Source: Serratia liquefaciens ATCC 27592 (GTDB lineage: Bacteria > Pseudomonadota > Gammaproteobacteria > Enterobacterales > Enterobacteriaceae). From it: 64,000 nt of DNA. Where the stretch lies: assembly GCF_000422085.1 (NCBI RefSeq), contig NC_021741.1, positions 4,464,001 through 4,528,000 on the forward strand. The letters run 5' to 3'. The position numbers and the translations under genes were made by a program. The notes beneath the pieces were generated by a model. That model did not search any database. It was not told the DNA's origin and saw only the letters and a program-made list of their open reading frames with translations. Shown here piece by piece: positions 1 to 64,000 of this stretch. Each line of letters starts with the position of its first letter. Positions within the stretch are counted from its first letter, which is position 1.

Positions 1-25
1 TCTTTTCCCGCTTAAGGAGCTCAGC

Positions 26-844
26 ATGAGCCGTGAGATTAACAAAGATACCCAGCTGTGCATGTCGCTGGCCGGTCGCCCAGGCAACTTCGGTACTCGC
101 TTTCATAACTATCTGTATCAGGAACTGGATCTGAACTTTATCTACAAGGCGTTCACTACCCAGGATATCCAGGCGGCAGTGGGCGGAGTACGGGCTTTGG
201 GCATCCGTGGTTGCGCGGTTTCCATGCCGTTCAAAGAGAGCTGCATCCCTTTCCTCGATGAGCTGGACGCTTCCGCAACGGCGATTGAATCGGTCAATAC
301 CATCGTCAATGACGCCGGTTTTTTGCGGGCCTATAACACGGATTATATCGCCATCGCCAAATTGCTGGCCCAGTACCAAATCCCGACAGAAACCGCCTTT
401 GCCCTGCGCGGCAGCGGTGGTATGGCAAAAGCGGTGACCGCGGCACTGCGTGACGCCGGTTTTAAAAATGGCCATATCATCGCCCGTAACCCGCAGGCCG
501 GACAGGCTCTGGCCAGTGCATACGGTTATCAGTGGCAGGCGCAAGTCGATGAGCTAAAAGTGGATATGGTGATCAACGTAACGCCAATCGGCATGGCCGG
601 CGGTGCAGAAGCGGAGCAATTGGCTTTCGCGCCCGCGACTGTCGATGCGGCGAAAATCGTCTTCGACGTGGTGGCACTGCCTGCGGAAACCCCGCTGGTC
701 CGTTACGGACGTGAGCACGGCAAACAGGTGATTACCGGGGCAGAAGTGATTGCGTTGCAGGCGCTGGAACAGTTTGTCCTCTACACCGGCGTACGTCCTA
801 CCGATGAGCAAATCGCCCGTGCTGCAGCGCACGCTCGCGGTTAA
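26..844 (+). CDS. Shikimate 5-dehydrogenase-like protein (SdhL / HI0607 type)
   Basis: A 272-residue protein of the AroE fold that matches, over its full length, the SdhL branch typified by Haemophilus HI0607 rather than biosynthetic AroE. The N-terminal substrate domain keeps the catalytic-lysine motif (SMPFKES, about residues 67-73) and an NTDY motif. The cofactor domain carries GSGGMAKA (about 129-136) in place of the usual GAGGAA. SdhL enzymes reduce dehydroshikimate poorly and their physiological substrate is unsettled, so the call is to family only. The ATG at 26 is preceded by AAGGAG at a normal distance. It converges on the toxin-antitoxin pair downstream. A promoter is not visible because the window starts 25 bases upstream. 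Confidence 0.85.
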   Translation: MSREINKDTQLCMSLAGRPGNFGTRFHNYLYQELDLNFIYKAFTTQDIQAAVGGVRALGIRGCAVSMPFKESCIPFLDELDASATAIESVNTIVNDAGFLRAYNTDYIAIAKLLAQYQIPTETAFALRGSGGMAKAVTAALRDAGFKNGHIIARNPQAGQALASAYGYQWQAQVDELKVDMVINVTPIGMAGGAEAEQLAFAPATVDAAKIVFDVVALPAETPLVRYGREHGKQVITGAEVIALQALEQFVLYTGVRPTDEQIARAAAHARG

Positions 845-863
845 AAACGCTAAACAACGCCAG

Positions 864-886
864 GGCCGCGGTTCGTTTGAGCGGCC
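864..886. terminator. Weak hairpin between convergent genes
   Basis: GGCCGC and GCGGCC pair across an 11-base loop between the SdhL-type gene and the convergent toxin gene. There is no clear T-run on either side, so it may be only a weak or Rho-assisted terminator. Confidence 0.3.
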
Positions 887-894
887 TTGATGGC

Positions 895-1188
895 CTAGCG
901 ATGAGCCAGCAGACGCAAAATATTTCTCGCACCGTGAAGTACTCGCTCGATCCTGACATTACGTTGTATCGCTGTGAAAACGATTAGGTATTTGCCGTAG
1001 GCGCTGATCCTGACGTCCCGACCAAGCTCAGGTCGCTTTTGGTAGGTTTCCGGCGACTCGCCGATTCGCTGGCATTGGTTATACAGTTCAGAAATAAAAC
1101 TCAGCGCCCGGGCCGGGTTATCCTGTGCAATATGATCGCCAATACTTTCAATGTCATATATCGCTGCCGGCGATATTGTTAGCCTCAT
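895..1188 (-). CDS. ParE/RelE-family toxin of a type II toxin-antitoxin pair
   Basis: A 97-residue protein with the ParE/RelE layout: N-terminal LTISPAAIYDIESIGDHIA helix region, a central YKRPELGRDVR-like basic stretch, and the C-terminal strand region YGKYLIVF...IERVLHGARN typical of ParE toxins. Family members poison DNA gyrase (ParE) or cleave mRNA on the ribosome (RelE); the length and the VLHGARN ending favour the ParE side. Its ATG overlaps the antitoxin stop codon by one base (TGATG), the usual translational coupling of such pairs. The target is inferred from the family, not from the sequence itself. Confidence 0.85.
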   Translation of the reverse strand: MRLTISPAAIYDIESIGDHIAQDNPARALSFISELYNQCQRIGESPETYQKRPELGRDVRISAYGKYLIVFTAIQRNVRIERVLHGARNILRLLAHR

Positions 1189-1448
1189 CAGTCACTTTCG
1201 TTATCCACCATCCGTTGGTATTTAGCCCGCAAGCGCGCAAACGCCTCATCCGCCGGGACTCCCTCACCACTTTCAACTCCCTGTACAATGGCCACTTGCA
1301 ACTCTTCAATTTTCATCGCGCGCTCATGTTCTTCAAGCAGACGCAGCCCTGCCCGTATCACTTCGCTGACGTTGCCGTAACGTCCGCTGTCAATTTGCTC
1401 ATGAACGAACTTTTCAAAATGAGGGCTTAAAGCAATGCTAGTTGGCAT
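1188..1448 (-). CDS. ParD-type antitoxin (CopG/ribbon-helix-helix)
   Basis: An 86-residue protein with the N-terminal ParD ribbon-helix-helix pattern: a short strand (TSIALSPHFEKFV), then GRYGNVSEVIRAGLRLLEEHE, which is the family signature around residues 22-42. The acidic C-terminal tail would wrap the toxin. It is the first gene of the pair, with GGAG eight to nine bases before the ATG at 1448, and ends in a one-base overlap with the toxin gene. ParD proteins repress their own promoter; a TACTA/TAGTA dyad upstream (1475-1489) is a candidate operator. Confidence 0.87.
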   Translation of the reverse strand: MPTSIALSPHFEKFVHEQIDSGRYGNVSEVIRAGLRLLEEHERAMKIEELQVAIVQGVESGEGVPADEAFARLRAKYQRMVDNESD

Positions 1449-1474
1449 GGCCGACTCCGGAAAGTAGTGTTAAT

Positions 1475-1489
1475 TACTATCTATTAGTA
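1475..1489 (-). promoter_or_regulatory. Candidate autoregulatory dyad of the parDE-type operon
   Basis: TACTA and TAGTA form a short inverted repeat 27-41 bp upstream of the antitoxin start codon, in an AT-rich stretch unlike the surrounding sequence. The position fits an antitoxin operator overlapping the promoter. The assignment is an inference from position and symmetry. Confidence 0.4.
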
Positions 1490-1536
1490 TTTTCATTTGT
1501 CGGCAATGCGTCAAGCCCCTGTACGAAATTCAGTCA

Positions 1537-1562
1537 ATAAAAAAGGGCGCCTGAGCGCCCTT
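1537..1562 (-). terminator. Intrinsic terminator of exbB-exbD
   Basis: Read on the minus strand, AAGGGCGC, a TCAG loop and GCGCCCTT are followed by TTTTTATT. An eight-pair GC-rich stem plus T-run 25 bases beyond the exbD stop is a textbook intrinsic terminator. Confidence 0.85.
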
Positions 1563-1586
1563 CTAATTCTGGGTGATGCCAGCCCG

Positions 1587-2009
1587 CTACTTGGCGGTGC
1601 CTTCCATCCCCACCAGCCCCACTTTCAGGTAGCCGGCTTTACGCAGCGTATCCATTACGCTCATCAGCGTTTCGTAGTCCACACTCTTATCCGCCTGGAA
1701 GAAGATGGTGGTCTCTTTGTTCGCCTGCGTCCGTTGATCCAGCACCGACGTCAGTTGATCTGCACTGACGGCCTGCTCACCAACGTAGAGCTGTTTGTCC
1801 GCTTTCACCGACAGGAACACCGGCTTTTCCGGACGCGGCTGAGGTTTGGCGGAGGACGCCGGGAGATCGACACGGATATCTACCGTTGCCAGCGGCGCGG
1901 CCACCATAAAGATGATCAACAGCACCAGCATGACGTCGATAAACGGCGTCACGTTGATTTCATGCAGTTCGCCGCTGTCGTCCAGATCTTCATTTAAGCG
2001 CATCGCCAT
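1587..2009 (-). CDS. exbD: TonB-complex proton-channel protein ExbD
   Basis: A 140-residue inner-membrane protein nearly colinear with E. coli ExbD. It begins MAMRLNEDLDDSGE, followed by INVTPFIDVMLVLLIIFMV, the single membrane helix that carries the proton-relay aspartate (D25 in E. coli numbering). The rest is the periplasmic domain. With ExbB it couples the proton-motive force to TonB for uptake of iron siderophores, haem and vitamin B12. Its start lies three bases after the exbB stop, so the two are translationally coupled in one operon ended by the terminator at about 1537-1562. Confidence 0.97.
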   Translation of the reverse strand: MAMRLNEDLDDSGELHEINVTPFIDVMLVLLIIFMVAAPLATVDIRVDLPASSAKPQPRPEKPVFLSVKADKQLYVGEQAVSADQLTSVLDQRTQANKETTIFFQADKSVDYETLMSVMDTLRKAGYLKVGLVGMEGTAK

Positions 2010-2012
2010 AAC

Positions 2013-2987
2013 TCACCCCACCCGCAGTTGGTGTGAATGCTGTGAACGTTTGGCTTCCGCCGTGGCGGCCAGATCCAAATCACGGCCCAGCAGCAGTAGA
2101 ACCTGTGCCGCTACGTCGCCAACCTGAGCGCGGTGACCACTGATCACACGGGCAAAGATGTTATAAATCACCACCGCAGGAATAGCGGCGACCAGGCCCA
2201 GCGCAGTAGCCAGCAGCGCTTCTGCGATGCCGGGCGCAACCACGGCCAGGTTGGTGGTTTGTGAGTGTGCGATGCCGATAAAGCTGTTCATGATGCCCCA
2301 AACGGTACCGAACAGACCGACAAACGGCGAAATGGCACCGATGGTCGCCAGGAAGCCATTGCCGCGTCCCATGTTACGGCTGTAGCCCGCAACGCGACGC
2401 TCCAGACGGAAACCGGTACGTTCCTTGATGCCGTTGTTGTCGTTGGATGCCGCCGACAGCTCCAGTTCGTTTTGCGCATCGTTCAGCAACACGGAGCTGA
2501 TGCTTTCGTCCGAGAAGCTCTGCGCCAGTTCGGACGCTTCGTCCAGCGAGCGTACGTTGGCCAACGCCAGCTGTTCACGGCGCAGACGGCGCTTGGCGCG
2601 GAACAGTTCGCTGCCCTTGGAGAACAGGATGGTCCAGGTGACGATAGACGCCAGCACCAGGCCGATCATCACGATTTTCACCACGATGTCCGCATGCTGG
2701 TACATACCCCAGACGGACAGGTCCATACCGCGGGTTTCCGGCGGCTGGATGGTCGGTTGCGGGTTGACCGGAGTGAGGGTTTCAGGCGCTGCCGCGGCAG
2801 GCGCGCTGGCTGCCGGAGCCACGCTTTCGGTAACGGCCGGATTAGTCGCCGGTGCCGCATGAGCACTGCCGGCCAGACCTGCCACCAATACCATTGAAGC
2901 TAACAGACCACGGCCGAACGCCTGGCCCCATTGCGCCCGGCCCTGACCGAACGATCCTTGATTTAAATTCTTGCCAGCCGTTTTCAC
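2013..2987 (-). CDS. exbB: TonB-complex protein ExbB with long periplasmic N-terminus
   Basis: From the GTG at 2987 this is 324 residues, about 80 longer than E. coli ExbB. The GTG is chosen because GGAGG sits at ideal spacing before it, whereas the upstream in-frame TTG at 3014 has no Shine-Dalgarno sequence. The extra N-terminus holds a signal-peptide-like segment (GRGLLASMVLVAGLAGSAHA) followed by an alanine/proline-rich stretch, as described for Serratia marcescens ExbB. Three membrane helices follow (around IVMIGLVLASIVTWTILF, GFLATIGAISPFVGLFGTVWGI and ATALGLVAAIPAVVIYNIF). It forms the pentameric motor with ExbD that energises TonB. The upstream Fur-like site points to iron control. 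Confidence 0.96.
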   Translation of the reverse strand: MKTAGKNLNQGSFGQGRAQWGQAFGRGLLASMVLVAGLAGSAHAAPATNPAVTESVAPAASAPAAAAPETLTPVNPQPTIQPPETRGMDLSVWGMYQHADIVVKIVMIGLVLASIVTWTILFSKGSELFRAKRRLRREQLALANVRSLDEASELAQSFSDESISSVLLNDAQNELELSAASNDNNGIKERTGFRLERRVAGYSRNMGRGNGFLATIGAISPFVGLFGTVWGIMNSFIGIAHSQTTNLAVVAPGIAEALLATALGLVAAIPAVVIYNIFARVISGHRAQVGDVAAQVLLLLGRDLDLAATAEAKRSQHSHQLRVG

Positions 2988-3062
2988 GCTGTGCCTCCAC
3001 CCGTTACCGATCAAAATTGAGGAATAATTCAGCGTGCGATCATATCAAACCAATCAGGGATT

Positions 3063-3081
3063 GATAGTAGTTCTCATTATT
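3063..3081 (-). promoter_or_regulatory. Fur-box-like site upstream of exbB
   Basis: GATAGTAGTTCTCATTATT matches the 19-bp Fur consensus GATAATGATAATCATTATC at 13 positions by hand count. It lies 76-94 bp before the exbB start, consistent with iron repression of exbBD, which is known in E. coli. The 3015-3445 gap otherwise holds this site, the MetJ operator nearer metC, and no convincing ORF. Confidence 0.6.
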
Positions 3082-3349
3082 ATTTACCAAATAATCGGGA
3101 AAATTACTCCTGCGGCGCACTTATGGCTCCCTGGCGAACCCATTCGCCGCCTGTTCGGGCCTATATGCACCCTTTATAGGGCTATTTCGTCACTTTTACC
3201 GCACAGGGCTGCAACAAAGACAGGGGATTTGTCGCATTTTACTGTTACATCCCAGACTCACCGATAAACCCACTTGGTTATCGCCGTCAGGCAGAAGGAT
3301 GGCATGCGAGAGCACGATTGGGCAGAAGATTATAGCCGTTTCTACATTT

Positions 3350-3373
3350 GGATGTTAAAACGTCTGGATGGCT
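3350..3373 (+). promoter_or_regulatory. MetJ operator (three met boxes) upstream of metC
   Basis: Three contiguous 8-mers, GGATGTTA, AAACGTCT and GGATGGCT, resemble the met-box consensus AGACGTCT. The middle one matches 7 of 8 positions; the flanks match 4-5 of 8, as is normal for tandem MetJ sites. A TATAAG hexamer at 3373-3378 directly adjoins, so MetJ with S-adenosylmethionine would block the metC promoter. metC is a known member of the MetJ regulon. Confidence 0.7.
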
Positions 3374-3445
3374 ATAAGGCGTCATGCTAACGTAAGGGCT
3401 ATTGCAAATGGCCCGTGAAGATCAAGCAAAGGTGAGCCCGCTCCT

Positions 3446-4642
3446 ATGACGTCTAAAAACATCGAAACTACCCTGATTGGCGCCGGGCGCAGCAAGCGCT
3501 ATACCCAGGGCTCCGTCAACCCCGTCACCCAACGCGCTTCTTCATTGGTATTTGACTCCGTGGCGGCCAAAAAAGAGGCTACCGCCAAACGTGCTCATGG
3601 CGAGCTGTTTTACGGCCGACGCGGCACCCTGACCCACTTCGCGTTGCAGGATGCGATGGTCGAGCTGGAGGGCGGCGCAGGCTGCGTGCTCTATCCTTGC
3701 GGCGCGGCGGCGGTCTCCAACGCCATTCTGTCCTTTGTCGGCGCGGGCGACCATCTGCTGATGACCGGCTCCGTCTATGAGCCGACGCAGGACTTTTGTA
3801 CCCATATTCTGAGCCGCATGAATGTGGAAACCACCTATTTCGACCCGCTGATCGGCGCCGATATCGCCGGACTGATTCAACCCAATACCCGTGTGGTGTT
3901 CCTTGAATCACCCGGCTCGATCACTATGGAGATCCAGGATATCCCGGCGATGGTGCAGGCGATTCGCGCCGTGGCACCTGAAGTGGTGATCATGATCGAT
4001 AACACCTGGGCGGCCGGCATCTTGTTCAAGGCGCTGGATTTTGATATCGACATTTCGATTCAGGCTGGCACCAAATATATTATCGGCCATTCCGATTACA
4101 TGCTCGGCACCGCCGTGGCTAACGAGCGTTGTTGGGACCAACTGCGTGAATACTCTTATTTGATGGGCCAGATGGTAGACGCCGATACCGCTTATATGGC
4201 CAGCCGCGGTTTGCGCACCCTGGGCGTACGCCTGAAGCAGCACCAGCAGAGCAGCATCGAAGTCGCCCAGTGGCTGGCCCAGCGACCAGAAGTGGCGGTG
4301 GTCAATCACCCGGCGCTGCCCGGTTGCAAAGGTCACGAGTTTTACCTGCGCGATTTCAACGGCTGCAACGGCCTGTTTTCTTTCGTGCTGAAACAGCGCC
4401 TGAGCGACGTGCAGTTAGCCGAGTTTCTCGATAACTTCAGCCACTTCAGCATGGCCTATTCCTGGGGCGGCTTTGAATCCTTGATCCTGGCTAACCAACC
4501 GGAAGAACTGGAAGCCATTCGCCCAGCGGGTGGCATAGACTTCTCCGGTACTCTGGTACGCCTGCATATCGGCCTGGAAAATGTGCAGGATCTGATCGCC
4601 GATCTCGCCGCCGGGTTCGACCGAATTGCCAATACGCACTAA
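3446..4642 (+). CDS. metC: Cystathionine beta-lyase MetC
   Basis: A 398-residue PLP enzyme of the Cys/Met metabolism family that cleaves cystathionine to homocysteine, pyruvate and ammonia in methionine synthesis. The Schiff-base lysine is in [14 protein letters not shown] (K210, the same number as in E. coli). The PLP aspartate and neighbours are in [12 protein letters not shown], and the substrate-carboxylate arginine is in the C-terminal VRLHIGLE. Length and motifs match MetC rather than MetB. It is divergent from exbBD, as in E. coli, with MetJ-type boxes in its promoter. ATG start with AGGTGAG upstream. Confidence 0.97.
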
Positions 4643-4796
4643 CAGAACGCCTGCTTGCATCGGCAACTTTATTCGCCTTGTTTAATGTGTGCTTAAGCTA
4701 TTAGCGTTACACTAGGCGGGTAACTGTCAGATACGGCCAACACTGTGCCCTGGATACCCTGAAGCCAGGCGCAACCGGTATGCAACAGGATAAATA

Positions 4797-5459
4797 ATGG
4801 ATGTATTACGAGAGATTGTTCATGCGCTTTGGCAGCAGGACTTCATTGCCCTTGCCGATCCCAGCGTAATTTGGGTGGTTTATGCGGTGCTTTTCACCAC
4901 TCTATTTTTAGAAAACGGACTACTGCCAGCTTCCTTCTTACCCGGCGACAGCCTGCTGCTGTTATCCGGCGCGCTGATCGCCAAAGGCGTGATGGCCTTT
5001 GTGCCAACGCTGATCATTTTGACCGTCGCCGCCAGCCTGGGCTGCTGGCTGAGCTACCTGCAGGGCCGTTGGTTGGGCCATACCAACCTGGTCAAAGGCT
5101 GGCTGCTGCAACTGCCCGCTCAGTATCACCAACGTGCACACAACCTGTTTAACCGCCATGGCCTGACGGCGCTGGTCATCGGCCGTTTTCTGGGTTTTGT
5201 TCGTACCCTGCTGCCCACCATGGCCGGGATTTCTGGCCTGAACAGCACCCGTTTTCAGTTCTTTAACTGGCTAAGCGCGGTGATTTGGGTAGGTGCAGTG
5301 GTCGGCCTCGGCTACGCCTTCAGCCAGATCCCTTTGGTTAAACGCTATGAGAGCCAGGTGATGACCGGGCTGATGATCCTGCCGTTGGTGCTGCTGCTGG
5401 TTGGCCTGCTGGGCGGCATGCTGGTTATCTGGCGTAAAAAACGCGCCGCCTCTTCCTGA
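4797..5459 (+). CDS. yghB: DedA-family inner-membrane protein YghB
   Basis: A 220-residue polytopic membrane protein matching E. coli YghB. DedA hallmarks are [18 protein letters not shown], with the membrane-embedded acidic residues needed for function, and [16 protein letters not shown], with the two conserved arginines. Four or more hydrophobic helices are visible and the C-terminus is basic. DedA proteins support cell division, membrane-potential homeostasis and lipid-carrier recycling; YghB overlaps functionally with YqjA in E. coli. It follows metC by 154 bases, as in E. coli. Confidence 0.95.
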
Positions 5460-5486
5460 TACCCAGACGGGCGGCCATCGTCGCCC

Positions 5487-6407
5487 TTAAAGCGCTTTTT
5501 CAACCAACGCCAGTCTGGGAGGCAGGTTGCTCACCAGCGTATCCACCGCCAATCGAACCTTCAAAGGCAAATGCGGCGTTTGCGGCCAAACCGCGTGAAC
5601 GTCGAATGACATGCCGGGCCGATTGCGCATCAGCCTGACCAATTCCCCTTTCAACAACGCTTCGCGCACTAGCCAGCAAGGTAACCAGGCGATGCCAAAC
5701 CCCGCTACCGTGGCATCCGCAATCGCCTGCAGGTCATCCATCTGTAACCCTTTCTTCGGTATCACCTCCTGCTCTTTTCCGCAGGCATCCAGAAGCGTCC
5801 AGTTAAGAACCACGCCGGCGCGCATGTAGGTCACCGCATCATGTTGTGCCAGCTGCTCGAGGGTTTTGGGTTCGCCGCTGCGCAACAGATATTCCGGAGC
5901 CGCGCACAATGTCATACGGTGGTCGCCAACGCGCCGTGCCACCAACCCACTGCTACTGACCAGCGTACCGTTGCGGATCGCCAGGTCAAAACCGTCCTCA
6001 ATCAAATCCACCACGCGGTCGTTGAATGACAGCTCCAACTCCAGCCCAGGATGCTCACGCGCCATACTGGTCAACAGCGGCGCAATGCACATGCGGCCAA
6101 ACAGCGCCGGCATCGACACCCTCAGCCTGCCGTTGACCTGCTGCTTCCCCGACTCCAGCAGCATTTCTGCGGTACGTATCTCTTCCAGTGCCCGCAGACA
6201 ACGTTCGTAAAACAGCGCACCGTCGTCGGTCAGGCTCAGGCTGCGGGTCGTGCGATGAAACAAGCGAACGGCCAACCGTTGCTCCAGGCGGGCGATGGTT
6301 TTCCCCACCGCCGAACGCGAAAGGTGTAGCCGGCTAGCCGCCAGCGCAAAACTGCCTGCCTCCACCGCGGTGACAAATACCGAAATGCCGTTCAATCGAT
6401 CGCTCAT
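5487..6407 (-). CDS. LysR-family transcriptional regulator
   Basis: From the ATG at 6407 this is 306 residues; an upstream in-frame TTG at 6431 would add eight residues that the family does not need. The N-terminal winged helix-turn-helix reads GSFALAASRLHLSRSAVGKTIARLEQRL (about 20-47), with an effector-binding domain behind it. It is closest in style to the DmlR/YhjC-type regulators common in enterobacteria. It is divergent from a zinc-free quinone-oxidoreductase-like gene with about 108 bases between starts, so it probably controls that gene and itself. The ligand is unknown. Confidence 0.88.
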   Translation of the reverse strand: MSDRLNGISVFVTAVEAGSFALAASRLHLSRSAVGKTIARLEQRLAVRLFHRTTRSLSLTDDGALFYERCLRALEEIRTAEMLLESGKQQVNGRLRVSMPALFGRMCIAPLLTSMAREHPGLELELSFNDRVVDLIEDGFDLAIRNGTLVSSSGLVARRVGDHRMTLCAAPEYLLRSGEPKTLEQLAQHDAVTYMRAGVVLNWTLLDACGKEQEVIPKKGLQMDDLQAIADATVAGFGIAWLPCWLVREALLKGELVRLMRNRPGMSFDVHAVWPQTPHLPLKVRLAVDTLVSNLPPRLALVEKAL

Positions 6408-6515
6408 GATTTGTAGCCCTGAAAGAAACAATCAAAGGAAATCTTATCGCCACTGGCGAACTTCTATCAACGATATTATCAGCAGGTCTGTTTATCGCTG
6501 ACTTTGGAGTCAATC

Positions 6516-7544
6516 ATGGCCGAAACAATGCAACGCTGGACAATGGACGCCCTGGGGCGCCAACACCTGCAACTGAACGAAAGCGTCATACCGCAACCGG
6601 GACCGCACCAGATCAGAGTGAAAGTGAATGCGGTATCGCTCAATTACCGCGACAAACTGGTCATTGAAACCGGCATGGGACTAGAACTGCCGCAGCCCTT
6701 CACGCCAGCCTCCGACATGGCCGGCGAAGTCGACGCCATTGGGCCCGACGTCACCCGTTTTCAGCCCGGCGAACGGGTGATTTCCACCTTTAGCCCCGGC
6801 TGGATCGATGGCCGGCAAAAACCCTATGGTAATGCGCGCATCCCACCCTACCGCACTCTGGGCGGCTTTTATCAGGGCATGCTGGCGGAATACGTGGTGC
6901 TGCACGAAGACTGGTTGGCGGCTGCGCCCACCTCGCTGGACGATGCGCAGGCCAGTACCCTGCCCTGTGCCGGACTGACCGCCTGGTTCGCGCTGGTGGA
7001 ACAGGGCCAGCTGCACGCCGGAGAATCGGTGCTGGTACAGGGCACTGGTGGCGTGGCGCTGTTCGGACTGCAAATCGCCAAAATGCTGGGTGCCGAGGTC
7101 TATGTTACCTCCGGCAGCGACGAAAAACTGGCGCGAGCCAAAGCCTTGGGTGCCGATCATGGCATTAACCGTCTGACTGCGGACTGGGTAGAAAAGGTGT
7201 ACCAGTTGACCCAGGATCGCGGCATCGACCACGTGATTGACACCGTGGGTGGCCCTAATCTCGGTAATTCGGTGCGCGCCGTTGCGGTGCACGGGCGTAT
7301 CTCGGTGATCGGGGCGCTGGAGGGCTTTGAAGTTTCGGCTCCCGCAGGCCCGCTGCTGATGAAATCGCCGGTCATTCAGGGTATTGGTGTCGGCCACCGC
7401 CGCGCGCTGGAAGATCTGGTGCGTGCGGTGGACGTTAATGCCCTACAGCCGGTGATCGACCAGCGCTACCGCTTTGATCAATTGCCGCAGGCGCTCGATC
7501 ACCTCGATCGCGGAGCATTCGGTAAAATTGTGCTGACGCGCTGA
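6516..7544 (+). CDS. NAD(P)-dependent alcohol dehydrogenase / quinone-oxidoreductase-like protein (MDR superfamily)
   Basis: 342 residues from the ATG at 6516, which has GGAG eight bases upstream; the in-frame TTG at 6504 lies in the Shine-Dalgarno region. Medium-chain reductase layout: N-terminal GroES-like domain (SLNYRDKLVIETG, TPASDMAGEVDAIG), then a Rossmann domain with VLVQGTGGVALFGLQIAK. It lacks the structural cysteine cluster and the catalytic-zinc Cys-His set of classical ADHs, which favours a quinone-reductase-like or reductive role. The substrate is not evident. The divergent LysR gene is the likely regulator. Confidence 0.88.
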   Translation: MAETMQRWTMDALGRQHLQLNESVIPQPGPHQIRVKVNAVSLNYRDKLVIETGMGLELPQPFTPASDMAGEVDAIGPDVTRFQPGERVISTFSPGWIDGRQKPYGNARIPPYRTLGGFYQGMLAEYVVLHEDWLAAAPTSLDDAQASTLPCAGLTAWFALVEQGQLHAGESVLVQGTGGVALFGLQIAKMLGAEVYVTSGSDEKLARAKALGADHGINRLTADWVEKVYQLTQDRGIDHVIDTVGGPNLGNSVRAVAVHGRISVIGALEGFEVSAPAGPLLMKSPVIQGIGVGHRRALEDLVRAVDVNALQPVIDQRYRFDQLPQALDHLDRGAFGKIVLTR

Positions 7545-7564
7545 ATCACTGCCCGGCAGCGAGA

Positions 7565-8482
7565 TTAACCTTCCATCATTAAAGGAGGGTTTTCGCGCAG
7601 TCGGGCAACTTCGTCACTCGGCGTCACGCCAAAGAAACGTTTGAACTCGCGGCTGAACTGCGAAGCGCTTTCGTAGCCGACACGGATCGCCGCGGTACTG
7701 GCTTTCAAACCGTCGTGTATCATCAGCAAACGCGCCTTGTGCAAGCGATAGGATTTCACATATTGCAGCGGCGAGGTGTTGGTCACCGCCTTGAAGTTAT
7801 GGTGAAACGCCGAGATGCTCATATTCACCTCCCCCGCCAACTGCTCAACGTTGAGGTTGTCCGCATATTGGTTCTCAATACGCCGCAGCGCCTTGGCGAT
7901 TTGGCTGAAGTGGGTATGGCGGTTAACCAATTCCTGCAATGAGGCGCCACAGGCTCCGCGCAGTACGTGGTAGAGAATTTCACGTACAATCTGCGGCCCC
8001 AGTACGCGTGCATCCAGCGGTTTGGCCATCACATCCAGCAGGCGTTCGGTAGCGCACAACAGTTCTTCCGACAGCTCGGCCAGGTTCACCCCGCTGCTTT
8101 CTCTGCGCGGCTTCACCAGGTAGTCGTCATCGCCGATGTCGATCAACAGGTCCTGCAGCATTTGGCTGTCGATATTCACCGACAGCCCCACCAGCGGCAA
8201 TTCCGGGCTGGCGAAGGTTTCGCACTCAAACGGCAGCGGCACCGTCATCAACAGATAATTGCGCGGGTCATACTGGAAAACCCGATTACCGCAGTAGCCG
8301 ACCTTGTGCCCCTGGAAAATGATCACCACACCCGGCTCATACATCACCGGCTGGCGCGGGCAATGACGATCGACATAAAGAATTTTCACCAGCGGCACCG
8401 GCGAGGGCGTGTAACCGTTGCTCTCGGCAAAGCAGGCCGCCTGGCGCGCCATGCGGCCGCGCAGTTCATCGATTTCGCTCAC
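7565..8482 (-). CDS. yqhC: AraC-family regulator YqhC
   Basis: A 305-residue regulator with an N-terminal AraC-type cupin domain ([12 protein letters not shown]...[16 protein letters not shown]) and a C-terminal pair of helix-turn-helices ([26 protein letters not shown] and [21 protein letters not shown]). In E. coli YqhC senses reactive aldehydes such as glyoxal and activates yqhD and dkgA, which lie immediately divergent here. The start is GTG at 8482 with GAGGG upstream. The conserved arrangement makes the assignment strong. Confidence 0.93.
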
Positions 8483-8543
8483 GGAAACACCCTCTTACAT
8501 TAAGAATAATTCGGCATAAATAATAGTTTAAAACTCTATTTTT

Positions 8544-8559
8544 CTACAACGTTTTGTAG
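8544..8559. promoter_or_regulatory. Inverted repeat in the yqhC-yqhD intergenic region
   Basis: CTACAA, a four-base centre CGTT, and TTGTAG form a short dyad between the divergent starts, 116 bp or more before yqhD. It could be an operator or part of the yqhD promoter. YqhC itself would be expected to bind asymmetric sites, so this is only a candidate. Confidence 0.3.
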
Positions 8560-8674
8560 GAATAGGCAAGACTCGGGCAGGAATGTGCATTGTGCTGCTG
8601 AGCCAAGTTACTGACAATACAGCTCAGATATTTTGCGCCAGCGGCGCTTGCCACATGCAGAAGAGAAATAACCC

Positions 8675-9838
8675 ATGCAAAACTTTATTCTTCATACCCC
8701 AACCAAAATCCTGTTCGGCCAAGACCAAATCGCCGGCCTGGCACAGCAGATCCCTGCCGACGCACGCATTCTGATCACCTACGGTGGCGGCAGCGTGAAG
8801 AAAAATGGCGTGCTGGATCAGGTGTATGCCGCACTGGCGGGCCGCAACGTGCAGGAGTTTTCCGGCATTGAGCCTAACCCAACCTACGAAACGCTGATGA
8901 AAGCGGTCGAAGTGGTGCGCGCAGAGAATATCGATTTCCTGCTGGCGGTCGGCGGCGGCTCCGTGGTTGATGGCACCAAGTTTATTGCCGCAGCGGCACA
9001 CTATCAGGCGGATGCCGATCCATGGCACATCCTGAAAACCGTGGGCAGTGAAATCAAAGGCGCGGTGCCAATGGGCTGCGTACTGACACTGCCGGCCACC
9101 GGCTCTGAGTCCAACAGCGGCGCAGTGATCACCCGCAAAAGCAGCGGCGACAAACAGCATTTCTTCTCGCCACACGTGCAACCGCTGTTCGCGGTGCTGG
9201 ATCCGGTAGTGACCTACTCTCTGCCGCCGCGCCAAATCGCCAATGGCGTAGTCGATGCCTTTGTCCACACCATTGAGCAGTATCTGACCTACCCGGTCGA
9301 CGCCAAAGTGCAAGATCGCTTTGCCGAGGGCCTGCTGCTAACGCTGCTGGAAGATGGCCCGCGCGCGCTGTCCGAGCCGGAAAACTATGCGGTGCGCGCC
9401 AACGTGATGTGGAGCGCAACCATGGCCTTGAACGGCCTGATCGGTGCCGGTGTGCCGCAGGATTGGGCAACCCATATGCTGGGCCACGAATTGACCGCCA
9501 TGCACGGTTTGGATCATGCCCAGACGCTGGCGATTGTTCTGCCTGCGCTGCTGATCGAGAAAAAAGCGCAGAAACGCGAAAAACTGCTGCAGTACGCCGA
9601 CCGCGTTTGGGGCCTGCGCGATGGCAGTGAAGACAGCCGCATCGACGGTGCCATTGCCGCCACTCGTGCCTTCTTCGAACAAATGGGCGTACCGACCCGC
9701 ATGGCGGATTACCAGCTCGACGGCAGCTCTATCCCGGCGTTGCTTGATAAACTGCATCAGCACGGCATGACAGCACTTGGCGAACATCAAGACATCACCC
9801 TCGAAGTCAGCCAACGCATTTATAACGCGGCGCGTTAA
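8675..9838 (+). CDS. yqhD: NADPH-dependent aldehyde reductase / alcohol dehydrogenase YqhD
   Basis: A 387-residue iron-type alcohol dehydrogenase matching YqhD over its length. Cofactor loops are TYGGGSVKKNGV and LLAVGGGSVVDGTKF. Metal ligands fall in VVDAFVHTIEQYLT and in the WATHMLGHELTAMHGLDHAQTLAI region. YqhD reduces short-chain and toxic aldehydes (acrolein, malondialdehyde, glyoxal, methylglyoxal products) with NADPH. It lies between yqhC and dkgA exactly as in E. coli and is expected to be activated by YqhC under aldehyde stress. Confidence 0.96.
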   Translation: MQNFILHTPTKILFGQDQIAGLAQQIPADARILITYGGGSVKKNGVLDQVYAALAGRNVQEFSGIEPNPTYETLMKAVEVVRAENIDFLLAVGGGSVVDGTKFIAAAAHYQADADPWHILKTVGSEIKGAVPMGCVLTLPATGSESNSGAVITRKSSGDKQHFFSPHVQPLFAVLDPVVTYSLPPRQIANGVVDAFVHTIEQYLTYPVDAKVQDRFAEGLLLTLLEDGPRALSEPENYAVRANVMWSATMALNGLIGAGVPQDWATHMLGHELTAMHGLDHAQTLAIVLPALLIEKKAQKREKLLQYADRVWGLRDGSEDSRIDGAIAATRAFFEQMGVPTRMADYQLDGSSIPALLDKLHQHGMTALGEHQDITLEVSQRIYNAAR

Positions 9839-9884
9839 TCGCAAACCGCCTATTTCCTGCTAGGCTTTAGTTTCAACTTCTCTC

Positions 9885-9911
9885 CTGCGCCCGACTCTTC
9901 ATCGGGCGCAG
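9885..9911 (+). terminator. Hairpin after yqhD
   Basis: A perfect ten-pair stem, CTGCGCCCGA and TCGGGCGCAG, with a seven-base loop starts 46 bases after the yqhD stop. The following sequence is TTCAATGCG, a poor T-run, so it may attenuate rather than fully terminate before dkgA. Confidence 0.6.
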
Positions 9912-9966
9912 TTCAATGCGCTATTCGCGCTGCCGATCCTCATCTGATTAACCCATGGGAGAAAAC

Positions 9967-10011
9967 ATGACCTGTAGCCGCCCTATCCCAACAGCGCTGG
10001 AATTTGGTTAG
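9967..10011 (+). CDS. Possible 14-codon small ORF upstream of dkgA
   Basis: ATG at 9967 follows GGGAGAAAAC, a plausible ribosome-binding site, and reads MTCSRPIPTALEFG before TAG. It sits in the 268-base gap between yqhD and dkgA. It could be a leader peptide, a remnant, or chance. There is no homologue I can name. Confidence 0.2.
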   Translation: MTCSRPIPTALEFG

Positions 10012-10106
10012 CAAACTCAGCACTCCCCCAATTTGCCAACTAGAATTTATTAATAGCCGTTTCCGGTGCATGCAGCACTGGGCAATCCGTTGACAAGGAG
10101 ATACGC

Positions 10107-10931
10107 ATGACAACGCAACAACCCATCATCAAACTCCACGATGGTAATCTGATGCCGCAGTTGGGTCTCGGCGTTTGGCAGGCGAGTATTTCAGAAACCA
10201 CCCAGGCGGTGCTTAAAGCACTGGAGGTGGGCTATCGCTCGATCGATACCGCTGCAATCTACAAGAATGAGGAAGGGGTTGGCGCAGCACTGCAATCCAC
10301 CTCAATACCACGCGATGAGCTGTTTATCACCACCAAACTGTGGAACGACGATCAGGGCGACCCGCAAGGCGCGCTGGAAACCAGCCTGGAAAAACTCAAG
10401 TTGGATTACGTCGATCTGTATCTGATCCACTGGCCAAGGCCGCAGCAGGACCAATATGTCGACGCCTGGCGAGGGCTGATCAAACTGCGCGAGCAGGGGT
10501 TGGTCAAAAGCATCGGGGTATGCAATTTCCACACCCCGCACCTGCAGCGCCTGCTGGACGAAACCAATGTCGCACCGGTGATTAACCAAATCGAGCTGCA
10601 CCCGTTGCTGCAACAGCGTCAGCTACGCGCCTGGAACGCAACCCACCATATTGCGACCGAATCCTGGAGCCCACTGGCACAGGGTGGCGAAGGGGTATTC
10701 GACCAACCGGTGATCAAAAACCTGGCGGAAAAATACGAGAAAACCCCGGCGCAAATCGTGGTGCGCTGGCACCTGGACAGCGGGCTGATCGTGATCCCGA
10801 AATCGGTCACGCCAGCGCGCATTCGTGAAAACTTCGAAGTCTTCGACTTCAAACTGGATAAAGACGAACTGGGCGAAATTGCCAAACTGGATATCGGCAA
10901 CCGCCTGGGGCCGGATCCGGACTCACTGTAA
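10107..10931 (+). CDS. dkgA: 2,5-diketo-D-gluconate reductase A / methylglyoxal reductase (aldo-keto reductase)
   Basis: A 274-residue AKR with the family tetrad: aspartate and tyrosine in SIDTAAIYKNEEGVG (about 48-62), lysine in TKLWND, and histidine in LYLIHWPRP. The NADPH-phosphate region is VIPKSVTPARIRENFEVFDF. DkgA reduces 2,5-diketogluconate to 2-keto-L-gulonate and detoxifies methylglyoxal and other 2-oxoaldehydes. The ATG at 10107 has AAGGAG upstream. Its place after yqhD makes it part of the YqhC aldehyde-stress group. Confidence 0.95.
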   Translation: MTTQQPIIKLHDGNLMPQLGLGVWQASISETTQAVLKALEVGYRSIDTAAIYKNEEGVGAALQSTSIPRDELFITTKLWNDDQGDPQGALETSLEKLKLDYVDLYLIHWPRPQQDQYVDAWRGLIKLREQGLVKSIGVCNFHTPHLQRLLDETNVAPVINQIELHPLLQQRQLRAWNATHHIATESWSPLAQGGEGVFDQPVIKNLAEKYEKTPAQIVVRWHLDSGLIVIPKSVTPARIRENFEVFDFKLDKDELGEIAKLDIGNRLGPDPDSL

Positions 10932-10936
10932 TCTCC

Positions 10937-10962
10937 CTGCGCCCGGCTTCGGTCGGGCGCAG
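10937..10962. terminator. Hairpin after dkgA, shared with the convergent amidohydrolase
   Basis: CTGCGCCCG and CGGGCGCAG form a nine-pair stem with an eight-base loop, almost a copy of the hairpin after yqhD. It lies between convergent stops and could end transcription from both sides. No strong T-run follows. Confidence 0.55.
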
Positions 10963-10979
10963 CATCATCCAAAATACGC

Positions 10980-12428
10980 TTATCGGCGATAGGCCTCCGC
11001 CAGATTTACCGACGCTCTCCGCTCCGCCTCCCTAAGCCAGGCAACCGCTTCTGCTCCGGTGATCTCTGCGCGCCCGAGCGCCGCCTGCTGAATACGCGCC
11101 AGCGTCTGAGCGGCACGTTGCCGGATGGCGGCCATATCCTGTCCCACCAGTTCGCCATGCCGCTTGCGAGTCTGGCCGTTGATGATCACCGTATCTACAT
11201 CGGCGGCATGGGACTGCAACACACTGCTCGCCCTTGGGAAAGAAGAAGGCACCATCGCCCGCTGATGTTTAAGCATAATCACATCGGCCTGTTTTCCCGG
11301 CGTCAGCGAACCAATACTTGTCTCCATTCCCAGCGCAGCCGCGCTGCCGTGGGTCGCCCAACGCAACGCATCCCCCACCGAGAGAGAAAGTTCAGAAACC
11401 ACTTCACCACGGATATGGTGCTGATGGTTATCCAGGCAGCGCTGGGTTTGCAGCCCCAGCCGCATCTGCGAAAACAGATCCCCAGACCCCACGCAGACAA
11501 TGTCAGTGCTGATCGCCGGGGCTATCCCGTGATCCAGACAGGCTCTGATGGGAGGAAAGCCCATGCCCATTTGCATTTCAGTTTCGGGGGCAATGCTGAC
11601 TTTAGCGCCGGTTTTAGCCAACAGCCGCCATTCGGGATCGGTCAGACCGGAACAGTGAATATGCAGGTGACCGGGCTGCAGCAATTGATGATCGTCCAGC
11701 TCCTGTAACCCTTTCAATAACCGGCTATTCGGCAGTGCGCCGGTATGAGAAGCAATCAGGATATCCTGCTGCTGCGCCATGCGGATCTCCGCCGCTGTCT
11801 GCGTAAAGGGCACGGTGCCGAAATCGCTGAGCAAGGTTCCCATACGCAACAAACCCTGATCGTCGCTAAAATAACGCTCGCGCAATTCAGCGGCAAAATT
11901 GACGCGTTCTTGATGGCTGGAAAAACCGGCGGGCTGAAAATCATAAACCTGAAATCCATAGGAATACACGCCACGGATACCGGATTGTTGCAGTGATTCG
12001 ATCGCCGCGACGGCATGATCCGGGCTATTCACACAGTCACAGCAGTCGAGGATGGTTGTGACCCCGCTGTCTATGGCCTCGAGCGCCCCCACCAGGGTGG
12101 CAGCGGACAAATCCTCGGCGGTCACCAAGGCCCCCAGCCCATAAAACGTATTTGCCAGAAATTCCGGCAACGACATATCGCCGGAGATCCCCCGAAACAA
12201 CGACATCCAGGTGTGGCGATGACTGTCGATCATACCCGGCAACACGATCGCACCACGCGCATCGATCACTTCGGCATCCAGATGACTAAACGCCTTTGCG
12301 TTTTCCGCCAGCGCTGCGATCCGGCCATTTTCAATCAGCAGCGCCCCCTGGGGCAGTTCCCCATACTCTGCATCCATGGTGATAATATGACCGCCAGTGA
12401 TGACCTTACGATCGACCTGCATGCTCAT
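10980..12428 (-). CDS. Amidohydrolase-superfamily enzyme (TrzA/AtzB/cytosine-deaminase-like)
   Basis: A 482-residue TIM-barrel metal hydrolase. Metal-site residues are visible: H70 and H72 in DSHRHTW, H228 in IASHTGA, H258 in LHIHCSG and D309 in ISTDIVC. The C-terminal composite domain closes with LTPGKQADVIML. The glutamate usually three residues after the third histidine (HxxE in deaminases) is absent; an alanine stands there. It may therefore be a hydrolase or lyase-type relative rather than a deaminase. ATG at 12428 with AGGAGG. It lies 151 bases downstream of the Hod-like gene on the same strand and may share its transcript. Substrate unknown. Confidence 0.8.
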   Translation of the reverse strand: MSMQVDRKVITGGHIITMDAEYGELPQGALLIENGRIAALAENAKAFSHLDAEVIDARGAIVLPGMIDSHRHTWMSLFRGISGDMSLPEFLANTFYGLGALVTAEDLSAATLVGALEAIDSGVTTILDCCDCVNSPDHAVAAIESLQQSGIRGVYSYGFQVYDFQPAGFSSHQERVNFAAELRERYFSDDQGLLRMGTLLSDFGTVPFTQTAAEIRMAQQQDILIASHTGALPNSRLLKGLQELDDHQLLQPGHLHIHCSGLTDPEWRLLAKTGAKVSIAPETEMQMGMGFPPIRACLDHGIAPAISTDIVCVGSGDLFSQMRLGLQTQRCLDNHQHHIRGEVVSELSLSVGDALRWATHGSAAALGMETSIGSLTPGKQADVIMLKHQRAMVPSSFPRASSVLQSHAADVDTVIINGQTRKRHGELVGQDMAAIRQRAAQTLARIQQAALGRAEITGAEAVAWLREAERRASVNLAEAYRR

Positions 12429-12579
12429 GTTTTACCTCCTGATTACCCACTGGAAAACAGGCGTGCACAATGTCGGTGGTTTAATCACGGCAGACAGGCC
12501 GAACGACATAAATACGGCTACGCACATTCTTATGAATCTGCTCATCATTAGGAGCGCTGTTGCTACGGCGGGATGTTGC

Positions 12580-13377
12580 CTAGCCAATAAATGACCGGAT
12601 TTCCATCACCACTTTGTCCGGCGATTCCAGGGTGGGGAAATGACTCGCCCCCGCAATTTTTACCGGATTGAACCCGCGGTGGCGTTGGGCGAACTCGCGC
12701 TGCAACTGGTCATACTCTGCGCTATGCGGTTGTGAATAGAGGTGCATTACCGGACGCTCAGGGGTGAGCTGTTCCAGGCGTTGCAGGGGAGAGCCAAATT
12801 GCCCATAGGCCAACTCGATTTCCCGACAAGAACGGATCCACATCTCCTGATCGAATCCGGACATTTCCTGTTGGACATGGTTGATCACATCCTGGTTATC
12901 CGTATGGGCTACCCATTCCGCAAACAGGGCATCTCGCGCCTGTTGCCAGCTTTCCGGCCGCTGGCTCTGCTGTAAATTCTGCAGAAGATCGGTAAAAGCG
13001 CCGGTCATCAGCCAGTCCACCACGATGGCTTTCGGTACCCGCAACGGGCCCAGTTGCTGGCTTAAAGCGATGTTGGCCCAGCCGCCATGGGATGTAGAGA
13101 GCGGAATCAAGCGCTCAACATCCAGCCGGTCAAGAAACAGAACCAGATCGGCCGTGAGATCATCCATACCAAAATCGCCGTCATAACTGCGTGCGGCATT
13201 GTGCCCGCGCCAATCAATATTAAGTACGCGATAGTGTTGCGCCAGCAGCGGTATTAGGTGTTTAAAAAGCCGGTGATCCTGGCACCAACCGGAAAGCAAC
13301 AGCAGGGTGGTGTCCCCGCTGCCGCTGTCCTGGTAGTCGAATGTATTGCTGCCCAGCGTTATCGTTTTCATGCTCAT
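12580..13377 (-). CDS. Hod-like cofactor-independent 2,4-dioxygenase (alpha/beta-hydrolase fold)
   Basis: 265 residues from the ATG at 13377 (GAGGGA upstream). Recalled side by side, it aligns along its length with HOD of Arthrobacter, the cofactor-free dioxygenase that opens 3-hydroxy-4-oxoquinaldine to N-acetylanthranilate and CO. Shared blocks: LLSGWCQDHRLFKHLI, DWRGHN, TSHGGWANIAL, VVDWLM, ELAYGQFGSPLQ, LYSQPHSAEY, GASHFPTLESPD. HOD catalytic S101, D126 and H251 correspond to S96, D121 and H246, all at a constant offset of five, and W36 to W31. HOD H38 and H100 appear as Q33 and T95. The relative AqdC destroys the Pseudomonas quinolone signal. An ordinary esterase remains possible but less likely. 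Confidence 0.72.
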   Translation of the reverse strand: MSMKTITLGSNTFDYQDSGSGDTTLLLLSGWCQDHRLFKHLIPLLAQHYRVLNIDWRGHNAARSYDGDFGMDDLTADLVLFLDRLDVERLIPLSTSHGGWANIALSQQLGPLRVPKAIVVDWLMTGAFTDLLQNLQQSQRPESWQQARDALFAEWVAHTDNQDVINHVQQEMSGFDQEMWIRSCREIELAYGQFGSPLQRLEQLTPERPVMHLYSQPHSAEYDQLQREFAQRHRGFNPVKIAGASHFPTLESPDKVVMEIRSFIG

Positions 13378-13390
13378 GCTTGTTCCCTCA

Positions 13391-13528
13391 TCATGCAGAA
13401 AGTGGGATGCAGGGGTGAATGGCGATCCGGCCAGATTTGTCCGTTTCCCACAAGAACTGTAGTAGATGCTTATGCTCTGCCAGCCGGCGAGGAAAATTGT
13501 GTGGCGGTTCAAGCGGGAAATCGCTCAT
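13391..13528 (-). CDS. Small 45-residue ORF directly upstream of the Hod-like gene
   Basis: ATG at 13528 is preceded by AGGAGG at six bases, one of the best ribosome-binding sites in the window. The frame runs 45 codons (MSDFPLEPPHNFPRRL... ending CIPLSA) to tandem TGA codons at 13391 and just beyond. The Hod-like start codon lies 13 bases downstream, so the two are likely co-translated. No transmembrane segment or signal peptide is visible; it is rich in proline, histidine and charged residues. It could be a real small protein, a translational-coupling leader, or the head of a decayed gene. I do not recognise it. Confidence 0.5.
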   Translation of the reverse strand: MSDFPLEPPHNFPRRLAEHKHLLQFLWETDKSGRIAIHPCIPLSA

Positions 13529-13689
13529 CTCCCCCCTCCTGTTTGTGATGGTACGGTAAGGCAATAATTTGACTATATGGCGTTTTTATAGGCGGTGAGT
13601 AATGAATAGTCACAACACGGGTATGCCGAAATGGAATAGCAAGAGGGGATTTTGAGAAGGGTATGATTGACAGACAGATCAGAAAAAGA

Positions 13690-13751
13690 GGGTAAGTACC
13701 CGCCCAGGCTAAAGTGTTGCCTATCAGCCTGGGACATACTGAGACTTACCC
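13690..13751. repeat. Nested inverted repeat downstream of the beta-glucosidase gene
   Basis: Outer arms GGGTAAGT (13690-13697) and ACTTACCC (13744-13751) enclose inner arms CCCAGGCT (13703-13710) and AGCCTGGG (13726-13733). The structure starts 10 bases past the glucosidase stop and could form an extended hairpin in its transcript, without a T-run. The rest of the 13529-13761 gap shows only very short ORFs and no recognised gene. Confidence 0.5.
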
Positions 13752-13761
13752 CTTTAGCGAG

Positions 13762-15487
<1,726 letters not shown>

Positions 15488-15491
<4 letters not shown>

Positions 15492-16807
15492 TCGGTGACT
15501 CCTTGTGTCTGTTCAATCTGCTCCGCTTCGCTCACTTCCTGATCCAGCAGCTGTTGCTCATAGACTTTGAAGAATGGGTAGTAGATCAACGCCGAAACCG
15601 CCGCCAGCAGCAGCACCAACAGCGCGGCGCGGAAATCCCAACCGGTAGCCCAGGCGGCACCAATCGGCGCCGGAGCGGTCCAGGGCACCACCGAGATCAC
15701 CCGCCCGATCAGATCCAGCTTCACCGCCGCGTAGGCGATGATCGAATTGACGATCGGCGCGGTAATAAACGGAATAAAGAAGGTAGGGTTCATCACGATC
15801 GGCGTGCCGAAGATCACCGGTTCGTTGATGTTGAAACAACTCGGCACCAGGCTCAGCTTGCCGATCGAACGCAGGTGCGCCGAACGGCTGCGCAGATAAA
15901 GCAGCACCAGCCCAAAGGTGGCGCCGGATCCGCCGATGACGATAAAGAAGGTCCAGAAGGCCTCCATAAAGATGTGCGGCATCGGTTGGTTGGCGGCCAG
16001 CGCGTCTTGGTTAATCCCCAGGTTGGTGAGCCAGAAGGCCTGCAGCATACCGGAAACGATCACCGCTCCGTGGATACCCGCAAACCACAGCAAATGGCCG
16101 ATCAGCACCGCCAGCAAGATCGCCGGCAGCGAATCCGCAGCAGAGATCAAGGGTTGGAACAGCGCCATGATCGCCTGCGGTAATAGCAGGTTGAACTGGT
16201 GCTGTACCAGCAGGCTCAGCGGATACAGGGTGATCACCACCGCCAGGATCGGGATCAGCAGATCAAACGACTGCTTGATCTTGGCCGGCACCTGTTCCGG
16301 CAGCGAGATGCCGATATTGTGCGCCTTAAGGAAGCGGATCAGTTCGGTGGTGTATATCGCCACCAAAATGGCGGTGAAGATCCCCACGCCGCCCAGTGCG
16401 GCGGTCGGCAGCATTTTTTCGCTTTGCGGTGCGGCCACCAGCAAGAAAGACATCAATGCCAGCATCGCCGCCATAAAGGGATCGAGCTTATAACTCTGCG
16501 CCAGGTTGTAGGCAATGGCGGCGGTGATATAGATGGACATAATGCCCATCGTCATATTAAACGGGGTGAGAATAGCGACCTGATGTTTTTCCGCCGCCCC
16601 CAGCCACCATTGGGCAATGCCCCAACTGCTGTCGGCGGAAAAGGGCGGATAGGCAAACACCAGCAAGAATGAACCGACGATCATAAAGGGCATCGCGGAA
16701 ATAAAACCGTCGCGGATCGCCATAATATGTCGCTGAGTCGATAATCTCCCGGCAATCGGGCTGATGCGGTTTTCGATAAAATTGAATGCGGCCTGGCTGA
16801 TACTCAT
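15488..16807 (-). CDS. PTS lactose/cellobiose-family EIIC permease
   Basis: A 439-residue polytopic membrane protein of the CelB/ChbC type. It contains the family segment SCFNINEPVIFGTPIVMNPTFFIPFI, in which the NEP motif sits in the substrate-binding region, and multiple hydrophobic helices. It imports an aryl-beta-glucoside, cellobiose-like or related sugar while IIB phosphorylates it. ATG at 16807 has GAGGG upstream. The exact sugar cannot be read from sequence; the GH1 partner rather than a chitobiase-type enzyme argues for beta-glucosides. Confidence 0.92.
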
Positions 16808-16892
16808 GGTTCAACCCTCGGGAGGTGCTGAGTCAATGGTCACAGGATGGGAAAACCGGCGGAAACGGCCTGATGCCGGCGGCCCGGTGGGA

Positions 16893-17204
16893 TCAGTGTT
16901 GTGCGATCATCTGTAAGGCTTCGGCGAGAATTTTATCGCCGCGCATCATGCCGTAATCCATGCTGTTTATTACCGCTATCGGCTTATTTTCCCTGTCGGC
17001 AATCTTTTTAAAATCGGCGAACTTATATTTCACCTGCGGCCCAAGCAGGCAACATTGGTAATTCGCCAACGTGGATTCAAATTCCTCCAGGCCGACGGCG
17101 ATAATATCAACCTCAATCCCCTGCTGTTCGGCAGACTTTTTCATTTTATTCACCACCATGCTGGTCGACATTCCTGCGGCGCAGCATAAGAATATTTTTT
17201 TCAT
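16893..17204 (-). CDS. PTS lactose/cellobiose-family EIIB
   Basis: 103 residues from the ATG at 17204, chosen because AGGAG precedes it at proper spacing; an upstream in-frame ATG at 17222 overlaps that ribosome-binding site. The N-terminal KKIFLCCAAGMSTSMVVNKM contains the phospho-cysteine loop of Lac-family IIB. It is the first gene of the operon and lies downstream of a paired CCGG-centred dyad that looks like a LacI-type operator. Confidence 0.92.
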   Translation of the reverse strand: MKKIFLCCAAGMSTSMVVNKMKKSAEQQGIEVDIIAVGLEEFESTLANYQCCLLGPQVKYKFADFKKIADRENKPIAVINSMDYGMMRGDKILAEALQMIAQH

Positions 17205-17275
17205 CCGTTCTCCTGGAGGCATAGGTACAAATGATTCAGTTGAAGAATGAGTATGGTTTCAAAAACGAGAAAACC

Positions 17276-17300
17276 GCAACCGGTTTCAGTAACCGGTTGC
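17276..17300 (-). promoter_or_regulatory. Paired LacI-type dyads upstream of the beta-glucoside PTS operon
   Basis: GCAACCGGTT and AACCGGTTGC form a perfect ten-pair inverted repeat around TCAGT. Each arm holds its own palindrome AACCGGTT, the core of LacI/GalR-family operators (AscG sites, for example, resemble TGAAACCGGTTTCA). The centres are 13 bp apart and 77-91 bp before the IIB start. No LacI-type gene lies nearby, so the regulator would be encoded elsewhere. Confidence 0.55.
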
Positions 17301-17349
17301 AGAGTTTGAATGGGTTCTGTGAAGGAGATCCGAATTTTAATTTTCGGGC

Positions 17350-18237
17350 TTAAAGCGCGGAATAACTGAGCAACATCGTCTGGCTAAACCGCTGCCCTTT
17401 AGCCAGGCGGCGCAGCCCGCCCAGGTCAGCCATGTTATGCCCGTTGGCCGCGTGGGACATGGGTTCCAGACAGAAAAAGTCGAATTGATAACCCGGTTCG
17501 AACGCCGGATCCGAGACGAACAGGAAATAAACCGGACAGGCCGGCTGAGTGTTCATTCGTAACCGAGCTCCCTGCTCCGGCCACTGGATCTCCGCCTCGC
17601 CATTCCAGCCGCTAAAGCCGTTGTTCACCCAATGACGCGGCAATGGCCCCGGCTGGTTGAAATCCATTTCTTCGCTCAGCGCCGCCTGCTCGCCCGCCAG
17701 CCAGTCTTCGGCCTCCCGCCAATAGGCCGCAGCGGATGCCTGTACCCGGGTATGCGCGGTTAATGGAAAGTACGGATGCCAACCCAGCCCATAGGGCATC
17801 GGCCTTTCTCCGGTGTGCTCTACCGCCAGTTCGATGCTGAGTTGATGCTGATGCAGGGTAAAGTATTGTTCTACCTGATAACGATAAGGGCCATTCTCAT
17901 GCTGATAGCGCAAGTGAAGGACTTCGTCGCCTTGCTCTACACATTGCCATTCCTGCAGCCAGCCGTCACCATGCAGATAATGCCGATCCCAGTCGGTATT
18001 GGCGCTGAGCCGGTAGTCTTGCTGCTCGAAGCTGAAGCGGTTTTGATTGACCCGATTGCCGAAGGGGACCAGAGGAAAACATCCTGATTGCAGCGCCGGC
18101 GTCGCGTCACTCACTACCGCAGGCCGCAGCAGAGGGAGCTCTCCCTCCGGTGTATAAGCGGTGAATTTCAGCACGCTGCCGCCCAACGAGGAAACCACCA
18201 GCGAGACGCAGCCGTTATCCAAACTAAACAGTGCCAT
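17350..18237 (-). CDS. Aldose 1-epimerase (galactose mutarotase family)
   Basis: A 295-residue protein of the GalM/YeaD-like fold. Recognisable parts are FPLVPFGNRVNQNRF (the N/R substrate loop), the paired histidines around HYLHGDGW and LGWHPYFPL, and the C-terminal FCLEPMSHAANGHN with the catalytic-type glutamate. It interconverts anomers of a sugar or recognises a related ligand. It is last in a seven-gene minus-strand sugar cluster, 14 bases after the dehydrogenase gene, with AGGGGG before its ATG. The substrate is unknown. Confidence 0.85.
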   Translation of the reverse strand: MALFSLDNGCVSLVVSSLGGSVLKFTAYTPEGELPLLRPAVVSDATPALQSGCFPLVPFGNRVNQNRFSFEQQDYRLSANTDWDRHYLHGDGWLQEWQCVEQGDEVLHLRYQHENGPYRYQVEQYFTLHQHQLSIELAVEHTGERPMPYGLGWHPYFPLTAHTRVQASAAAYWREAEDWLAGEQAALSEEMDFNQPGPLPRHWVNNGFSGWNGEAEIQWPEQGARLRMNTQPACPVYFLFVSDPAFEPGYQFDFFCLEPMSHAANGHNMADLGGLRRLAKGQRFSQTMLLSYSAL

Positions 18238-18251
18238 AGTGCCCCCTGACG

Positions 18252-19310
18252 TTAATCGGCGAAGTTAATCACCACCTTGCCACACTGCCCGGAAGCCATC
18301 AGCGCATAAGCATCGGCAGCCTGTTCAAGGGCAAAGCGGTGGGTAATCGCGTGATGCGGATGCATTTTCCAGTCGTGCAGGTCGGTACAACATTTTTCCA
18401 TATGGTGCAGGCTGGTGACCCAGGAGCCGATAATTCGTCGTTGGTGATGCATCAGGTCTGCACTGACCTCAAATTCCACCTTGCCGGTTTCACCGATGTA
18501 GATAACCCTTCCCCAGTCCGAGGATGCCTGTAGCGCCAGCAGCCGTCCTTTAGCGTTACCGGAACAGTCGAGGGTGACGTTGGCGCCGCCCGCGGTCAAT
18601 TCGCGAATGCGCTCTGTCACCCCCTCGCCGGTCAGAAAACCGTGATCCATCAGCCCCAACCGCTTCGCGGTCGCCAGACGTTCCGGTATGACATCTACGC
18701 CAATCACCGTTTTCGCCCCCCGCCCCTTCGCCAGCATCATCGCCATCATGCCAACCGGGCCCAACCCTACGACCAGCACGTGATCGCTGCCGGACACCTC
18801 GCCGCGCACAATGCCTTCATAGGCCGTGCCGACGCCGCAGGAAATAAAAGCGCCGTCTTCGTAGCTGAGCGAATCCGGCAGATGGATCAGATCCTTTTCC
18901 TCCGCCAACAGATAGTCGGCGTGGCCGCCATCCCGTTGCCAGCCATAGGCAGCCTTGCCAACGCCGGTACAGGAAATCGGATAGCCCCGGCGACAGTTGC
19001 TGCAAAAGCCGCAGCCGGAAATGTGGTACACCAGCACGCGGTCACTCTCGCGAAAGTGCCGGCAACCGGCCCCTAACGCGACAATCTGCCCACAAGGTTC
19101 GTGACCGTTAATAAATCCCCGGTACAAGGGCTGATCCGGTGCGGCAGCCGTGCCACGGTGCTGATGATAAATATAATGAATATCGCTGCCGCAAATACCG
19201 GACGACTTCATTTTAATTAATACCTGGCCAATACCCGGTTGCGGAATATCCACCTCGCGCAGCTCTGCCGTGGAATTTCCGGGTAAATAAGCCGCCAACA
19301 TTTTTCCCAT
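18252..19310 (-). CDS. Zinc-dependent alcohol/polyol dehydrogenase (MDR family)
   Basis: A 352-residue zinc MDR enzyme. The catalytic zinc site is CGSDIHYI with GHEPCGQIVALG. The structural zinc cluster is CGFCSNCRRGYPISC. The Rossmann motif is VLVVGLGPVGMMAMMLAKGRGA. It oxidises a sugar alcohol or sugar to a keto form, or acts in reverse, with NAD(P). Placed between a ribose-type ABC transporter and a mutarotase gene, it is probably the first catabolic step for the imported sugar. The specific polyol cannot be deduced. Confidence 0.9.
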   Translation of the reverse strand: MGKMLAAYLPGNSTAELREVDIPQPGIGQVLIKMKSSGICGSDIHYIYHQHRGTAAAPDQPLYRGFINGHEPCGQIVALGAGCRHFRESDRVLVYHISGCGFCSNCRRGYPISCTGVGKAAYGWQRDGGHADYLLAEEKDLIHLPDSLSYEDGAFISCGVGTAYEGIVRGEVSGSDHVLVVGLGPVGMMAMMLAKGRGAKTVIGVDVIPERLATAKRLGLMDHGFLTGEGVTERIRELTAGGANVTLDCSGNAKGRLLALQASSDWGRVIYIGETGKVEFEVSADLMHHQRRIIGSWVTSLHHMEKCCTDLHDWKMHPHHAITHRFALEQAADAYALMASGQCGKVVINFAD

Positions 19311-19358
19311 AATATTTTCCTTCCAGATTTAATGCGTTATTTTTAGTGGCATATGAGG

Positions 19359-20339
19359 CTATTGCTTATTGTTCTTCTGCATCACGATAATATTGGCCAG
19401 CACCGCCAGTACGATAATCACCCCTCTGACCACCTGTTGGAAAAAGGAGTTAATTCCCAGCAAGACCAGACCGTTGCCAATCAGGGTGATCACCAGCACG
19501 CCGAGCAGAGTGCCGAGCATCGAACCGCGCCCACCGGACAAGGCAGTCCCTCCCACCACCACGGCGGCAATCACATCAAACTCCAGGCCACTGGCCGCAC
19601 CGGCATTACCGGAGCCCAGGCGCGCCGCCAGCAGAATACCGGTGACGGCCGCCAACAGGCCGGCCAGGGTAAACAGCAGGACACGAATGCGTTTGACGTT
19701 AATGCCGCACAGCTGGGCGGCGCTGGCGTTGCCGCCAATGGCGTACACCGAGCGGCCAAAGGCGGTTTTCTTGCTGATAAACTGAAAAACCACGAACAGG
19801 ATCAGCATAATCACCGCCGAAACCGGCAGGCCCAGTACCTGCCCACCCAGCCAGTCCAGCACGTCATTTTCGTCGATCGGCACCGGCAAGGCGTTGGTCA
19901 TAAACAATCCCATCCCGCGCAGGGCGCTCCAAAGCCCCAATGTGGCGACAAAGCTGGGCACGTTAAACCAGCCTCGCAACACCCCGGCGACCGAGCCTAA
20001 CGCCGCCCCCAGGCACAAGGCCAGGATCAACGCGAACGGCAGCGGGATCGCGTACTGCATCAAATAAGCCAGGATCACCGAGATAAACGCCACCATCGGG
20101 CCTACGCTAACGTCGATTTCCCCGGAAATAATAATCAGCGTCATGGCCCAGGCGGCAATGCCGATGGTGGCGGCATCGCGTAAGATATTCATTTGGTTAT
20201 TCAGCGAAATAAACCCGGTGGCATAAATAGAAAATACCAGGTAAAGCACGACAATAATTGCCAGCAGGCCGAGTTCATTGGCGTGCTTCGATAATTTTCG
20301 GGTTCGGGTTATTTTTACTTCCGGTACCAATGTGGACAT
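19359..20339 (-). CDS. Sugar ABC transporter permease (RbsC/XylH type)
   Basis: A 326-residue inner-membrane permease of the carbohydrate uptake (CUT2) family. Signatures include the GEIDVSVGPMVAF region of early helices, AIGGNASAAQLCGINV (coupling segment to the ATPase) and VVVGGTALSGGRGSMLGTLLG near the C-terminus. It follows the ATPase gene by 35 bases; GGAGG precedes its ATG. It forms the pore of a transporter with the ATPase and the binding protein upstream. Confidence 0.94.
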   Translation of the reverse strand: MSTLVPEVKITRTRKLSKHANELGLLAIIVVLYLVFSIYATGFISLNNQMNILRDAATIGIAAWAMTLIIISGEIDVSVGPMVAFISVILAYLMQYAIPLPFALILALCLGAALGSVAGVLRGWFNVPSFVATLGLWSALRGMGLFMTNALPVPIDENDVLDWLGGQVLGLPVSAVIMLILFVVFQFISKKTAFGRSVYAIGGNASAAQLCGINVKRIRVLLFTLAGLLAAVTGILLAARLGSGNAGAASGLEFDVIAAVVVGGTALSGGRGSMLGTLLGVLVITLIGNGLVLLGINSFFQQVVRGVIIVLAVLANIIVMQKNNKQ

Positions 20340-20374
20340 TGTATTACCTCCGGTGCCTTCGAATGTGGGCAGAA

Positions 20375-21898
20375 TTATTGGATCATCAGCACTTCAGACA
20401 TCAGCTGTTCAACATCCACGGGCGAGATAAACTCCTTCACTATCGTGCCTTGCTGCAACAACAAGATCCGGTCGCAGACCTGGGGTAATTCCTCCACTTC
20501 GCTCGATACGAAAATGATACTTTTTCCCTCTGCCGCCAGCTCACGCGCAATACGGTAAATTTGGTTTTTCGCTTCGACATCCACGCCGCGCGTCGGCTCA
20601 TCCAGCAACAGGATCCGGCTTCTGGCGTAAACCCAACGGCCGATCACCACCTTCTGCTGGTTACCGCCGGAAAGCGTCATGATCGGCGTGCCGGTTTCTG
20701 CGGTTTTCACCCGCATCCGGCTGACGATCGCCGAGGTTGCCTGTTTGATCTTCGGCCAATTCAGCACGCCAAAGCGGCTGACGGAACGACTGTCTGTCAT
20801 CACGGTATTTTCATCCACGCCCAGCAACGGCATGATGCCCTCTGCCTTTCGGTTTTCCGGCGTGTAGGCCATACCGCGCTGAAGCATCTGGGCGTAATTC
20901 GGGCAGATCAGCGTTTTACCGTCGAGGATCAGCTCGCCTTCGACGAACGGCGTCAGGCCAACAATGGCTTTCAGCAATTCACTGCGGCCTGCGCCCAACA
21001 ACCCGGCAATGCCCAGTACTTCGCCACGCCGCAGCTCGAAACTCACCTGATGCAACTTGGGCGGCAGCGATAATTGTTTAACTTCAAAAACCTTGTCCCC
21101 GCCCTTCGGGGCCGTGACGGTTTGCATATGGTGGTCCTGATGGCCCAGCATCAGGTCGACAATTTGCTGAGTTGAGGTGTTGTCCAGCGCCACGTCACCC
21201 GCCACGCGGCCGTCGCGCATAATGGTGCAGGACGACGCCAGCCGGCGGATCTCATTCATTCGGTGGCTGACATAAACCACTGCAATCCCGGCGGCGGAAA
21301 GGCGCATCACTGCCGCCGCGACCAGATCGGCCTCGGCGTTGGCCAGCGAACTGGTTGGCTCGTCGAGGATCACCACTTTGGGATCCCCCTGACAGGCCCG
21401 GGCGATCTCCACCAGCTGCTGCTGCGCCGGGCTGAGATCGCGAACCCATTGTTGAGGATCGATGTCCACCCCGAGCAGCGCCAACGCGTGCCGGGCTTGC
21501 GCCAGCATGCCTGGCGCGTCAATCACGCCGGCGCGCTGCGGCCAGGCCCCCAAACACAGGTTTTCCGCCACGCTCATGTCCTGTACCAGGCTTAGCTCCT
21601 GATAGACGGCCCGCACGCCAAGCTCACCGGCCCGGCGCGTCAACAACGCATCTGGCCCCTCCAGCAGTCGATCGCCGATAAACACCTGCCCGGCGTCCGG
21701 CCGCTCACTGCCGGTCAACATGCGGATCAAGGTGGACTTGCCCGCGCCGTTTTTCCCCAGCAGAGCGCGCACCTCGCCACGCCGCAGCGTGAAATTCACA
21801 TCTTGCAGCGCCACCACTCCCGGGTAACGTTTATGCCCCGATTGAATGCGGGCCACGACCGGTTGCTGCGCCAATTCGTTTAAGGCTCTGTCACTCAT
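20375..21898 (-). CDS. Sugar ABC transporter ATPase (RbsA/MglA type)
   Basis: 507 residues from the ATG at 21898; the longer reading upstream runs into the inserted repeat and has no family support. Two ATPase halves are visible. The first has GKNGAGKST, LSPAQQQLVEIARA and VVILDEPTSSL. The second has a degenerate Walker A (GLLGAGRSELLK), LSGGNQQKVVIGRW and ILLLDEPTRGVD. This is the normal CUT2 fused ATPase. A 146-bp inverted-repeat element now separates it from the binding-protein gene, which could alter expression balance within the operon. Confidence 0.94.
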   Translation of the reverse strand: MSDRALNELAQQPVVARIQSGHKRYPGVVALQDVNFTLRRGEVRALLGKNGAGKSTLIRMLTGSERPDAGQVFIGDRLLEGPDALLTRRAGELGVRAVYQELSLVQDMSVAENLCLGAWPQRAGVIDAPGMLAQARHALALLGVDIDPQQWVRDLSPAQQQLVEIARACQGDPKVVILDEPTSSLANAEADLVAAAVMRLSAAGIAVVYVSHRMNEIRRLASSCTIMRDGRVAGDVALDNTSTQQIVDLMLGHQDHHMQTVTAPKGGDKVFEVKQLSLPPKLHQVSFELRRGEVLGIAGLLGAGRSELLKAIVGLTPFVEGELILDGKTLICPNYAQMLQRGMAYTPENRKAEGIMPLLGVDENTVMTDSRSVSRFGVLNWPKIKQATSAIVSRMRVKTAETGTPIMTLSGGNQQKVVIGRWVYARSRILLLDEPTRGVDVEAKNQIYRIARELAAEGKSIIFVSSEVEELPQVCDRILLLQQGTIVKEFISPVDVEQLMSEVLMIQ

Positions 21899-21915
21899 GC
21901 AAGCCACCGACATTA

Positions 21916-22061
21916 AGAGCCTATCCCAGTAGGCGTCATTGTTGCAGGTAGTTTGGACAAGGACAGCGCGGAAGAACCGGAGCGTACACAGAGTACGTGA
22001 GGATTCTGAGTACTGCCCAGGGCCAAACTGACAAATAAAATAGCCTAATGGAATAAGCTCT
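21916..22061. mobile_element. 146-bp MITE-like element with 19-bp terminal inverted repeats
   Basis: The left end AGAGCCTATCCCAGTAGGC and the complement of the right end AGAGCTTATTCCATTAGGC agree at 15 of 19 positions. Inside are secondary arms, GTTTGGAC and GGCCAAAC. There is no coding capacity, so it looks like a non-autonomous repeat. The TAG stop of the binding-protein gene uses the first two bases of the right end. Target-site duplications could not be resolved. Confidence 0.7.
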
Positions 22062-23043
22062 AAGGTAAGCCGTCTTTGTGAGTCACTAGCCAATCAGTAG
22101 CGCTCTGCGACGAGGCGTAGAGATCGATCGGCACCTGCACCACCTTTTGGCCGACCGGCCGCTGGTTGATGGCGTTCATCGCCTGAGTAAAGACCAACGC
22201 CCCCATTTTCTTGCCCGAGATATCCACCACCGCCTGCAGTACCTGACGGTTCACCAGTTCCTGTGCGATTTCAGTGGTCATGTCCGAGCCGAATACCACC
22301 GTTTGGCCGACCTTGTTCTGGTTGCGCACGGCTTTAACCGCCCCGAGCGTAGCGCCGCCGGATTCGCCGAAAATGGCATCGACTTTCCCGGAGGAAATCA
22401 GCAGTTTCTCGCCGACCGATATCGCCTTGTCCAGCACGGTGCCTTCCTGATTAGCGACGATTTTCATGCCCGGTACTTTCGCTTTTAACGCCTCTTCAAA
22501 TCCTTTACGCCGTTGCACGCAAACTTCGAAGGCTTCGCAATTAATAACGGCGATTGCAGGCTCGGTTATTTTCTTTTCAATGAAGTAATCGGCGGCGGTA
22601 TTACCCAGTTTTTTGCCAAACTCGTAGGGATCGCCGACCAAATAGGCATAAACATATTTATCTACGCCTTTCTCATTAATGCAGGTGTTGTAACAAATCA
22701 CCGGAATACTCGCTTCGTTGGCACGCTTGATGGCCCGCACGCTGCCATTCACCGAAACGGCGGAAAGCACGATGGCATTCACGTCGCGCGCAATCATGGT
22801 ATCGATAAACGAACTTTCTTTAGAAACATCCCCCTGCGCATTGGTTTCTATGATTTCAATTTTCCCTTTGTCCTTGGCGGCGCCGTCTTGCACGCCCCAG
22901 CGGACCCCGGCGTAATACCCCTGGGTATCGAGATAAATAGCGCCGATGGCGGTGTTGTCGTTTTTAGCCTGTGCGCCTGCACTGAAAATAATCAGGCCCC
23001 CGGTAATGGCTAACAGCACGTGTTTTATTTTTTTTAGCAACAT
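22060..23043 (-). CDS. Periplasmic sugar-binding protein of the ABC transporter
   Basis: 327 residues from the ATG at 23043, which has GGAG at good spacing; the in-frame ATG at 23067 lies before the ribosome-binding site. An N-terminal signal peptide (MLLKKIKHVLLAITGGLIIF, cleaved after SAGAQA) leads a type I periplasmic-binding fold with GAIYLDTQGYYAGVRWG and FGESGGATLGAVKAV. It delivers the sugar to the CUT2 permease. The C-terminus ends DGLP and the stop lies exactly at the edge of the inserted repeat, so the native end may have been a few residues different. Confidence 0.92.
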   Translation of the reverse strand: MLLKKIKHVLLAITGGLIIFSAGAQAKNDNTAIGAIYLDTQGYYAGVRWGVQDGAAKDKGKIEIIETNAQGDVSKESSFIDTMIARDVNAIVLSAVSVNGSVRAIKRANEASIPVICYNTCINEKGVDKYVYAYLVGDPYEFGKKLGNTAADYFIEKKITEPAIAVINCEAFEVCVQRRKGFEEALKAKVPGMKIVANQEGTVLDKAISVGEKLLISSGKVDAIFGESGGATLGAVKAVRNQNKVGQTVVFGSDMTTEIAQELVNRQVLQAVVDISGKKMGALVFTQAMNAINQRPVGQKVVQVPIDLYASSQSATDWLVTHKDGLP

Positions 23044-23095
23044 CGTTATTCTCCAGTTAATGTTCATTAACCTCTTGCTGCCTATTTTTATTATC

Positions 23096-23132
23096 CCGCC
23101 TGAAGGCTTTACCGCTGTTCGCCCTCAGGCGG
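23096..23132 (-). repeat. Hairpin between the MFS and binding-protein genes
   Basis: CCGCCTGA (23096-23103) and TCAGGCGG (23125-23132) can pair in the 163-base gap before the binding-protein gene. With no T-run directly after the stem, it may protect or process the transcript rather than end it. Confidence 0.35.
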
Positions 23133-23206
23133 AGCACAGACTCATTACACTAAATGATCAAACTGATTACTTACCGCCACAGGATCACGCATTAAACTAA
23201 ACAGGG

Positions 23207-24628
23207 TTAAGTAAACTTTTTCTCCCTGGCGCGATCCGTGCCTGCTGCACTGAGCTGTTCTTCCAGTGCTTCCAGAGTAATGCCTTTGGTTTCCGGCACT
23301 CTGGCGTAAATGAACCCCGCACCGGCCAGGCAAATGACGCCATACAACAGGAAACTGCCCGCTGCGCCCAATGCGGCATTCAGCAGCGGGAAGCTATAGG
23401 TCAGGACAAAACAGGCCACCCACAGCGCAAAGGTGCCGGCGGCCATGGCTGCTCCGCGAATGCGATTAGGGAAGATTTCAGACAGCAGTACCCAGGTAAC
23501 GGGGGCAAGCGTGACGGCATAGATAGCGATGGCGACCAACACCAGTAACAGCACCGGCAGCCCCAGCAAACCATAGGCGTAAGCCGCCGCCATCAGCAGG
23601 TAGATCACCGTTAATCCACAGGCACCTATCAGCATCAGCCGGCGTCGGCCAATGCGATCCACCAGCGGTAAAGCCAGCAAGGTGAAGATCAGGTTGATCA
23701 GCCCGGTGGCGACGATCGACTTCAACGTATCGTTAATATCGAACCCTGCCGACGCGAAGATCTCCTGCGCATAGTTAAAGATCACGTTGATACCGCACCA
23801 CTGCTGAAATATCGCCAGCACAATGCCTATCACCAACACCGGCCGTACATCGCTGCGCAGCAGCGCACTGAGCGGCACCTTGCCGCTGTCCTTGTCCAGC
23901 GTTTGACGGATCTCCTTTAGCGTTTGCTGCGCATAGCTTTCATTGCCGATGCGTCGCAAGACCTTCTGCGCCTGCTCGTGGCGGCCGACCTTCGCCAGCC
24001 AGCGCGGCGACTCCGGCACTGCCAGCATCAGCAGCAGGAAGGCCAGCGCCGGTACCAGTTCGGCACCAAACATATAACGCCAGCCAACCTGTCCGTTCCA
24101 GCTGGCCAACAACTCCGCCTGACCGGCATTGGCCGCCACCGGATCGGCGATCAGCAGGTTGATCAACTGCGCTGCCAATACCCCGATCACAATGGTCAAT
24201 TGGTTCACTGCAACGAAGCGACCCCGCTGTGCCGCCGGGCTGATTTCGGCGATATACACCGGCGACAGCGCCGAAGCCAGGCCAATGCCGACCCCGCCGA
24301 CAATGCGGTAAATGATAAAGGCGTCAAAACTGGTGGCCACTGCGGTGCCCCAGGCCGAGATCACGAAGGTCAAGGCGGCAATCGCCAGCGGCAGCTTGCG
24401 GCCAAAACGATCCGACAGCAGGCCCGAGATCACCGCGCCGAAAATACAGCCCACCAGCGCCGAACTCATCGCCCAGCCTGACTGGGCGGGATCGGTGATG
24501 CCAAAATAGGCCTCGTAGAAAGGCTTGGCCCCGCCTATGACCACCCAGTCGTAGCCGAATAACAGGCCACCGCAAGCGGCGACCAGGCAGATAGTCCAGA
24601 CATAGGGCATGTTCAGTTTATTCGTCAC
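23207..24628 (-). CDS. MFS sugar porter (GalP/XylE-like)
   Basis: A 473-residue twelve-helix sugar:proton symporter. Family signatures are DRFGRK and DRIGRRR in the two cytosolic loops, VPESPRWLAKVGR in the middle loop, and VPETKGITLEALEE at the end. QQWCGINVIFNY is the sugar-contact helix motif. GTG at 24628 has AAGGGG six bases upstream and is the best start. It lies 19 bases after the DUF5107 gene. Having an MFS porter and a full ABC transporter in one cluster suggests high- and low-affinity uptake of one sugar or uptake of two related sugars. Confidence 0.92.
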   Translation of the reverse strand: MTNKLNMPYVWTICLVAACGGLLFGYDWVVIGGAKPFYEAYFGITDPAQSGWAMSSALVGCIFGAVISGLLSDRFGRKLPLAIAALTFVISAWGTAVATSFDAFIIYRIVGGVGIGLASALSPVYIAEISPAAQRGRFVAVNQLTIVIGVLAAQLINLLIADPVAANAGQAELLASWNGQVGWRYMFGAELVPALAFLLLMLAVPESPRWLAKVGRHEQAQKVLRRIGNESYAQQTLKEIRQTLDKDSGKVPLSALLRSDVRPVLVIGIVLAIFQQWCGINVIFNYAQEIFASAGFDINDTLKSIVATGLINLIFTLLALPLVDRIGRRRLMLIGACGLTVIYLLMAAAYAYGLLGLPVLLLVLVAIAIYAVTLAPVTWVLLSEIFPNRIRGAAMAAGTFALWVACFVLTYSFPLLNAALGAAGSFLLYGVICLAGAGFIYARVPETKGITLEALEEQLSAAGTDRAREKKFT

Positions 24629-24647
24629 ATTGGTCCCCTTTTGGGCA

Positions 24648-27600
24648 TCAGTTGGCTAAAGTCTCGGCCAGCACGGTGAATAAACGCGCTTTGTCATGCG
24701 CAGGATTTATCGCCAGCAGCTCGCTTAACGTTTGCTGCGCTGCGGCTAACTGCCCTAACCCCAGTTGCGCCAAAGCCGTCACCAGCAGGCAGTGCTGTTG
24801 ATGCGCCTGTTGCAGGTCATTGTCCAACGCCATCAAATCCGGCAGCGAAACGGCAAAGAAATCGGCGCCAGGCGACACTGCAGACTGCTGGCTTGCCCAT
24901 TGCTGCATTTGGGTGAACTGCTGTTCGGCCTGTGCCGACTGCCCCAGTTGCTTGAGCGCCATGCCGCGATAGAACAAATAATCCACCGGTTGGTCGTTGT
25001 AGTAGCGGCTTTCAGCCAGTTCGCCGTGCCCCGCGCAGGCCTGTTGCCAGTAGGTGGCCGCTGCCTCGAGTTGGCCTTGCCGGGCAGCACAGATACCCAG
25101 CCAATAGTAGATATCGTTGTCGCTTTGCCCGGCCAGACGCCCTTCCCCCAGATTTTGCGGATAGTGCAACGCCGACTGCAGCAAATGCTGCGCCTGCTGT
25201 GGCGCTCCCTGTTGCAGTGCCTGGAATGCCAACCGTTGCAGATTGATCAGATACTGGCCGGTGACTTTGCCTTCACCACCTTCCCACGGGTGAAACTCAC
25301 GCTGCTGCAGGATCCGTTGCGCGTCACTCAACCGATCGCACTGGTTGTAAAGGCTCAGCAATTCGGCGGTAAGGTCGTCACGCCGGGCCACTACCGGCAA
25401 ATGTTGCTCCAACATCGCCAGCCGCTGAGCAGGTGCAGTACCGAGGCGTTTGTTCAGTTGATCCAGTTCAAACAGCAGCCGAGCGTCATCAGGTTGCAGA
25501 GCAAAGGCCTGCTGCAGATGCGCCAGCGCCACGTCATGCTGCTGGAGTTTATTGAAGGCGTAGATCCCCAGATTGCGCCAGGCGTCGGCAAACGTCGGCT
25601 CCCGCTCCACGCATTGCTGCCACAGCGCTACCGCCTGCGAGTAGTTGCGCTTGCTGTAATGGAAACAAGCCAACAGATACTGTGCAAAAACGCACTCCTG
25701 CAGTTGGCTTAGCATCTGCACTTCATTCAGGGTATTGGGGAAGCGCACCTGGTGGCCGAAGCCGTCGCGCGCCTGCGCCAACAGCTGCCGATATTCCCGG
25801 TCACTTACCGCGCCTTTGCGCAGGCTGGCCAACATATAGCGCGGCAAGGTTTCCTGGCTGTCCAACAGCGTCAGTAACTCAATCGCCTGCTCTTTGGCTC
25901 CCCATTCACAGAGTTGACCGGCAATGTTTAGCGCATTGATCCCACGGCAACCGGTCACCGACCGCAGCCGTTGTAAATCGGCCTCGGCGTGAGTTTGCGC
26001 ATAGCGCAGGAAATACAGGCTGTAATGCAGCGGACGGGCGACAAGCTGGTCATCGATATAGTCCAGGCTCTGTGCCCCTTTCCCCAGGCGTTGCAACAGC
26101 AGCGCTTTCAGGGCGATCAGCGGATAATGGCTGGCGTTAACACTCAGGCTGCTTTCACAAAACGCCAGCGCCTGCTGATACTCCCCGCGCCGCGCCGCGA
26201 CCCGCGCCAGACCATAGAAACCGCCCGGTTTACCGTTACCGCTCCAGATGGCGCGGTAGAAATCCTCGTAGGCCGCGTCGTCGTTACCCAATTGTTCCTG
26301 AGCGCAGGCACGAATCAGGCTGGCTAACCCGCACTGTGGGTTGCGGTTAAGGTTATGGGCTCGTGTCAGCGCGTCATCCGCGTAGGCAATCGCACGTTGG
26401 AAATTGGCACGGTTATATTCGAGCGTGGCCAGAGCCAAATTGCAGCGATAATCAAGAGGATCCAGCGTCAGACCCCGCTGGTAGTAATCGAACGCCGAAC
26501 GGCTGGCATGGTGGTACTGCTCCAGATGCTGGCCGATAAACCAGGCTTCATCGGCGCTGACGATCTGTTCTGCCGCCAGTGGCGCTTTGGCGGGCTGCGG
26601 TAATTCGGTGCTTTCGCTCGCCTGATGCTGGCGATAGCTGAGTACGCTGCGGCCCTGGGCGTCCTGCAATTCAATCGTCAGGCGACCGGAGAAATCGCCG
26701 GTCATGGTCTCCAGCAGCGCCGCACCGGGGGTGAGATCAACGCGGCGGTCGAGCAGCAACTGCTGGTCGCTATCGCTGCGGATCACCAACCGGTGCTGCG
26801 CCAGCAGCGCGACCGCATACAACCCCCACACCAGTTGTCGCCCGTCGCTTTCCAGTTTTAGCGCGGCACGGGTGTTGGCATTCTGCACCATGCCCAACGT
26901 GTTGTAGGGCAGGAAATTCTGCACAAAGCATTTTTCTTCGTAGGCGTCGAGCCAGGTGAAATCCGGTTGGTTATCGGTGTAAACCCCGGTCATCAGCTCA
27001 ATGTAAGGGCCGTTATTGTCGGTCAGATTGCGATCCCAGGCCTGGCCAAATTCGCCGTGGCCCCAGCTCCACTGTTTCTTGCCGGGCGACACATGGCGAT
27101 CGGCGATGTGCAAGAGTCCGCCCTGCTCATCGTGGCTGTAAGCGCCTACAAAGTCATAGTCCGACTTATGCGCCATGTAAGACGTCGGTACCGGGATATT
27201 CTTGTAGCGCGAAATATCCACACCGGCTGAATAATCCACCTTGTAGTAGGTGCCGGTGGCAATAGGGAACGAAGAGACATCGCGCTTGCCATGGTCAAAA
27301 ACGGCGGTCACATCCGGCGGGAATACGCTCTGGTGATCGTCTCCACCTTTCACCGCCGGGTTGGCCCACCACAGGAAATGGCGCGGCGTCGGGTTAGGGT
27401 TAAAGATCTTGGCGCTGATTTCAATCAGCGCGCGGTCAGGATACAGCGTGAAACCGGCCATCACCTGCAGCCCGCGCATCGGCTCTACCTCCCCCAGCCA
27501 GACGGTCTGCGCCCCGTTATCGTGCTGTTGAATCTGGCAGTCCACCGGCATATAGGTGGTCGGACGGTGGTGTTGCGGCCAGTTGAACTCGATCCCCCCG

Positions 27601-27938
27601 GAGATCCACGGCCCCAATAACCCCACCAGCGCCGGTTTCACTACCTCGTTGTGATAGACAAAATCGCGCTGCTGCACTTTATCGTAAGCCCGATGAATAC
27701 GCCCGCCCAGTTCCGGCAACAGCATCACGCGCAGGTAGTCGTTTTCCAAATATACCGCCTGATAGCGACGCAGAGATTTTTCACCGCTCAGGGTGTCAAT
27801 AACGCCATAGGGATAAACCGCGCCGGACGATCCCTGATAGACGCGGTTTTCCAGGAACATCGGGTGCGAATCCTGCTCGCCCGTGCCGTAAGTGGGTAAT
27901 TCAACCTGCTCTTGCCAAACCTTGACTGTCCCGTGCAT
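24648..27938 (-). CDS. DUF5107 protein with C-terminal tetratricopeptide repeats (1096 residues)
   Basis: The N-terminal 400 or so residues carry the DUF5107 pattern: YQAVYLENDYLRVMLLPELGG near the start, GPWISGGIEFNWP, and a mutarotase-like beta-sandwich flavour. From about residue 460 on, TPR-like helices follow, for example DPLDYRCNLALATLEYNRAN and FADAWRNLGIYAFNKLQQ. No signal peptide is visible, so it is probably cytoplasmic. ATG at 27938 has GAGGAAAAC upstream. It is the first gene of the sugar cluster, divergent from the ROK regulator. Biochemical role is not established; binding or processing of an oligosaccharide or sugar conjugate is a guess. Confidence 0.82.
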   Translation of the reverse strand: MHGTVKVWQEQVELPTYGTGEQDSHPMFLENRVYQGSSGAVYPYGVIDTLSGEKSLRRYQAVYLENDYLRVMLLPELGGRIHRAYDKVQQRDFVYHNEVVKPALVGLLGPWISGGIEFNWPQHHRPTTYMPVDCQIQQHDNGAQTVWLGEVEPMRGLQVMAGFTLYPDRALIEISAKIFNPNPTPRHFLWWANPAVKGGDDHQSVFPPDVTAVFDHGKRDVSSFPIATGTYYKVDYSAGVDISRYKNIPVPTSYMAHKSDYDFVGAYSHDEQGGLLHIADRHVSPGKKQWSWGHGEFGQAWDRNLTDNNGPYIELMTGVYTDNQPDFTWLDAYEEKCFVQNFLPYNTLGMVQNANTRAALKLESDGRQLVWGLYAVALLAQHRLVIRSDSDQQLLLDRRVDLTPGAALLETMTGDFSGRLTIELQDAQGRSVLSYRQHQASESTELPQPAKAPLAAEQIVSADEAWFIGQHLEQYHHASRSAFDYYQRGLTLDPLDYRCNLALATLEYNRANFQRAIAYADDALTRAHNLNRNPQCGLASLIRACAQEQLGNDDAAYEDFYRAIWSGNGKPGGFYGLARVAARRGEYQQALAFCESSLSVNASHYPLIALKALLLQRLGKGAQSLDYIDDQLVARPLHYSLYFLRYAQTHAEADLQRLRSVTGCRGINALNIAGQLCEWGAKEQAIELLTLLDSQETLPRYMLASLRKGAVSDREYRQLLAQARDGFGHQVRFPNTLNEVQMLSQLQECVFAQYLLACFHYSKRNYSQAVALWQQCVEREPTFADAWRNLGIYAFNKLQQHDVALAHLQQAFALQPDDARLLFELDQLNKRLGTAPAQRLAMLEQHLPVVARRDDLTAELLSLYNQCDRLSDAQRILQQREFHPWEGGEGKVTGQYLINLQRLAFQALQQGAPQQAQHLLQSALHYPQNLGEGRLAGQSDNDIYYWLGICAARQGQLEAAATYWQQACAGHGELAESRYYNDQPVDYLFYRGMALKQLGQSAQAEQQFTQMQQWASQQSAVSPGADFFAVSLPDLMALDNDLQQAHQQHCLLVTALAQLGLGQLAAAQQTLSELLAINPAHDKARLFTVLAETLAN

Positions 27939-28045
27939 GTTTTCCTCGCTAAAAATACTGAAGGTTGCTTTTCAGGCAGTCTAAATGACAGAATCGGCTA
28001 CTTTACGCGCTACCATCACGCAATACAGTAAACGGGGTTTAATGA

Positions 28046-29248
28046 ATGGCATTGCAAGGGTTGAATAACCAACGGGTGCGCAATTTTAATAAACGGGTGC
28101 TGTGCGCGTTGCTGTATCGGGAAAAGGTGGCCAGTAAATCGACGCTGGCGCGGCTTTCACAGCTGTCTATTCCTGCCGTCGGCAAAATTCTCGATGAGCT
28201 GCAGGAAGAACGCCGGGTTGAACACGACCAGCAGAATTTGCACCGCCGCGGTCTGGGCGGCGGCAGTTACCGCATCGCTGCCTCTGAGCAACGGATCCTG
28301 TGCCTGAACGTGTCGCCCTATCTGATTGAAAGCATCGTGGTAGATGGCCTGATCACGCCGTGCAGCGCCTTCACGCCGCAACCGATCGTTGCCACCACGC
28401 CACAGGCGATGCTGCAGGAAATGGTGCAGATCTATCACCTGCACAGCCGACAACAGGGGATGCCGCTGAAAATAGCGCTGTCGATCCACGGCCAGGTAAA
28501 CCCGCTCACCGGGGTGTCGCAGCGCATGCCACAGGCCCCCTGGGAAGGCCCGGTGGAGATAAAATACCTGCTGGAAGAGCGCCTGAAGACCGAGGTCCTG
28601 CTGGATAACGACTGCGTGATGCTGGGGCTGGCAGAAAAGTGGCAAAATAACGCTAACGCGCAGGACTTCTGCGTGATTAACGTCGATTACGGCATCGGCT
28701 CGTCGTTCGTGATCAACCAGCAGATTTACCGGGGCAGCCTGTTCGGCAGCGGCCAGATTGGCCACACCATCGTCGATCCCGATGGTGGCCTGTGCTCCTG
28801 CGGCCGTTACGGCTGTCTGGAAACCATCGCATCACTGTCGGCACTGAAGAAAAAAGCGCGCATTCAGCTAAAAGTCACCCCCAGAGCGCAACACGAAGGC
28901 GAAAGGCTTAAAACCCCCACCACCGCCGAGCTGATCGCCCGTTATCATCAAGGGGACCCCGCGTTGCAGGTGTTGGTGCAACGCGCCGCCCAAGCGATTG
29001 GCCTGAGCCTGTATAACTTCCTTAACATCTTAAATATTAACCGTATTTATCTTTATGGCCGCAGCTGTGGCTTCGGTCAGGCCTGGCTGGAGACCATCAT
29101 CAGCCAGACCGGGTTCAACCCCTTCGATCGTCACGATCAGATCCAGACTCAGGCCACGCATATCGGCTTTGGCCAACTCACGCGCGCGCAGCAGGTGATG
29201 GGAATTGGCTATCTGTATGTCGAACAGGCACTGACGGAGATGCTATGA
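28046..29248 (+). CDS. ROK-family transcriptional repressor (NagC/XylR-like)
   Basis: A 400-residue protein: an N-terminal winged helix-turn-helix (VASKSTLARLSQLSIPAVGKILDEL, about 31-55) and a ROK sugar-binding domain with the zinc motif GGLCSCGRYGCLETIAS (about 248-264). Such proteins sense a sugar or sugar phosphate and release DNA when bound. It is divergent from the DUF5107 gene with about 107 bases between starts, so it is the likely repressor of the whole minus-strand sugar cluster down to the epimerase gene. Confidence 0.9.
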   Translation: MALQGLNNQRVRNFNKRVLCALLYREKVASKSTLARLSQLSIPAVGKILDELQEERRVEHDQQNLHRRGLGGGSYRIAASEQRILCLNVSPYLIESIVVDGLITPCSAFTPQPIVATTPQAMLQEMVQIYHLHSRQQGMPLKIALSIHGQVNPLTGVSQRMPQAPWEGPVEIKYLLEERLKTEVLLDNDCVMLGLAEKWQNNANAQDFCVINVDYGIGSSFVINQQIYRGSLFGSGQIGHTIVDPDGGLCSCGRYGCLETIASLSALKKKARIQLKVTPRAQHEGERLKTPTTAELIARYHQGDPALQVLVQRAAQAIGLSLYNFLNILNINRIYLYGRSCGFGQAWLETIISQTGFNPFDRHDQIQTQATHIGFGQLTRAQQVMGIGYLYVEQALTEML

Positions 29249-29286
29249 TGCCGACTTTTATCCCAGCAAAAACAATACGGAGCACC

Positions 29287-29892
29287 ATGAAACCCACCCT
29301 ACGACACTGGTCGCGCGCAGGCGTGATATGCCTGATGCTGATCCTGGCCGGTTGTTCCAGCAAAAAACCGCGTACCAGTTATGATGCTCATGCCTTTGAC
29401 GACGCGATTGAGGATGCTGCGGATAAATACGATGTCGATCAAAAACTGATCGCCGCGATGATCAAGGTCGAGTCCGGTTTTAACCCGGCGGCAATCAGCC
29501 GCTCCAATGCTATCGGGTTGATGCAGTTGAAAGCCGACACCGCCGGCTGTGACGCCTATCGCTACAAAGGGAAACGTGGCTGTCCGGACGACGACGATCT
29601 GCTGGATCCGGATACCAATATCGACCTCGGCGCAGCCTATCTGGCCGTATTGCAAAAACAGCAGCTTAAAGGCATCGACGATCCTGTCACGCTGCGTTAT
29701 GCCACCATCATCGCCTACGTCAACGGCACCGGTGCGCTGCTGCGGACCTTCTCCAGCAACCGCCAGCAAGCCATTTCGATGATTAACAATCTGTCACCGG
29801 AAGCCTTTAACTGGCACGTGCGCAAGTATCATCCCGCCCCGCAGGCGCCGCGCCACTTGATGAAGGTAGAAGCGGCCTACGAGCAGCTCTGA
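29287..29892 (+). CDS. emtA: EmtA-like lytic murein transglycosylase (lipoprotein)
   Basis: 201 residues from the ATG at 29287 (GGAG upstream). A lipoprotein signal peptide ends at the lipobox LAGC (about residue 21), placing it in the outer membrane. The SLT catalytic domain contains IKVESGFNP, with the catalytic glutamate near residue 62, then SNAIGLMQLKADTAG and YVNGTGALLRTFSSNR, all very close to E. coli EmtA, including the C-terminal HPAPQAPRHLMKVE. It cleaves the glycan backbone of peptidoglycan to 1,6-anhydro products. It converges with ygiQ across a strong terminator. Confidence 0.88.
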   Translation: MKPTLRHWSRAGVICLMLILAGCSSKKPRTSYDAHAFDDAIEDAADKYDVDQKLIAAMIKVESGFNPAAISRSNAIGLMQLKADTAGCDAYRYKGKRGCPDDDDLLDPDTNIDLGAAYLAVLQKQQLKGIDDPVTLRYATIIAYVNGTGALLRTFSSNRQQAISMINNLSPEAFNWHVRKYHPAPQAPRHLMKVEAAYEQL

Positions 29893-29905
29893 TTTTCAAA
29901 AGCAA

Positions 29906-29936
29906 AAAAGGAGAACCCGAGGGTTCTCCTTTTCGT
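29906..29936. terminator. Bidirectional terminator between emtA and ygiQ
   Basis: AAAAGGAGAACCC and GGGTTCTCCTTTT form a thirteen-pair stem with a two-base centre, with T-runs on both strands. It serves both convergent genes. Confidence 0.9.
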
Positions 29937-29955
29937 TTAAGCCAGTGCCGAGCCG

Positions 29956-32121
29956 TTATGGCTTGCCGTTACGAATCGGCTTGCGCGGCGGCTTATTGGA
30001 CGGCGTACGCTGACGGGTGATGTCGGTGTGCTTGGTCAGCGCCGGGCGGGTATGACGCTGCAAGCGCTTGGCTTCGCGCTGTTCGTCAATGCTCGGAGCC
30101 GGCACCAGACACTCGCGACGGCTGCCGATCAGGTGCTTCATGCCCATTTCTTCCAGGGCGGTGCGGATCATCGCCCAGTTGGCCGGGTCGTGGTAACGCA
30201 ACAGCGCCTTGTGCAGGCGACGCTGACGATCGCCTTTCGGTATCACCACATCTTCACTCTTATAACCCACTCTGCTCAACGGGTTCTTGCCGCTGTAATA
30301 CATGGTGGTGGAGTTTGCCATCGGTGACGGATAGAAGTTCTGCACCTGATCGAGACGGAAACGGTTTTTCTTCAGCCACAGCGCCAGATTCACCATATCC
30401 TCATCGCGGGTGCCCGGATGCGAGGAGATGAAATACGGGATCAGATACTGCTCTTTGCCCGCCAGCTTGGAGTAATGGTCAAACAGCTGTTTAAACCGGT
30501 CGTAGCTGCCCATGCCCGGCTTCATCATTTTCGACAGCGGGCCTTCTTCGGTGTGTTCCGGCGCAATCTTCAGGTAGCCGCCAACGTGGTGGGTAGCCAG
30601 CTCTTTGATATAGCGCGGATCTTCCACCGCCAGATCGTAACGCACACCAGAGGCGATCAGGATCTTCTTGATGCCTTCCAGCGAGCGCGCACGGCGATAC
30701 AGCTTGATGGTCGGTTCGTGGTTGGTGTCCATGTAGGTGCAGATTTCCGGGTACACGCACGAGGCGCGGCGGCAGGTCTGCTCAGCGCGCGGGTTGGTAC
30801 AGCGCAGCATGTACATGTTGGCGGTCGGGCCGCCCAAATCGGAGATCACACCGGTAAAGCCCGGTACTTTGTCACGAATTTCTTCGATCTCGCGAATAAT
30901 GGAGTCTTCCGAACGGCTCTGGATGATGCGCCCTTCGTGCTCGGTGATCGAACAGAATGAACAGCCGCCATAGCAACCGCGCATGATGTTGACCGAGAAG
31001 CGGATCATGTCATAGGCAGGAATGGTTTCCTTGCCGTAGGACGGGTGCGGAATACGCTGGTACGGCAGGGCAAACACGCTGTCCATTTCCGGCGTGGTCA
31101 GCGGGATCGCCGGTGGGTTGATCCACACGTAACGGTCGCCGTGCGACTGCATCAGCGCACGGGCACAGCCAGGGTTGGTTTCATGGTGCAGAATGCGCGA
31201 AGTGTGCGCATACAGAACCTTGTCGGCCTTCACCTTTTCAAATGACGGCAGCAACACGTAGGTTTTTTCCCACGGCTTGGGCTTGGCGGCGCGCACGGTA
31301 ACCGGTTTGGCCTCCGGCTCCGGTTTACCACCGTCGGCGCACGGCAGATCGTCGCCGTAAGGGTTCGGGATAGGCTCAATGCGGCCCGGCTTGTCCAGAC
31401 GGGTAGAATCCACCCCGGTCCAGCCCGGCAACGCGCCCTTGCGCATCACCGCGGTGTTACGGATGTCGTGGATCTCACTGATTTTCTCGCCCGCAGCCAG
31501 GCGGTGCGCCACTTCCACCAGCGGACGCTCGCCGTTGCCGTAAATCAGCATGTCAGCTTTGGAGTCCACCAACACCGAACGGCGTACGGTATCAGACCAG
31601 TAATCGTAGTGAGCGATACGACGCAGGCTGGCTTCGATGCCGCCCAGCACGATCGGCACGTCTTTATAGGCTTCTTTGCAACGTTGACTGTAAACCAGCG
31701 TCGCGCGATCCGGACGTTTGCCGCCCACGTTGCCGGCGGTATAGGCATCATCGTGACGCAGTTTGCGATCGGCGGTATAACGGTTGATCATCGAGTCCAT
31801 GTTGCCGGCGGTGATGCCGAAGAACAGGTTCGGTTTGCCCAAGCGCATGAAATCTTCTTTATTGCTCCAGTCCGGCTGCGCAATGATGCCGACGCGGAAG
31901 CCCTGCGCTTCCAACATGCGGCCGATGATCGCCATACCAAAACTCGGGTGGTCGACATAGGCGTCACCACTGATAATGATCACATCGCAGCTATCCCAGC
32001 CCAGTTGATCCATCTCTTCGCGCGACATCGGTAAAAATGGCGCGGTGCCATAACATTCGGCCCAATAAGGCTTATAGGAAAACAATTCACGATCGGGTTG
32101 GATCAGGCTGGTAGTGCTCAT
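29956..32121 (-). CDS. ygiQ: Radical SAM protein YgiQ (UPF0313)
   Basis: A 721-residue radical S-adenosylmethionine protein. The cluster motif CxxxCxxC is in [13 protein letters not shown] (about 382-390). An N-terminal cobalamin-binding-like region precedes it ([18 protein letters not shown]...), and the C-terminus is a basic tail rich in arginine and lysine. The family is widespread, but its reaction is not established. Full length and motif content match E. coli YgiQ, and the position before ftsP-plsC-parC is conserved apart from the inserted xanthosine block. Confidence 0.94.
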
Positions 32122-32303
32122 TCTGGTGCTCTTTCACAGGTTAATTAATCGCCGGGCGGCGATTATACGCACTAGTGACAAAAAGAGCATGGTTATTTCA
32201 CGCCTTCACCACAGCATCTCGGGCTTCCCTCTCGACTCCACGCGCCTGCGCGGTCATCATAGCGCATTCTGTTCGGCCCACCGGCCGACAGCGGAGGAGA
32301 TCA

Positions 32304-33191
32304 ATGAGTGAGTTTTTAGCAGTAAAACCGATTCTGGCCCTGGGTAGCGCGATCGTTGAGGTGACGCTGACGCAGGAGCAAAAAATAGGTGGCTGCGCGT
32401 TTAATGTTGCGCGGGCGCTGAAGCGCCTGCAGGTCCCGGTGCTCAACGGTATGCCGGTCGGCAATGGGGTATGGGGCGCGGCGATTGAAGCCGAGATGGA
32501 AAGTTTAGGCCTGCAGGTACTGCTGCGCCATGGCCAAATGGACAACGGCCGCCGTCTGACACAGATGCAACCCAACGGCGAGTCGCTGTCGGTGATCGAG
32601 CCCGGCTGCGAAACCCAGTGGAATAAAGCCCAGTTGGGCACGCTGCCCCTGAGCGAAGACACGCTGATTTACATCAGCGGCGAGCAGTTGGCCGGAGAAA
32701 GCGGCGAGGCGGTACGTGAATGGTTAACACGCTTGCCGTTTGACCAGTGGCGGCTGATTGATCCCGGACCGGGCATCGCTCAATTGGATGAAGATTTCTT
32801 TGCCATGCTCAGCGACAGCCACACCCTGCTGACGCTGAACCGTAATGAAGTGGTCACGCTCTGCGGCGCAGGCGATGCGCTCACTCTGGCCCAGCAGTTT
32901 GCCACCGCGCATAATATCACGCTGATCTGTCGGTTGGATTGCGATGGCGTCTGGATTTGCCGTGGCGACACCCCGCCGCTCCAGATAGCGGCCTATCCGG
33001 TGAACGTCGTCGATACTCTGGGTGCGGGCGACGCCCACTGTGCCGGCCTGCTGGCCGGGCTCTCCGCCGGTTGGCCATTGCCGCAAGCGGTCGATCTGGC
33101 TAACCGCGTGGCCGCCTGCGTGGTAGCAACCCAAGGTGCAAGCGACGGGCCAGACTGGCAACAGCTACAACAGCGTTTCCCCGACGTTTGA
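32304..33191 (+). CDS. PfkB-family sugar/nucleoside kinase (YegV-like)
   Basis: 295 residues from the ATG at 32304 (GGAGGAG upstream). Ribokinase-fold motifs: KIGGCAFNVARALKRL near the N-terminus and the catalytic DTLGAGDAHCAGLLAGL near residue 240. It resembles E. coli YegV, whose substrate is unknown. It converges on xapB with a terminator between, so it is not in the xap operon. Ribose or a nucleoside is a reasonable but untested candidate given the neighbours. Confidence 0.85.
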   Translation: MSEFLAVKPILALGSAIVEVTLTQEQKIGGCAFNVARALKRLQVPVLNGMPVGNGVWGAAIEAEMESLGLQVLLRHGQMDNGRRLTQMQPNGESLSVIEPGCETQWNKAQLGTLPLSEDTLIYISGEQLAGESGEAVREWLTRLPFDQWRLIDPGPGIAQLDEDFFAMLSDSHTLLTLNRNEVVTLCGAGDALTLAQQFATAHNITLICRLDCDGVWICRGDTPPLQIAAYPVNVVDTLGAGDAHCAGLLAGLSAGWPLPQAVDLANRVAACVVATQGASDGPDWQQLQQRFPDV

Positions 33192-33197
33192 TGCCAA

Positions 33198-33229
33198 ATG
33201 GGCGCGGTTTGCGCGCCCATCTCCTTTTT
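33198..33229. terminator. Terminator between the kinase gene and xapB
   Basis: ATGGGCGCG and CGCGCCCAT pair across GTTTG, followed on the plus strand by CTCCTTTTTC. It suits the plus-strand kinase gene and may also act for xapB. Confidence 0.8.
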
Positions 33230-34489
33230 CTAATGCGCTCGCTCTACCGGCCCGACATATTCTTCCGGCCGGTGCTGATAGTTGAAGGTCAGCGCAAAAA
33301 TGATCCCCAGCACCAACGTATACAGCGCGAAGATCAACCAGATGCTCTGCCAATCTTTGACGCCGTCGTGGGTGAAGAAATCCACCACTTCGCCGCTGGC
33401 TATCGCCCCCAGATACGCGCCGATACCGTTGACCATGGTCATGAATAACCCCTGCGCACTGGCGCGGATGCGGCTATCGGCCTCTTTCTCAACGAAGATG
33501 GCCCCGGAGATATTAAAGAAATCAAAGGCACAGCCGTAAACGATCATCGACAGCAGCAACAGCACAAAGCCGAAACCAACCGGGGTGCCATAGGCCAGGA
33601 ACAGGAAGCGCAGCGTCCAGGCCGCCATGCTGATCAGCATCACCTGTTTGATACCGTATCGACGCAGGAAGAACGGAATGGTGAGGATAAAGAACACCTC
33701 GGAGATTTGTGACAACGACAACAGCACCGCCGGGTATCGGACGCTTATGCTGTCCTGATACAGCGGGTTGCTCGCGAAATCATGCAGGAAGGGATTGCCG
33801 AAGGTGTTGGTGATCTGGAGTGCCGCGCCCAACAGCATGGCAAACAGGAAAAACAGCGCCATACGCCGCTGGCGAAACAGCACCAACGCGTCCAGCCCCA
33901 GCACGCTGAACCAGCTTTTCGATTTTTCGACTTTGCTGGTCGGGCAATTCGGCAGCGTCAGAGAATAGCAGGCCAGCAACAGTGACACGGCAGAAGCCAG
34001 ATACAGCTGCATATTGCTCAGCTCAATTCGGCTAAAGCCGATTAGCCACATCGCCACAATAAAGCCCAGGGTGCCGTATACCCGCACCGGGGGGAAATCT
34101 TTCACCGTGTCGTAACCGTGCTTTTCCAGGCAGAAATAGGCAATGGCGTTGGAAAGCGAAATGGTCGGCATATACACCATGGCGTTGAACAGCATGACCC
34201 AGAACATCACCATCGGCTGCTCAACCTGGGCGGCGCAATACAGCGCAAGAGCACCGAACAGATGACACAGCGCGTACAGGTAATTGGCCCTGATCCAGCG
34301 GTCGGCAAGAATGCCCGCCAGCCCCGGCATAATCAGCGCCGCGACGCCTTTGGCGCTGTACACCATGCCCACCTGCAACCCGCTGAAATGCAGGGTATTA
34401 ATCATGTAAGACCCCAGCGTAACCAGCCAGGCACCCCAAATAAAAAACTGCAGAAAAACCATTATCTTCAGTCGCGTTTTTATTGCCAT
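33230..34489 (-). CDS. xapB: Xanthosine/nucleoside:proton symporter XapB
   Basis: 419 residues from the ATG at 34489, where AAGGTG lies at six bases; two other in-frame starts upstream are less well placed. A twelve-helix member of the nucleoside symporter family, close to E. coli XapB throughout: QFFIWGAWLVTLGSYMINTLHFSG at the N-terminus, ITNTFGNPFLHDFASNPLYQDS, and FDFFNISGAIFVEKEADSRIRASAQGLFMTM. It imports xanthosine and other nucleosides. It follows xapA on the same strand by 81 bases. Confidence 0.93.
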   Translation of the reverse strand: MAIKTRLKIMVFLQFFIWGAWLVTLGSYMINTLHFSGLQVGMVYSAKGVAALIMPGLAGILADRWIRANYLYALCHLFGALALYCAAQVEQPMVMFWVMLFNAMVYMPTISLSNAIAYFCLEKHGYDTVKDFPPVRVYGTLGFIVAMWLIGFSRIELSNMQLYLASAVSLLLACYSLTLPNCPTSKVEKSKSWFSVLGLDALVLFRQRRMALFFLFAMLLGAALQITNTFGNPFLHDFASNPLYQDSISVRYPAVLLSLSQISEVFFILTIPFFLRRYGIKQVMLISMAAWTLRFLFLAYGTPVGFGFVLLLLSMIVYGCAFDFFNISGAIFVEKEADSRIRASAQGLFMTMVNGIGAYLGAIASGEVVDFFTHDGVKDWQSIWLIFALYTLVLGIIFALTFNYQHRPEEYVGPVERAH

Positions 34490-34570
34490 CACCATCACCT
34501 TATTATTTTGATTAAAACGATGATTCACGCGGCCAGGCCCCAGCACCTCGCCGCGGGGGAATTTGCAGCG

Positions 34571-35392
34571 TTACCGCGTTTTGAAGAACTCACGGATCAG
34601 GCGCATAAAGTCTTCTGCCGCCAGGGCCGCGCAGCTCAGCGTTTGCTCGTGGGACAGTGGCGTATCGGACAGCCCTTCGGCGTAGTTGGTCATCGCCGAA
34701 ACCACCAGCACTTTCAGCCCGCAATGGCGCGCAGAGAGCACTTCCGGCACGATGGACATGCCGACCACATCGCACCCCAGCGTTTGCATCATGCGAATTT
34801 CAGCCGGGGTTTCGAAGTTGGGCCCGGTGTAAGCGGCAAACACCCCTTCCGCCAGCGGAATACCCACGCGCTGGGCCACCTGCGTCAGTTGAGCACGCAA
34901 ATCGCGATCGTAGGCATTGGCCAGGCTGAAAAAGCGCGGACCAAAACGCTCATCGTTATCGCCAACCAACGGCGACTCGGGCATAAAGTTGATGTGATCG
35001 GTGAGGGCCACCAGGCTGCCCGGCGGCACCGACTGGCGCAACGAACCGGCGGCGTTGGTCGCCAGCAGGAATTCGCAGCCCAACAGTTTGAAGGTACGTA
35101 CGGCAGTGGTCATCACCTGCATACCGCGCCCTTCATAGTAATGACCGCGCCCTTTCATGCACACGACAGGAACACCTTCCAGCCAGCCGGCAACCAACTG
35201 GCCGGCATGCCCCACCACGCTGCTGACCGGGAAACCCGGCAGTTCGGCGTAGTCGATGGTCAGGGTGTCGGTCATCACCTCCGCCAATGCCCCCAAGCCG
35301 GAGCCCAGAATCAAAGCCGCTCGCGGTTGGAAGCCCGGCAGGCGGGCGCGGATAGTTTCAGCACAGGAAAAAGCATCTTCTTGATTAAACAT
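34571..35392 (-). CDS. xapA: Xanthosine phosphorylase / purine nucleoside phosphorylase II
   Basis: 273 residues from the ATG at 35392. Trimeric PNP-family motifs: LILGSGLGALAEV (phosphate loop), MKGRGHYYEGRGMQVMTT, ATNAAGSLRQSVPPGSLVALTDHINF, and VVGMSIVPEVLSA. It splits xanthosine, inosine and guanosine by phosphate to the base and ribose-1-phosphate. With XapB and the divergent XapR it rebuilds the E. coli xanthosine system, here inserted between ygiQ and ftsP. Confidence 0.92.
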   Translation of the reverse strand: MFNQEDAFSCAETIRARLPGFQPRAALILGSGLGALAEVMTDTLTIDYAELPGFPVSSVVGHAGQLVAGWLEGVPVVCMKGRGHYYEGRGMQVMTTAVRTFKLLGCEFLLATNAAGSLRQSVPPGSLVALTDHINFMPESPLVGDNDERFGPRFFSLANAYDRDLRAQLTQVAQRVGIPLAEGVFAAYTGPNFETPAEIRMMQTLGCDVVGMSIVPEVLSARHCGLKVLVVSAMTNYAEGLSDTPLSHEQTLSCAALAAEDFMRLIREFFKTR

Positions 35393-35465
35393 AGTATTCT
35401 CTTCTGTGGAAGGGTGAAATAATCCCCATAGTAGAGAGCGATGCGCACCGGCGACCAATACATTA

Positions 35466-36440
35466 TTGGCGGCTGATTTATTCCATTCACCTATAAATTG
35501 CTCGCATCAGGAGGCCATCATCAACCTAAAGCAGCCACAGCAACTGCCGGATCCCAGCCGGATTAACTTCCGCCTACTGCACTATTTTCGCGTGGTGGCG
35601 GAAGAGATGAACTTCACCCAAGCCGCACTACGGCTGAACATCTCCCAACCCCCGCTCAGCAAACACATTAAAGAGCTGGAGAGCCAACTGGGCGTAGAGC
35701 TGTTCAAACGCACCACCCGCTCGATGGCGCTGACGCTGGCGGGCCGAACCTTGTTTCACAACGTCGAGATGCTATTGGATCAGGCGGGTAATGCACTCAA
35801 TCAGGTGCAGCAATTGGGGCGTGGCGAAGCGGGCCATATGGTGATTGGCATGGTCGGCACATCGGTGTGGGGTGGGCTGATACCGGCGCTGAAGCGCTTT
35901 ACCGAACAAACGGCCAACGTCACCTGGGCGTTGAACGAACTGACACCCGGCCAGCAAATAACGGCGCTGCAAAAACGTCATATTGATATCGGCGTGTGGC
36001 GAGAAGCCAGGGAACAGATATTACCGGGACTGGCATGCCAACTGCTGGCACGGGAGAACATTGCGCTGGTGCTACCGCTCGATCACCCGCTGGCACAGGC
36101 GGAAAGCCTGCCGCTGGCGGCGCTGCGGCATGAAAAATTCATCGTGCTGCCGCCTCATGAGGCCAGTCTGGGGCTATATCTGCACAACCTGTGTTTGCAG
36201 CAGGGGTTCAAACCGGATATCGCCTATCAGGTCAACGAACCGCAAACCCTGATGGCGCTGGTGGCCGAAGGCTATGGCATCACGCTGTTGCCGGACAGCT
36301 ACGGCCGCATTCCGTGGCCCGGCGTGCGTTTTTGCCCGCTGCAGCAGGCACCGTCAGCGGATTTGTACGCCATTTACCATGCCGACAGCGCGACGCCGGT
36401 GGTGCAGGCCTTTCTGGCGATGTTGGGTTCGGCAGCTTAG
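35466..36440 (+). CDS. xapR: LysR-family regulator XapR
   Basis: A LysR protein close to E. coli XapR: YFRVVAEEMNFTQAALRLNISQPPLSKHIKELE is the helix-turn-helix, then LGRGEAGHMVIGMVGTSVWG and QVNEPQTLMALVAEGYGITLLPDSYG in the effector domain. The start is unsettled. The only ordinary upstream start is TTG at 35466, without a ribosome-binding site (324 residues). A strong AGGAGG at 35509-35514 instead points to ATC codons at 35517 or 35520 (306 residues from 35520). The outer limit is given here. It is divergent from xapA and should activate xapAB with xanthosine. Confidence 0.87.
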   Translation: MAADLFHSPINCSHQEAIINLKQPQQLPDPSRINFRLLHYFRVVAEEMNFTQAALRLNISQPPLSKHIKELESQLGVELFKRTTRSMALTLAGRTLFHNVEMLLDQAGNALNQVQQLGRGEAGHMVIGMVGTSVWGGLIPALKRFTEQTANVTWALNELTPGQQITALQKRHIDIGVWREAREQILPGLACQLLARENIALVLPLDHPLAQAESLPLAALRHEKFIVLPPHEASLGLYLHNLCLQQGFKPDIAYQVNEPQTLMALVAEGYGITLLPDSYGRIPWPGVRFCPLQQAPSADLYAIYHADSATPVVQAFLAMLGSAA

Positions 36441-36457
36441 CGCCGTACTCAGCGAAT

Positions 36458-37873
36458 TTACAGCGCCGGCTGCACCATAAACTGACCGGCGCTGCCGCGA
36501 TCTGCCATTTCCAGCGTCTGGCTGTAGTAGAGGAACGGGAAATGTTCTGAGGTGGACTGATTGAAGTAAACCAACAGCTCAACGTCTCCGTCGATCCACA
36601 CCGTGTCTTTCCAACCGCGATCTTCTGCCATTGGCTGCGCACCGTTAACGCGCTTGACCAGGAACTGTACGCCCTGAATATGGAACGCCTGCGGGGTATC
36701 CGCATGGATATTCCAGCGCTCCCAGCTTCCCTGCTGAGTTTGCACATCGATGCGATTCATGTCCCAGATCGCCCCGTTGATCCCGGCCTGGCTGTCGCCC
36801 AAACGGAATTCGCGGGTGCGGCTGACGCTGCCGTCCAACAGTTGATCGGCCAACAAGCGCATCGGCAGGTTATCGGTCACCAACGGCAACAGCCCGGTCG
36901 GTTTCAGCGTCAGCACCTGGGTAGAGACCAGGATGCTCGAAGGTTCAAACAAGCCGCGCAGGCGATCCATAATGCCTGCCGCTTCGCCGGCGGTGATCGT
37001 CACCTCATCGCCTTTTGACATGTCGATCAGCACTTCACGGCGTTCGCCCGGTGCCAGCGAAAGCTGCTGTACCGCGACCGGCGCAGGCAAAAAGCCCTGA
37101 TCGCTGGCGATCACGTTGAGCGGTCGGCCGTCACTCAGTTGCAGCATATAGCGACGCGAGTTGGAAGCATTAAGCAGGCGCAGGCGCACCCAGCCGCGGG
37201 AGACTTCGATATAAGGATTTTGTACGCCGTTAACCAACAGCGTATCGCCGACAAAGCCCCCCTGCGACGGCGGGTCATATTCCGGCGTGCCAAAGTTATC
37301 GAGGCGCTTGTCCTGAATGATTAGCGGGAAGTCATCTACGCCATAGTGATTCGGCAAAGGCAGCGATTTGCTGACCTCGTCTTCGACCAGCCACAGCCCG
37401 GTCAAGCCATTGTAAACATGCGGCGCCATGCGGTTAGGGGTGCTGGCGTGATACCAGCAGGTGGCCGCATTCTGGCGGATCGGCAGCACTGGCGACCAGT
37501 CAACGTTGGGAGACATCATGCGCGGCGCGCCACCCATCAACGTACCCGGCACTTGCAGACCGCTGATGGTCATCGCCACCGGCTCCGGCAGGCGGTTGCT
37601 GTAAATCAGCTTTACGTCATCACCGTTGTAAACCCGCACCGTCGGCCCAAGGTACATGCCGTTGATGCCCCACACCGACGCCTTGCGGTTATCCATAAAT
37701 GCCCAGTGGGCACGCTGTAAGGTTAAAAACAGCGGTTGCCCACGGCGGGATTCCAGCAACGGGGGAACAGGTAACGGGGTCTGCGTTCCGCTCGCCTCAG
37801 CCCTCAGCGGCACGGCTCCCGCGCACAGCGCCAAGCCCGATGCCTGAATAAACTGACGTCGACTGAGTGACAT
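36458..37873 (-). CDS. ftsP: Cell-division protein FtsP (SufI), Tat-exported
   Basis: A 471-residue multicopper-oxidase-fold protein matching E. coli FtsP/SufI. It starts MSLSRRQFIQASG, a twin-arginine signal (SRRQFIQ), and is exported folded to the periplasm. Conserved stretches include PVLPIRQNAATCWYHASTPNRM, FGTPEYDPPSQGGFVGDTLLVNG and DRGWKDTVWIDG. The copper-ligand histidine clusters of true oxidases are largely missing, as in SufI. It stabilises the divisome under stress. It lies downstream of plsC on the same strand, as in E. coli, and converges with xapR at a gap of 17 bases. Confidence 0.96.
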   Translation of the reverse strand: MSLSRRQFIQASGLALCAGAVPLRAEASGTQTPLPVPPLLESRRGQPLFLTLQRAHWAFMDNRKASVWGINGMYLGPTVRVYNGDDVKLIYSNRLPEPVAMTISGLQVPGTLMGGAPRMMSPNVDWSPVLPIRQNAATCWYHASTPNRMAPHVYNGLTGLWLVEDEVSKSLPLPNHYGVDDFPLIIQDKRLDNFGTPEYDPPSQGGFVGDTLLVNGVQNPYIEVSRGWVRLRLLNASNSRRYMLQLSDGRPLNVIASDQGFLPAPVAVQQLSLAPGERREVLIDMSKGDEVTITAGEAAGIMDRLRGLFEPSSILVSTQVLTLKPTGLLPLVTDNLPMRLLADQLLDGSVSRTREFRLGDSQAGINGAIWDMNRIDVQTQQGSWERWNIHADTPQAFHIQGVQFLVKRVNGAQPMAEDRGWKDTVWIDGDVELLVYFNQSTSEHFPFLYYSQTLEMADRGSAGQFMVQPAL

Positions 37874-38005
37874 ATTTTCTCCATGAAAAGCAATGACTAA
37901 ACCGTGTGCAAAGACCGGGCCCCTGTTAATCAGATTAGCAGGAGCCCCGGCGTTAACGGCATTTGGCGCCGTTTAAAAGTTCATTCTTTGAAGCCGGTAG
38001 GAATA

Positions 38006-38740
38006 TTATTTTCCGGCGGCATTGCGCTGGGCGACTTCCGCATCCAGCTCGGCGATTTTCGCCAGCATCAGCTCATGGCAATGGGCCGCCAGCTCACGCA
38101 CATTTTCTCTACCGTAGCCGCTGATATCGACCGGCTCCAACATTTCGACGATCGCATGACCATTATTCCAACGGTTAAGATTAATTTTACCGCTGGTGGT
38201 GGAAACGCAGATGGGCACAATCGGCACCCCGGCGGCGATTGCCGCATGGAATGCGCCGGTTTTAAACGGCATCAGCCCGCGCCCGCGGCTGCGGGTGCCT
38301 TCAGGAAACATCCAGATCGAAATGTCGCGTTTTTTAAACTGTTCGGCGACCTGTGCAATGGTGCCGTGCGCTTTGGCGCGGTTATCACGGTCAATCAGCA
38401 GGTTACCGGTCAGCCAATACAGTGGACCAAAGAACGGCACCCACAGCAGGCTCTTTTTACCCACGGTCACGGTACGCGGCTGCACCGCTTTGGCGGCGGT
38501 CACCATATCGTAGTTATTCTGGTGGTTGGCGATATAAATGCAGTTGCCATTTTTGGCCGCATCGGCCGGTACGCGGACTTCCACCTTCAAACCGAATAAC
38601 CCGGAAAGGCGGCCAAACAGGTGACCGAAGGTCGCCACATGGCGAGGATCGCGGGGGCTGAACAAACAGTAAATAGAACCGAAGATGCACACCAAAATAC
38701 AATACAGAGTGGCAAGAATGGCACGCAAAATTAATAACAT
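38006..38740 (-). CDS. plsC: 1-acyl-sn-glycerol-3-phosphate acyltransferase PlsC
   Basis: 244 residues from the ATG at 38740 (TGAGG upstream); the longer frame starts inside the ERIC element and is not used. The acyltransferase motifs are NHQNNYD (HX4D, about 71-77), GNLLIDRDNR, FPEGTRSRGRG and VPIVPICVS. An N-terminal membrane anchor (LLILRAILATLYCILVCIFGSIY) is present. It adds the second acyl chain to lysophosphatidic acid, making phosphatidic acid. It lies between parC and ftsP, as in E. coli. Confidence 0.96.
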   Translation of the reverse strand: MLLILRAILATLYCILVCIFGSIYCLFSPRDPRHVATFGHLFGRLSGLFGLKVEVRVPADAAKNGNCIYIANHQNNYDMVTAAKAVQPRTVTVGKKSLLWVPFFGPLYWLTGNLLIDRDNRAKAHGTIAQVAEQFKKRDISIWMFPEGTRSRGRGLMPFKTGAFHAAIAAGVPIVPICVSTTSGKINLNRWNNGHAIVEMLEPVDISGYGRENVRELAAHCHELMLAKIAELDAEVAQRNAAGK

Positions 38741-38796
38741 AACAACCTCATTAGCACACTGCCGACACAGCCTGAAACGCTGCGCAGGTCCCTTTT

Positions 38797-38918
38797 TCAC
38801 TTCATACTTGAAGCTGCATCTGTGTTGGCTGCGTCCGCGCACCCCAGTCACTTAGTTTACTAAGCTCCCAGGGATTTACGGCCTTGCCGCCTTGATGCAA
38901 CTCCAATTATTTTGGGTA
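38797..38918. repeat. ERIC (IRU) element between plsC and parC
   Basis: Read on the minus strand it contains CTAAGTGACTGGGGTGCGCG, close to the ERIC2 primer core, and its arm on the other side matches the ERIC1R core (AAGCTCCCAGGGATTTAC). One end shows TACCC; the other is worn (TATGAAG). Length of about 122 bp fits the roughly 127-bp family. It would be transcribed between parC and plsC and form a stable RNA hairpin. Confidence 0.85.
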
Positions 38919-39050
38919 AACTCATTCTTTGATTGCAGGGGCTGAAAACCTGCCCTGCATTTTTTTGCTATTTTCCCGCCAGCCGGCGATACGCACAATA
39001 ATTTTATGCAGAGAAATGTTAACTATTTGAAAATAATTGCCGGTTGCGTG

Positions 39051-39082
39051 AAAAAAAGCGGGCGCAATATGCTGCGCCCGCT
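39051..39082 (-). terminator. Intrinsic terminator of parC
   Basis: On the minus strand GCGGGCGCA and TGCGCCCGC form a nine-pair stem followed by TTTTTTTC, 17 bases beyond the parC stop. With the ERIC element it fills the 358-base gap between parC and plsC. Confidence 0.92.
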
Positions 39083-39098
39083 TGTTATTCCCTCAGGG

Positions 39099-41372
39099 TT
39101 ACTCTTCGCTGTCGCCCGTCGGCGCTCGTGCAGGCGCGTCGATCTCCACGCGATCGATACGCTGCAGGCCACGTGGCAGTGAGGTGCCTTTACGGCCCCG
39201 CTCCGCACGGAACTTCTGCAAATCTTCCGGACGCAGCGTCAGCTTGCGTTTACCCACATGCAGCGTCACGGAGGTCTGCGGCGGCAACACGAACAGCCAT
39301 GTCAGCTTGTCTTCACCGGAGGCGGCCTGCGCCGACGGGATAGAGACAATCTTGTTACCCTTGCCCTTCGACAACTGAGGCAGATCGGCAACCGGGAACA
39401 GCAGCATGCGACCGGCTGCGGTGATCGACAGCAGCATATCGTCGTCGCCGTGGATCTCCATCGGCGCCAGCGCTTTGGCGTTGTCCGGCAGAGTAATCAT
39501 CGCCTTGCCGGCACGGTTGCGTGCCACCAAATCGTTGAAGGTACAAACGAAGCCGTAGCCGGCGTCGGAAGCCATCAGCAGTTTTTGGTCGTCCGCCGCC
39601 ATCAGCACCTGCTCAATGGTGGCGCCCGGCGGTGGCGTCAGCTTACCGGTCAGCGGCTCGCCCTGCCCGCGTGCCGAAGGCAGCGTCAGCGGATCAAGCG
39701 CGTAGCTGCGTCCGGTGGAGTCGATAAACACCACCGGCTGGTTGGTTTTGCCGCGCGCCGCGCTGCGGAAGCTATCGCCCGCCTTGTAGCTCAGGCCGCT
39801 TGGGTCGATATCGTGGCCCTTGGCGCTGCGCACCCAGCCCATTTCAGACAGCACAATGGTCACCGGCTCAGAAGGCACGAAGTCGTGCTCACTCATCGCC
39901 TTGGCTTCCGAACGCTCGGTAATCGGCGAGCGGCGATCGTCGCCGTAGGCCAATGCATCGGCCTGGATCTCTTTCTTGATCAGAGTGTTCAGCTTGCGCT
40001 CGGAGGCCAGCAGCGCCTGCAGTTGATCGCGCTCTTTGGCCAGTTCGTCCTGCTCACCGCGGATCTTGAACTCTTCCAGCTTCGCCAAATGGCGAAGTTT
40101 CAGTTCGAGGATGGCTTCGGCCTGAGTGTCTGAAATACCAAAACGCGCCATCAGCACCGGCTTGGGTTCGTCCTCAGTACGGATGATGTTGATCACTTCA
40201 TCGATATTGAGGAACGCCACCAGCAAACCTTCGAGGATGTGCAGGCGTTTCAGGACTTTTTCCAGGCGGTAATTTAGGCGACGGCGTACCGTATCGCGAC
40301 GGAACGCCAGCCACTCGGTCAGGATTTCTACCAGCCCCTTGACCTGCGGGCGGTTGTCCAGACCGATCATGTTCATGTTGATGCGGTAGCTGCGTTCCAG
40401 ATCGGTGGTCGCAAACAGGTGGTTCATCACCTGTTCCAAATCGATACGGTTGGAACGTGGCACGATCACCAGCCGCGTTGGGTTCTCGTGATCGGATTCA
40501 TCACGCAGATCTTCAACCATCGGCAGCTTTTTGGCGCGCATCTGGCTGGCAATCTGCTCCAGCACCTTGGCGCCGGAAACCTGGTGCGGCAAGGCGGTAA
40601 TCACCGCGCTGCCGTCTTCTTTCTTCCAAACGGCGCGCATACGCACTGAACCGCGGCCATTTTGATAGATTTTGCGAATTTCGTCGCGCGGCGTGATGAT
40701 CTCGGCTTCGGTCGGGAAGTCCGGCCCCTGCACGAACTCGAGCAGGTCTTCAAGCGAAGCGCCCGGCCGCTCGAGCAGCTCCACCGCAGCGGCAGCCACT
40801 TCACGCACGTTGTGCGGAGGGATATCGGTCGCCATGCCCACGGCAATGCCGGTGGTGCCGTTCAGCAGAATGTTGGGCAGACGTGCCGGCAACATCTTCG
40901 GTTCTTGCATAGTGCCGTCAAAGTTCGGCACCCAGTCAACGGTGCCCTGACCCAGCTCGGCCAGCAACACTTCCGCATATTTGGACAGGCGCGATTCGGT
41001 ATAACGCATCGCGGCGAAGGATTTCGGATCGTCCGGCGCACCCCAGTTCCCCTGGCCGTCTACCAGCGGATAGCGATAAGAGAATGGCTGCGCCATCAAT
41101 ACCATAGCTTCATAACAGGCGCTGTCGCCGTGCGGATGGTATTTACCCAGCACATCACCGACGGTACGGGCGGATTTTTTGAATTTGGCGCTGTTGCTCA
41201 GCCCCAGTTCCGACATGGCGTAGATGATGCGGCGTTGTACCGGCTTCAAACCGTCACCGATGTACGGCAACGCCCGATCCATGATGACGTACATGGAATA
41301 GTTCAGATAGGCGTTTTCAGTGAATGTGTGCAGCGGTAAACGCTCTACACCGTCATGAGTCAGATCACTCAT
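39099..41372 (-). CDS. parC: DNA topoisomerase IV subunit A, ParC
   Basis: A 757-residue type II topoisomerase subunit that cuts and rejoins DNA to unlink daughter chromosomes. The quinolone-resistance region reads [15 protein letters not shown], with S84 and E88 here equal to E. coli S80 and E84 because of a four-residue N-terminal insertion; both are the susceptible (wild-type) residues. The active tyrosine is in [10 protein letters not shown]. The C-terminal beta-pinwheel domain ends with an acidic tail. It partners with ParE encoded at 43742-45637. Confidence 0.98.
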
Positions 41373-41687
41373 TACTCAATTATCCTCAGACCGTGGCTTG
41401 GCAATCCCTGGACGACAAAGGGTTGATTCTGCCTGCGATAGTAACCCATCAGCAGGGTAGCTGTCACAGATGGCGCAGCAATCATCCGGCGAAGCCGGTG
41501 TATCAGGCAGTTTTGTGCAAAATAGCGCTATGCGGTGGCGCATTTATTGACTCACAGTCAACACTGTTGTGCGCTGGATCGCATTTTTACTTGTATTGCT
41601 AACGATTACACTGTTTCTCAGCGAAATGTTTCCCGCCCCCGGCGCGGAGAACATCACACATTCTAATTCTGACAGGAGCCGTGAATA
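41373..41687. other. Intergenic region between divergent parC and mdaB
   Basis: This 315-base stretch has no convincing ORF on either strand. It must carry both promoters. A TTGACTCACAGTCAAC dyad-like stretch near 41547-41562 and AT-rich sequence before mdaB (TTTTTACTTGTATTGC) are the only features I can point to. In E. coli this interval contains several genes, including qseBC, that are absent here. Confidence 0.5.
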
Positions 41688-42269
41688 ATGAGCAATATCC
41701 TGATTATCAATGCTAAAAAGCAGTTTGGCCATTCCAACGGCGAACTCAATCAAACCCTGAGCGACGTGGCGGAAAGCTTCCTGCGCGATGTACCGCACCA
41801 GGTGCAGGTCACCGTCGTCGACGACGGTTACGACATCGAAGCCGAAGTGCAAAAATACCTGTGGGCCGACGTGGTGATTTATCAAATGCCGGGCTGGTGG
41901 ATGGGCGAGCCGTGGATCCTGAAAAAATACATCGATGAAGTGTTCACCGCCGGGCACGGCAGCCTGTACGCCAGTGACGGTCGTACCCGCTCAGACGCCG
42001 GCAAGAAGTACGGCTCCGGCGGCCTGATCCAGGGCAAGAAATACATGCTGAGCCTGACCTGGAACGCCCCGCTGGAAGCCTTTACCGACCCGGATCAGTT
42101 CTTCCATGGCGTCGGCGTCGACGGCGTGTATCTGCATTTCCATAAGGCCAATCAGTTCCTGGGAATGGAAGCGCTGCCGACCTTTATCTGTAATGATGTG
42201 ATTAAACAACCGGATATCGATAGCGACATCGCACGTTATCGCGCGCATCTGACCGAAATTTTTGCTTAA
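41688..42269 (+). CDS. mdaB: NADPH:quinone reductase MdaB
   Basis: A 193-residue flavoprotein of the NQO1/MdaB type, almost colinear with E. coli MdaB: MSNILIINAKKQFGHSNGEL at the N-terminus, YQMPGWWMGEPWILKKYIDEVF, and MLSLTWNAPLEAFTDPDQFF. It reduces quinones by two electrons with NADPH, limiting redox cycling. It precedes ygiN, and the two form a quinone redox pair in E. coli. An ERIC element separates them here. Confidence 0.96.
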   Translation: MSNILIINAKKQFGHSNGELNQTLSDVAESFLRDVPHQVQVTVVDDGYDIEAEVQKYLWADVVIYQMPGWWMGEPWILKKYIDEVFTAGHGSLYASDGRTRSDAGKKYGSGGLIQGKKYMLSLTWNAPLEAFTDPDQFFHGVGVDGVYLHFHKANQFLGMEALPTFICNDVIKQPDIDSDIARYRAHLTEIFA

Positions 42270-42278
42270 CTGATAGGT

Positions 42279-42406
42279 TATTCCCGAGATAATCCAAGTT
42301 GCATCAAGGCGGCAACCAAACGCATCCGTGGGAGCGTACAAGTGGTACGTGACCGGGGTAAGTACGGACAGCCAACAAAGAGGCGGCTTGAAATATGATG
42401 GGAATA
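42279..42406. repeat. ERIC (IRU) element between mdaB and ygiN
   Basis: 128 bp bounded by TATTCCC (42279-42285) and GGGAATA (42400-42406). The core GGGAGCGTACAAGTGGTACG and GACCGGGGTAAG is a diverged ERIC centre, and the end blocks GTTGCATCAAGGCGGCAA and GGCTTGAAATATGATG match the copy near plsC, in opposite orientation. It lies inside the likely mdaB-ygiN transcript. Confidence 0.82.
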
Positions 42407-42428
42407 CACGTCAACCAATGAGGTAATG

Positions 42429-42737
42429 ATGATCACCGTAATTGCAGAAATCAAAACCAAGCCGGGCCACCGTGAAACGGTTCTGAAGGCGATTGAGAAG
42501 CTGGTGCCGCTGGTACTGGCAGAGGATGGCTGTAGCGAATACACGCCGATGATCGACAGCCACACCCAGGCGCCATGGCAGAAGCTGTCGCCGGACTCGG
42601 TGTTTATGCTGGAGAAATGGGCCAGTCAGGCGCATCTGGAAAAGCATCTGGATATCGCTCACATGCACCGTCATCGTGACACCATCAAAGACAGCGTGCT
42701 GGGCGTGACCATTCACGTGCTGGGCAACGCCCTGTAA
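42429..42737 (+). CDS. ygiN: Quinol monooxygenase YgiN
   Basis: 102 residues from the second of two adjacent ATGs, which has GAGG at better spacing and matches the E. coli start MLTVIAEI. An ABM-domain (ferredoxin-like, dimeric) protein: MITVIAEIKTKPGHRETVLKAI, then FMLEKWASQAHLEKHL. YgiN oxidises menadiol to menadione, counterpart to MdaB. It lies 159 bases after mdaB with an ERIC element between. Confidence 0.93.
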   Translation: MITVIAEIKTKPGHRETVLKAIEKLVPLVLAEDGCSEYTPMIDSHTQAPWQKLSPDSVFMLEKWASQAHLEKHLDIAHMHRHRDTIKDSVLGVTIHVLGNAL

Positions 42738-42764
42738 GACCGGCTGGGAACAGCCAGTCGTTTT

Positions 42765-43661
42765 CTACAGCGTCTGCGCATCAATATGCGCACTGACGTA
42801 GTCCAGAAAACAGGTAATACGCGCCGCCAACTGGGTATTGCGGTAATACACCGCATTAATCGGTTGGCGCACATCCAGCGTTTCCTGTTCCAGCAAGGGT
42901 ATCAGTCGCCCCGCACGCTGATCGTCTCGCGTCATAAAATCCGCCAATTGCACTATCCCTTCCCCCCGTAACGCCAACTGACGCAGGGTTTCACCGCTGG
43001 AAGCCGAAATTGTCGGGGTAATGGCAAAATGCTGCGCCTGCTGATAGCGCAACGGCCACAGGTTGAGCGACTCAGGCTGGGTGAACCCGAGCAGGCAGTG
43101 CTCGCGCAGCGCTTCCACGCTGCCCGGCGTACCATAACGCGCGAGATATTCCGGGCTGGCAAGAATACGCAAGCGGCTGGAGCCCAACAGACGTGCATGA
43201 ATGGTCGAGTCCCGCAGCGCGCCAATGCGAATGGCAATGTCGGTGCGCTTTTCCAGCAGATCGATGATCAGGTTATCGGTATTCAGTTCCAGCTCAATCT
43301 GCGGATAGCTTTGCCGGAAACCGCCTACCAGCGGCACGATCACATGTTCCATAAACGGAGCGGCAGCGTTGACCCGCAGTTTCCCGGCAGGGATCAACCT
43401 GCGCAGCGCCATTTGCTCTTCGGCGTTTTCCACCGAGTGGATAATCTCACGCGCGTGACTGAGAAAATTCTGGCCTTCTTCGGTCAGCTCCAGTCGACGC
43501 GTGGTGCGGCGCATCAGGGTCGTATCGAGTTTTTTTTCCAACCGGCTGAGTGCGCGGCTGATGCCGGAGGTGGTCTGACCGAGCTGTTCGGCTGCGGCAG
43601 TGATGGAGCCGCTGTCAACGACGGTGGTAAAGGCCAGTAACTCTTCGAGGGTGATTTTCAT
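42765..43661 (-). CDS. LysR-family transcriptional regulator
   Basis: A 298-residue LysR protein with helix-turn-helix SGSITAAAEQLGQTTSGISRALSRLEKKL (about 17-45) and a substrate domain including VNAAAPFMEHVIVPLVGGF. It converges with ygiN at a gap of 27 bases and follows parE's terminator region. Nothing equivalent stands here in E. coli. A link to quinone or drug response through mdaB-ygiN is possible by position, but the gene does not share their promoter. Confidence 0.87.
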   Translation of the reverse strand: MKITLEELLAFTTVVDSGSITAAAEQLGQTTSGISRALSRLEKKLDTTLMRRTTRRLELTEEGQNFLSHAREIIHSVENAEEQMALRRLIPAGKLRVNAAAPFMEHVIVPLVGGFRQSYPQIELELNTDNLIIDLLEKRTDIAIRIGALRDSTIHARLLGSSRLRILASPEYLARYGTPGSVEALREHCLLGFTQPESLNLWPLRYQQAQHFAITPTISASSGETLRQLALRGEGIVQLADFMTRDDQRAGRLIPLLEQETLDVRQPINAVYYRNTQLAARITCFLDYVSAHIDAQTL

Positions 43662-43705
43662 GCATGCCGCCCAGAGTGGTCGGGTGCCGCACGCAGCGCC
43701 CCTGC

Positions 43706-43736
43706 GGAAAGAAGGCCCGGCAGAGAAGCCGGGCCT
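43706..43736 (-). terminator. Intrinsic terminator of parE
   Basis: On the minus strand AGGCCCGGC and GCCGGGCCT pair across TTCTCT, followed by TCTTTCC. It begins six bases after the parE stop. The T-run is interrupted but the stem is strong. Confidence 0.75.
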
Positions 43737-43741
43737 GACAG

Positions 43742-45643
<1,902 letters not shown>

Positions 45644-45684
45644 TTATTTTTTCGTGGTTAAAGGAAGGTGCCGGAACCGTCTGC

Positions 45685-46269
45685 TCAGACAGCGTTGAGC
45701 CCTAAAAAATCCACAATCTGGGGGAAGTAGTGCTCGAAACCGACGAAAGCGTGGTTTCCACCCGATTCCACCGTCTGACGGCACGCAGTGTAATAGGCCA
45801 CCGCTTGCCCATAATCGAGAATTTCATCGCCCGTTTGTTGCAGCAACCAGATTAAATCCGGTGACTCCAAGGGATCGATCTGCATCGTTTTCAGATCGTA
45901 AACGTGTCGTGACTCTAACACATATTGCTGGCCGGTGTAGGGGTTCTCGTTTTCGCCAAGGTAGTCAATCAGCAGCTCAAACGGCTTCACGGCAGGGTTA
46001 ACCACTACCGCTGGCAGTGAAAAACACTGCGAAAGCCAGGTCGCGTAGTAGCCACCCAGCGAGGAACCAACCAGGCCCATCGTCTGCCCGGCACGCTCCA
46101 TCACCAGATTCTCGATCATTTCGGCGGCTTCAGCCGGAAAAACCGGCAGCTGTGGCACCAACATTTCGATATGCGGATGATGCTCGGCCAGCCACGCCTT
46201 GAAGGACGTCGCTTTGGCCGAGTACGGCGAACTGTTAAAACCGTGCAGATAGAGCAGCGTAGAAGGCAT
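45685..46269 (-). CDS. yqiA: Esterase YqiA
   Basis: A 194-residue alpha/beta-hydrolase-like esterase, UPF0227. It starts [15 protein letters not shown], has the nucleophile elbow [14 protein letters not shown] (serine near 71), and ends with [13 protein letters not shown] supplying the histidine. E. coli YqiA hydrolyses short acyl esters in vitro; its natural role is not known. Its ATG overlaps the cpdA stop by one base (TGATG), so the two are coupled. Confidence 0.94.
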
Positions 46270-47096
46270 CAGTACCCATCCGAATCCATGTCGGGGCGGA
46301 AGTCGTCGTTTTCCAATCGGAAAACCTGCGTCTCGATACGGCCGTCCGGCAGCAAGTCAAGATAGCGCCAGCCGGGCGAAACATCGTCGATGGTAAAATT
46401 GGTACAGTGCGGTTTGAACTGCACGCAGGTAGACGGCGACGCCAGCAGACGACGCCCCTGCCACTCCAGATCCAGCTCCTGGTGAATATGCCCGCACAGC
46501 AGCGTGTTCACTTTCGGGTAGCGCAGCAGCACCGCACCCAGCATGTGTGGGTTGCGCAGGCTGTGCTGATCGAGCCAGGTGCAGCCGGAAGGCAGCGGAT
46601 GATGGTGCAGCAGCATCAGGGTATAGCGCTCGGGATAGGCCTGCAGGCAGCGCTCCATCCACTCAAGCTGGTACTCGCTCAGTTCGCCGTGCGGCACGCC
46701 GAAAACCTGACTGTCCAGCAGCAACACCTGCCAGTGGTCGCCCACCAGCACCTGCTTTGACGGGGCGATACCGGCGGCGGCCAATGCGTCGACCATCGCC
46801 GGCTGAAAGTCATGGTTACCCGGCAACCAGACGCAAGGCGCCGGCAGACGGGCAATACCTTCGGCAAAATGCCGGTAGGCAGCCAATGAATGATCCTGGG
46901 CCAAATCACCGGTGGCGACGACCAAATCAAAATCACGCTGCTGCGCCAAAATGGCGTCCAACACCGCGTGATAGCTGCGATAGGTATTGATGCCCAGCAA
47001 AGTCTCATTTTCGCCGGCAAAAAGGTGGGTATCTGTTATTTGCAGAATCCTGACCCTGGCCCCACTTGCCACGGTCGGTTTAAACAGGCTTTCCAA
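46269..47096 (-). CDS. cpdA: 3',5'-cyclic-AMP phosphodiesterase CpdA
   Basis: A 275-residue calcineurin-type metallophosphoesterase. Metal motifs: [39 protein letters not shown] and [13 protein letters not shown]. It lowers cellular cAMP and so dampens CRP-dependent expression. It starts with TTG at 47096, supported by AAAGGA seven bases upstream and by MESL matching the E. coli N-terminus. It lies between yqiB and yqiA in the nudF operon. Confidence 0.95.
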
Positions 47097-47123
47097 ATGG
47101 TGTCCTTTGTTATCTCAGTCTGT

Positions 47124-47549
47124 CTAACAAACCGGAACCGCCATCGCTCCATGCGCCAAACAGTAGCGCAACCAATCAGCAAGAAACTGGTTAATTTGAT
47201 GCTTTTCGTCGCGTTGATGCAACTTTTTGTTGGGATAATCATAACGCGCTTTAAAGCGATAGATCTGCTGACTTGAACACACTTCCGCAACCATCGCGTC
47301 ATGATACAGGCGCACCGTCATGGCAGGCAGGCTCCAGTAGCTGACCGCCGGGACGGTCTGCTCAATCTGCACCAGCGAGGTATAGCGTGTGGATTCAACA
47401 ATAGTCAGACGATAACTGGCGCCACTCACCTGATAAGTCACCGTTTCGCCCACTTCGTCATTGCGCGGCAACAAGCGGCGCAATTGCGCGAAGTTGGTTT
47501 CGCACAATCTCATCATTTCGGGGAAATCAGGGGTATAGCGCTGTTTCAT
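47124..47549 (-). CDS. yqiB: DUF1249 protein YqiB
   Basis: 141 residues from the ATG at 47549, which overlaps the nudF stop (TAATG). Matches E. coli Yqi[42 protein letters not shown], and [27 protein letters not shown]. No catalytic motif is evident and the function is unknown. Conserved coupling with nudF and cpdA suggests shared expression. Confidence 0.93.
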
Positions 47550-48181
47550 TAGTTGGCCCACTCTTTTCTCAACGATTCATGGTGCAACGCCAGCCACTGC
47601 AATGCAATCACTGATGCCGCGTTATCAATCGCGCCCTCTTCAACCCAGCGGTAAGCCTGTTCGCGGCTGACCACATGGACACGGATATCTTCATGCTCTT
47701 CTTCCAGTCCATGGATACCTTCCGCCGTGGTGGCGTCCACCTCGCCGACCATGATCGACAAGCGCTCGCTGGTGCCGCCTGGGCTCGCCAGATAACTCAG
47801 CACCGGCTTGCAGCGCCCGACCGTCACGCCGGCTTCTTCCTGCGCTTCGCGACGGCACACGTCTTCAACGCTTTCGCCGGTTTCGATCATACCCGCCACC
47901 ATTTCCAGTAGCCAGGGCGAGCTACTGGTATCGACCGCAGCGATGCGCAGTTGTTCAATCAGCACCACTTCGTCACGCACCGGGTCATAAGGCAGCAGCA
48001 CCGCCGCGTGCCCACGCTCGAAAATTTCGCGCTTAATCTCCGGGCTCATATCGCCGTTGAATAAACGGTGACGAAAGCGATATAAATTGAGTGAAAAAAA
48101 ACCACGATAAAGTGTCTCACGTGCAATAATTTCTACATCATTTTTATCGAGAGTAACGGGCGATGGCTGCGAGTGGCTCAT
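47549..48181 (-). CDS. nudF: ADP-ribose pyrophosphatase NudF
   Basis: A 210-residue Nudix hydrolase. The Nudix box is [23 protein letters not shown], in the expected GX5EX7REUXEEXGU spacing (about 96-118). It hydrolyses ADP-ribose to AMP and ribose-5-phosphate. First gene of the nudF-yqiB-cpdA-yqiA(-parE) series, divergent from tolC with 286 bases between starts. Confidence 0.95.
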
Positions 48182-48354
48182 AAGCGAATTCTCCTGCGTG
48201 AGTATGCCGATAAAATAAACAGTTTTGATGACAGAAACGGCGGGATAATCTTCCGCGGCTTTATGATAGATTGTGAGCCATGATATCAGGTGTGACGTAC
48301 GCAGCCAGTTGAACTAAGGTAAACAGGCGGCCTGAAAGGTAAAAGTTACGCAAG

Positions 48355-48400
48355 ATGGCACATTCCGCCACCTTATGCGTACAACAGACTCTGTTAGAAT
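48355..48400 (+). promoter_or_regulatory. tolC promoter with mar/sox/rob box
   Basis: ATGGCACATTCCGCCACC (48355-48372) fits the marbox consensus AYnGCACnnWnnRYYAAAY except at its A-rich end, and aligns with the known E. coli tolC box. TAGAAT at 48395-48400 is the likely -10, also conserved with E. coli (CTGCTAGAATC versus CTGTTAGAATC). MarA, SoxS and Rob would activate tolC here. The remaining nudF-tolC gap shows no ORF. Confidence 0.65.
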
Positions 48401-48467
48401 CGGCAACTATTTCGTCTATCGTCAGCGCTAACTACATAGCAATATTGCTGCACAACAAGGAATGCAA

Positions 48468-49991
48468 ATGAAGAAACTGCTCCCCCTTCTTATCGGACTG
48501 AGCCTGGGCGGCTTCAGTGCAATGAGCCAGGCAGAGAACCTGCTGCAGGTCTACAAACAGGCCAGGGAAAGTAACCCGGATCTGCGCAAAACCGCCGCTG
48601 ACCGTGACGCCGCATTCGAAAAAATCAACGAAGCGCGCAGCCCCTTACTGCCACAGCTGGGGTTAACCGCAGGTTACGATTACACCAACGGTTATCGTGA
48701 CAGCAATGGCGTAAACAGTAACGTCACCAGCGGCTCATTGGCGTTGACCCAGACCATCTTCGACATGTCGAAATGGCGCGCGCTGACGCTGCAGGAAAAA
48801 ACCGCCGGCATCTCCGACGTGACCTTCCAGACTTCGTCGCAACAGCTGATCCTCGATACCGCCACCGCCTATTTCAACGTGCTGAGCGCCATCGATTCAC
48901 TGTCCTATACCCAAGCGCAGAAACAGGCGGTATATCGCACCCTGGATCAAACCACTCAGCGCTTTAACGTTGGTCTGGTAGCAATCACCGACGTGCAGAA
49001 CGCCCGTTCCAACTACGATACGGTACTGGCGGCGGAAGTCACTGCCCGTAACACGCTGGATAACGCGTTGGAAAAACTGCGCCAGGTCACCGGCACCTTC
49101 TACCCGGAACTGGCTTCGCTGAATACCGACCGTTTCAGCACCCAGCGTCCGGAAGCAGTGAATAATCTGCTGAAAGAGGCCGAAAGCCGCAACCTGAGCC
49201 TGTTATCCGCTCGCCTGAGCCAGGATCTGGCCCGCGAGCAGATCCGCTCCGCACAAACCGGCTATATGCCAACAATAGATGTCAGCGCATCTACCGGTAT
49301 CAGCAATACCAAATATAACGGTTCCGCTACTAGTGGTCCGGTGAATTCATCACGTTACAGCGATTCCGATGCCGGTCAGAATAAAGTTGGCATCAGCTTT
49401 AACTTGCCTCTGTACAGCGGTGGCCAGACCAACTCGCAGGTGCAACAAGCACAGTACAACTTCGTGGGCGCCAGTGAGCAACTGGAAAGTGCACACCGTA
49501 ACGTAGTGCAGACTGTTCGTTCCTCATTCAATAACGTGAACGCCTCGATCAGTAGCATCAACGCCTACAAACAGGCAGTGGTGTCGGCTCAGAGTTCACT
49601 GGATGCAATGGAAGCAGGTTATCAGGTCGGTACCCGCACCATCGTGGACGTGCTGGATGCCACCACCACGCTGTATAACGCCAAGCAACAGCTCTCCAGC
49701 GCGCGTTATACCTATCTGATCAACCAGTTGAACATCAAGTTTGCGCTCGGTACCTTGAACGAGAACGACCTGATGCTGTTGAACGGTGCCTTGGGCAAAC
49801 CAATCTCTACCTCGCAAGACGTGGTAGCGCCACCGACCACGGCGCAAGACGCTTATGCCGACGGTTATCAGGATAATGCGCCTGCACGGCAAAGCGCAGC
49901 GCCGGCACCGGTTGCCGCTACCCGGACCTCTGCGCCGGTGAGCACAACCACTCCGCCTGTACGCAACAGCGGTAATCCATTCCGCAACTGA
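48468..49991 (+). CDS. tolC: Outer-membrane efflux channel TolC
   Basis: 507 residues from the ATG at 48468, where AAGGA is six bases upstream; the ATG six bases earlier overlaps it. Signal peptide MKKLLPLLIGLSLGGFSAMSQA, then the mature ENLLQVYKQARESNP. Two internally homologous halves form the trimeric barrel and coiled-coil tunnel: QTIFDMSKWRALTLQEK and NARSNYDTVLAAE in one, NAYKQAVVSAQSSLDAMEAGY and VLDATTTLYNAKQQL in the other. It serves RND pumps such as AcrAB and type I secretion. The C-terminal tail differs from E. coli, being alanine- and proline-rich, but ends in the same NPFRN. Confidence 0.98.
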   Translation: MKKLLPLLIGLSLGGFSAMSQAENLLQVYKQARESNPDLRKTAADRDAAFEKINEARSPLLPQLGLTAGYDYTNGYRDSNGVNSNVTSGSLALTQTIFDMSKWRALTLQEKTAGISDVTFQTSSQQLILDTATAYFNVLSAIDSLSYTQAQKQAVYRTLDQTTQRFNVGLVAITDVQNARSNYDTVLAAEVTARNTLDNALEKLRQVTGTFYPELASLNTDRFSTQRPEAVNNLLKEAESRNLSLLSARLSQDLAREQIRSAQTGYMPTIDVSASTGISNTKYNGSATSGPVNSSRYSDSDAGQNKVGISFNLPLYSGGQTNSQVQQAQYNFVGASEQLESAHRNVVQTVRSSFNNVNASISSINAYKQAVVSAQSSLDAMEAGYQVGTRTIVDVLDATTTLYNAKQQLSSARYTYLINQLNIKFALGTLNENDLMLLNGALGKPISTSQDVVAPPTTAQDAYADGYQDNAPARQSAAPAPVAATRTSAPVSTTTPPVRNSGNPFRN

Positions 49992-50007
49992 TTCGCGCAC
50001 AGCATTG

Positions 50008-50045
50008 AAAACGGGGTATGGCATCTGCCTGCCCCGTTTTTTTTG
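50008..50045 (+). terminator. Intrinsic terminator of tolC
   Basis: AAACGGGG and CCCCGTTT pair across a 15-base loop, with eight T residues at the end of the stem and beyond. It ends the tolC transcript, so ygiB and ygiC, which follow tolC closely in E. coli, are on a separate transcript here. Confidence 0.9.
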
Positions 50046-50138
50046 TCTCGGCTTATAGATTTGGATCCTCAGCCCCAATAGCAGGAATTCACTTCTGGGC
50101 GTTTGGGCAGAAGAACTGGCTGAAAATCGAGAAAAGGC

Positions 50139-51200
50139 TCAAATAACCTGCATAAGTGCTTTCATGTATCCCATCGCATAGGCCATACCCGAGTGCCATG
50201 GCGCCTCACAGCTCATCTGCGGCGAATGATCGGGGATCAATACACCGTTAAATTTGCACTCTTTTAGCACTCGCAACACCTTCAGCATGTCTATATCACC
50301 TTCATCGATAAAGGTTTCATGGTAGTACGGCACTTTGCCTTTCACATTGCGAAAGTGGATATAAGCAATGGCATCCTGCTGTGCGTACTGCTCCACCGCC
50401 TGGTAAACATCCCCCTCTGACATTTCGGCGATAGTGCCAAGGCAGAATTCCAGCGCATTCGCGTGGCTGGGTTGCAAATCCAGCAATTTTTGATACAAAT
50501 GCGGTTGATTGACCAACCGCGGCTGACCGCGTACAAACTCGAGCGGTGGATCATCCGGATGCGCTGCCAGCCTGACGCCAGCCTCTTCCGCCACCGGGAC
50601 AATCTGCGCCAGGAACCACTCAAGACGCTGCCAAAGCTGCTCTTTCGTCGTCACCTCTCTCAACCCTGTAGCGTTTTCATCCACCACCATATTCCACGCC
50701 ATGCTGGCCGGTAGCGGGCTTTCTGTTTGCTCATTGGCTCCGTTTAGCCCAACGGTTTTTGCTCCGCCACGCGCTTTATTTTCCTCTATTCGACCGGCGA
50801 CCCCGGCCAGGCTGAAGTTATAGCCAAAAACGGGAATACCGGCGGCACCCACATTGCGAATAATTTGTTTAACCGTTTCTATCTGCTGATTTTTTTTGGG
50901 GCCATCAAACAGAATGTCGTCCCAATGACAGGGATCGAAGTTTTCGATGGCAAAAAATGTCAGGCCGAATTTCTCCATCCGGGCACGAATATCGAGCAGC
51001 TCTTCCGTGCTCCAGATCTCCGCCTGCGCCGTTCCCCACCCTTGAGTATCGCCCACGGGCTGATTCGAACGAGAAAAACGATCGTTTCGATGAAAGTAAT
51101 CCACCATGTGCACCACGACATGCGTCGCACCGCACTGGCGAGCAAAGGCAAAGTGCTCATCATCCAGCATATGCTTGTACAGACCGAAACCCAGTTTCAT
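50139..51200 (-). CDS. Mannonate dehydratase family protein (UxuA-like)
   Basis: 353 residues from the ATG at 51200, with AGGAG eight bases upstream. A TIM-barrel protein that aligns with UxuA: RLAAHPDDPP (first metal histidine), ALEFCLGT (cysteine), AYIHFRNV (histidine), HETFIDEGDIDML and VLIPDHSPQ (aspartate). UxuA converts D-mannonate to 2-keto-3-deoxygluconate in hexuronate breakdown, using Mn or Fe. It is about 40 residues shorter than the E. coli enzyme and stands without uxuB, uxaC or a transporter, so a related sugar acid is possible. A 7-3-7 dyad lies upstream. Confidence 0.8.
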   Translation of the reverse strand: MKLGFGLYKHMLDDEHFAFARQCGATHVVVHMVDYFHRNDRFSRSNQPVGDTQGWGTAQAEIWSTEELLDIRARMEKFGLTFFAIENFDPCHWDDILFDGPKKNQQIETVKQIIRNVGAAGIPVFGYNFSLAGVAGRIEENKARGGAKTVGLNGANEQTESPLPASMAWNMVVDENATGLREVTTKEQLWQRLEWFLAQIVPVAEEAGVRLAAHPDDPPLEFVRGQPRLVNQPHLYQKLLDLQPSHANALEFCLGTIAEMSEGDVYQAVEQYAQQDAIAYIHFRNVKGKVPYYHETFIDEGDIDMLKVLRVLKECKFNGVLIPDHSPQMSCEAPWHSGMAYAMGYMKALMQVI

Positions 51201-51278
51201 CACCTTATCTCCTGAAGAAAAAAATTTTATTTATCACCGATTACGGATTCGTACCCTGCCCCTCAGGCACAAGCTATC

Positions 51279-51295
51279 AACCTGTATGACAGGTT
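51279..51295 (-). promoter_or_regulatory. 7-3-7 dyad upstream of the mannonate dehydratase gene
   Basis: AACCTGT, ATG, ACAGGTT is a perfect inverted repeat 79-95 bp before the start codon. The TGT-N3-ACA core fits the general pattern of GntR-family (FadR/UxuR-type) operators. No GntR gene is present in the window. Confidence 0.5.
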
Positions 51296-51434
51296 ATGAG
51301 AAATAAAAATAACAGAAAAGCGGCAAATCACTGCGATGTGATCTTCATCGTCAATATGGCAACGGCAAACCGTCGAAAAGAAGAGGGGGTGATATCATCA
51401 CGGCTATCGCTTTATCTCGTTTGGATGGGATCCG

Positions 51435-53381
51435 ATGGAGAACACTTCACGCTGGCAACGCCTGATCGAAGGCGAACTGCCGCCGGCCCAGCGCCCTGCT
51501 CCGGCAATTTATGCTTCCTGGCTACGTTGTCGCAGCCTGATGCAGCCTGCGGTGTGGAAAGCCCCCCACTGCGCGCTGGGCGCAACTTTTACGTCAATCT
51601 GCCAGCGTAAGAACGATCTGCTGACGCTCGGCCAGGCAGCATTGGAGGACGCCTGCGAATACATGGAACAGCGCCGCTGCCTGTTGGCTATCCTCGACGA
51701 AAGCGGCTGCATGCTGTGGCTGTGCGGCGATGTCCTGACTCGCGAACGTCTGCAGCTGTTGGGGTTTACCCCCGGCGCCTACTGGGCGGAAGGTGATATC
51801 GGCACCAATGCACCGTCGCTGGCGGCGTCGGAGGGGCATCCGATACAGGTACGCGGCAGCGAGCACGTGCGTCAGGCGCTGCACGACTGGTCATTCTGCG
51901 CCACCCCAGTCTATGACAACAGCGGCCGTCAACGCGGGTCAATTGCGCTGGGCTGTCTGCTGGCCGACTGCGCCGCCGGCGATCTGTCCCTGACGCTGGC
52001 GCTGGCACGCGAAATCGGCAATTCGCTGAATGCCGATGGCCTCCTTGCCGAGTCCAACCGTCACCTGAACCAGCTTTACGGCCTGCTCGACGGCGTGGAT
52101 GACGGCGTTATGGCCTGGGACCACCGCGGCTACCTGCAGTACATCAACCAGCGTGCCGCCACCCTGTTGAAACTGGATGAGCAGCAAAGCCAGGGCAAAC
52201 CGCTGACACAGCTGCTGACGCTGCCCGCGTTGCTCAACCGAGCTATCGCCCAGCGTCAGGCGCTGCAGCACGTTGAAGTCACCTTTGAGAGCCAGCGGCA
52301 GTTTATCGCAACGCTATTGACCCTGAAGCCGATCTTTGACGGCGAGCGCTGCAGCTTTATCGCCCTGCTGCATCCGCTGGAAAGGCTGCGCCAGTATGTC
52401 AGCAGCCAATTGGGGCGCGTCAGCCACAGCTTTGAACAGATGCCGTCCGCCTCGCTGGAGATGCGTCGCTTGATCCGCTATGGCCAACAGGCGGCGAAGG
52501 GGCAGCATCCCATTTTGCTGTGTGGCGAAGAAGGCGTCGGCAAGGAACAACTCAGTCAGGCGATCCACAATGCCAGCGATCGCGCCGCCGGGCCCTATAT
52601 CGCCCTCAACTGTCAGCTATTGCCGGAGGCCCAGGGGCTGCGCGAGCTGCTGGGCAGCGACGCCAACGAAGAGGAAGCGGGCCAGCTCAGCAAGTTTGAA
52701 TTGGCCAACGGCGGGACGCTGTATCTGGAACAGATTGAGTATTTACCGATGGAAATGCAGTCGGCACTGTTACAGGTGCTGAAAACCGGCGTGGTAATGC
52801 GGCTCAACTCTAACCGGGTGATCCCCGTCGACGTGCGGGTGATCGCCAGCAGCGCCGCCGATCTGCCATTGCTGGTGCAGCAAAATCGCTTTCGCCGTCA
52901 GCTGTTTTACAGCCTGCAGGCGTTCGAGATCCAGATCCCGGCGTTACGCCAGCGCCTGAGCGATATTCCACTGTTGGTGAAGCATCATCTGCGTACGCTG
53001 GAACAGCATTTCCAGTGCCGCTTCCGGGTAGACGACGAGGTGATGACCCAACTTGGGCTCTATCTGTGGCCCGGCAACGATCTGGAGCTGAAAGGCGTGG
53101 TGGAGCGCACGGCGATGATGTGCCACGGCCACCACCTGCAGCTGGCCGATCTGCCCGAGCACCTGCTCGGTCAACAGCCCTTACTGGAAAGCGATCCGCA
53201 GCCAGGTATGCCGCTGTTAACACTGGCGGAAATGGAGCGCCAGGCGATCATTCGCGCGGCCAACGTCAGCCGCGGGCAGTTGAATGAAATGGCGCAGCTG
53301 CTGGGGATTGGCCGCACTACGCTGTGGCGGAAAATCAAACAGTATCAAATTGATATCCGCCAGTTTAAGCTGCGCGCCTGA
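51435..53381 (+). CDS. dhaR: DhaR, activator of the dihydroxyacetone kinase operon
   Basis: 648 residues: an N-terminal GAF-like domain with an adjoining PAS region (AESNRHLNQLYGLLDGVDDGVMAWDHRGYLQYIN), a AAA+ domain, and a C-terminal Fis-type helix-turn-helix (GQLNEMAQLLGIGRTTLWRKIKQY). Walker A is CGEEGVGKEQLSQ (about 362). Walker B has decayed to GGTLYLEQI and the GAFTGA loop for sigma-54 is missing, as in E. coli DhaR, which acts on sigma-70 promoters. DhaK and DhaL-ADP oppositely control DhaR activity. Unlike E. coli it converges on dhaM, eight bases apart, instead of diverging from dhaK. Confidence 0.93.
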   Translation: MENTSRWQRLIEGELPPAQRPAPAIYASWLRCRSLMQPAVWKAPHCALGATFTSICQRKNDLLTLGQAALEDACEYMEQRRCLLAILDESGCMLWLCGDVLTRERLQLLGFTPGAYWAEGDIGTNAPSLAASEGHPIQVRGSEHVRQALHDWSFCATPVYDNSGRQRGSIALGCLLADCAAGDLSLTLALAREIGNSLNADGLLAESNRHLNQLYGLLDGVDDGVMAWDHRGYLQYINQRAATLLKLDEQQSQGKPLTQLLTLPALLNRAIAQRQALQHVEVTFESQRQFIATLLTLKPIFDGERCSFIALLHPLERLRQYVSSQLGRVSHSFEQMPSASLEMRRLIRYGQQAAKGQHPILLCGEEGVGKEQLSQAIHNASDRAAGPYIALNCQLLPEAQGLRELLGSDANEEEAGQLSKFELANGGTLYLEQIEYLPMEMQSALLQVLKTGVVMRLNSNRVIPVDVRVIASSAADLPLLVQQNRFRRQLFYSLQAFEIQIPALRQRLSDIPLLVKHHLRTLEQHFQCRFRVDDEVMTQLGLYLWPGNDLELKGVVERTAMMCHGHHLQLADLPEHLLGQQPLLESDPQPGMPLLTLAEMERQAIIRAANVSRGQLNEMAQLLGIGRTTLWRKIKQYQIDIRQFKLRA

Positions 53382-53389
53382 AGCGGCCG

Positions 53390-54823
53390 TCAGTGGCTGA
53401 GCTGCAATACCCCGCGTGCCGCATCCAGCATCGCTTTTTGGCCGTTGCGGGTTTTGCTCATGCAGTCGTGCATGCCAATCACCATCGGGATCCCCATCGC
53501 CTTAGCGAGGATCGCGCTGTGCGACAGCGCATTGCCACCGCTCAGGCAGATGCCCAGCACCAGCCGGCGATCTAACATCACCACGTCAGACGGCATCAGT
53601 TCGTCCATCACCAGAATCGACGGTGTGGTCAGCGTGATTAACGGCAACGGCTGCTGCTGCAGATGGCTCAAGGTGCGGCGCAGCATGTCGCGCACATCCA
53701 GCTCACGCGCCCGCATATATTCGTCGTCCAGTGCGCGATACTCCTCGGCTATCGCTTCCATCTCCTGCTGCCAGGCCTGCTCGGCGCTACATTGCTGACG
53801 GGCAATGCGGGTATAGGCCGCCTGCTGCAGGTCCGGATCGTCCAGCAACATGCTGTGCGCGCCGAAAATCGCCGCCTGCGGCTTGCCAATCAACGAGCCG
53901 GTGCGCTCCGCCAGGCGATTCAAATCGCTTAGCGTCTGTTGCAGCGCTTCACGCAGACGCTGCTGTTCGTTGAGTACGTCATCGGCGCCAATCTGGCGTT
54001 CGGTGATTGCCGGGCAGAAGCTGTACGCCTGCCAAACCGGGCCGCTGGTGACGCTTTCCGCCACCGGGATACCGTGCAGCGAAGGTAAACTTTGCTCAGA
54101 GACCGTTTCACCAAAGTGCTGCTCCGCCAATGCGCTAAAGGCCGCCAGCGCCTGGTCGGCCTGCGCACCGTCGGCAATCAGCCGGATGGTGTCGCCATGA
54201 CGCACCTGCAACAATGCCAGTTGGTTAAGGCTGCGAGGATTGGCGCACTGCCCCTGCTTTTCCAGCACCAGTTCGGCATCGAACGGCGCCAGCGCTTCCG
54301 CCAGCCGGGCCGCCGGGCGGGCGTGCAGCCCATGTGGATTCTGCACCGTCCAACTGACGCTTTTCCCCTGCGTCAGCGGTAATTCAACGTTTTTGACCAC
54401 GGGCGCAGTACCCTCGCCCAGTTGCGCCTGCTTGGCCTGCAACGCGCCCTGCGCCTCGGCCAGCACCTGCTCCAACCCCGCGCCGGCATTTGCGGCAACC
54501 ACGGCGGCCAGCGTCCCTTCAACCAACGGCGCCGAACACAGCCTGACTTTGGCGGCCAGCGCCGGATCCAGCAGATCGATGGCGGTTTCAGCGCTCAACA
54601 GCGCGCTGCCCAGGTCCATCAGCACCACAATGCCCGCGCCTTCAGCCACCGACTCTATCGCCTCCATCACCTTGATCGCATCGGTGCCTATCGGGTGCTC
54701 CGCATCATCGACACCCGCTGCCAGCGCCAGCTTGCAGCCGTCGCCACGCATCATCTGCAATGCCAGTTCCTCAACGCCGCGAGCCAACTGCGCACTGTGT
54801 GAAACAACAACGATATTGATCAT
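53390..54823 (-). CDS. dhaM: Dihydroxyacetone kinase phosphotransferase subunit DhaM
   Basis: A 477-residue three-domain PTS protein. An EIIA-Man-like domain comes first, with phospho-histidine in VVSHSAQLARGVEELA (H9). An HPr domain is in the middle (NPHGLHARPAARLAEAL, histidine near 171). A truncated Enzyme I N-terminal domain ends it (CLSGGNALSHSAILAKAMGIPMV). It carries phosphate from EI/HPr to the ADP on DhaL. It is the last gene of gldA-dhaK-dhaL-dhaM and overlaps in function with the general PTS. Confidence 0.96.
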   Translation of the reverse strand: MINIVVVSHSAQLARGVEELALQMMRGDGCKLALAAGVDDAEHPIGTDAIKVMEAIESVAEGAGIVVLMDLGSALLSAETAIDLLDPALAAKVRLCSAPLVEGTLAAVVAANAGAGLEQVLAEAQGALQAKQAQLGEGTAPVVKNVELPLTQGKSVSWTVQNPHGLHARPAARLAEALAPFDAELVLEKQGQCANPRSLNQLALLQVRHGDTIRLIADGAQADQALAAFSALAEQHFGETVSEQSLPSLHGIPVAESVTSGPVWQAYSFCPAITERQIGADDVLNEQQRLREALQQTLSDLNRLAERTGSLIGKPQAAIFGAHSMLLDDPDLQQAAYTRIARQQCSAEQAWQQEMEAIAEEYRALDDEYMRARELDVRDMLRRTLSHLQQQPLPLITLTTPSILVMDELMPSDVVMLDRRLVLGICLSGGNALSHSAILAKAMGIPMVIGMHDCMSKTRNGQKAMLDAARGVLQLSH

Positions 54824-54834
54824 CTCGCCTCCTG

Positions 54835-55467
54835 CTATTGGCCGGCGACCTCTGCCAGCGTTTTCATCATCAGCATCACCGAAGTTGCGCCCGGGTCCTG
54901 ATGACCGATGCTGCGCTCACCCAGATAACTGGCTCGCCCTTTGCGCGCCTGCATGGTGATAGTGCTTTCGACCGCCTGCTCTGCCCGCTCACTGGCGCGC
55001 TGCAGGGCTTCCGCGACGCCAAGCTGCTGCTCTACTGACTGACCAAGGCTGTCCACCACCGCCCACCAGGCATCGCACATGGTTTTATCACCCGGTTCCG
55101 CCTTGCCGCGCATCACTACGCCGTCAACGCCTTCCTGCATCAGTTGATGCAGCTCCGCCAGATCCAGGCTCTGTTTGGCATTCGCCGCCTGCGCCGCACG
55201 GATGAAGAAGGTGCCAAACAGCGGACCGCTGGCGCCGCCCACGCTGGACAGCAGCGTCATGCCGGTGTTTTTCAGGATAAAACCAATGTCTTTGTCCGCC
55301 ACCGAAGGCAGTTTCTCCACCACCTTGTTGAAGCCGCGGTTCATATTAAGCCCGTGGTCGGCGTCGCCGATCTCGGTATCCAGCCGGGTCAAGAAATCGC
55401 GCTGCTGAGTAAACACTTCGCCGCAACGCATCAGCCAATCGACCACTTGTTGTTTGGTTAACGCCAT
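54835..55467 (-). CDS. dhaL: Dihydroxyacetone kinase ADP-binding subunit DhaL
   Basis: A 210-residue helical barrel subunit. The Mg-ADP ligand aspartates are in LDTEIGDADHGLNMNRG (about 29-45), with GGASGPLFGTFFIRAA and GDKTMCDAW as further nucleotide contacts. It holds ADP as a fixed cofactor, is rephosphorylated by DhaM, and transfers phosphate to dihydroxyacetone on DhaK. ATG at 55467 with GAGGAGG. It lies nine bases after dhaK. Confidence 0.97.
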   Translation of the reverse strand: MALTKQQVVDWLMRCGEVFTQQRDFLTRLDTEIGDADHGLNMNRGFNKVVEKLPSVADKDIGFILKNTGMTLLSSVGGASGPLFGTFFIRAAQAANAKQSLDLAELHQLMQEGVDGVVMRGKAEPGDKTMCDAWWAVVDSLGQSVEQQLGVAEALQRASERAEQAVESTITMQARKGRASYLGERSIGHQDPGATSVMLMMKTLAEVAGQ

Positions 55468-55476
55468 AATTCCTCC

Positions 55477-56547
55477 TCAGCAACCCCAACGCAGCGCAGG
55501 CGTTTTCACCGGCGCATCCCACAGCGACAACAACTCGTCATCTACCTTCAGCAGCGTGATTGAAACCCCTTGCATGTCCAGCGACGTGCAGTAAGAACCG
55601 ATCAGGCTGCGTTCGACGATCAAGCCTGCTTCAGCGCAACGTTCCGCCAGACGGTGATAGACGCCATACAGCTCGGACAGAGGCGTCGCACCCAGGTTAT
55701 TCACCAATGCAATTACGCGATCGCCGCGCGTCAGCGGCTGCTTGGTTTGCGCTTCATCACGCCATTCCCCCTGCTGACGATCCCAAACGCGGAGGGTGCG
55801 CTGGTAATGGCCATGGTCTATCAGGGTATGGAACATGTCGTCCACCGCCGCATTGAGGGTGGTAAACGGACGCCGCGCAATGCCCGGCTCGCCGTGAATG
55901 CCGACGCCAAACTCCATCTCGTTTTCCGCCAGAACGAACGAGGGCTTGCCGGCGGCCGGTACGGTACAGGCTCCCAATGCGATGCCGATCGAATGCCCGT
56001 GATTGTTGATGCTGTGGCCCAGCGTCACCAGGCTATCCAGATCGTCACCGCGCGCCGCTGCCGCACCGAGCAATTTTTCCATCAGCACGGTATTGGCCAC
56101 CCCGCGACGTCCGGCGGTGAACAGGCTGTCTTTGACCGCCACGTCATCGTCCACCAGCACCGTCGCCACCTGGACGCCGCTGTCATGCAGCAGCTCGGTA
56201 GCGGTTTCAAAGTTCAGCACGTCGCCGGTATAGTTTTTTATTAGCAACAACACCCCGGCACCACCGTCGATCGCCTGGCCGCACTCGTACATTTTATCCG
56301 GCGTTGGCGAGGTGAAAATTTCGCCCGGGCAGGCGCCGTCGAGCATGCCTTCGCCGACAAAACCGCAGTGCATCGGCTCATGGCCGCTGCCACCGCCGGA
56401 CAGGATCGCCACTTTGCCCGCGACCGGCGCGTCGGCGCGAGTGACGAACACCGGCTCCTGATGCACCAACAGCTCCGGGTGCGCCTCTGCCAGCCCCAGC
56501 AGTTGCTCTTCCAGTACCGATTCCACCTTATTAATCAGTTTCTTCAC
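55477..56547 (-). CDS. dhaK: Dihydroxyacetone kinase substrate-binding subunit DhaK
   Basis: 356 residues from the GTG at 56547 (GAGGAAATAACC upstream), matching the E. coli N-terminus KKLINxV. LSGGGSGHEPMH and NYTGDILNFE-type segments (NYTGDVLNFETATELLHDSG) are conserved, and EFGVGIHGEPGI holds the histidine that forms a covalent hemiaminal with dihydroxyacetone (E. coli H218). It makes dihydroxyacetone phosphate together with DhaL and DhaM. It also binds and inhibits DhaR in E. coli. Confidence 0.97.
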   Translation of the reverse strand: MKKLINKVESVLEEQLLGLAEAHPELLVHQEPVFVTRADAPVAGKVAILSGGGSGHEPMHCGFVGEGMLDGACPGEIFTSPTPDKMYECGQAIDGGAGVLLLIKNYTGDVLNFETATELLHDSGVQVATVLVDDDVAVKDSLFTAGRRGVANTVLMEKLLGAAAARGDDLDSLVTLGHSINNHGHSIGIALGACTVPAAGKPSFVLAENEMEFGVGIHGEPGIARRPFTTLNAAVDDMFHTLIDHGHYQRTLRVWDRQQGEWRDEAQTKQPLTRGDRVIALVNNLGATPLSELYGVYHRLAERCAEAGLIVERSLIGSYCTSLDMQGVSITLLKVDDELLSLWDAPVKTPALRWGC

Positions 56548-56599
56548 GGTTATTTCCTCGTTTGGCCCACGGGACGCAGCCTGCTGCGCCCCTGCGGCA

Positions 56600-57706
56600 T
56601 CAGCTTGAGTGTCGTTGCAGCCAGGCATTGCCCAGCCGATCTGCCGTCAGAATGGCCGCCTGAACGCTGGCCGGCGTGACCTTGAACGGCATGTTGTGGA
56701 TAGTTTCGCCGGCAGCGCAGCTGGCTTCGGCAACCGCCATGATTTTCTCTGCCGCATCGCCGCTAACCCCCATTTGCGCCAGCGTGATCGGCAAACCGAG
56801 CTGCTGACAGAAACCCAGCACCGTTTCGATCTGCTCCATGCTGCTGTTTTGCAGCACCAGCTGCGACAGCGTGCCAAAAGCCACTTTCTCGCCGTGGTAC
56901 AGATGATGGCACTCTTCGAGCACGGTAAAGCCGTTGTGGATGGCATGCGCTCCCGCCAATCCGCTGCTTTCAAAGCCGATGCCGCTCAGGTAGGTATTGG
57001 CCTCGATAATGCGTTCGACCGCCTCCGTCACCACTCCGGCCTCGACCGCCAGCTTGGCTTTGACGCCCTCCGCCAACAGCGTCTCATAACACAAGCGCGC
57101 CAGACTGAGGGCTGCCAGCGTCGATTTGCCGCCCGCCATACTGGTGGCCTGTGCATCGAAACACGCCTGCGCCTCAAAATAAGTCGACAGCGCATCGCCC
57201 ATGCCCGCCACCAGCAGCCGCACCGGGGCCTTGGCGATAATTGCACTGTCCATCACCACCATGTCGGGATTGCGTGGGTAAATCAGGTATTCGGCAAATT
57301 CGCCCTGTTCGGTATAAATCACCGATAACGCGCTGGTCGGCGCATCGGTAGAGGCGATGGTCGGGATCAGCACCACCGGCAGATGCTGGTAATACGCAAT
57401 CGCTTTGGCGGTATCCAGCGTTTTGCCGCCGCCGATGCCAATCACTCCGCGACAACCGTGAGCCTTGAGCTCCCGGCCGAGCCGGTCGATTTCCTTATGG
57501 CAGCATTCGCCGTTGAACACGCAGGCATGGTGCTTCACCCCGTGCTGTTGCAGGCTGCCCATCAGGGTATCGCCCGCCAGTTTCATCACGAAGTCGTCGG
57601 CAATCACGAAATAATGGTCAGCAAGGTTTTTGGCGTATTCGCCCACGGCGGCCAATGCGTTGGCGCCCTGAATGTACTTGCCTGGAGACTGGATGATTCT
57701 CAACAT
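56600..57706 (-). CDS. gldA: Glycerol dehydrogenase GldA
   Basis: A 368-residue zinc-dependent, NAD-linked iron-type-fold dehydrogenase. NAD loop GVIGIGGGKTLDTAKA (about 90-105); zinc ligands in VAGMGDALSTYFEA, GLAGAHAIHNGFTVL and LYHGEKVAFG. It oxidises glycerol to dihydroxyacetone, the substrate of the DhaKLM kinase encoded just downstream on the same strand with a gap of 52 bases. In E. coli gldA lies far from dhaKLM; here the route from glycerol to dihydroxyacetone phosphate is together. Confidence 0.96.
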   Translation of the reverse strand: MLRIIQSPGKYIQGANALAAVGEYAKNLADHYFVIADDFVMKLAGDTLMGSLQQHGVKHHACVFNGECCHKEIDRLGRELKAHGCRGVIGIGGGKTLDTAKAIAYYQHLPVVLIPTIASTDAPTSALSVIYTEQGEFAEYLIYPRNPDMVVMDSAIIAKAPVRLLVAGMGDALSTYFEAQACFDAQATSMAGGKSTLAALSLARLCYETLLAEGVKAKLAVEAGVVTEAVERIIEANTYLSGIGFESSGLAGAHAIHNGFTVLEECHHLYHGEKVAFGTLSQLVLQNSSMEQIETVLGFCQQLGLPITLAQMGVSGDAAEKIMAVAEASCAAGETIHNMPFKVTPASVQAAILTADRLGNAWLQRHSS

Positions 57707-57839
57707 AACCGGATCCTTGTAGGGAAATTGGCGATGGTAACGTTCAGATATCAGGTGATGCTGCGTCGGTCTTGTGCCGCCGCGTTGTTATGGACTGACT
57801 ATAGGGCTTGCCGCTTGCTTTGCGATCTCGGGATTTTTC

Positions 57840-57886
57840 GTTTCATTATGGAACATTACTTTCCCCTTCACGTTCCAGAATGAAAC
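57840..57886 (-). promoter_or_regulatory. Paired 15-bp dyads upstream of gldA, candidate DhaR sites
   Basis: GTTTCATTATGGAAC (57840-57854) and GTTCCAGAATGAAAC (57872-57886) are each imperfect palindromes (GTTYCATNATGRAAC-like) and are inverted copies of each other at 14 of 15 positions. Their centres are 32 bp apart, about three helical turns, and 141 and 173 bp before the gldA start. That spacing is typical of upstream sites for Fis-type enhancer-binding proteins, and DhaR is the local candidate. The rest of the gldA-ygiB gap shows no convincing gene. Confidence 0.6.
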
Positions 57887-58058
57887 CCTGACGCCGCTTT
57901 TTTAGTCAGTAAAGCGAGCTGGCGCACAGCCCAACGTATAACTGCGTAAAGAGTGGATTCTGTGGGCGTTTCAGCTTTAATTTTGACCATCTTTCCCCTA
58001 TTCTTACGGCCACTACTGGGAAAGGGCGAAAACAGCCCGACTGATGGGATTACTAACG

Positions 58059-58727
58059 ATGAAACGGACAAAAAACATCAACCAAGAGACGTTCCGCAAA
58101 TCCTGGCGCAACTACCGTGTTGCACCCGTGGCTTTGGCGATCAGCGCAGTCTTTATGCTGGCCGGCTGCGAGAAGAGCGATGAAACTGTCTCCATGTATC
58201 AGAATGCCGACGACTGTTCGCGCAACAACCCTTCCATGAGCGAGCAGTGCACCACCGCCTATAACAACGCCCTGAAAGAAGCCGAGAAAACGGCGCCGAA
58301 ATACGCAACCCGCGAAGACTGCGTCGCCGAGTTCGGCGAAGCTCAATGTACTCAGGCACCAGCTCCGGCCCAGGCCGGCATGGCCGCAGAGTCGCAGAGC
58401 AGCGGCAGCTTCTGGATGCCGCTGATGGCCGGTTACATGATGGGCCGCATGATGGGCGGCTCCGGTTTTGCTCAGCAACCGCTGTTCACCTCGAAAAATG
58501 CAGCCAGCCCGGCAAACGGCAAGTTTGTTGACGCCAGTGGCAAGAGCTACGGCCCAGCCACAGCCGGCGGCCGCACCATGACTGTGCCGAAAACCGCGAT
58601 GGCGCCAAAACCGGCAGTGACCAATACCGTCACCCGCGGTGGCTTCGGCGAATCCGTGGCCAAGCAAACCAGCATGCAGCGCAGCAGCGCAACGTCCAAT
58701 TCCGGCTCACGCAGCATGGGCGGTTAA
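58059..58727 (+). CDS. ygiB: DUF1190 lipoprotein YgiB
   Basis: 222 residues from the ATG at 58059, matching the E. coli start MKRTK. A signal peptide ends at lipobox LAGC ([11 protein letters not shown]), then [20 protein letters not shown] with conserved cysteines, and a glycine/serine-rich tail with [13 protein letters not shown] and RSMGG. Function unknown; it is paired with ygiC (stop and start three bases apart) in enterobacteria. It is next to tolC in E. coli but separated from it here by the dha block. Confidence 0.94.
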
Positions 58728-58730
58728 TGC

Positions 58731-59891
58731 ATGAAACGCGTTGCGATTACCGAGCGTCCGGACTGGCGCGAAAAAGCCACCGAATTTGGCTTCCGCTTCC
58801 ACACCATGTACGGCGAACCCTACTGGTGTGAGGATGCCTATTACCAATTCACGCTGGCGCAGATTGAAGAAATTGAAAACGCCACCGCTGAATTGCACCA
58901 GATGTGCCTGCAGGTGGTAGAGAAAGTGGTCAGCAGCGATGCGCTGATGACCAAGTTCCGCATCCCGAAACACACCTGGGAATTCGTGCGCAGTTCATGG
59001 CGCACCAACCAGCCTTCGCTGTATTCGCGTCTCGATCTGGCCTACGACGGCGTTAACCCGCCGAAGCTGCTGGAGAACAACGCCGATACGCCAACTTCGC
59101 TGTATGAAGCAGCCTTTTTCCAATGGCTGTGGCTGGAAGATCAGATAAATGCAGGCAACCTTAGCCCGGAATCCGATCAGTACAACAGCCTGCAGGAAAA
59201 GCTGATCGAGCGTTTCGCCGATCTGAAAGCGCACCACGGTTTTGGCCTGCTGCATATGGCCTGTTGCCAGGACAGCGAAGAAGATCGCGGGACAGTGCAG
59301 TATCTGCAAGATTGCGCGCTGGAAGCCGGCGTGCCGACCGAATTCCTGTTTATGGAAGAGATTGGCCTGGGTGAAAAAGGCCAGTTTACCGACCTGCAGA
59401 ACCAGGTCATCGGTAACCTGTTCAAGCTTTACCCGTGGGAGTTCATGCTGCGCGAGATGTTTTCCACCAAGCTGGAAGACGCCGGCGTACGCTGGCTGGA
59501 GCCGGCATGGAAAAGCATCATTTCCAACAAGGCACTGCTGCCGATGCTGTGGGAAATGTTCCCGGATCATCCAAATCTGCTGGCGGCCTACTTTGCAGAA
59601 GACGAGCACCCGCAGCTTGACCACTACGTCACCAAGCCGCTGTTCTCACGCGAAGGCGCCAATATCCAGATCGTGCAGAACGGCCAGCAGGTCGCGAGCG
59701 TCGATGGCCCTTACGGCGAAGAAGGCATGATCGTGCAGCAGTTCCACCCGCTGCCCCAGTTCGAAGGCAGCTATACGCTGATCGGCAGTTGGCTGGTGGA
59801 CGATCAACCCTGCGGGATCGGCCTGCGCGAAGATCGTGAACTGATCACCCAGGATCTGTCGCGTTTCTATCCGCATATCATTCTCGGCTAA
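58731..59891 (+). CDS. ygiC: Glutathionylspermidine-synthase-like ATP-grasp protein YgiC
   Basis: A 386-residue ATP-grasp protein similar to the synthetase half of glutathionylspermidine synthase: [57 protein letters not shown], and [17 protein letters not shown], which is the ATP-grasp lysine region. E. coli YgiC does not make glutathionylspermidine in vitro and probably ligates another peptide or amine. It is coupled to ygiB and ends at a strong terminator. Confidence 0.94.
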
Positions 59892-59907
59892 CGGCTCAGT
59901 TCTTGGG

Positions 59908-59938
59908 TAAAAAGCGCGATCTTATCGCGCTTTTTTTA
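59908..59938 (+). terminator. Intrinsic terminator of ygiB-ygiC
   Basis: AAAAAGCGCGAT, CTT, ATCGCGCTTTTTTT: a twelve-base complementary stem with T-runs in both directions, 17 bases after the ygiC stop. Confidence 0.93.
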
Positions 59939-60014
59939 TGCATTTCGCCTGGTGATTAATCGATTAACCTTCTATACTCGAAGCGTCTGTTCTCCTCGGG
60001 CGGAGCAACCAGAT

Positions 60015-60578
60015 ATGAAACTGACGTCCATGATCCCACCGCAGGTCAACCTGGCGGACGGATGCTTTACCGCACCTGATGTTCAACGCAAATCCACGAC
60101 GCTGGGCAGCCTGTCGGGGATCTTTGCCGATGCCGTGGCCTGGCAAAGCTTACCGGCGGAGCTTGCCGTCTATCAGGTTGAAATGTTGCCTTCCGTGCAG
60201 CAGGAAGGCGAGCTGTTTGTCGGCACCACTCATCTGCAACCCGGCCGGGTGGGCAACGAATTCTTTATGACCCGTGGGCATTTTCACCAGCGGCCAGAAC
60301 AGGCCGAGTTCTATTTTGGCCTACAGGGCCAAGGTTTGCTGTTGCTGCAACACCAGGACGGCGCTTGTACGCTGGAACAGGTTTCCCCCGGTAGCGTTCA
60401 CCATATCCCCTCCTTTACCGCCCACCGTTTGATCAATACCGGCAATGACGTGCTTTCTGCGCTGGCGGTGTGGCCAACGGTCGCCGGCCACAACTACGAT
60501 GCGTTGCAGCCTCAGGGTTTCAAACTGCGGGTCTTTGCCGATGGCGAAGGCTGGAAGGCGGAGGTGCAATATGAGTGA
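60015..60578 (+). CDS. Cupin-type glucose-6-phosphate isomerase-like protein (cPGI), first of a pair
   Basis: 187 residues from the ATG at 60015 (GGAG upstream). It aligns with the archaeal-type cupin phosphoglucose isomerase of Pyrococcus: TRGHFHQRPEQAEFYFGLQGQG gives two histidines and a glutamate, FTAHRLINTG the fourth metal histidine, and VWPTVAGHNYDALQPQGF the C-terminal block. All four metal ligands are present. Such enzymes interconvert glucose-6- and fructose-6-phosphate. It overlaps the next cupin gene by eight bases. As Serratia would have an ordinary Pgi, a role with the facing PTS sugar is likely. Confidence 0.83.
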   Translation: MKLTSMIPPQVNLADGCFTAPDVQRKSTTLGSLSGIFADAVAWQSLPAELAVYQVEMLPSVQQEGELFVGTTHLQPGRVGNEFFMTRGHFHQRPEQAEFYFGLQGQGLLLLQHQDGACTLEQVSPGSVHHIPSFTAHRLINTGNDVLSALAVWPTVAGHNYDALQPQGFKLRVFADGEGWKAEVQYE

Positions 60579-61353
60579 CTCAATGCTGCGATTTGGGCTT
60601 GATGTCCGTATTAGCGACAGTCCGATGGGATTTGGCTATGGCAATGACGTGATTGGCCCCTTGCCGGAGATACGCACGCTGGAGCAAATCCGCCGTTCCC
60701 TGCGCGATCCTGACTGCCAGGGACCAGAGCAGGTTTATGCCATCGCGATGGACGTCGCAAAACAGCAACATTTGGCCGAATTGAAGAAACGCATGCTGTT
60801 GTTCGGCATTGTCACCTATGCCCAAGGGCAATTGGGCCAGGAGCCGATACGCAGCCAGGGACACGTACACCGTATCAGCACGCACAGCGGTTGGTCACCA
60901 CCGGAGCTGTATGAAATCTGGCAGGGAAAGGCGATCATTTACATGCAGGAACGGGTGGAATATGAACCGGGCCGCTGCTTCGCCGTCCACGCCGGACCCG
61001 GCGAGAAGGTGCTGGTGCCGCCGGGCTGGGCCCACGCCACGATTTCTGCCGATCCTCACCAGCCGCTGACCTTCGCTGCCTGGTGCGATCGTGAATATGG
61101 CTTTGAATACGATGCCGTGCGTGAATACAAAGGACTGGCGTGGTACCCGCTATTGCAGGGCGACAATATAATCTGGCAACAGAACCCGCGTTATCAATCC
61201 GGCCGGCTGCACGCCATCGGCCCACGCCAATACCATGAATTCGGTCTGAGTGATGCCCCGCTCTACTCGCAGTTTGAAACCGATCCGGCGCGCTTCCAGT
61301 TCATTTCCAAGCCGGGCAGCGTAGCGGAAAAATGGCAACGGTTTGAGCCCTAA
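60571..61353 (+). CDS. Second cupin GPI-like protein
   Basis: 260 residues from the ATG at 60571, with GGAGG at seven bases and an eight-base overlap (ATGAGTGA) with the first cupin gene. A related but longer cupin: SQGHVHRISTHSGWSPPELYEIWQGKA supplies the histidine pair and a glutamate, and LVPPGWAHATIS the last histidine, so the metal site looks intact. It differs strongly from its neighbour, so it is not a recent duplicate. The two may form a heteromeric isomerase for the sugar phosphate produced by the convergent PTS. Substrate unknown. Confidence 0.78.
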   Translation: MSDSMLRFGLDVRISDSPMGFGYGNDVIGPLPEIRTLEQIRRSLRDPDCQGPEQVYAIAMDVAKQQHLAELKKRMLLFGIVTYAQGQLGQEPIRSQGHVHRISTHSGWSPPELYEIWQGKAIIYMQERVEYEPGRCFAVHAGPGEKVLVPPGWAHATISADPHQPLTFAAWCDREYGFEYDAVREYKGLAWYPLLQGDNIIWQQNPRYQSGRLHAIGPRQYHEFGLSDAPLYSQFETDPARFQFISKPGSVAEKWQRFEP

Positions 61354-61386
61354 AAACTACTGTCTAATTCAATAATAGGAAATTTC

Positions 61387-61446
61387 TACCCTATGAGTTT
61401 CAAGCTGCAGCCAGGCGCCTGGCTGCAGCTTGAAGAGCGACGGGTA
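61387..61446. repeat. 36-bp perfect palindrome with ERIC-like ends
   Basis: TTCAAGCTGCAGCCAGGC (61399-61416) is followed immediately by its exact complement (61417-61434), with no loop. The outer flanks TACCC (61387) and GGGTA (61446), and the TTCAAGCTGC arm, resemble ERIC ends. It lies between the convergent cupin and PTS genes and could block transcription from both sides, though no T-run follows. Confidence 0.65.
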
Positions 61447-62268
61447 TCAGGAGAACAAGCCGCAGGCCACCCCTGCCGCTGCCAGGGCCAACAGCCCCAA
61501 CATCGCTTTCACCGGTGACAATCCCCGCTTGGCCATCAGATACCAGGTCATCAGCACCACGATCAGCGGCATCAGGTTAGGGAAAATGCCGTCCAGCATT
61601 TGCTGCAGGTGAATATTCACCCCGTCTTTGGTGATGAACTCCAGACCGGTGCCCAGTTTGACGTAGCTCGCGGCTACGCCGCCCATAACGAACACTCCCA
61701 GCAGGGAAAGCGCTTCTCGCAGGCGTGAGGACTTGCTGCTGACCAGCATTTCCACCGAGCCGGAGCCCATATGGTAGCCCTTCATAAACAGCCAGTAAGA
61801 CCCGGGAATGACGATCAGGCTGAACGCCATAATGTAGAATAACGGGCCAATCACGCTGCCGCCGGCAGCCAGCGCCATACCGATGCTCAACAATATTGGC
61901 AGCAACATGCCCGGCACCATGGAGTCACCGATACCGGCCACCGGCCCCATCAGGCCGACCTTGAGCGTATTGATGGTTTCACCGTCGATCGGCTCACCGT
62001 TGGCACGCTTTTCCTCCAGCCCTATCACCATGCCGTTAACAATCGCGCCCAGCTGCGGCTCGGTGTTATAGAACGAAGTATGGCGGCGAATGGCCTCAAT
62101 GCGCTGTTGTTTTTCCGGATACAGTTTTTTCAGCGCCGGCATCATGCTCAGGCAGAAACCGTAAGATTCCAGACGTTCAAAGCTCATCGACGACAGGTTG
62201 TACATCATCCAACTGCGCCAGCAACGACGCAGGTCCTGCTTATTCAATTTTGGTGTTGGCGTATCCAT
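61447..62268 (-). CDS. PTS mannose-family EIID
   Basis: A 273-residue EIID of the Man/Sor family: LRRCWRSWMMYNLSSMSFERLESYGFC at the N-terminus, HTSFYNTEPQLGAIVNGMVIGLEE, GLMGPVAGIGDSMVPGMLLPILLSIG, and a C-terminal membrane helix (LMPLIVVLMTWYLMAKRG). It forms the transmembrane permease with IIC. The start overlaps the IIC stop (TGATG). It is the last gene of the PTS operon and converges with the cupin isomerases. Confidence 0.94.
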   Translation of the reverse strand: MDTPTPKLNKQDLRRCWRSWMMYNLSSMSFERLESYGFCLSMMPALKKLYPEKQQRIEAIRRHTSFYNTEPQLGAIVNGMVIGLEEKRANGEPIDGETINTLKVGLMGPVAGIGDSMVPGMLLPILLSIGMALAAGGSVIGPLFYIMAFSLIVIPGSYWLFMKGYHMGSGSVEMLVSSKSSRLREALSLLGVFVMGGVAASYVKLGTGLEFITKDGVNIHLQQMLDGIFPNLMPLIVVLMTWYLMAKRGLSPVKAMLGLLALAAAGVACGLFS

Positions 62269-63068
62269 CAGAATTCATCCTCATCGTCAGCCTGAGGCGC
62301 GGCCTGTGCGGCAGCCGCCTGCGGCTCTGGCTTATAGTTGTAGTGAATCAATGCCAGCAGCGCGCCGACAATCACCAGCGCCACCATATTCAGCTTGAGG
62401 AAAACAATGCAGATGAACCCCACCAGGAAGTAAATCAGCATGCTGTAGCTTTTAATAATCTGCTTAAGAAGAATGGCGATACCGACCGCAGGCAGAATGC
62501 CGCCGACCACGTTCATGGTAGTCAGCACCAGCGTCGGCAAGCTGTCCATAAAGGCGTTGATATAGCGCGCCCCGAAAAAGACGGCGATAAACGTCGGTAC
62601 AAAGCGCAGCAGGAAGTTGGTGACCTGCGGCCAGATGGCGCTGTTAAGGTAAATGCCCTGTTCGTCCCCGCGCTCCACCGCCAGATCCGCGCGGTGGTTC
62701 CAGTAGGAATTGAGTACCATCATGGCATTGAACAACACGGTGCCCATGATGCCGATAGTCGCTGCCAGGGCGACGGCCACCTCGGGTCCTTTACCGGAAA
62801 GAATGCCCAGCGCAATCGCCGGGAATGCTACAAAATTGAGGTCGGCCGGCATCGATCCGCCCGGTGTAACCATGGCGATATAAACCGCCTGTACCGCCAC
62901 ACCAATGATGATGCCGGTCTGTACATCGCCGAGGATAGCCCCCACCAGCATGCCGGAGACCAGCGGACGGCTAAGAATATACCAGCCTCCGGTCAGTCCC
63001 AGCAGCCAGGGGCTGCTCAGCGCGCCGAGATAGCAAAGTATCCCGATAAGCGTCGCTTCAAACCACAT
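62268..63068 (-). CDS. PTS mannose/sorbose-family EIIC
   Basis: A 266-residue polytopic protein: RPLVSGMLVGAILGDVQTGIIIGVAVQAVYI and TPGGSMPADLNFVAFPAIALGILSGKGPEVAVALA are the family's conserved region. The C-terminal tail is alanine/glutamine/aspartate-rich and cytoplasmic. It forms the sugar channel with IID. It follows IIB by 22 bases. Confidence 0.94.
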   Translation of the reverse strand: MWFEATLIGILCYLGALSSPWLLGLTGGWYILSRPLVSGMLVGAILGDVQTGIIIGVAVQAVYIAMVTPGGSMPADLNFVAFPAIALGILSGKGPEVAVALAATIGIMGTVLFNAMMVLNSYWNHRADLAVERGDEQGIYLNSAIWPQVTNFLLRFVPTFIAVFFGARYINAFMDSLPTLVLTTMNVVGGILPAVGIAILLKQIIKSYSMLIYFLVGFICIVFLKLNMVALVIVGALLALIHYNYKPEPQAAAAQAAPQADDEDEF

Positions 63069-63090
63069 AGTTCACTCCCGCCGTTCAGGC

Positions 63091-63585
63091 TTATTTGAGT
63101 TTCTTTTTTGCATCCAGCCAGCTGAAATGGCTGGCATCCGGGACTAAACGGAATTCGATGGCATGGCCGTGTTCGGTCAGGAAATCGAAGGCTTCCGACT
63201 CTGTTACCGTCACGGATTGATTCGGGCCGATAGTCACCGTGTCTTTGCGGGCAGACATCGGGCCGACGTTGATTTTCTTGTTGCGATTGCTGAGGTCGAT
63301 TCCTGCTTCCATCAGCCGTCGCAGCGTGACCGGCGATTTGCCAATCACGAAGTACTGCTTGTCGCTGGCAATCACCTTCGGCAGTTTTTCTATCGCCTGC
63401 TGTACGGTGAACAGCCATACCTTGGTATCCTGCACTGCCCCTTTCATCACCGATGACAACAGCGGATCTGCCGCGACCTCATCATCAATCGCCACGATGC
63501 CGTCGCAGGGCAGCTCTTTCGCCCAGCGGGTCACCAGTTGACCGTGAATGACCCGGTCGTCGATACGTACGAATGAAATAGCCAT
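63091..63585 (-). CDS. PTS mannose/sorbose-family EIIB
   Basis: A 164-residue IIB with the phospho-histidine signature FVRIDDRVIHGQLVTRW (H15). It takes phosphate from IIA and passes it to the incoming sugar. Same length and motif as SorB/AgaV-type IIB proteins. It starts nine bases after the IIA stop. Confidence 0.95.
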   Translation of the reverse strand: MAISFVRIDDRVIHGQLVTRWAKELPCDGIVAIDDEVAADPLLSSVMKGAVQDTKVWLFTVQQAIEKLPKVIASDKQYFVIGKSPVTLRRLMEAGIDLSNRNKKINVGPMSARKDTVTIGPNQSVTVTESEAFDFLTEHGHAIEFRLVPDASHFSWLDAKKKLK

Positions 63586-63594
63586 ACTCTCTCC

Positions 63595-64000
63595 TCAGAA
63601 ATCGTCCATTTGCGCCGTCACCGCAGGACGGGCAAGCGCAATCGCCTCACCGCCCTGCGCCACCAGCTCTTGTGCCGCCAGTTGAACATCCTTTCCTTCC
63701 AGCAATTCGGCACTCATCAGCAACATCGGGAAATTCACGCCGGTCACTACCGCCATCGGCACTGGCGCATTGGGATCAAAGGCGTGACGACAGGCCACGT
63801 TGTACGGCGTACCGCACAGCATGTCGCACAGTATCAACACACCGTCAGCCCCTGCGCTCACCCGACGCAGTTCGTCGGCAAAGTCCCGCTTAAAAGCCTC
63901 GATGCCGGCGCCTTCACTCAGACCGACATGACTGGTCCCCGGCAACTCGCCGTAAACCATGCGCGCGCTGCTCAGTAACGCCTCGGCCAGCGGCCCATGA
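63595..64000 (-). CDS. PTS mannose-family EIIA (partial, 5' end off the window)
   Basis: The frame stays open from 63595 to the right edge. The coding sequence beyond the internal ATG at 63960 reads HGPLAEALLSSARMVYGE, the usual EIIA-Man phospho-histidine region, so the true start lies just outside the window. Downstream ILCDMLCGTPYNVACRHAF and VVTGVNFPMLL match the family. It receives phosphate from HPr and begins the IIA-IIB-IIC-IID order visible here. Confidence 0.92.
   Translation of the reverse strand, partial: HGPLAEALLSSARMVYGELPGTSHVGLSEGAGIEAFKRDFADELRRVSAGADGVLILCDMLCGTPYNVACRHAFDPNAPVPMAVVTGVNFPMLLMSAELLEGKDVQLAAQELVAQGGEAIALARPAVTAQMDDF

Follow-up and report, generated by a model that had tools for sequence, protein, structure and literature searches.

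The window, by which we mean the whole 64,000-nucleotide stretch of Serratia liquefaciens ATCC 27592 DNA that was analysed, contains a gene for a protein resembling the cofactor-free dioxygenases HOD and Qdo, followed by an amidohydrolase gene on the same strand. The features discussed here are as follows.

10980..12428, minus strand: amidohydrolase of the TRZ/ATZ type, 482 aa, scoring above the PRK08204 cut-off
12429..12579, minus strand: intergenic gap of 151 bp between the HOD-family and amidohydrolase genes, covered by a consensus scan
12580..13377, minus strand: HOD/Qdo-type cofactor-free dioxygenase, 265 aa, with W31, Q33, T95, S96, H97, D121 and H246
13384..13389, minus strand: GAGGGA, a probable ribosome-binding site 6 nt 5' of the ATG at 13377, read from the sequence

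The HOD-family reading frame is intact from the ATG at 13377; a longer TTG-started frame reaches 13512, and its portion upstream of 13377 is taken as non-coding. The consensus scan gave no promoter-like or terminator-like match in the 151 bp before the downstream amidohydrolase gene, its matches being no more numerous than in shuffled sequence, and an Rfam search of window positions 9800-16000 gave no match at the gathering threshold. The GC contents of the two genes (0.55 and 0.58) are similar to those of their neighbours, and the gene company of the dioxygenase consists of dkgA, the amidohydrolase and a GH1 enzyme. The GH1 enzyme, in the region 13762-17222 (minus strand), passes the beta-glucosidase model TIGR03356 and may be a 6-phospho-beta-glucosidase, because the genes beside it look by eye like PTS components.

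The amidohydrolase retains an HxH motif (70, 72), H228, H258 and D309, consistent with the AtzA pattern, the motif roles being those that we presume from AtzA. It lacks the glutamate found in AtzA three residues past the third histidine (HMAE; HxxE), which makes the activity of a standard deaminase or chlorohydrolase unlikely. A piperine amidohydrolase is described as sitting with PuhB and MolA in subtype VIII (PMC12753220).

Family membership, active site and phylogeny

When the 12580-13377 product was compared with all PDB chains by phmmer, the best match was Qdo (3ibt; E 3.8e-74, query residues 5-264), followed by HOD (2wj3; E 7.9e-64) and AqdC (6ra2; E 2.5e-59), after which the matches fall to ordinary hydrolases at E 2e-7 and weaker. 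The whole-length alignment with HOD reported in the first-pass annotation was thus reproduced. In the family alignment the protein is 45.6% identical to Qdo (P. putida 33/1), 37.4% to HOD and 37.3% to AqdC of M. abscessus. Pfam recognizes general alpha/beta-hydrolase families alone (PF12697, PF00561), and no NCBIfam model matched the protein at its cut-off.

The active-site positions tabulated are a selection of those regarded as important in HOD. HOD residues W36, S101, D126 and H251 correspond to W31, S96, D121 and H246 of the window protein, with an offset that is always five, exactly as had been proposed from the sequence for the catalytic Ser/Asp/His and W31, and these four residues are invariant in 22 aligned sequences including that of the window. 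PMC3961685 and PMC10548524 describe how the His/Asp base of HOD works and what its S101 contributes. At HOD positions 38, 100 and 101 the window-type proteins carry Q/T/S, HOD of plasmid pAL1 H/H/S and AqdC-type proteins H/H/A. Q33 and T95 had been singled out earlier as substitutions that could shift the substrate range. Both residues are real, but they are not oddities: they are the Qdo state, the window protein and Qdo sharing W/Q/T/S/H/D/H throughout, and they recur in every Rhizobiales, actinobacterial, Bacillota, Comamonadaceae and Serratia window-type row of the table. Only insofar as they represent this Qdo state is an effect on substrate range plausible.

A maximum-likelihood tree of 64 rows was built from an 85-row alignment, from which six rows were removed (second copies L106, L113 and L114, the gene of Serratia genome G301 cut at a stop as L069 and L115, and the partial L086) and a further 22 were thinned as near relatives, and to which seven ordinary alpha/beta hydrolases were added (ten candidates, three without a hit). 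The HOD family separates from the seven hydrolases at 100/99, with a long-branch warning at that join. The window protein clusters with that of a Comamonadaceae metagenome-assembled genome (locus L024) at 98/94, and pAL1 HOD and the AqdC proteins form a separate group at 100/97. Qdo, the closest solved structure by identity, is unlike the window protein in being a long branch, whose placement the tree does not settle. Two actinobacterial proteins in the Q/T/S state (L061 and L062) adjoin the HOD/AqdC group at 93/93, a join that is not starred, and the active-site state is therefore not a clean clade marker. Full-length similarity, a His-Asp pair with the elbow serine and the W36 equivalent, and a clade apart from ordinary hydrolases together support the assignment of the window protein, as first proposed, to the HOD family of cofactor-free 3-hydroxy-4-quinolone 2,4-dioxygenases.

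A second, HOD-like paralogue, 36-43% identical (L002/L106; G000:C1:2815332-2816102, G000 being the genome of the window), is commoner, occurring in 22 of 30 Serratia genomes, in one of them as a partial gene, and on a Pantoea plasmid (L091); a Rahnella plasmid match lies outside the alignment. The elbow serine is replaced by alanine (VAHAS) in every aligned copy, and the copies form one clade (100/100). The paralogue is likely an oxygenase rather than a hydrolase. Quinolone genes are absent around nine copies, mostly viewed in short stretches. Beside one copy, at L106:7425-8777, lies what resembles a gene for a DNA ADP-ribosyltransferase of the DarT-like kind, and another gene follows it.

The gene set in Serratia and at related loci

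A piecewise search of the Serratia genome located the candidate gene set in three places: HOD and the amidohydrolase in the window, a transporter-monooxygenase-amidase cluster at 3.87 Mb, and a 3-hydroxyanthranilate meta-pathway cluster at 1.12 Mb. The cluster at 3.87 Mb encodes an MFS transporter of the aromatic-acid kind, which scores 367 bits against a subfamily cut-off of 419, a flavin monooxygenase (L104:10110-11246), 66-75% identical to the neighbours of Rhizobiales HOD genes, and an adjoining hydrolase (L104:9125-10015). Taken with HOD, these proteins give Serratia homologues of all three pAL1 quinaldine genes of Arthrobacter (FAD monooxygenase, HOD and alpha/beta hydrolase, which lie side by side there), at 48%, 37% and 44% identity. 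The pAL1 assignments beyond HOD are presumptive, and calling the hydrolase an N-acetylanthranilate amidase, a name that appears in a title in the reference list of PMC3534580, is likewise presumptive. Homologues of all three upper-pathway proteins of the quinaldine type (3-monooxygenase, HOD and N-acylanthranilate amidase) are consequently present in the genome. The 3.87-Mb cluster contains no HOD gene, and the window gene is about 0.6 Mb distant, so there is no single operon. Between the monooxygenase and the amidase-like gene lie 94 bases (L104 10016-10109) at the position where Rhizobiales have HOD, with a GC-rich, hairpin-like stretch visible by eye.

The cluster at 1.12 Mb encodes a 3-hydroxyanthranilate 3,4-dioxygenase (3-HAO) scoring above both NCBIfam cut-offs (251 bits against a cut-off of 220), a 4-hydroxy-2-oxovalerate aldolase and an acetaldehyde dehydrogenase, both above cut-off, and a semialdehyde dehydrogenase above that of TIGR03216, in addition to an oxalocrotonate decarboxylase-like and a hydratase-like protein, the two FAA enzymes of the cluster, which are below their equivalog cut-offs, and ACMSD-like and Rid-like proteins. 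The last two had no NCBIfam match listed at 1e-25, and their names rest on matches to an Actinomadura locus (L053, below) and on reading by eye. Across the genome, kynureninase stays below its cut-off (best 26.6 of 246.4 bits), as does anthranilate 1,2-dioxygenase (100.9 of 671.9 bits). A tryptophan 2,3-dioxygenase is present in another cluster (L119:9200-15688; G000:C1 about 3.204-3.211 Mb), whose other genes, judged by eye, resemble those for MaoC, an aldolase and an acetaldehyde dehydrogenase and for cyclodeaminase-like, CitE-like and KAPA-synthase-like proteins; this cluster is possibly biosynthetic.

Within Serratia, three of 30 genomes (G000, G300 and G301) have the window-type HOD (at least 96% identical), and the amidohydrolase, the monooxygenase and 3-HAO are found in these three and no others. 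In all three the HOD-amidohydrolase pair has the surroundings seen in the window, and the location of the monooxygenase is shared. Because these genomes are sisters in the paralogue tree, the shared occurrence represents one gain or one retention and does not count as independent evidence. The G301 copy of HOD (G301:C1:2178085-2178876, L069) contains one internal TAG; the matches to its monooxygenase, amidohydrolase and 3-HAO have no internal stop. On the S. liquefaciens contig L023 the gene is present at 96% identity and has the same neighbours, but this contig equals that of the G300 locus in length (150,764) and encodes an identical HOD protein, and the two, probably one assembly, were not counted twice. 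Among 295 genomes drawn from the host's family, the close form was found only in G000; 168 had some match at 0.001, mostly weak hydrolase matches once the paralogue is set aside.

The contig scan for related HOD genes found 45 loci, of which 44 were clear relatives and one (L067; 23% over 105 residues) was dropped; the S. liquefaciens locus L023 was also excluded, leaving 43 loci (L024-L066; 25 Rhizobiales, 12 actinobacteria, 5 Bacillota and 1 Comamonadaceae), a few of them on short contigs. Neighbour homologues were sought within the fetched flanks, using the Serratia proteins as queries at E 1e-20. The flavin monooxygenase, of the quinaldine-pathway 3-monooxygenase type, is represented in 32 loci (all 25 Rhizobiales, 2/12 actinobacteria and all 5 Bacillota), the N-acylanthranilate-amidase-like hydrolase in 33 (23 Rhizobiales, 9 actinobacteria and the Comamonadaceae locus) and 3-HAO in 20 (18/25 Rhizobiales and the actinobacterial L053 and L062, 2/12). 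The fetched flanks of the other 23 loci lack 3-HAO (7/25 Rhizobiales, 10/12 actinobacteria, 5/5 Bacillota and the short Comamonadaceae contig). Where one such enzyme was scored against its models, at L030, it exceeded both cut-offs. A LysR regulator like that of the Serratia 3-hydroxyanthranilate cluster (34-42% identity) accompanies HOD in 32/43 loci, which is weak evidence because the family is large.

In Rhizobiales the order monooxygenase-HOD-amidase is contiguous in 21 of the 25 loci and equals the order around HOD on pAL1. In ten of the twelve actinobacterial loci this monooxygenase type is absent from the fetched flanks, and five (L052, L057, L058, L061 and L063) have an HsaA-like flavin monooxygenase instead, which is above cut-off in L061, the one of the five that was scanned. 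A homologue of the window amidohydrolase (55-66% identity) lies near HOD in 11 of the 12 actinobacterial loci, within flanks of up to 8 kb, and was not found in the fetched flanks of the 25 Rhizobiales or 5 Bacillota loci. The Actinomadura locus has, beside HOD, an amidase, an ALDH, two FAA-family enzymes, a Rid protein and 3-HAO, and its Amidohydro_2 protein is 52% identical to the Serratia ACMSD-like protein. As controls, four stretches of the anthranilate/PQS kind (pAL1, BG43, Prescottella and Nocardia; 12.7-18.8 kb) were examined: all contain the monooxygenase, none contains 3-HAO, and only pAL1 has the amidase-type hydrolase.

A candidate 8-hydroxy-4-quinolone pathway and its alternatives

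On balance we favour, with some reservation, the reading that the window enzyme is a Qdo-type 3-hydroxy-4-quinolone 2,4-dioxygenase acting in the catabolism of 8-hydroxy-4-quinolones, with xanthurenic acid or 4,8-dihydroxyquinoline as its likeliest natural substrates. Given that the genome encodes counterparts of a quinolone 3-monooxygenase, of HOD and of an N-acylanthranilate amidase, an 8-hydroxy-4-quinolone is the simplest source of 3-hydroxyanthranilate. Xanthurenate is a common natural 8-hydroxy-4-quinolone and a tryptophan waste product of animals; our confidence in xanthurenate itself is lower than in the compound class. Family, catalytic residues, gene set, neighbourhoods and co-occurrence are read from sequence, from which we infer substrate, order of steps and activity.

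In the proposed scheme, the aromatic-acid transporter would import the quinolone and the flavin monooxygenase would hydroxylate it at C3. The His246-Asp121 pair of the window enzyme would then remove the 3-OH proton, and O2, held at the oxyanion hole by Ser96, would attack C2, leading to ring opening and loss of CO. The amidase-like hydrolase would strip the N-acyl group to give 3-hydroxyanthranilate, which 3-HAO would open, the meta pathway then yielding pyruvate and acetyl-CoA. The 2-carboxyl group of xanthurenate would either yield an N-oxalyl product or have to be lost beforehand, 4,8-dihydroxyquinoline being decarboxylated xanthurenic acid. The amidohydrolase may act before the monooxygenase or as a second de-acylase. 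The Serratia cluster at 1.12 Mb corresponds to the 3-hydroxyanthranilate meta pathway (nbaC and following), which on this reading would be fed by quinolone cleavage and not by kynureninase. Benzoxazinoids were considered as an alternative substrate, PMC3335876 describing alpha/beta-hydrolase genes induced by DIMBOA and no more than that, as was the 8-hydroxyquinoline-2-carboxylate of caterpillar guts as a possible precursor. Against the 8-hydroxy-4-quinolone reading stand the lack of linkage between HOD and the monooxygenase-amidase pair in Serratia, the single event behind the Serratia co-occurrence, the presence of 3-HAO in fewer than half of the 43 loci, the ten actinobacterial loci without this monooxygenase type, the TAG in G301 and, for xanthurenate, its 2-carboxyl group.

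The first-pass annotation had suggested quorum quenching, namely an AqdC-like enzyme that destroys the Pseudomonas quinolone signal (PQS), and this we now regard as very improbable. AqdC (M. abscessus and R. erythropolis BG43; background in PMC5332414) is of the same family and has a partner FAD monooxygenase, AqdB2 of BG43 being 42% identical to the Serratia flavin monooxygenase, and pAL1 HOD is described as cleaving PQS, though with much lower activity than on its own substrate and as a catabolic enzyme (PMC3534580). However, AqdC has H/H/A in place of Q/T/S and lies on a separate branch, the BG43, Prescottella and Nocardia loci have neither amidase-type hydrolase nor 3-HAO, and the aqdA-aqdB-aqdC arrangement is absent at the window gene. 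With gene company that is catabolic and ends in 3-hydroxyanthranilate cleavage, quorum quenching as a primary role is rejected.

A plain Qdo pathway, in which an unsubstituted or 2-methyl 3-hydroxy-4-quinolone gives N-formyl- or N-acetylanthranilate, the anthranilate enters tryptophan synthesis or another route, and the 3-HAO cluster is unrelated, is unlikely, although the nearest solved relative and the active-site state are both those of Qdo and more than half of the related loci lack 3-HAO. No anthranilate 1,2-dioxygenase exceeds its cut-off in the genome, the monooxygenase and 3-HAO are confined to the same three Serratia genomes, and 3-HAO does accompany HOD in the remaining related loci. 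The pAL1 quinaldine system differs from the scheme proposed for Serratia: it leads to anthranilate with no 3-HAO near, and there HOD is linked to its partners, unlike in Serratia. In Arthrobacter Rue61a the HOD gene block is described as encoding the upper-pathway enzymes of quinaldine degradation, including 1H-4-oxoquinaldine 3-monooxygenase, and the strain as not growing on 3-hydroxyanthranilate (PMC3534580).

HOD and the amidohydrolase might instead make up a pathway of their own, acting on a different N-heterocycle and having no connection with the monooxygenase-amidase pair. The pairing is seen in Serratia, unlinked to other pathway genes, and in nearly all actinobacterial loci, ten of the twelve being without the monooxygenase. 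We hold this improbable in view of the amidase in nine of those loci and 3-HAO in two, together with the phyletic match within Serratia, though the latter is one event. Scarcely probable is an ordinary serine hydrolase resembling HOD, or an inversion of roles like that of the kpi genes, in which a dioxygenase of amidohydrolase fold is followed by an alpha/beta hydrolase acting on its product (PMC7356986). The complete Ser-His-Asp triad and the adjoining amidohydrolase without its HxxE glutamate would suit it, but the HOD family stands apart from the seven hydrolases in the tree, the long-branch warning notwithstanding, KpiC is described as nearest, among enzymes of known function, to enamidase (28%), and no kinship of KpiB with HOD is mentioned in the passages of PMC7356986 consulted. 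Judged against the Kpi proteins by that published description alone, inverted roles are not supported.

Returning to 8-hydroxy-4-quinolone catabolism, a full bacterial route for xanthurenic acid in Serratia, Rhizobiales and some actinobacteria, comprising 3-hydroxylation, CO-releasing cleavage, de-acylation to 3-hydroxyanthranilate and meta cleavage, can be put forward only tentatively. Among the literature matches listed, seen as titles and abstract openings and including few subscription journals, no such route is described. According to PMC3372515 the mosquito midgut produces xanthurenate following a blood meal, and PMC3491036 describes a role for it when gametes mature in mosquitoes. If the route exists, insect-associated Serratia would use it to clear an end product of tryptophan that also cues gamete maturation of the malaria parasite in mosquitoes.

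Overall, the enzyme moves from a guessed quorum quencher to a probable step in a pathway that can be defined and whose class of substrates can be tested. If this reading is right, it would give xanthurenate a new bacterial fate, and it would point to the amidohydrolase as a conserved partner.
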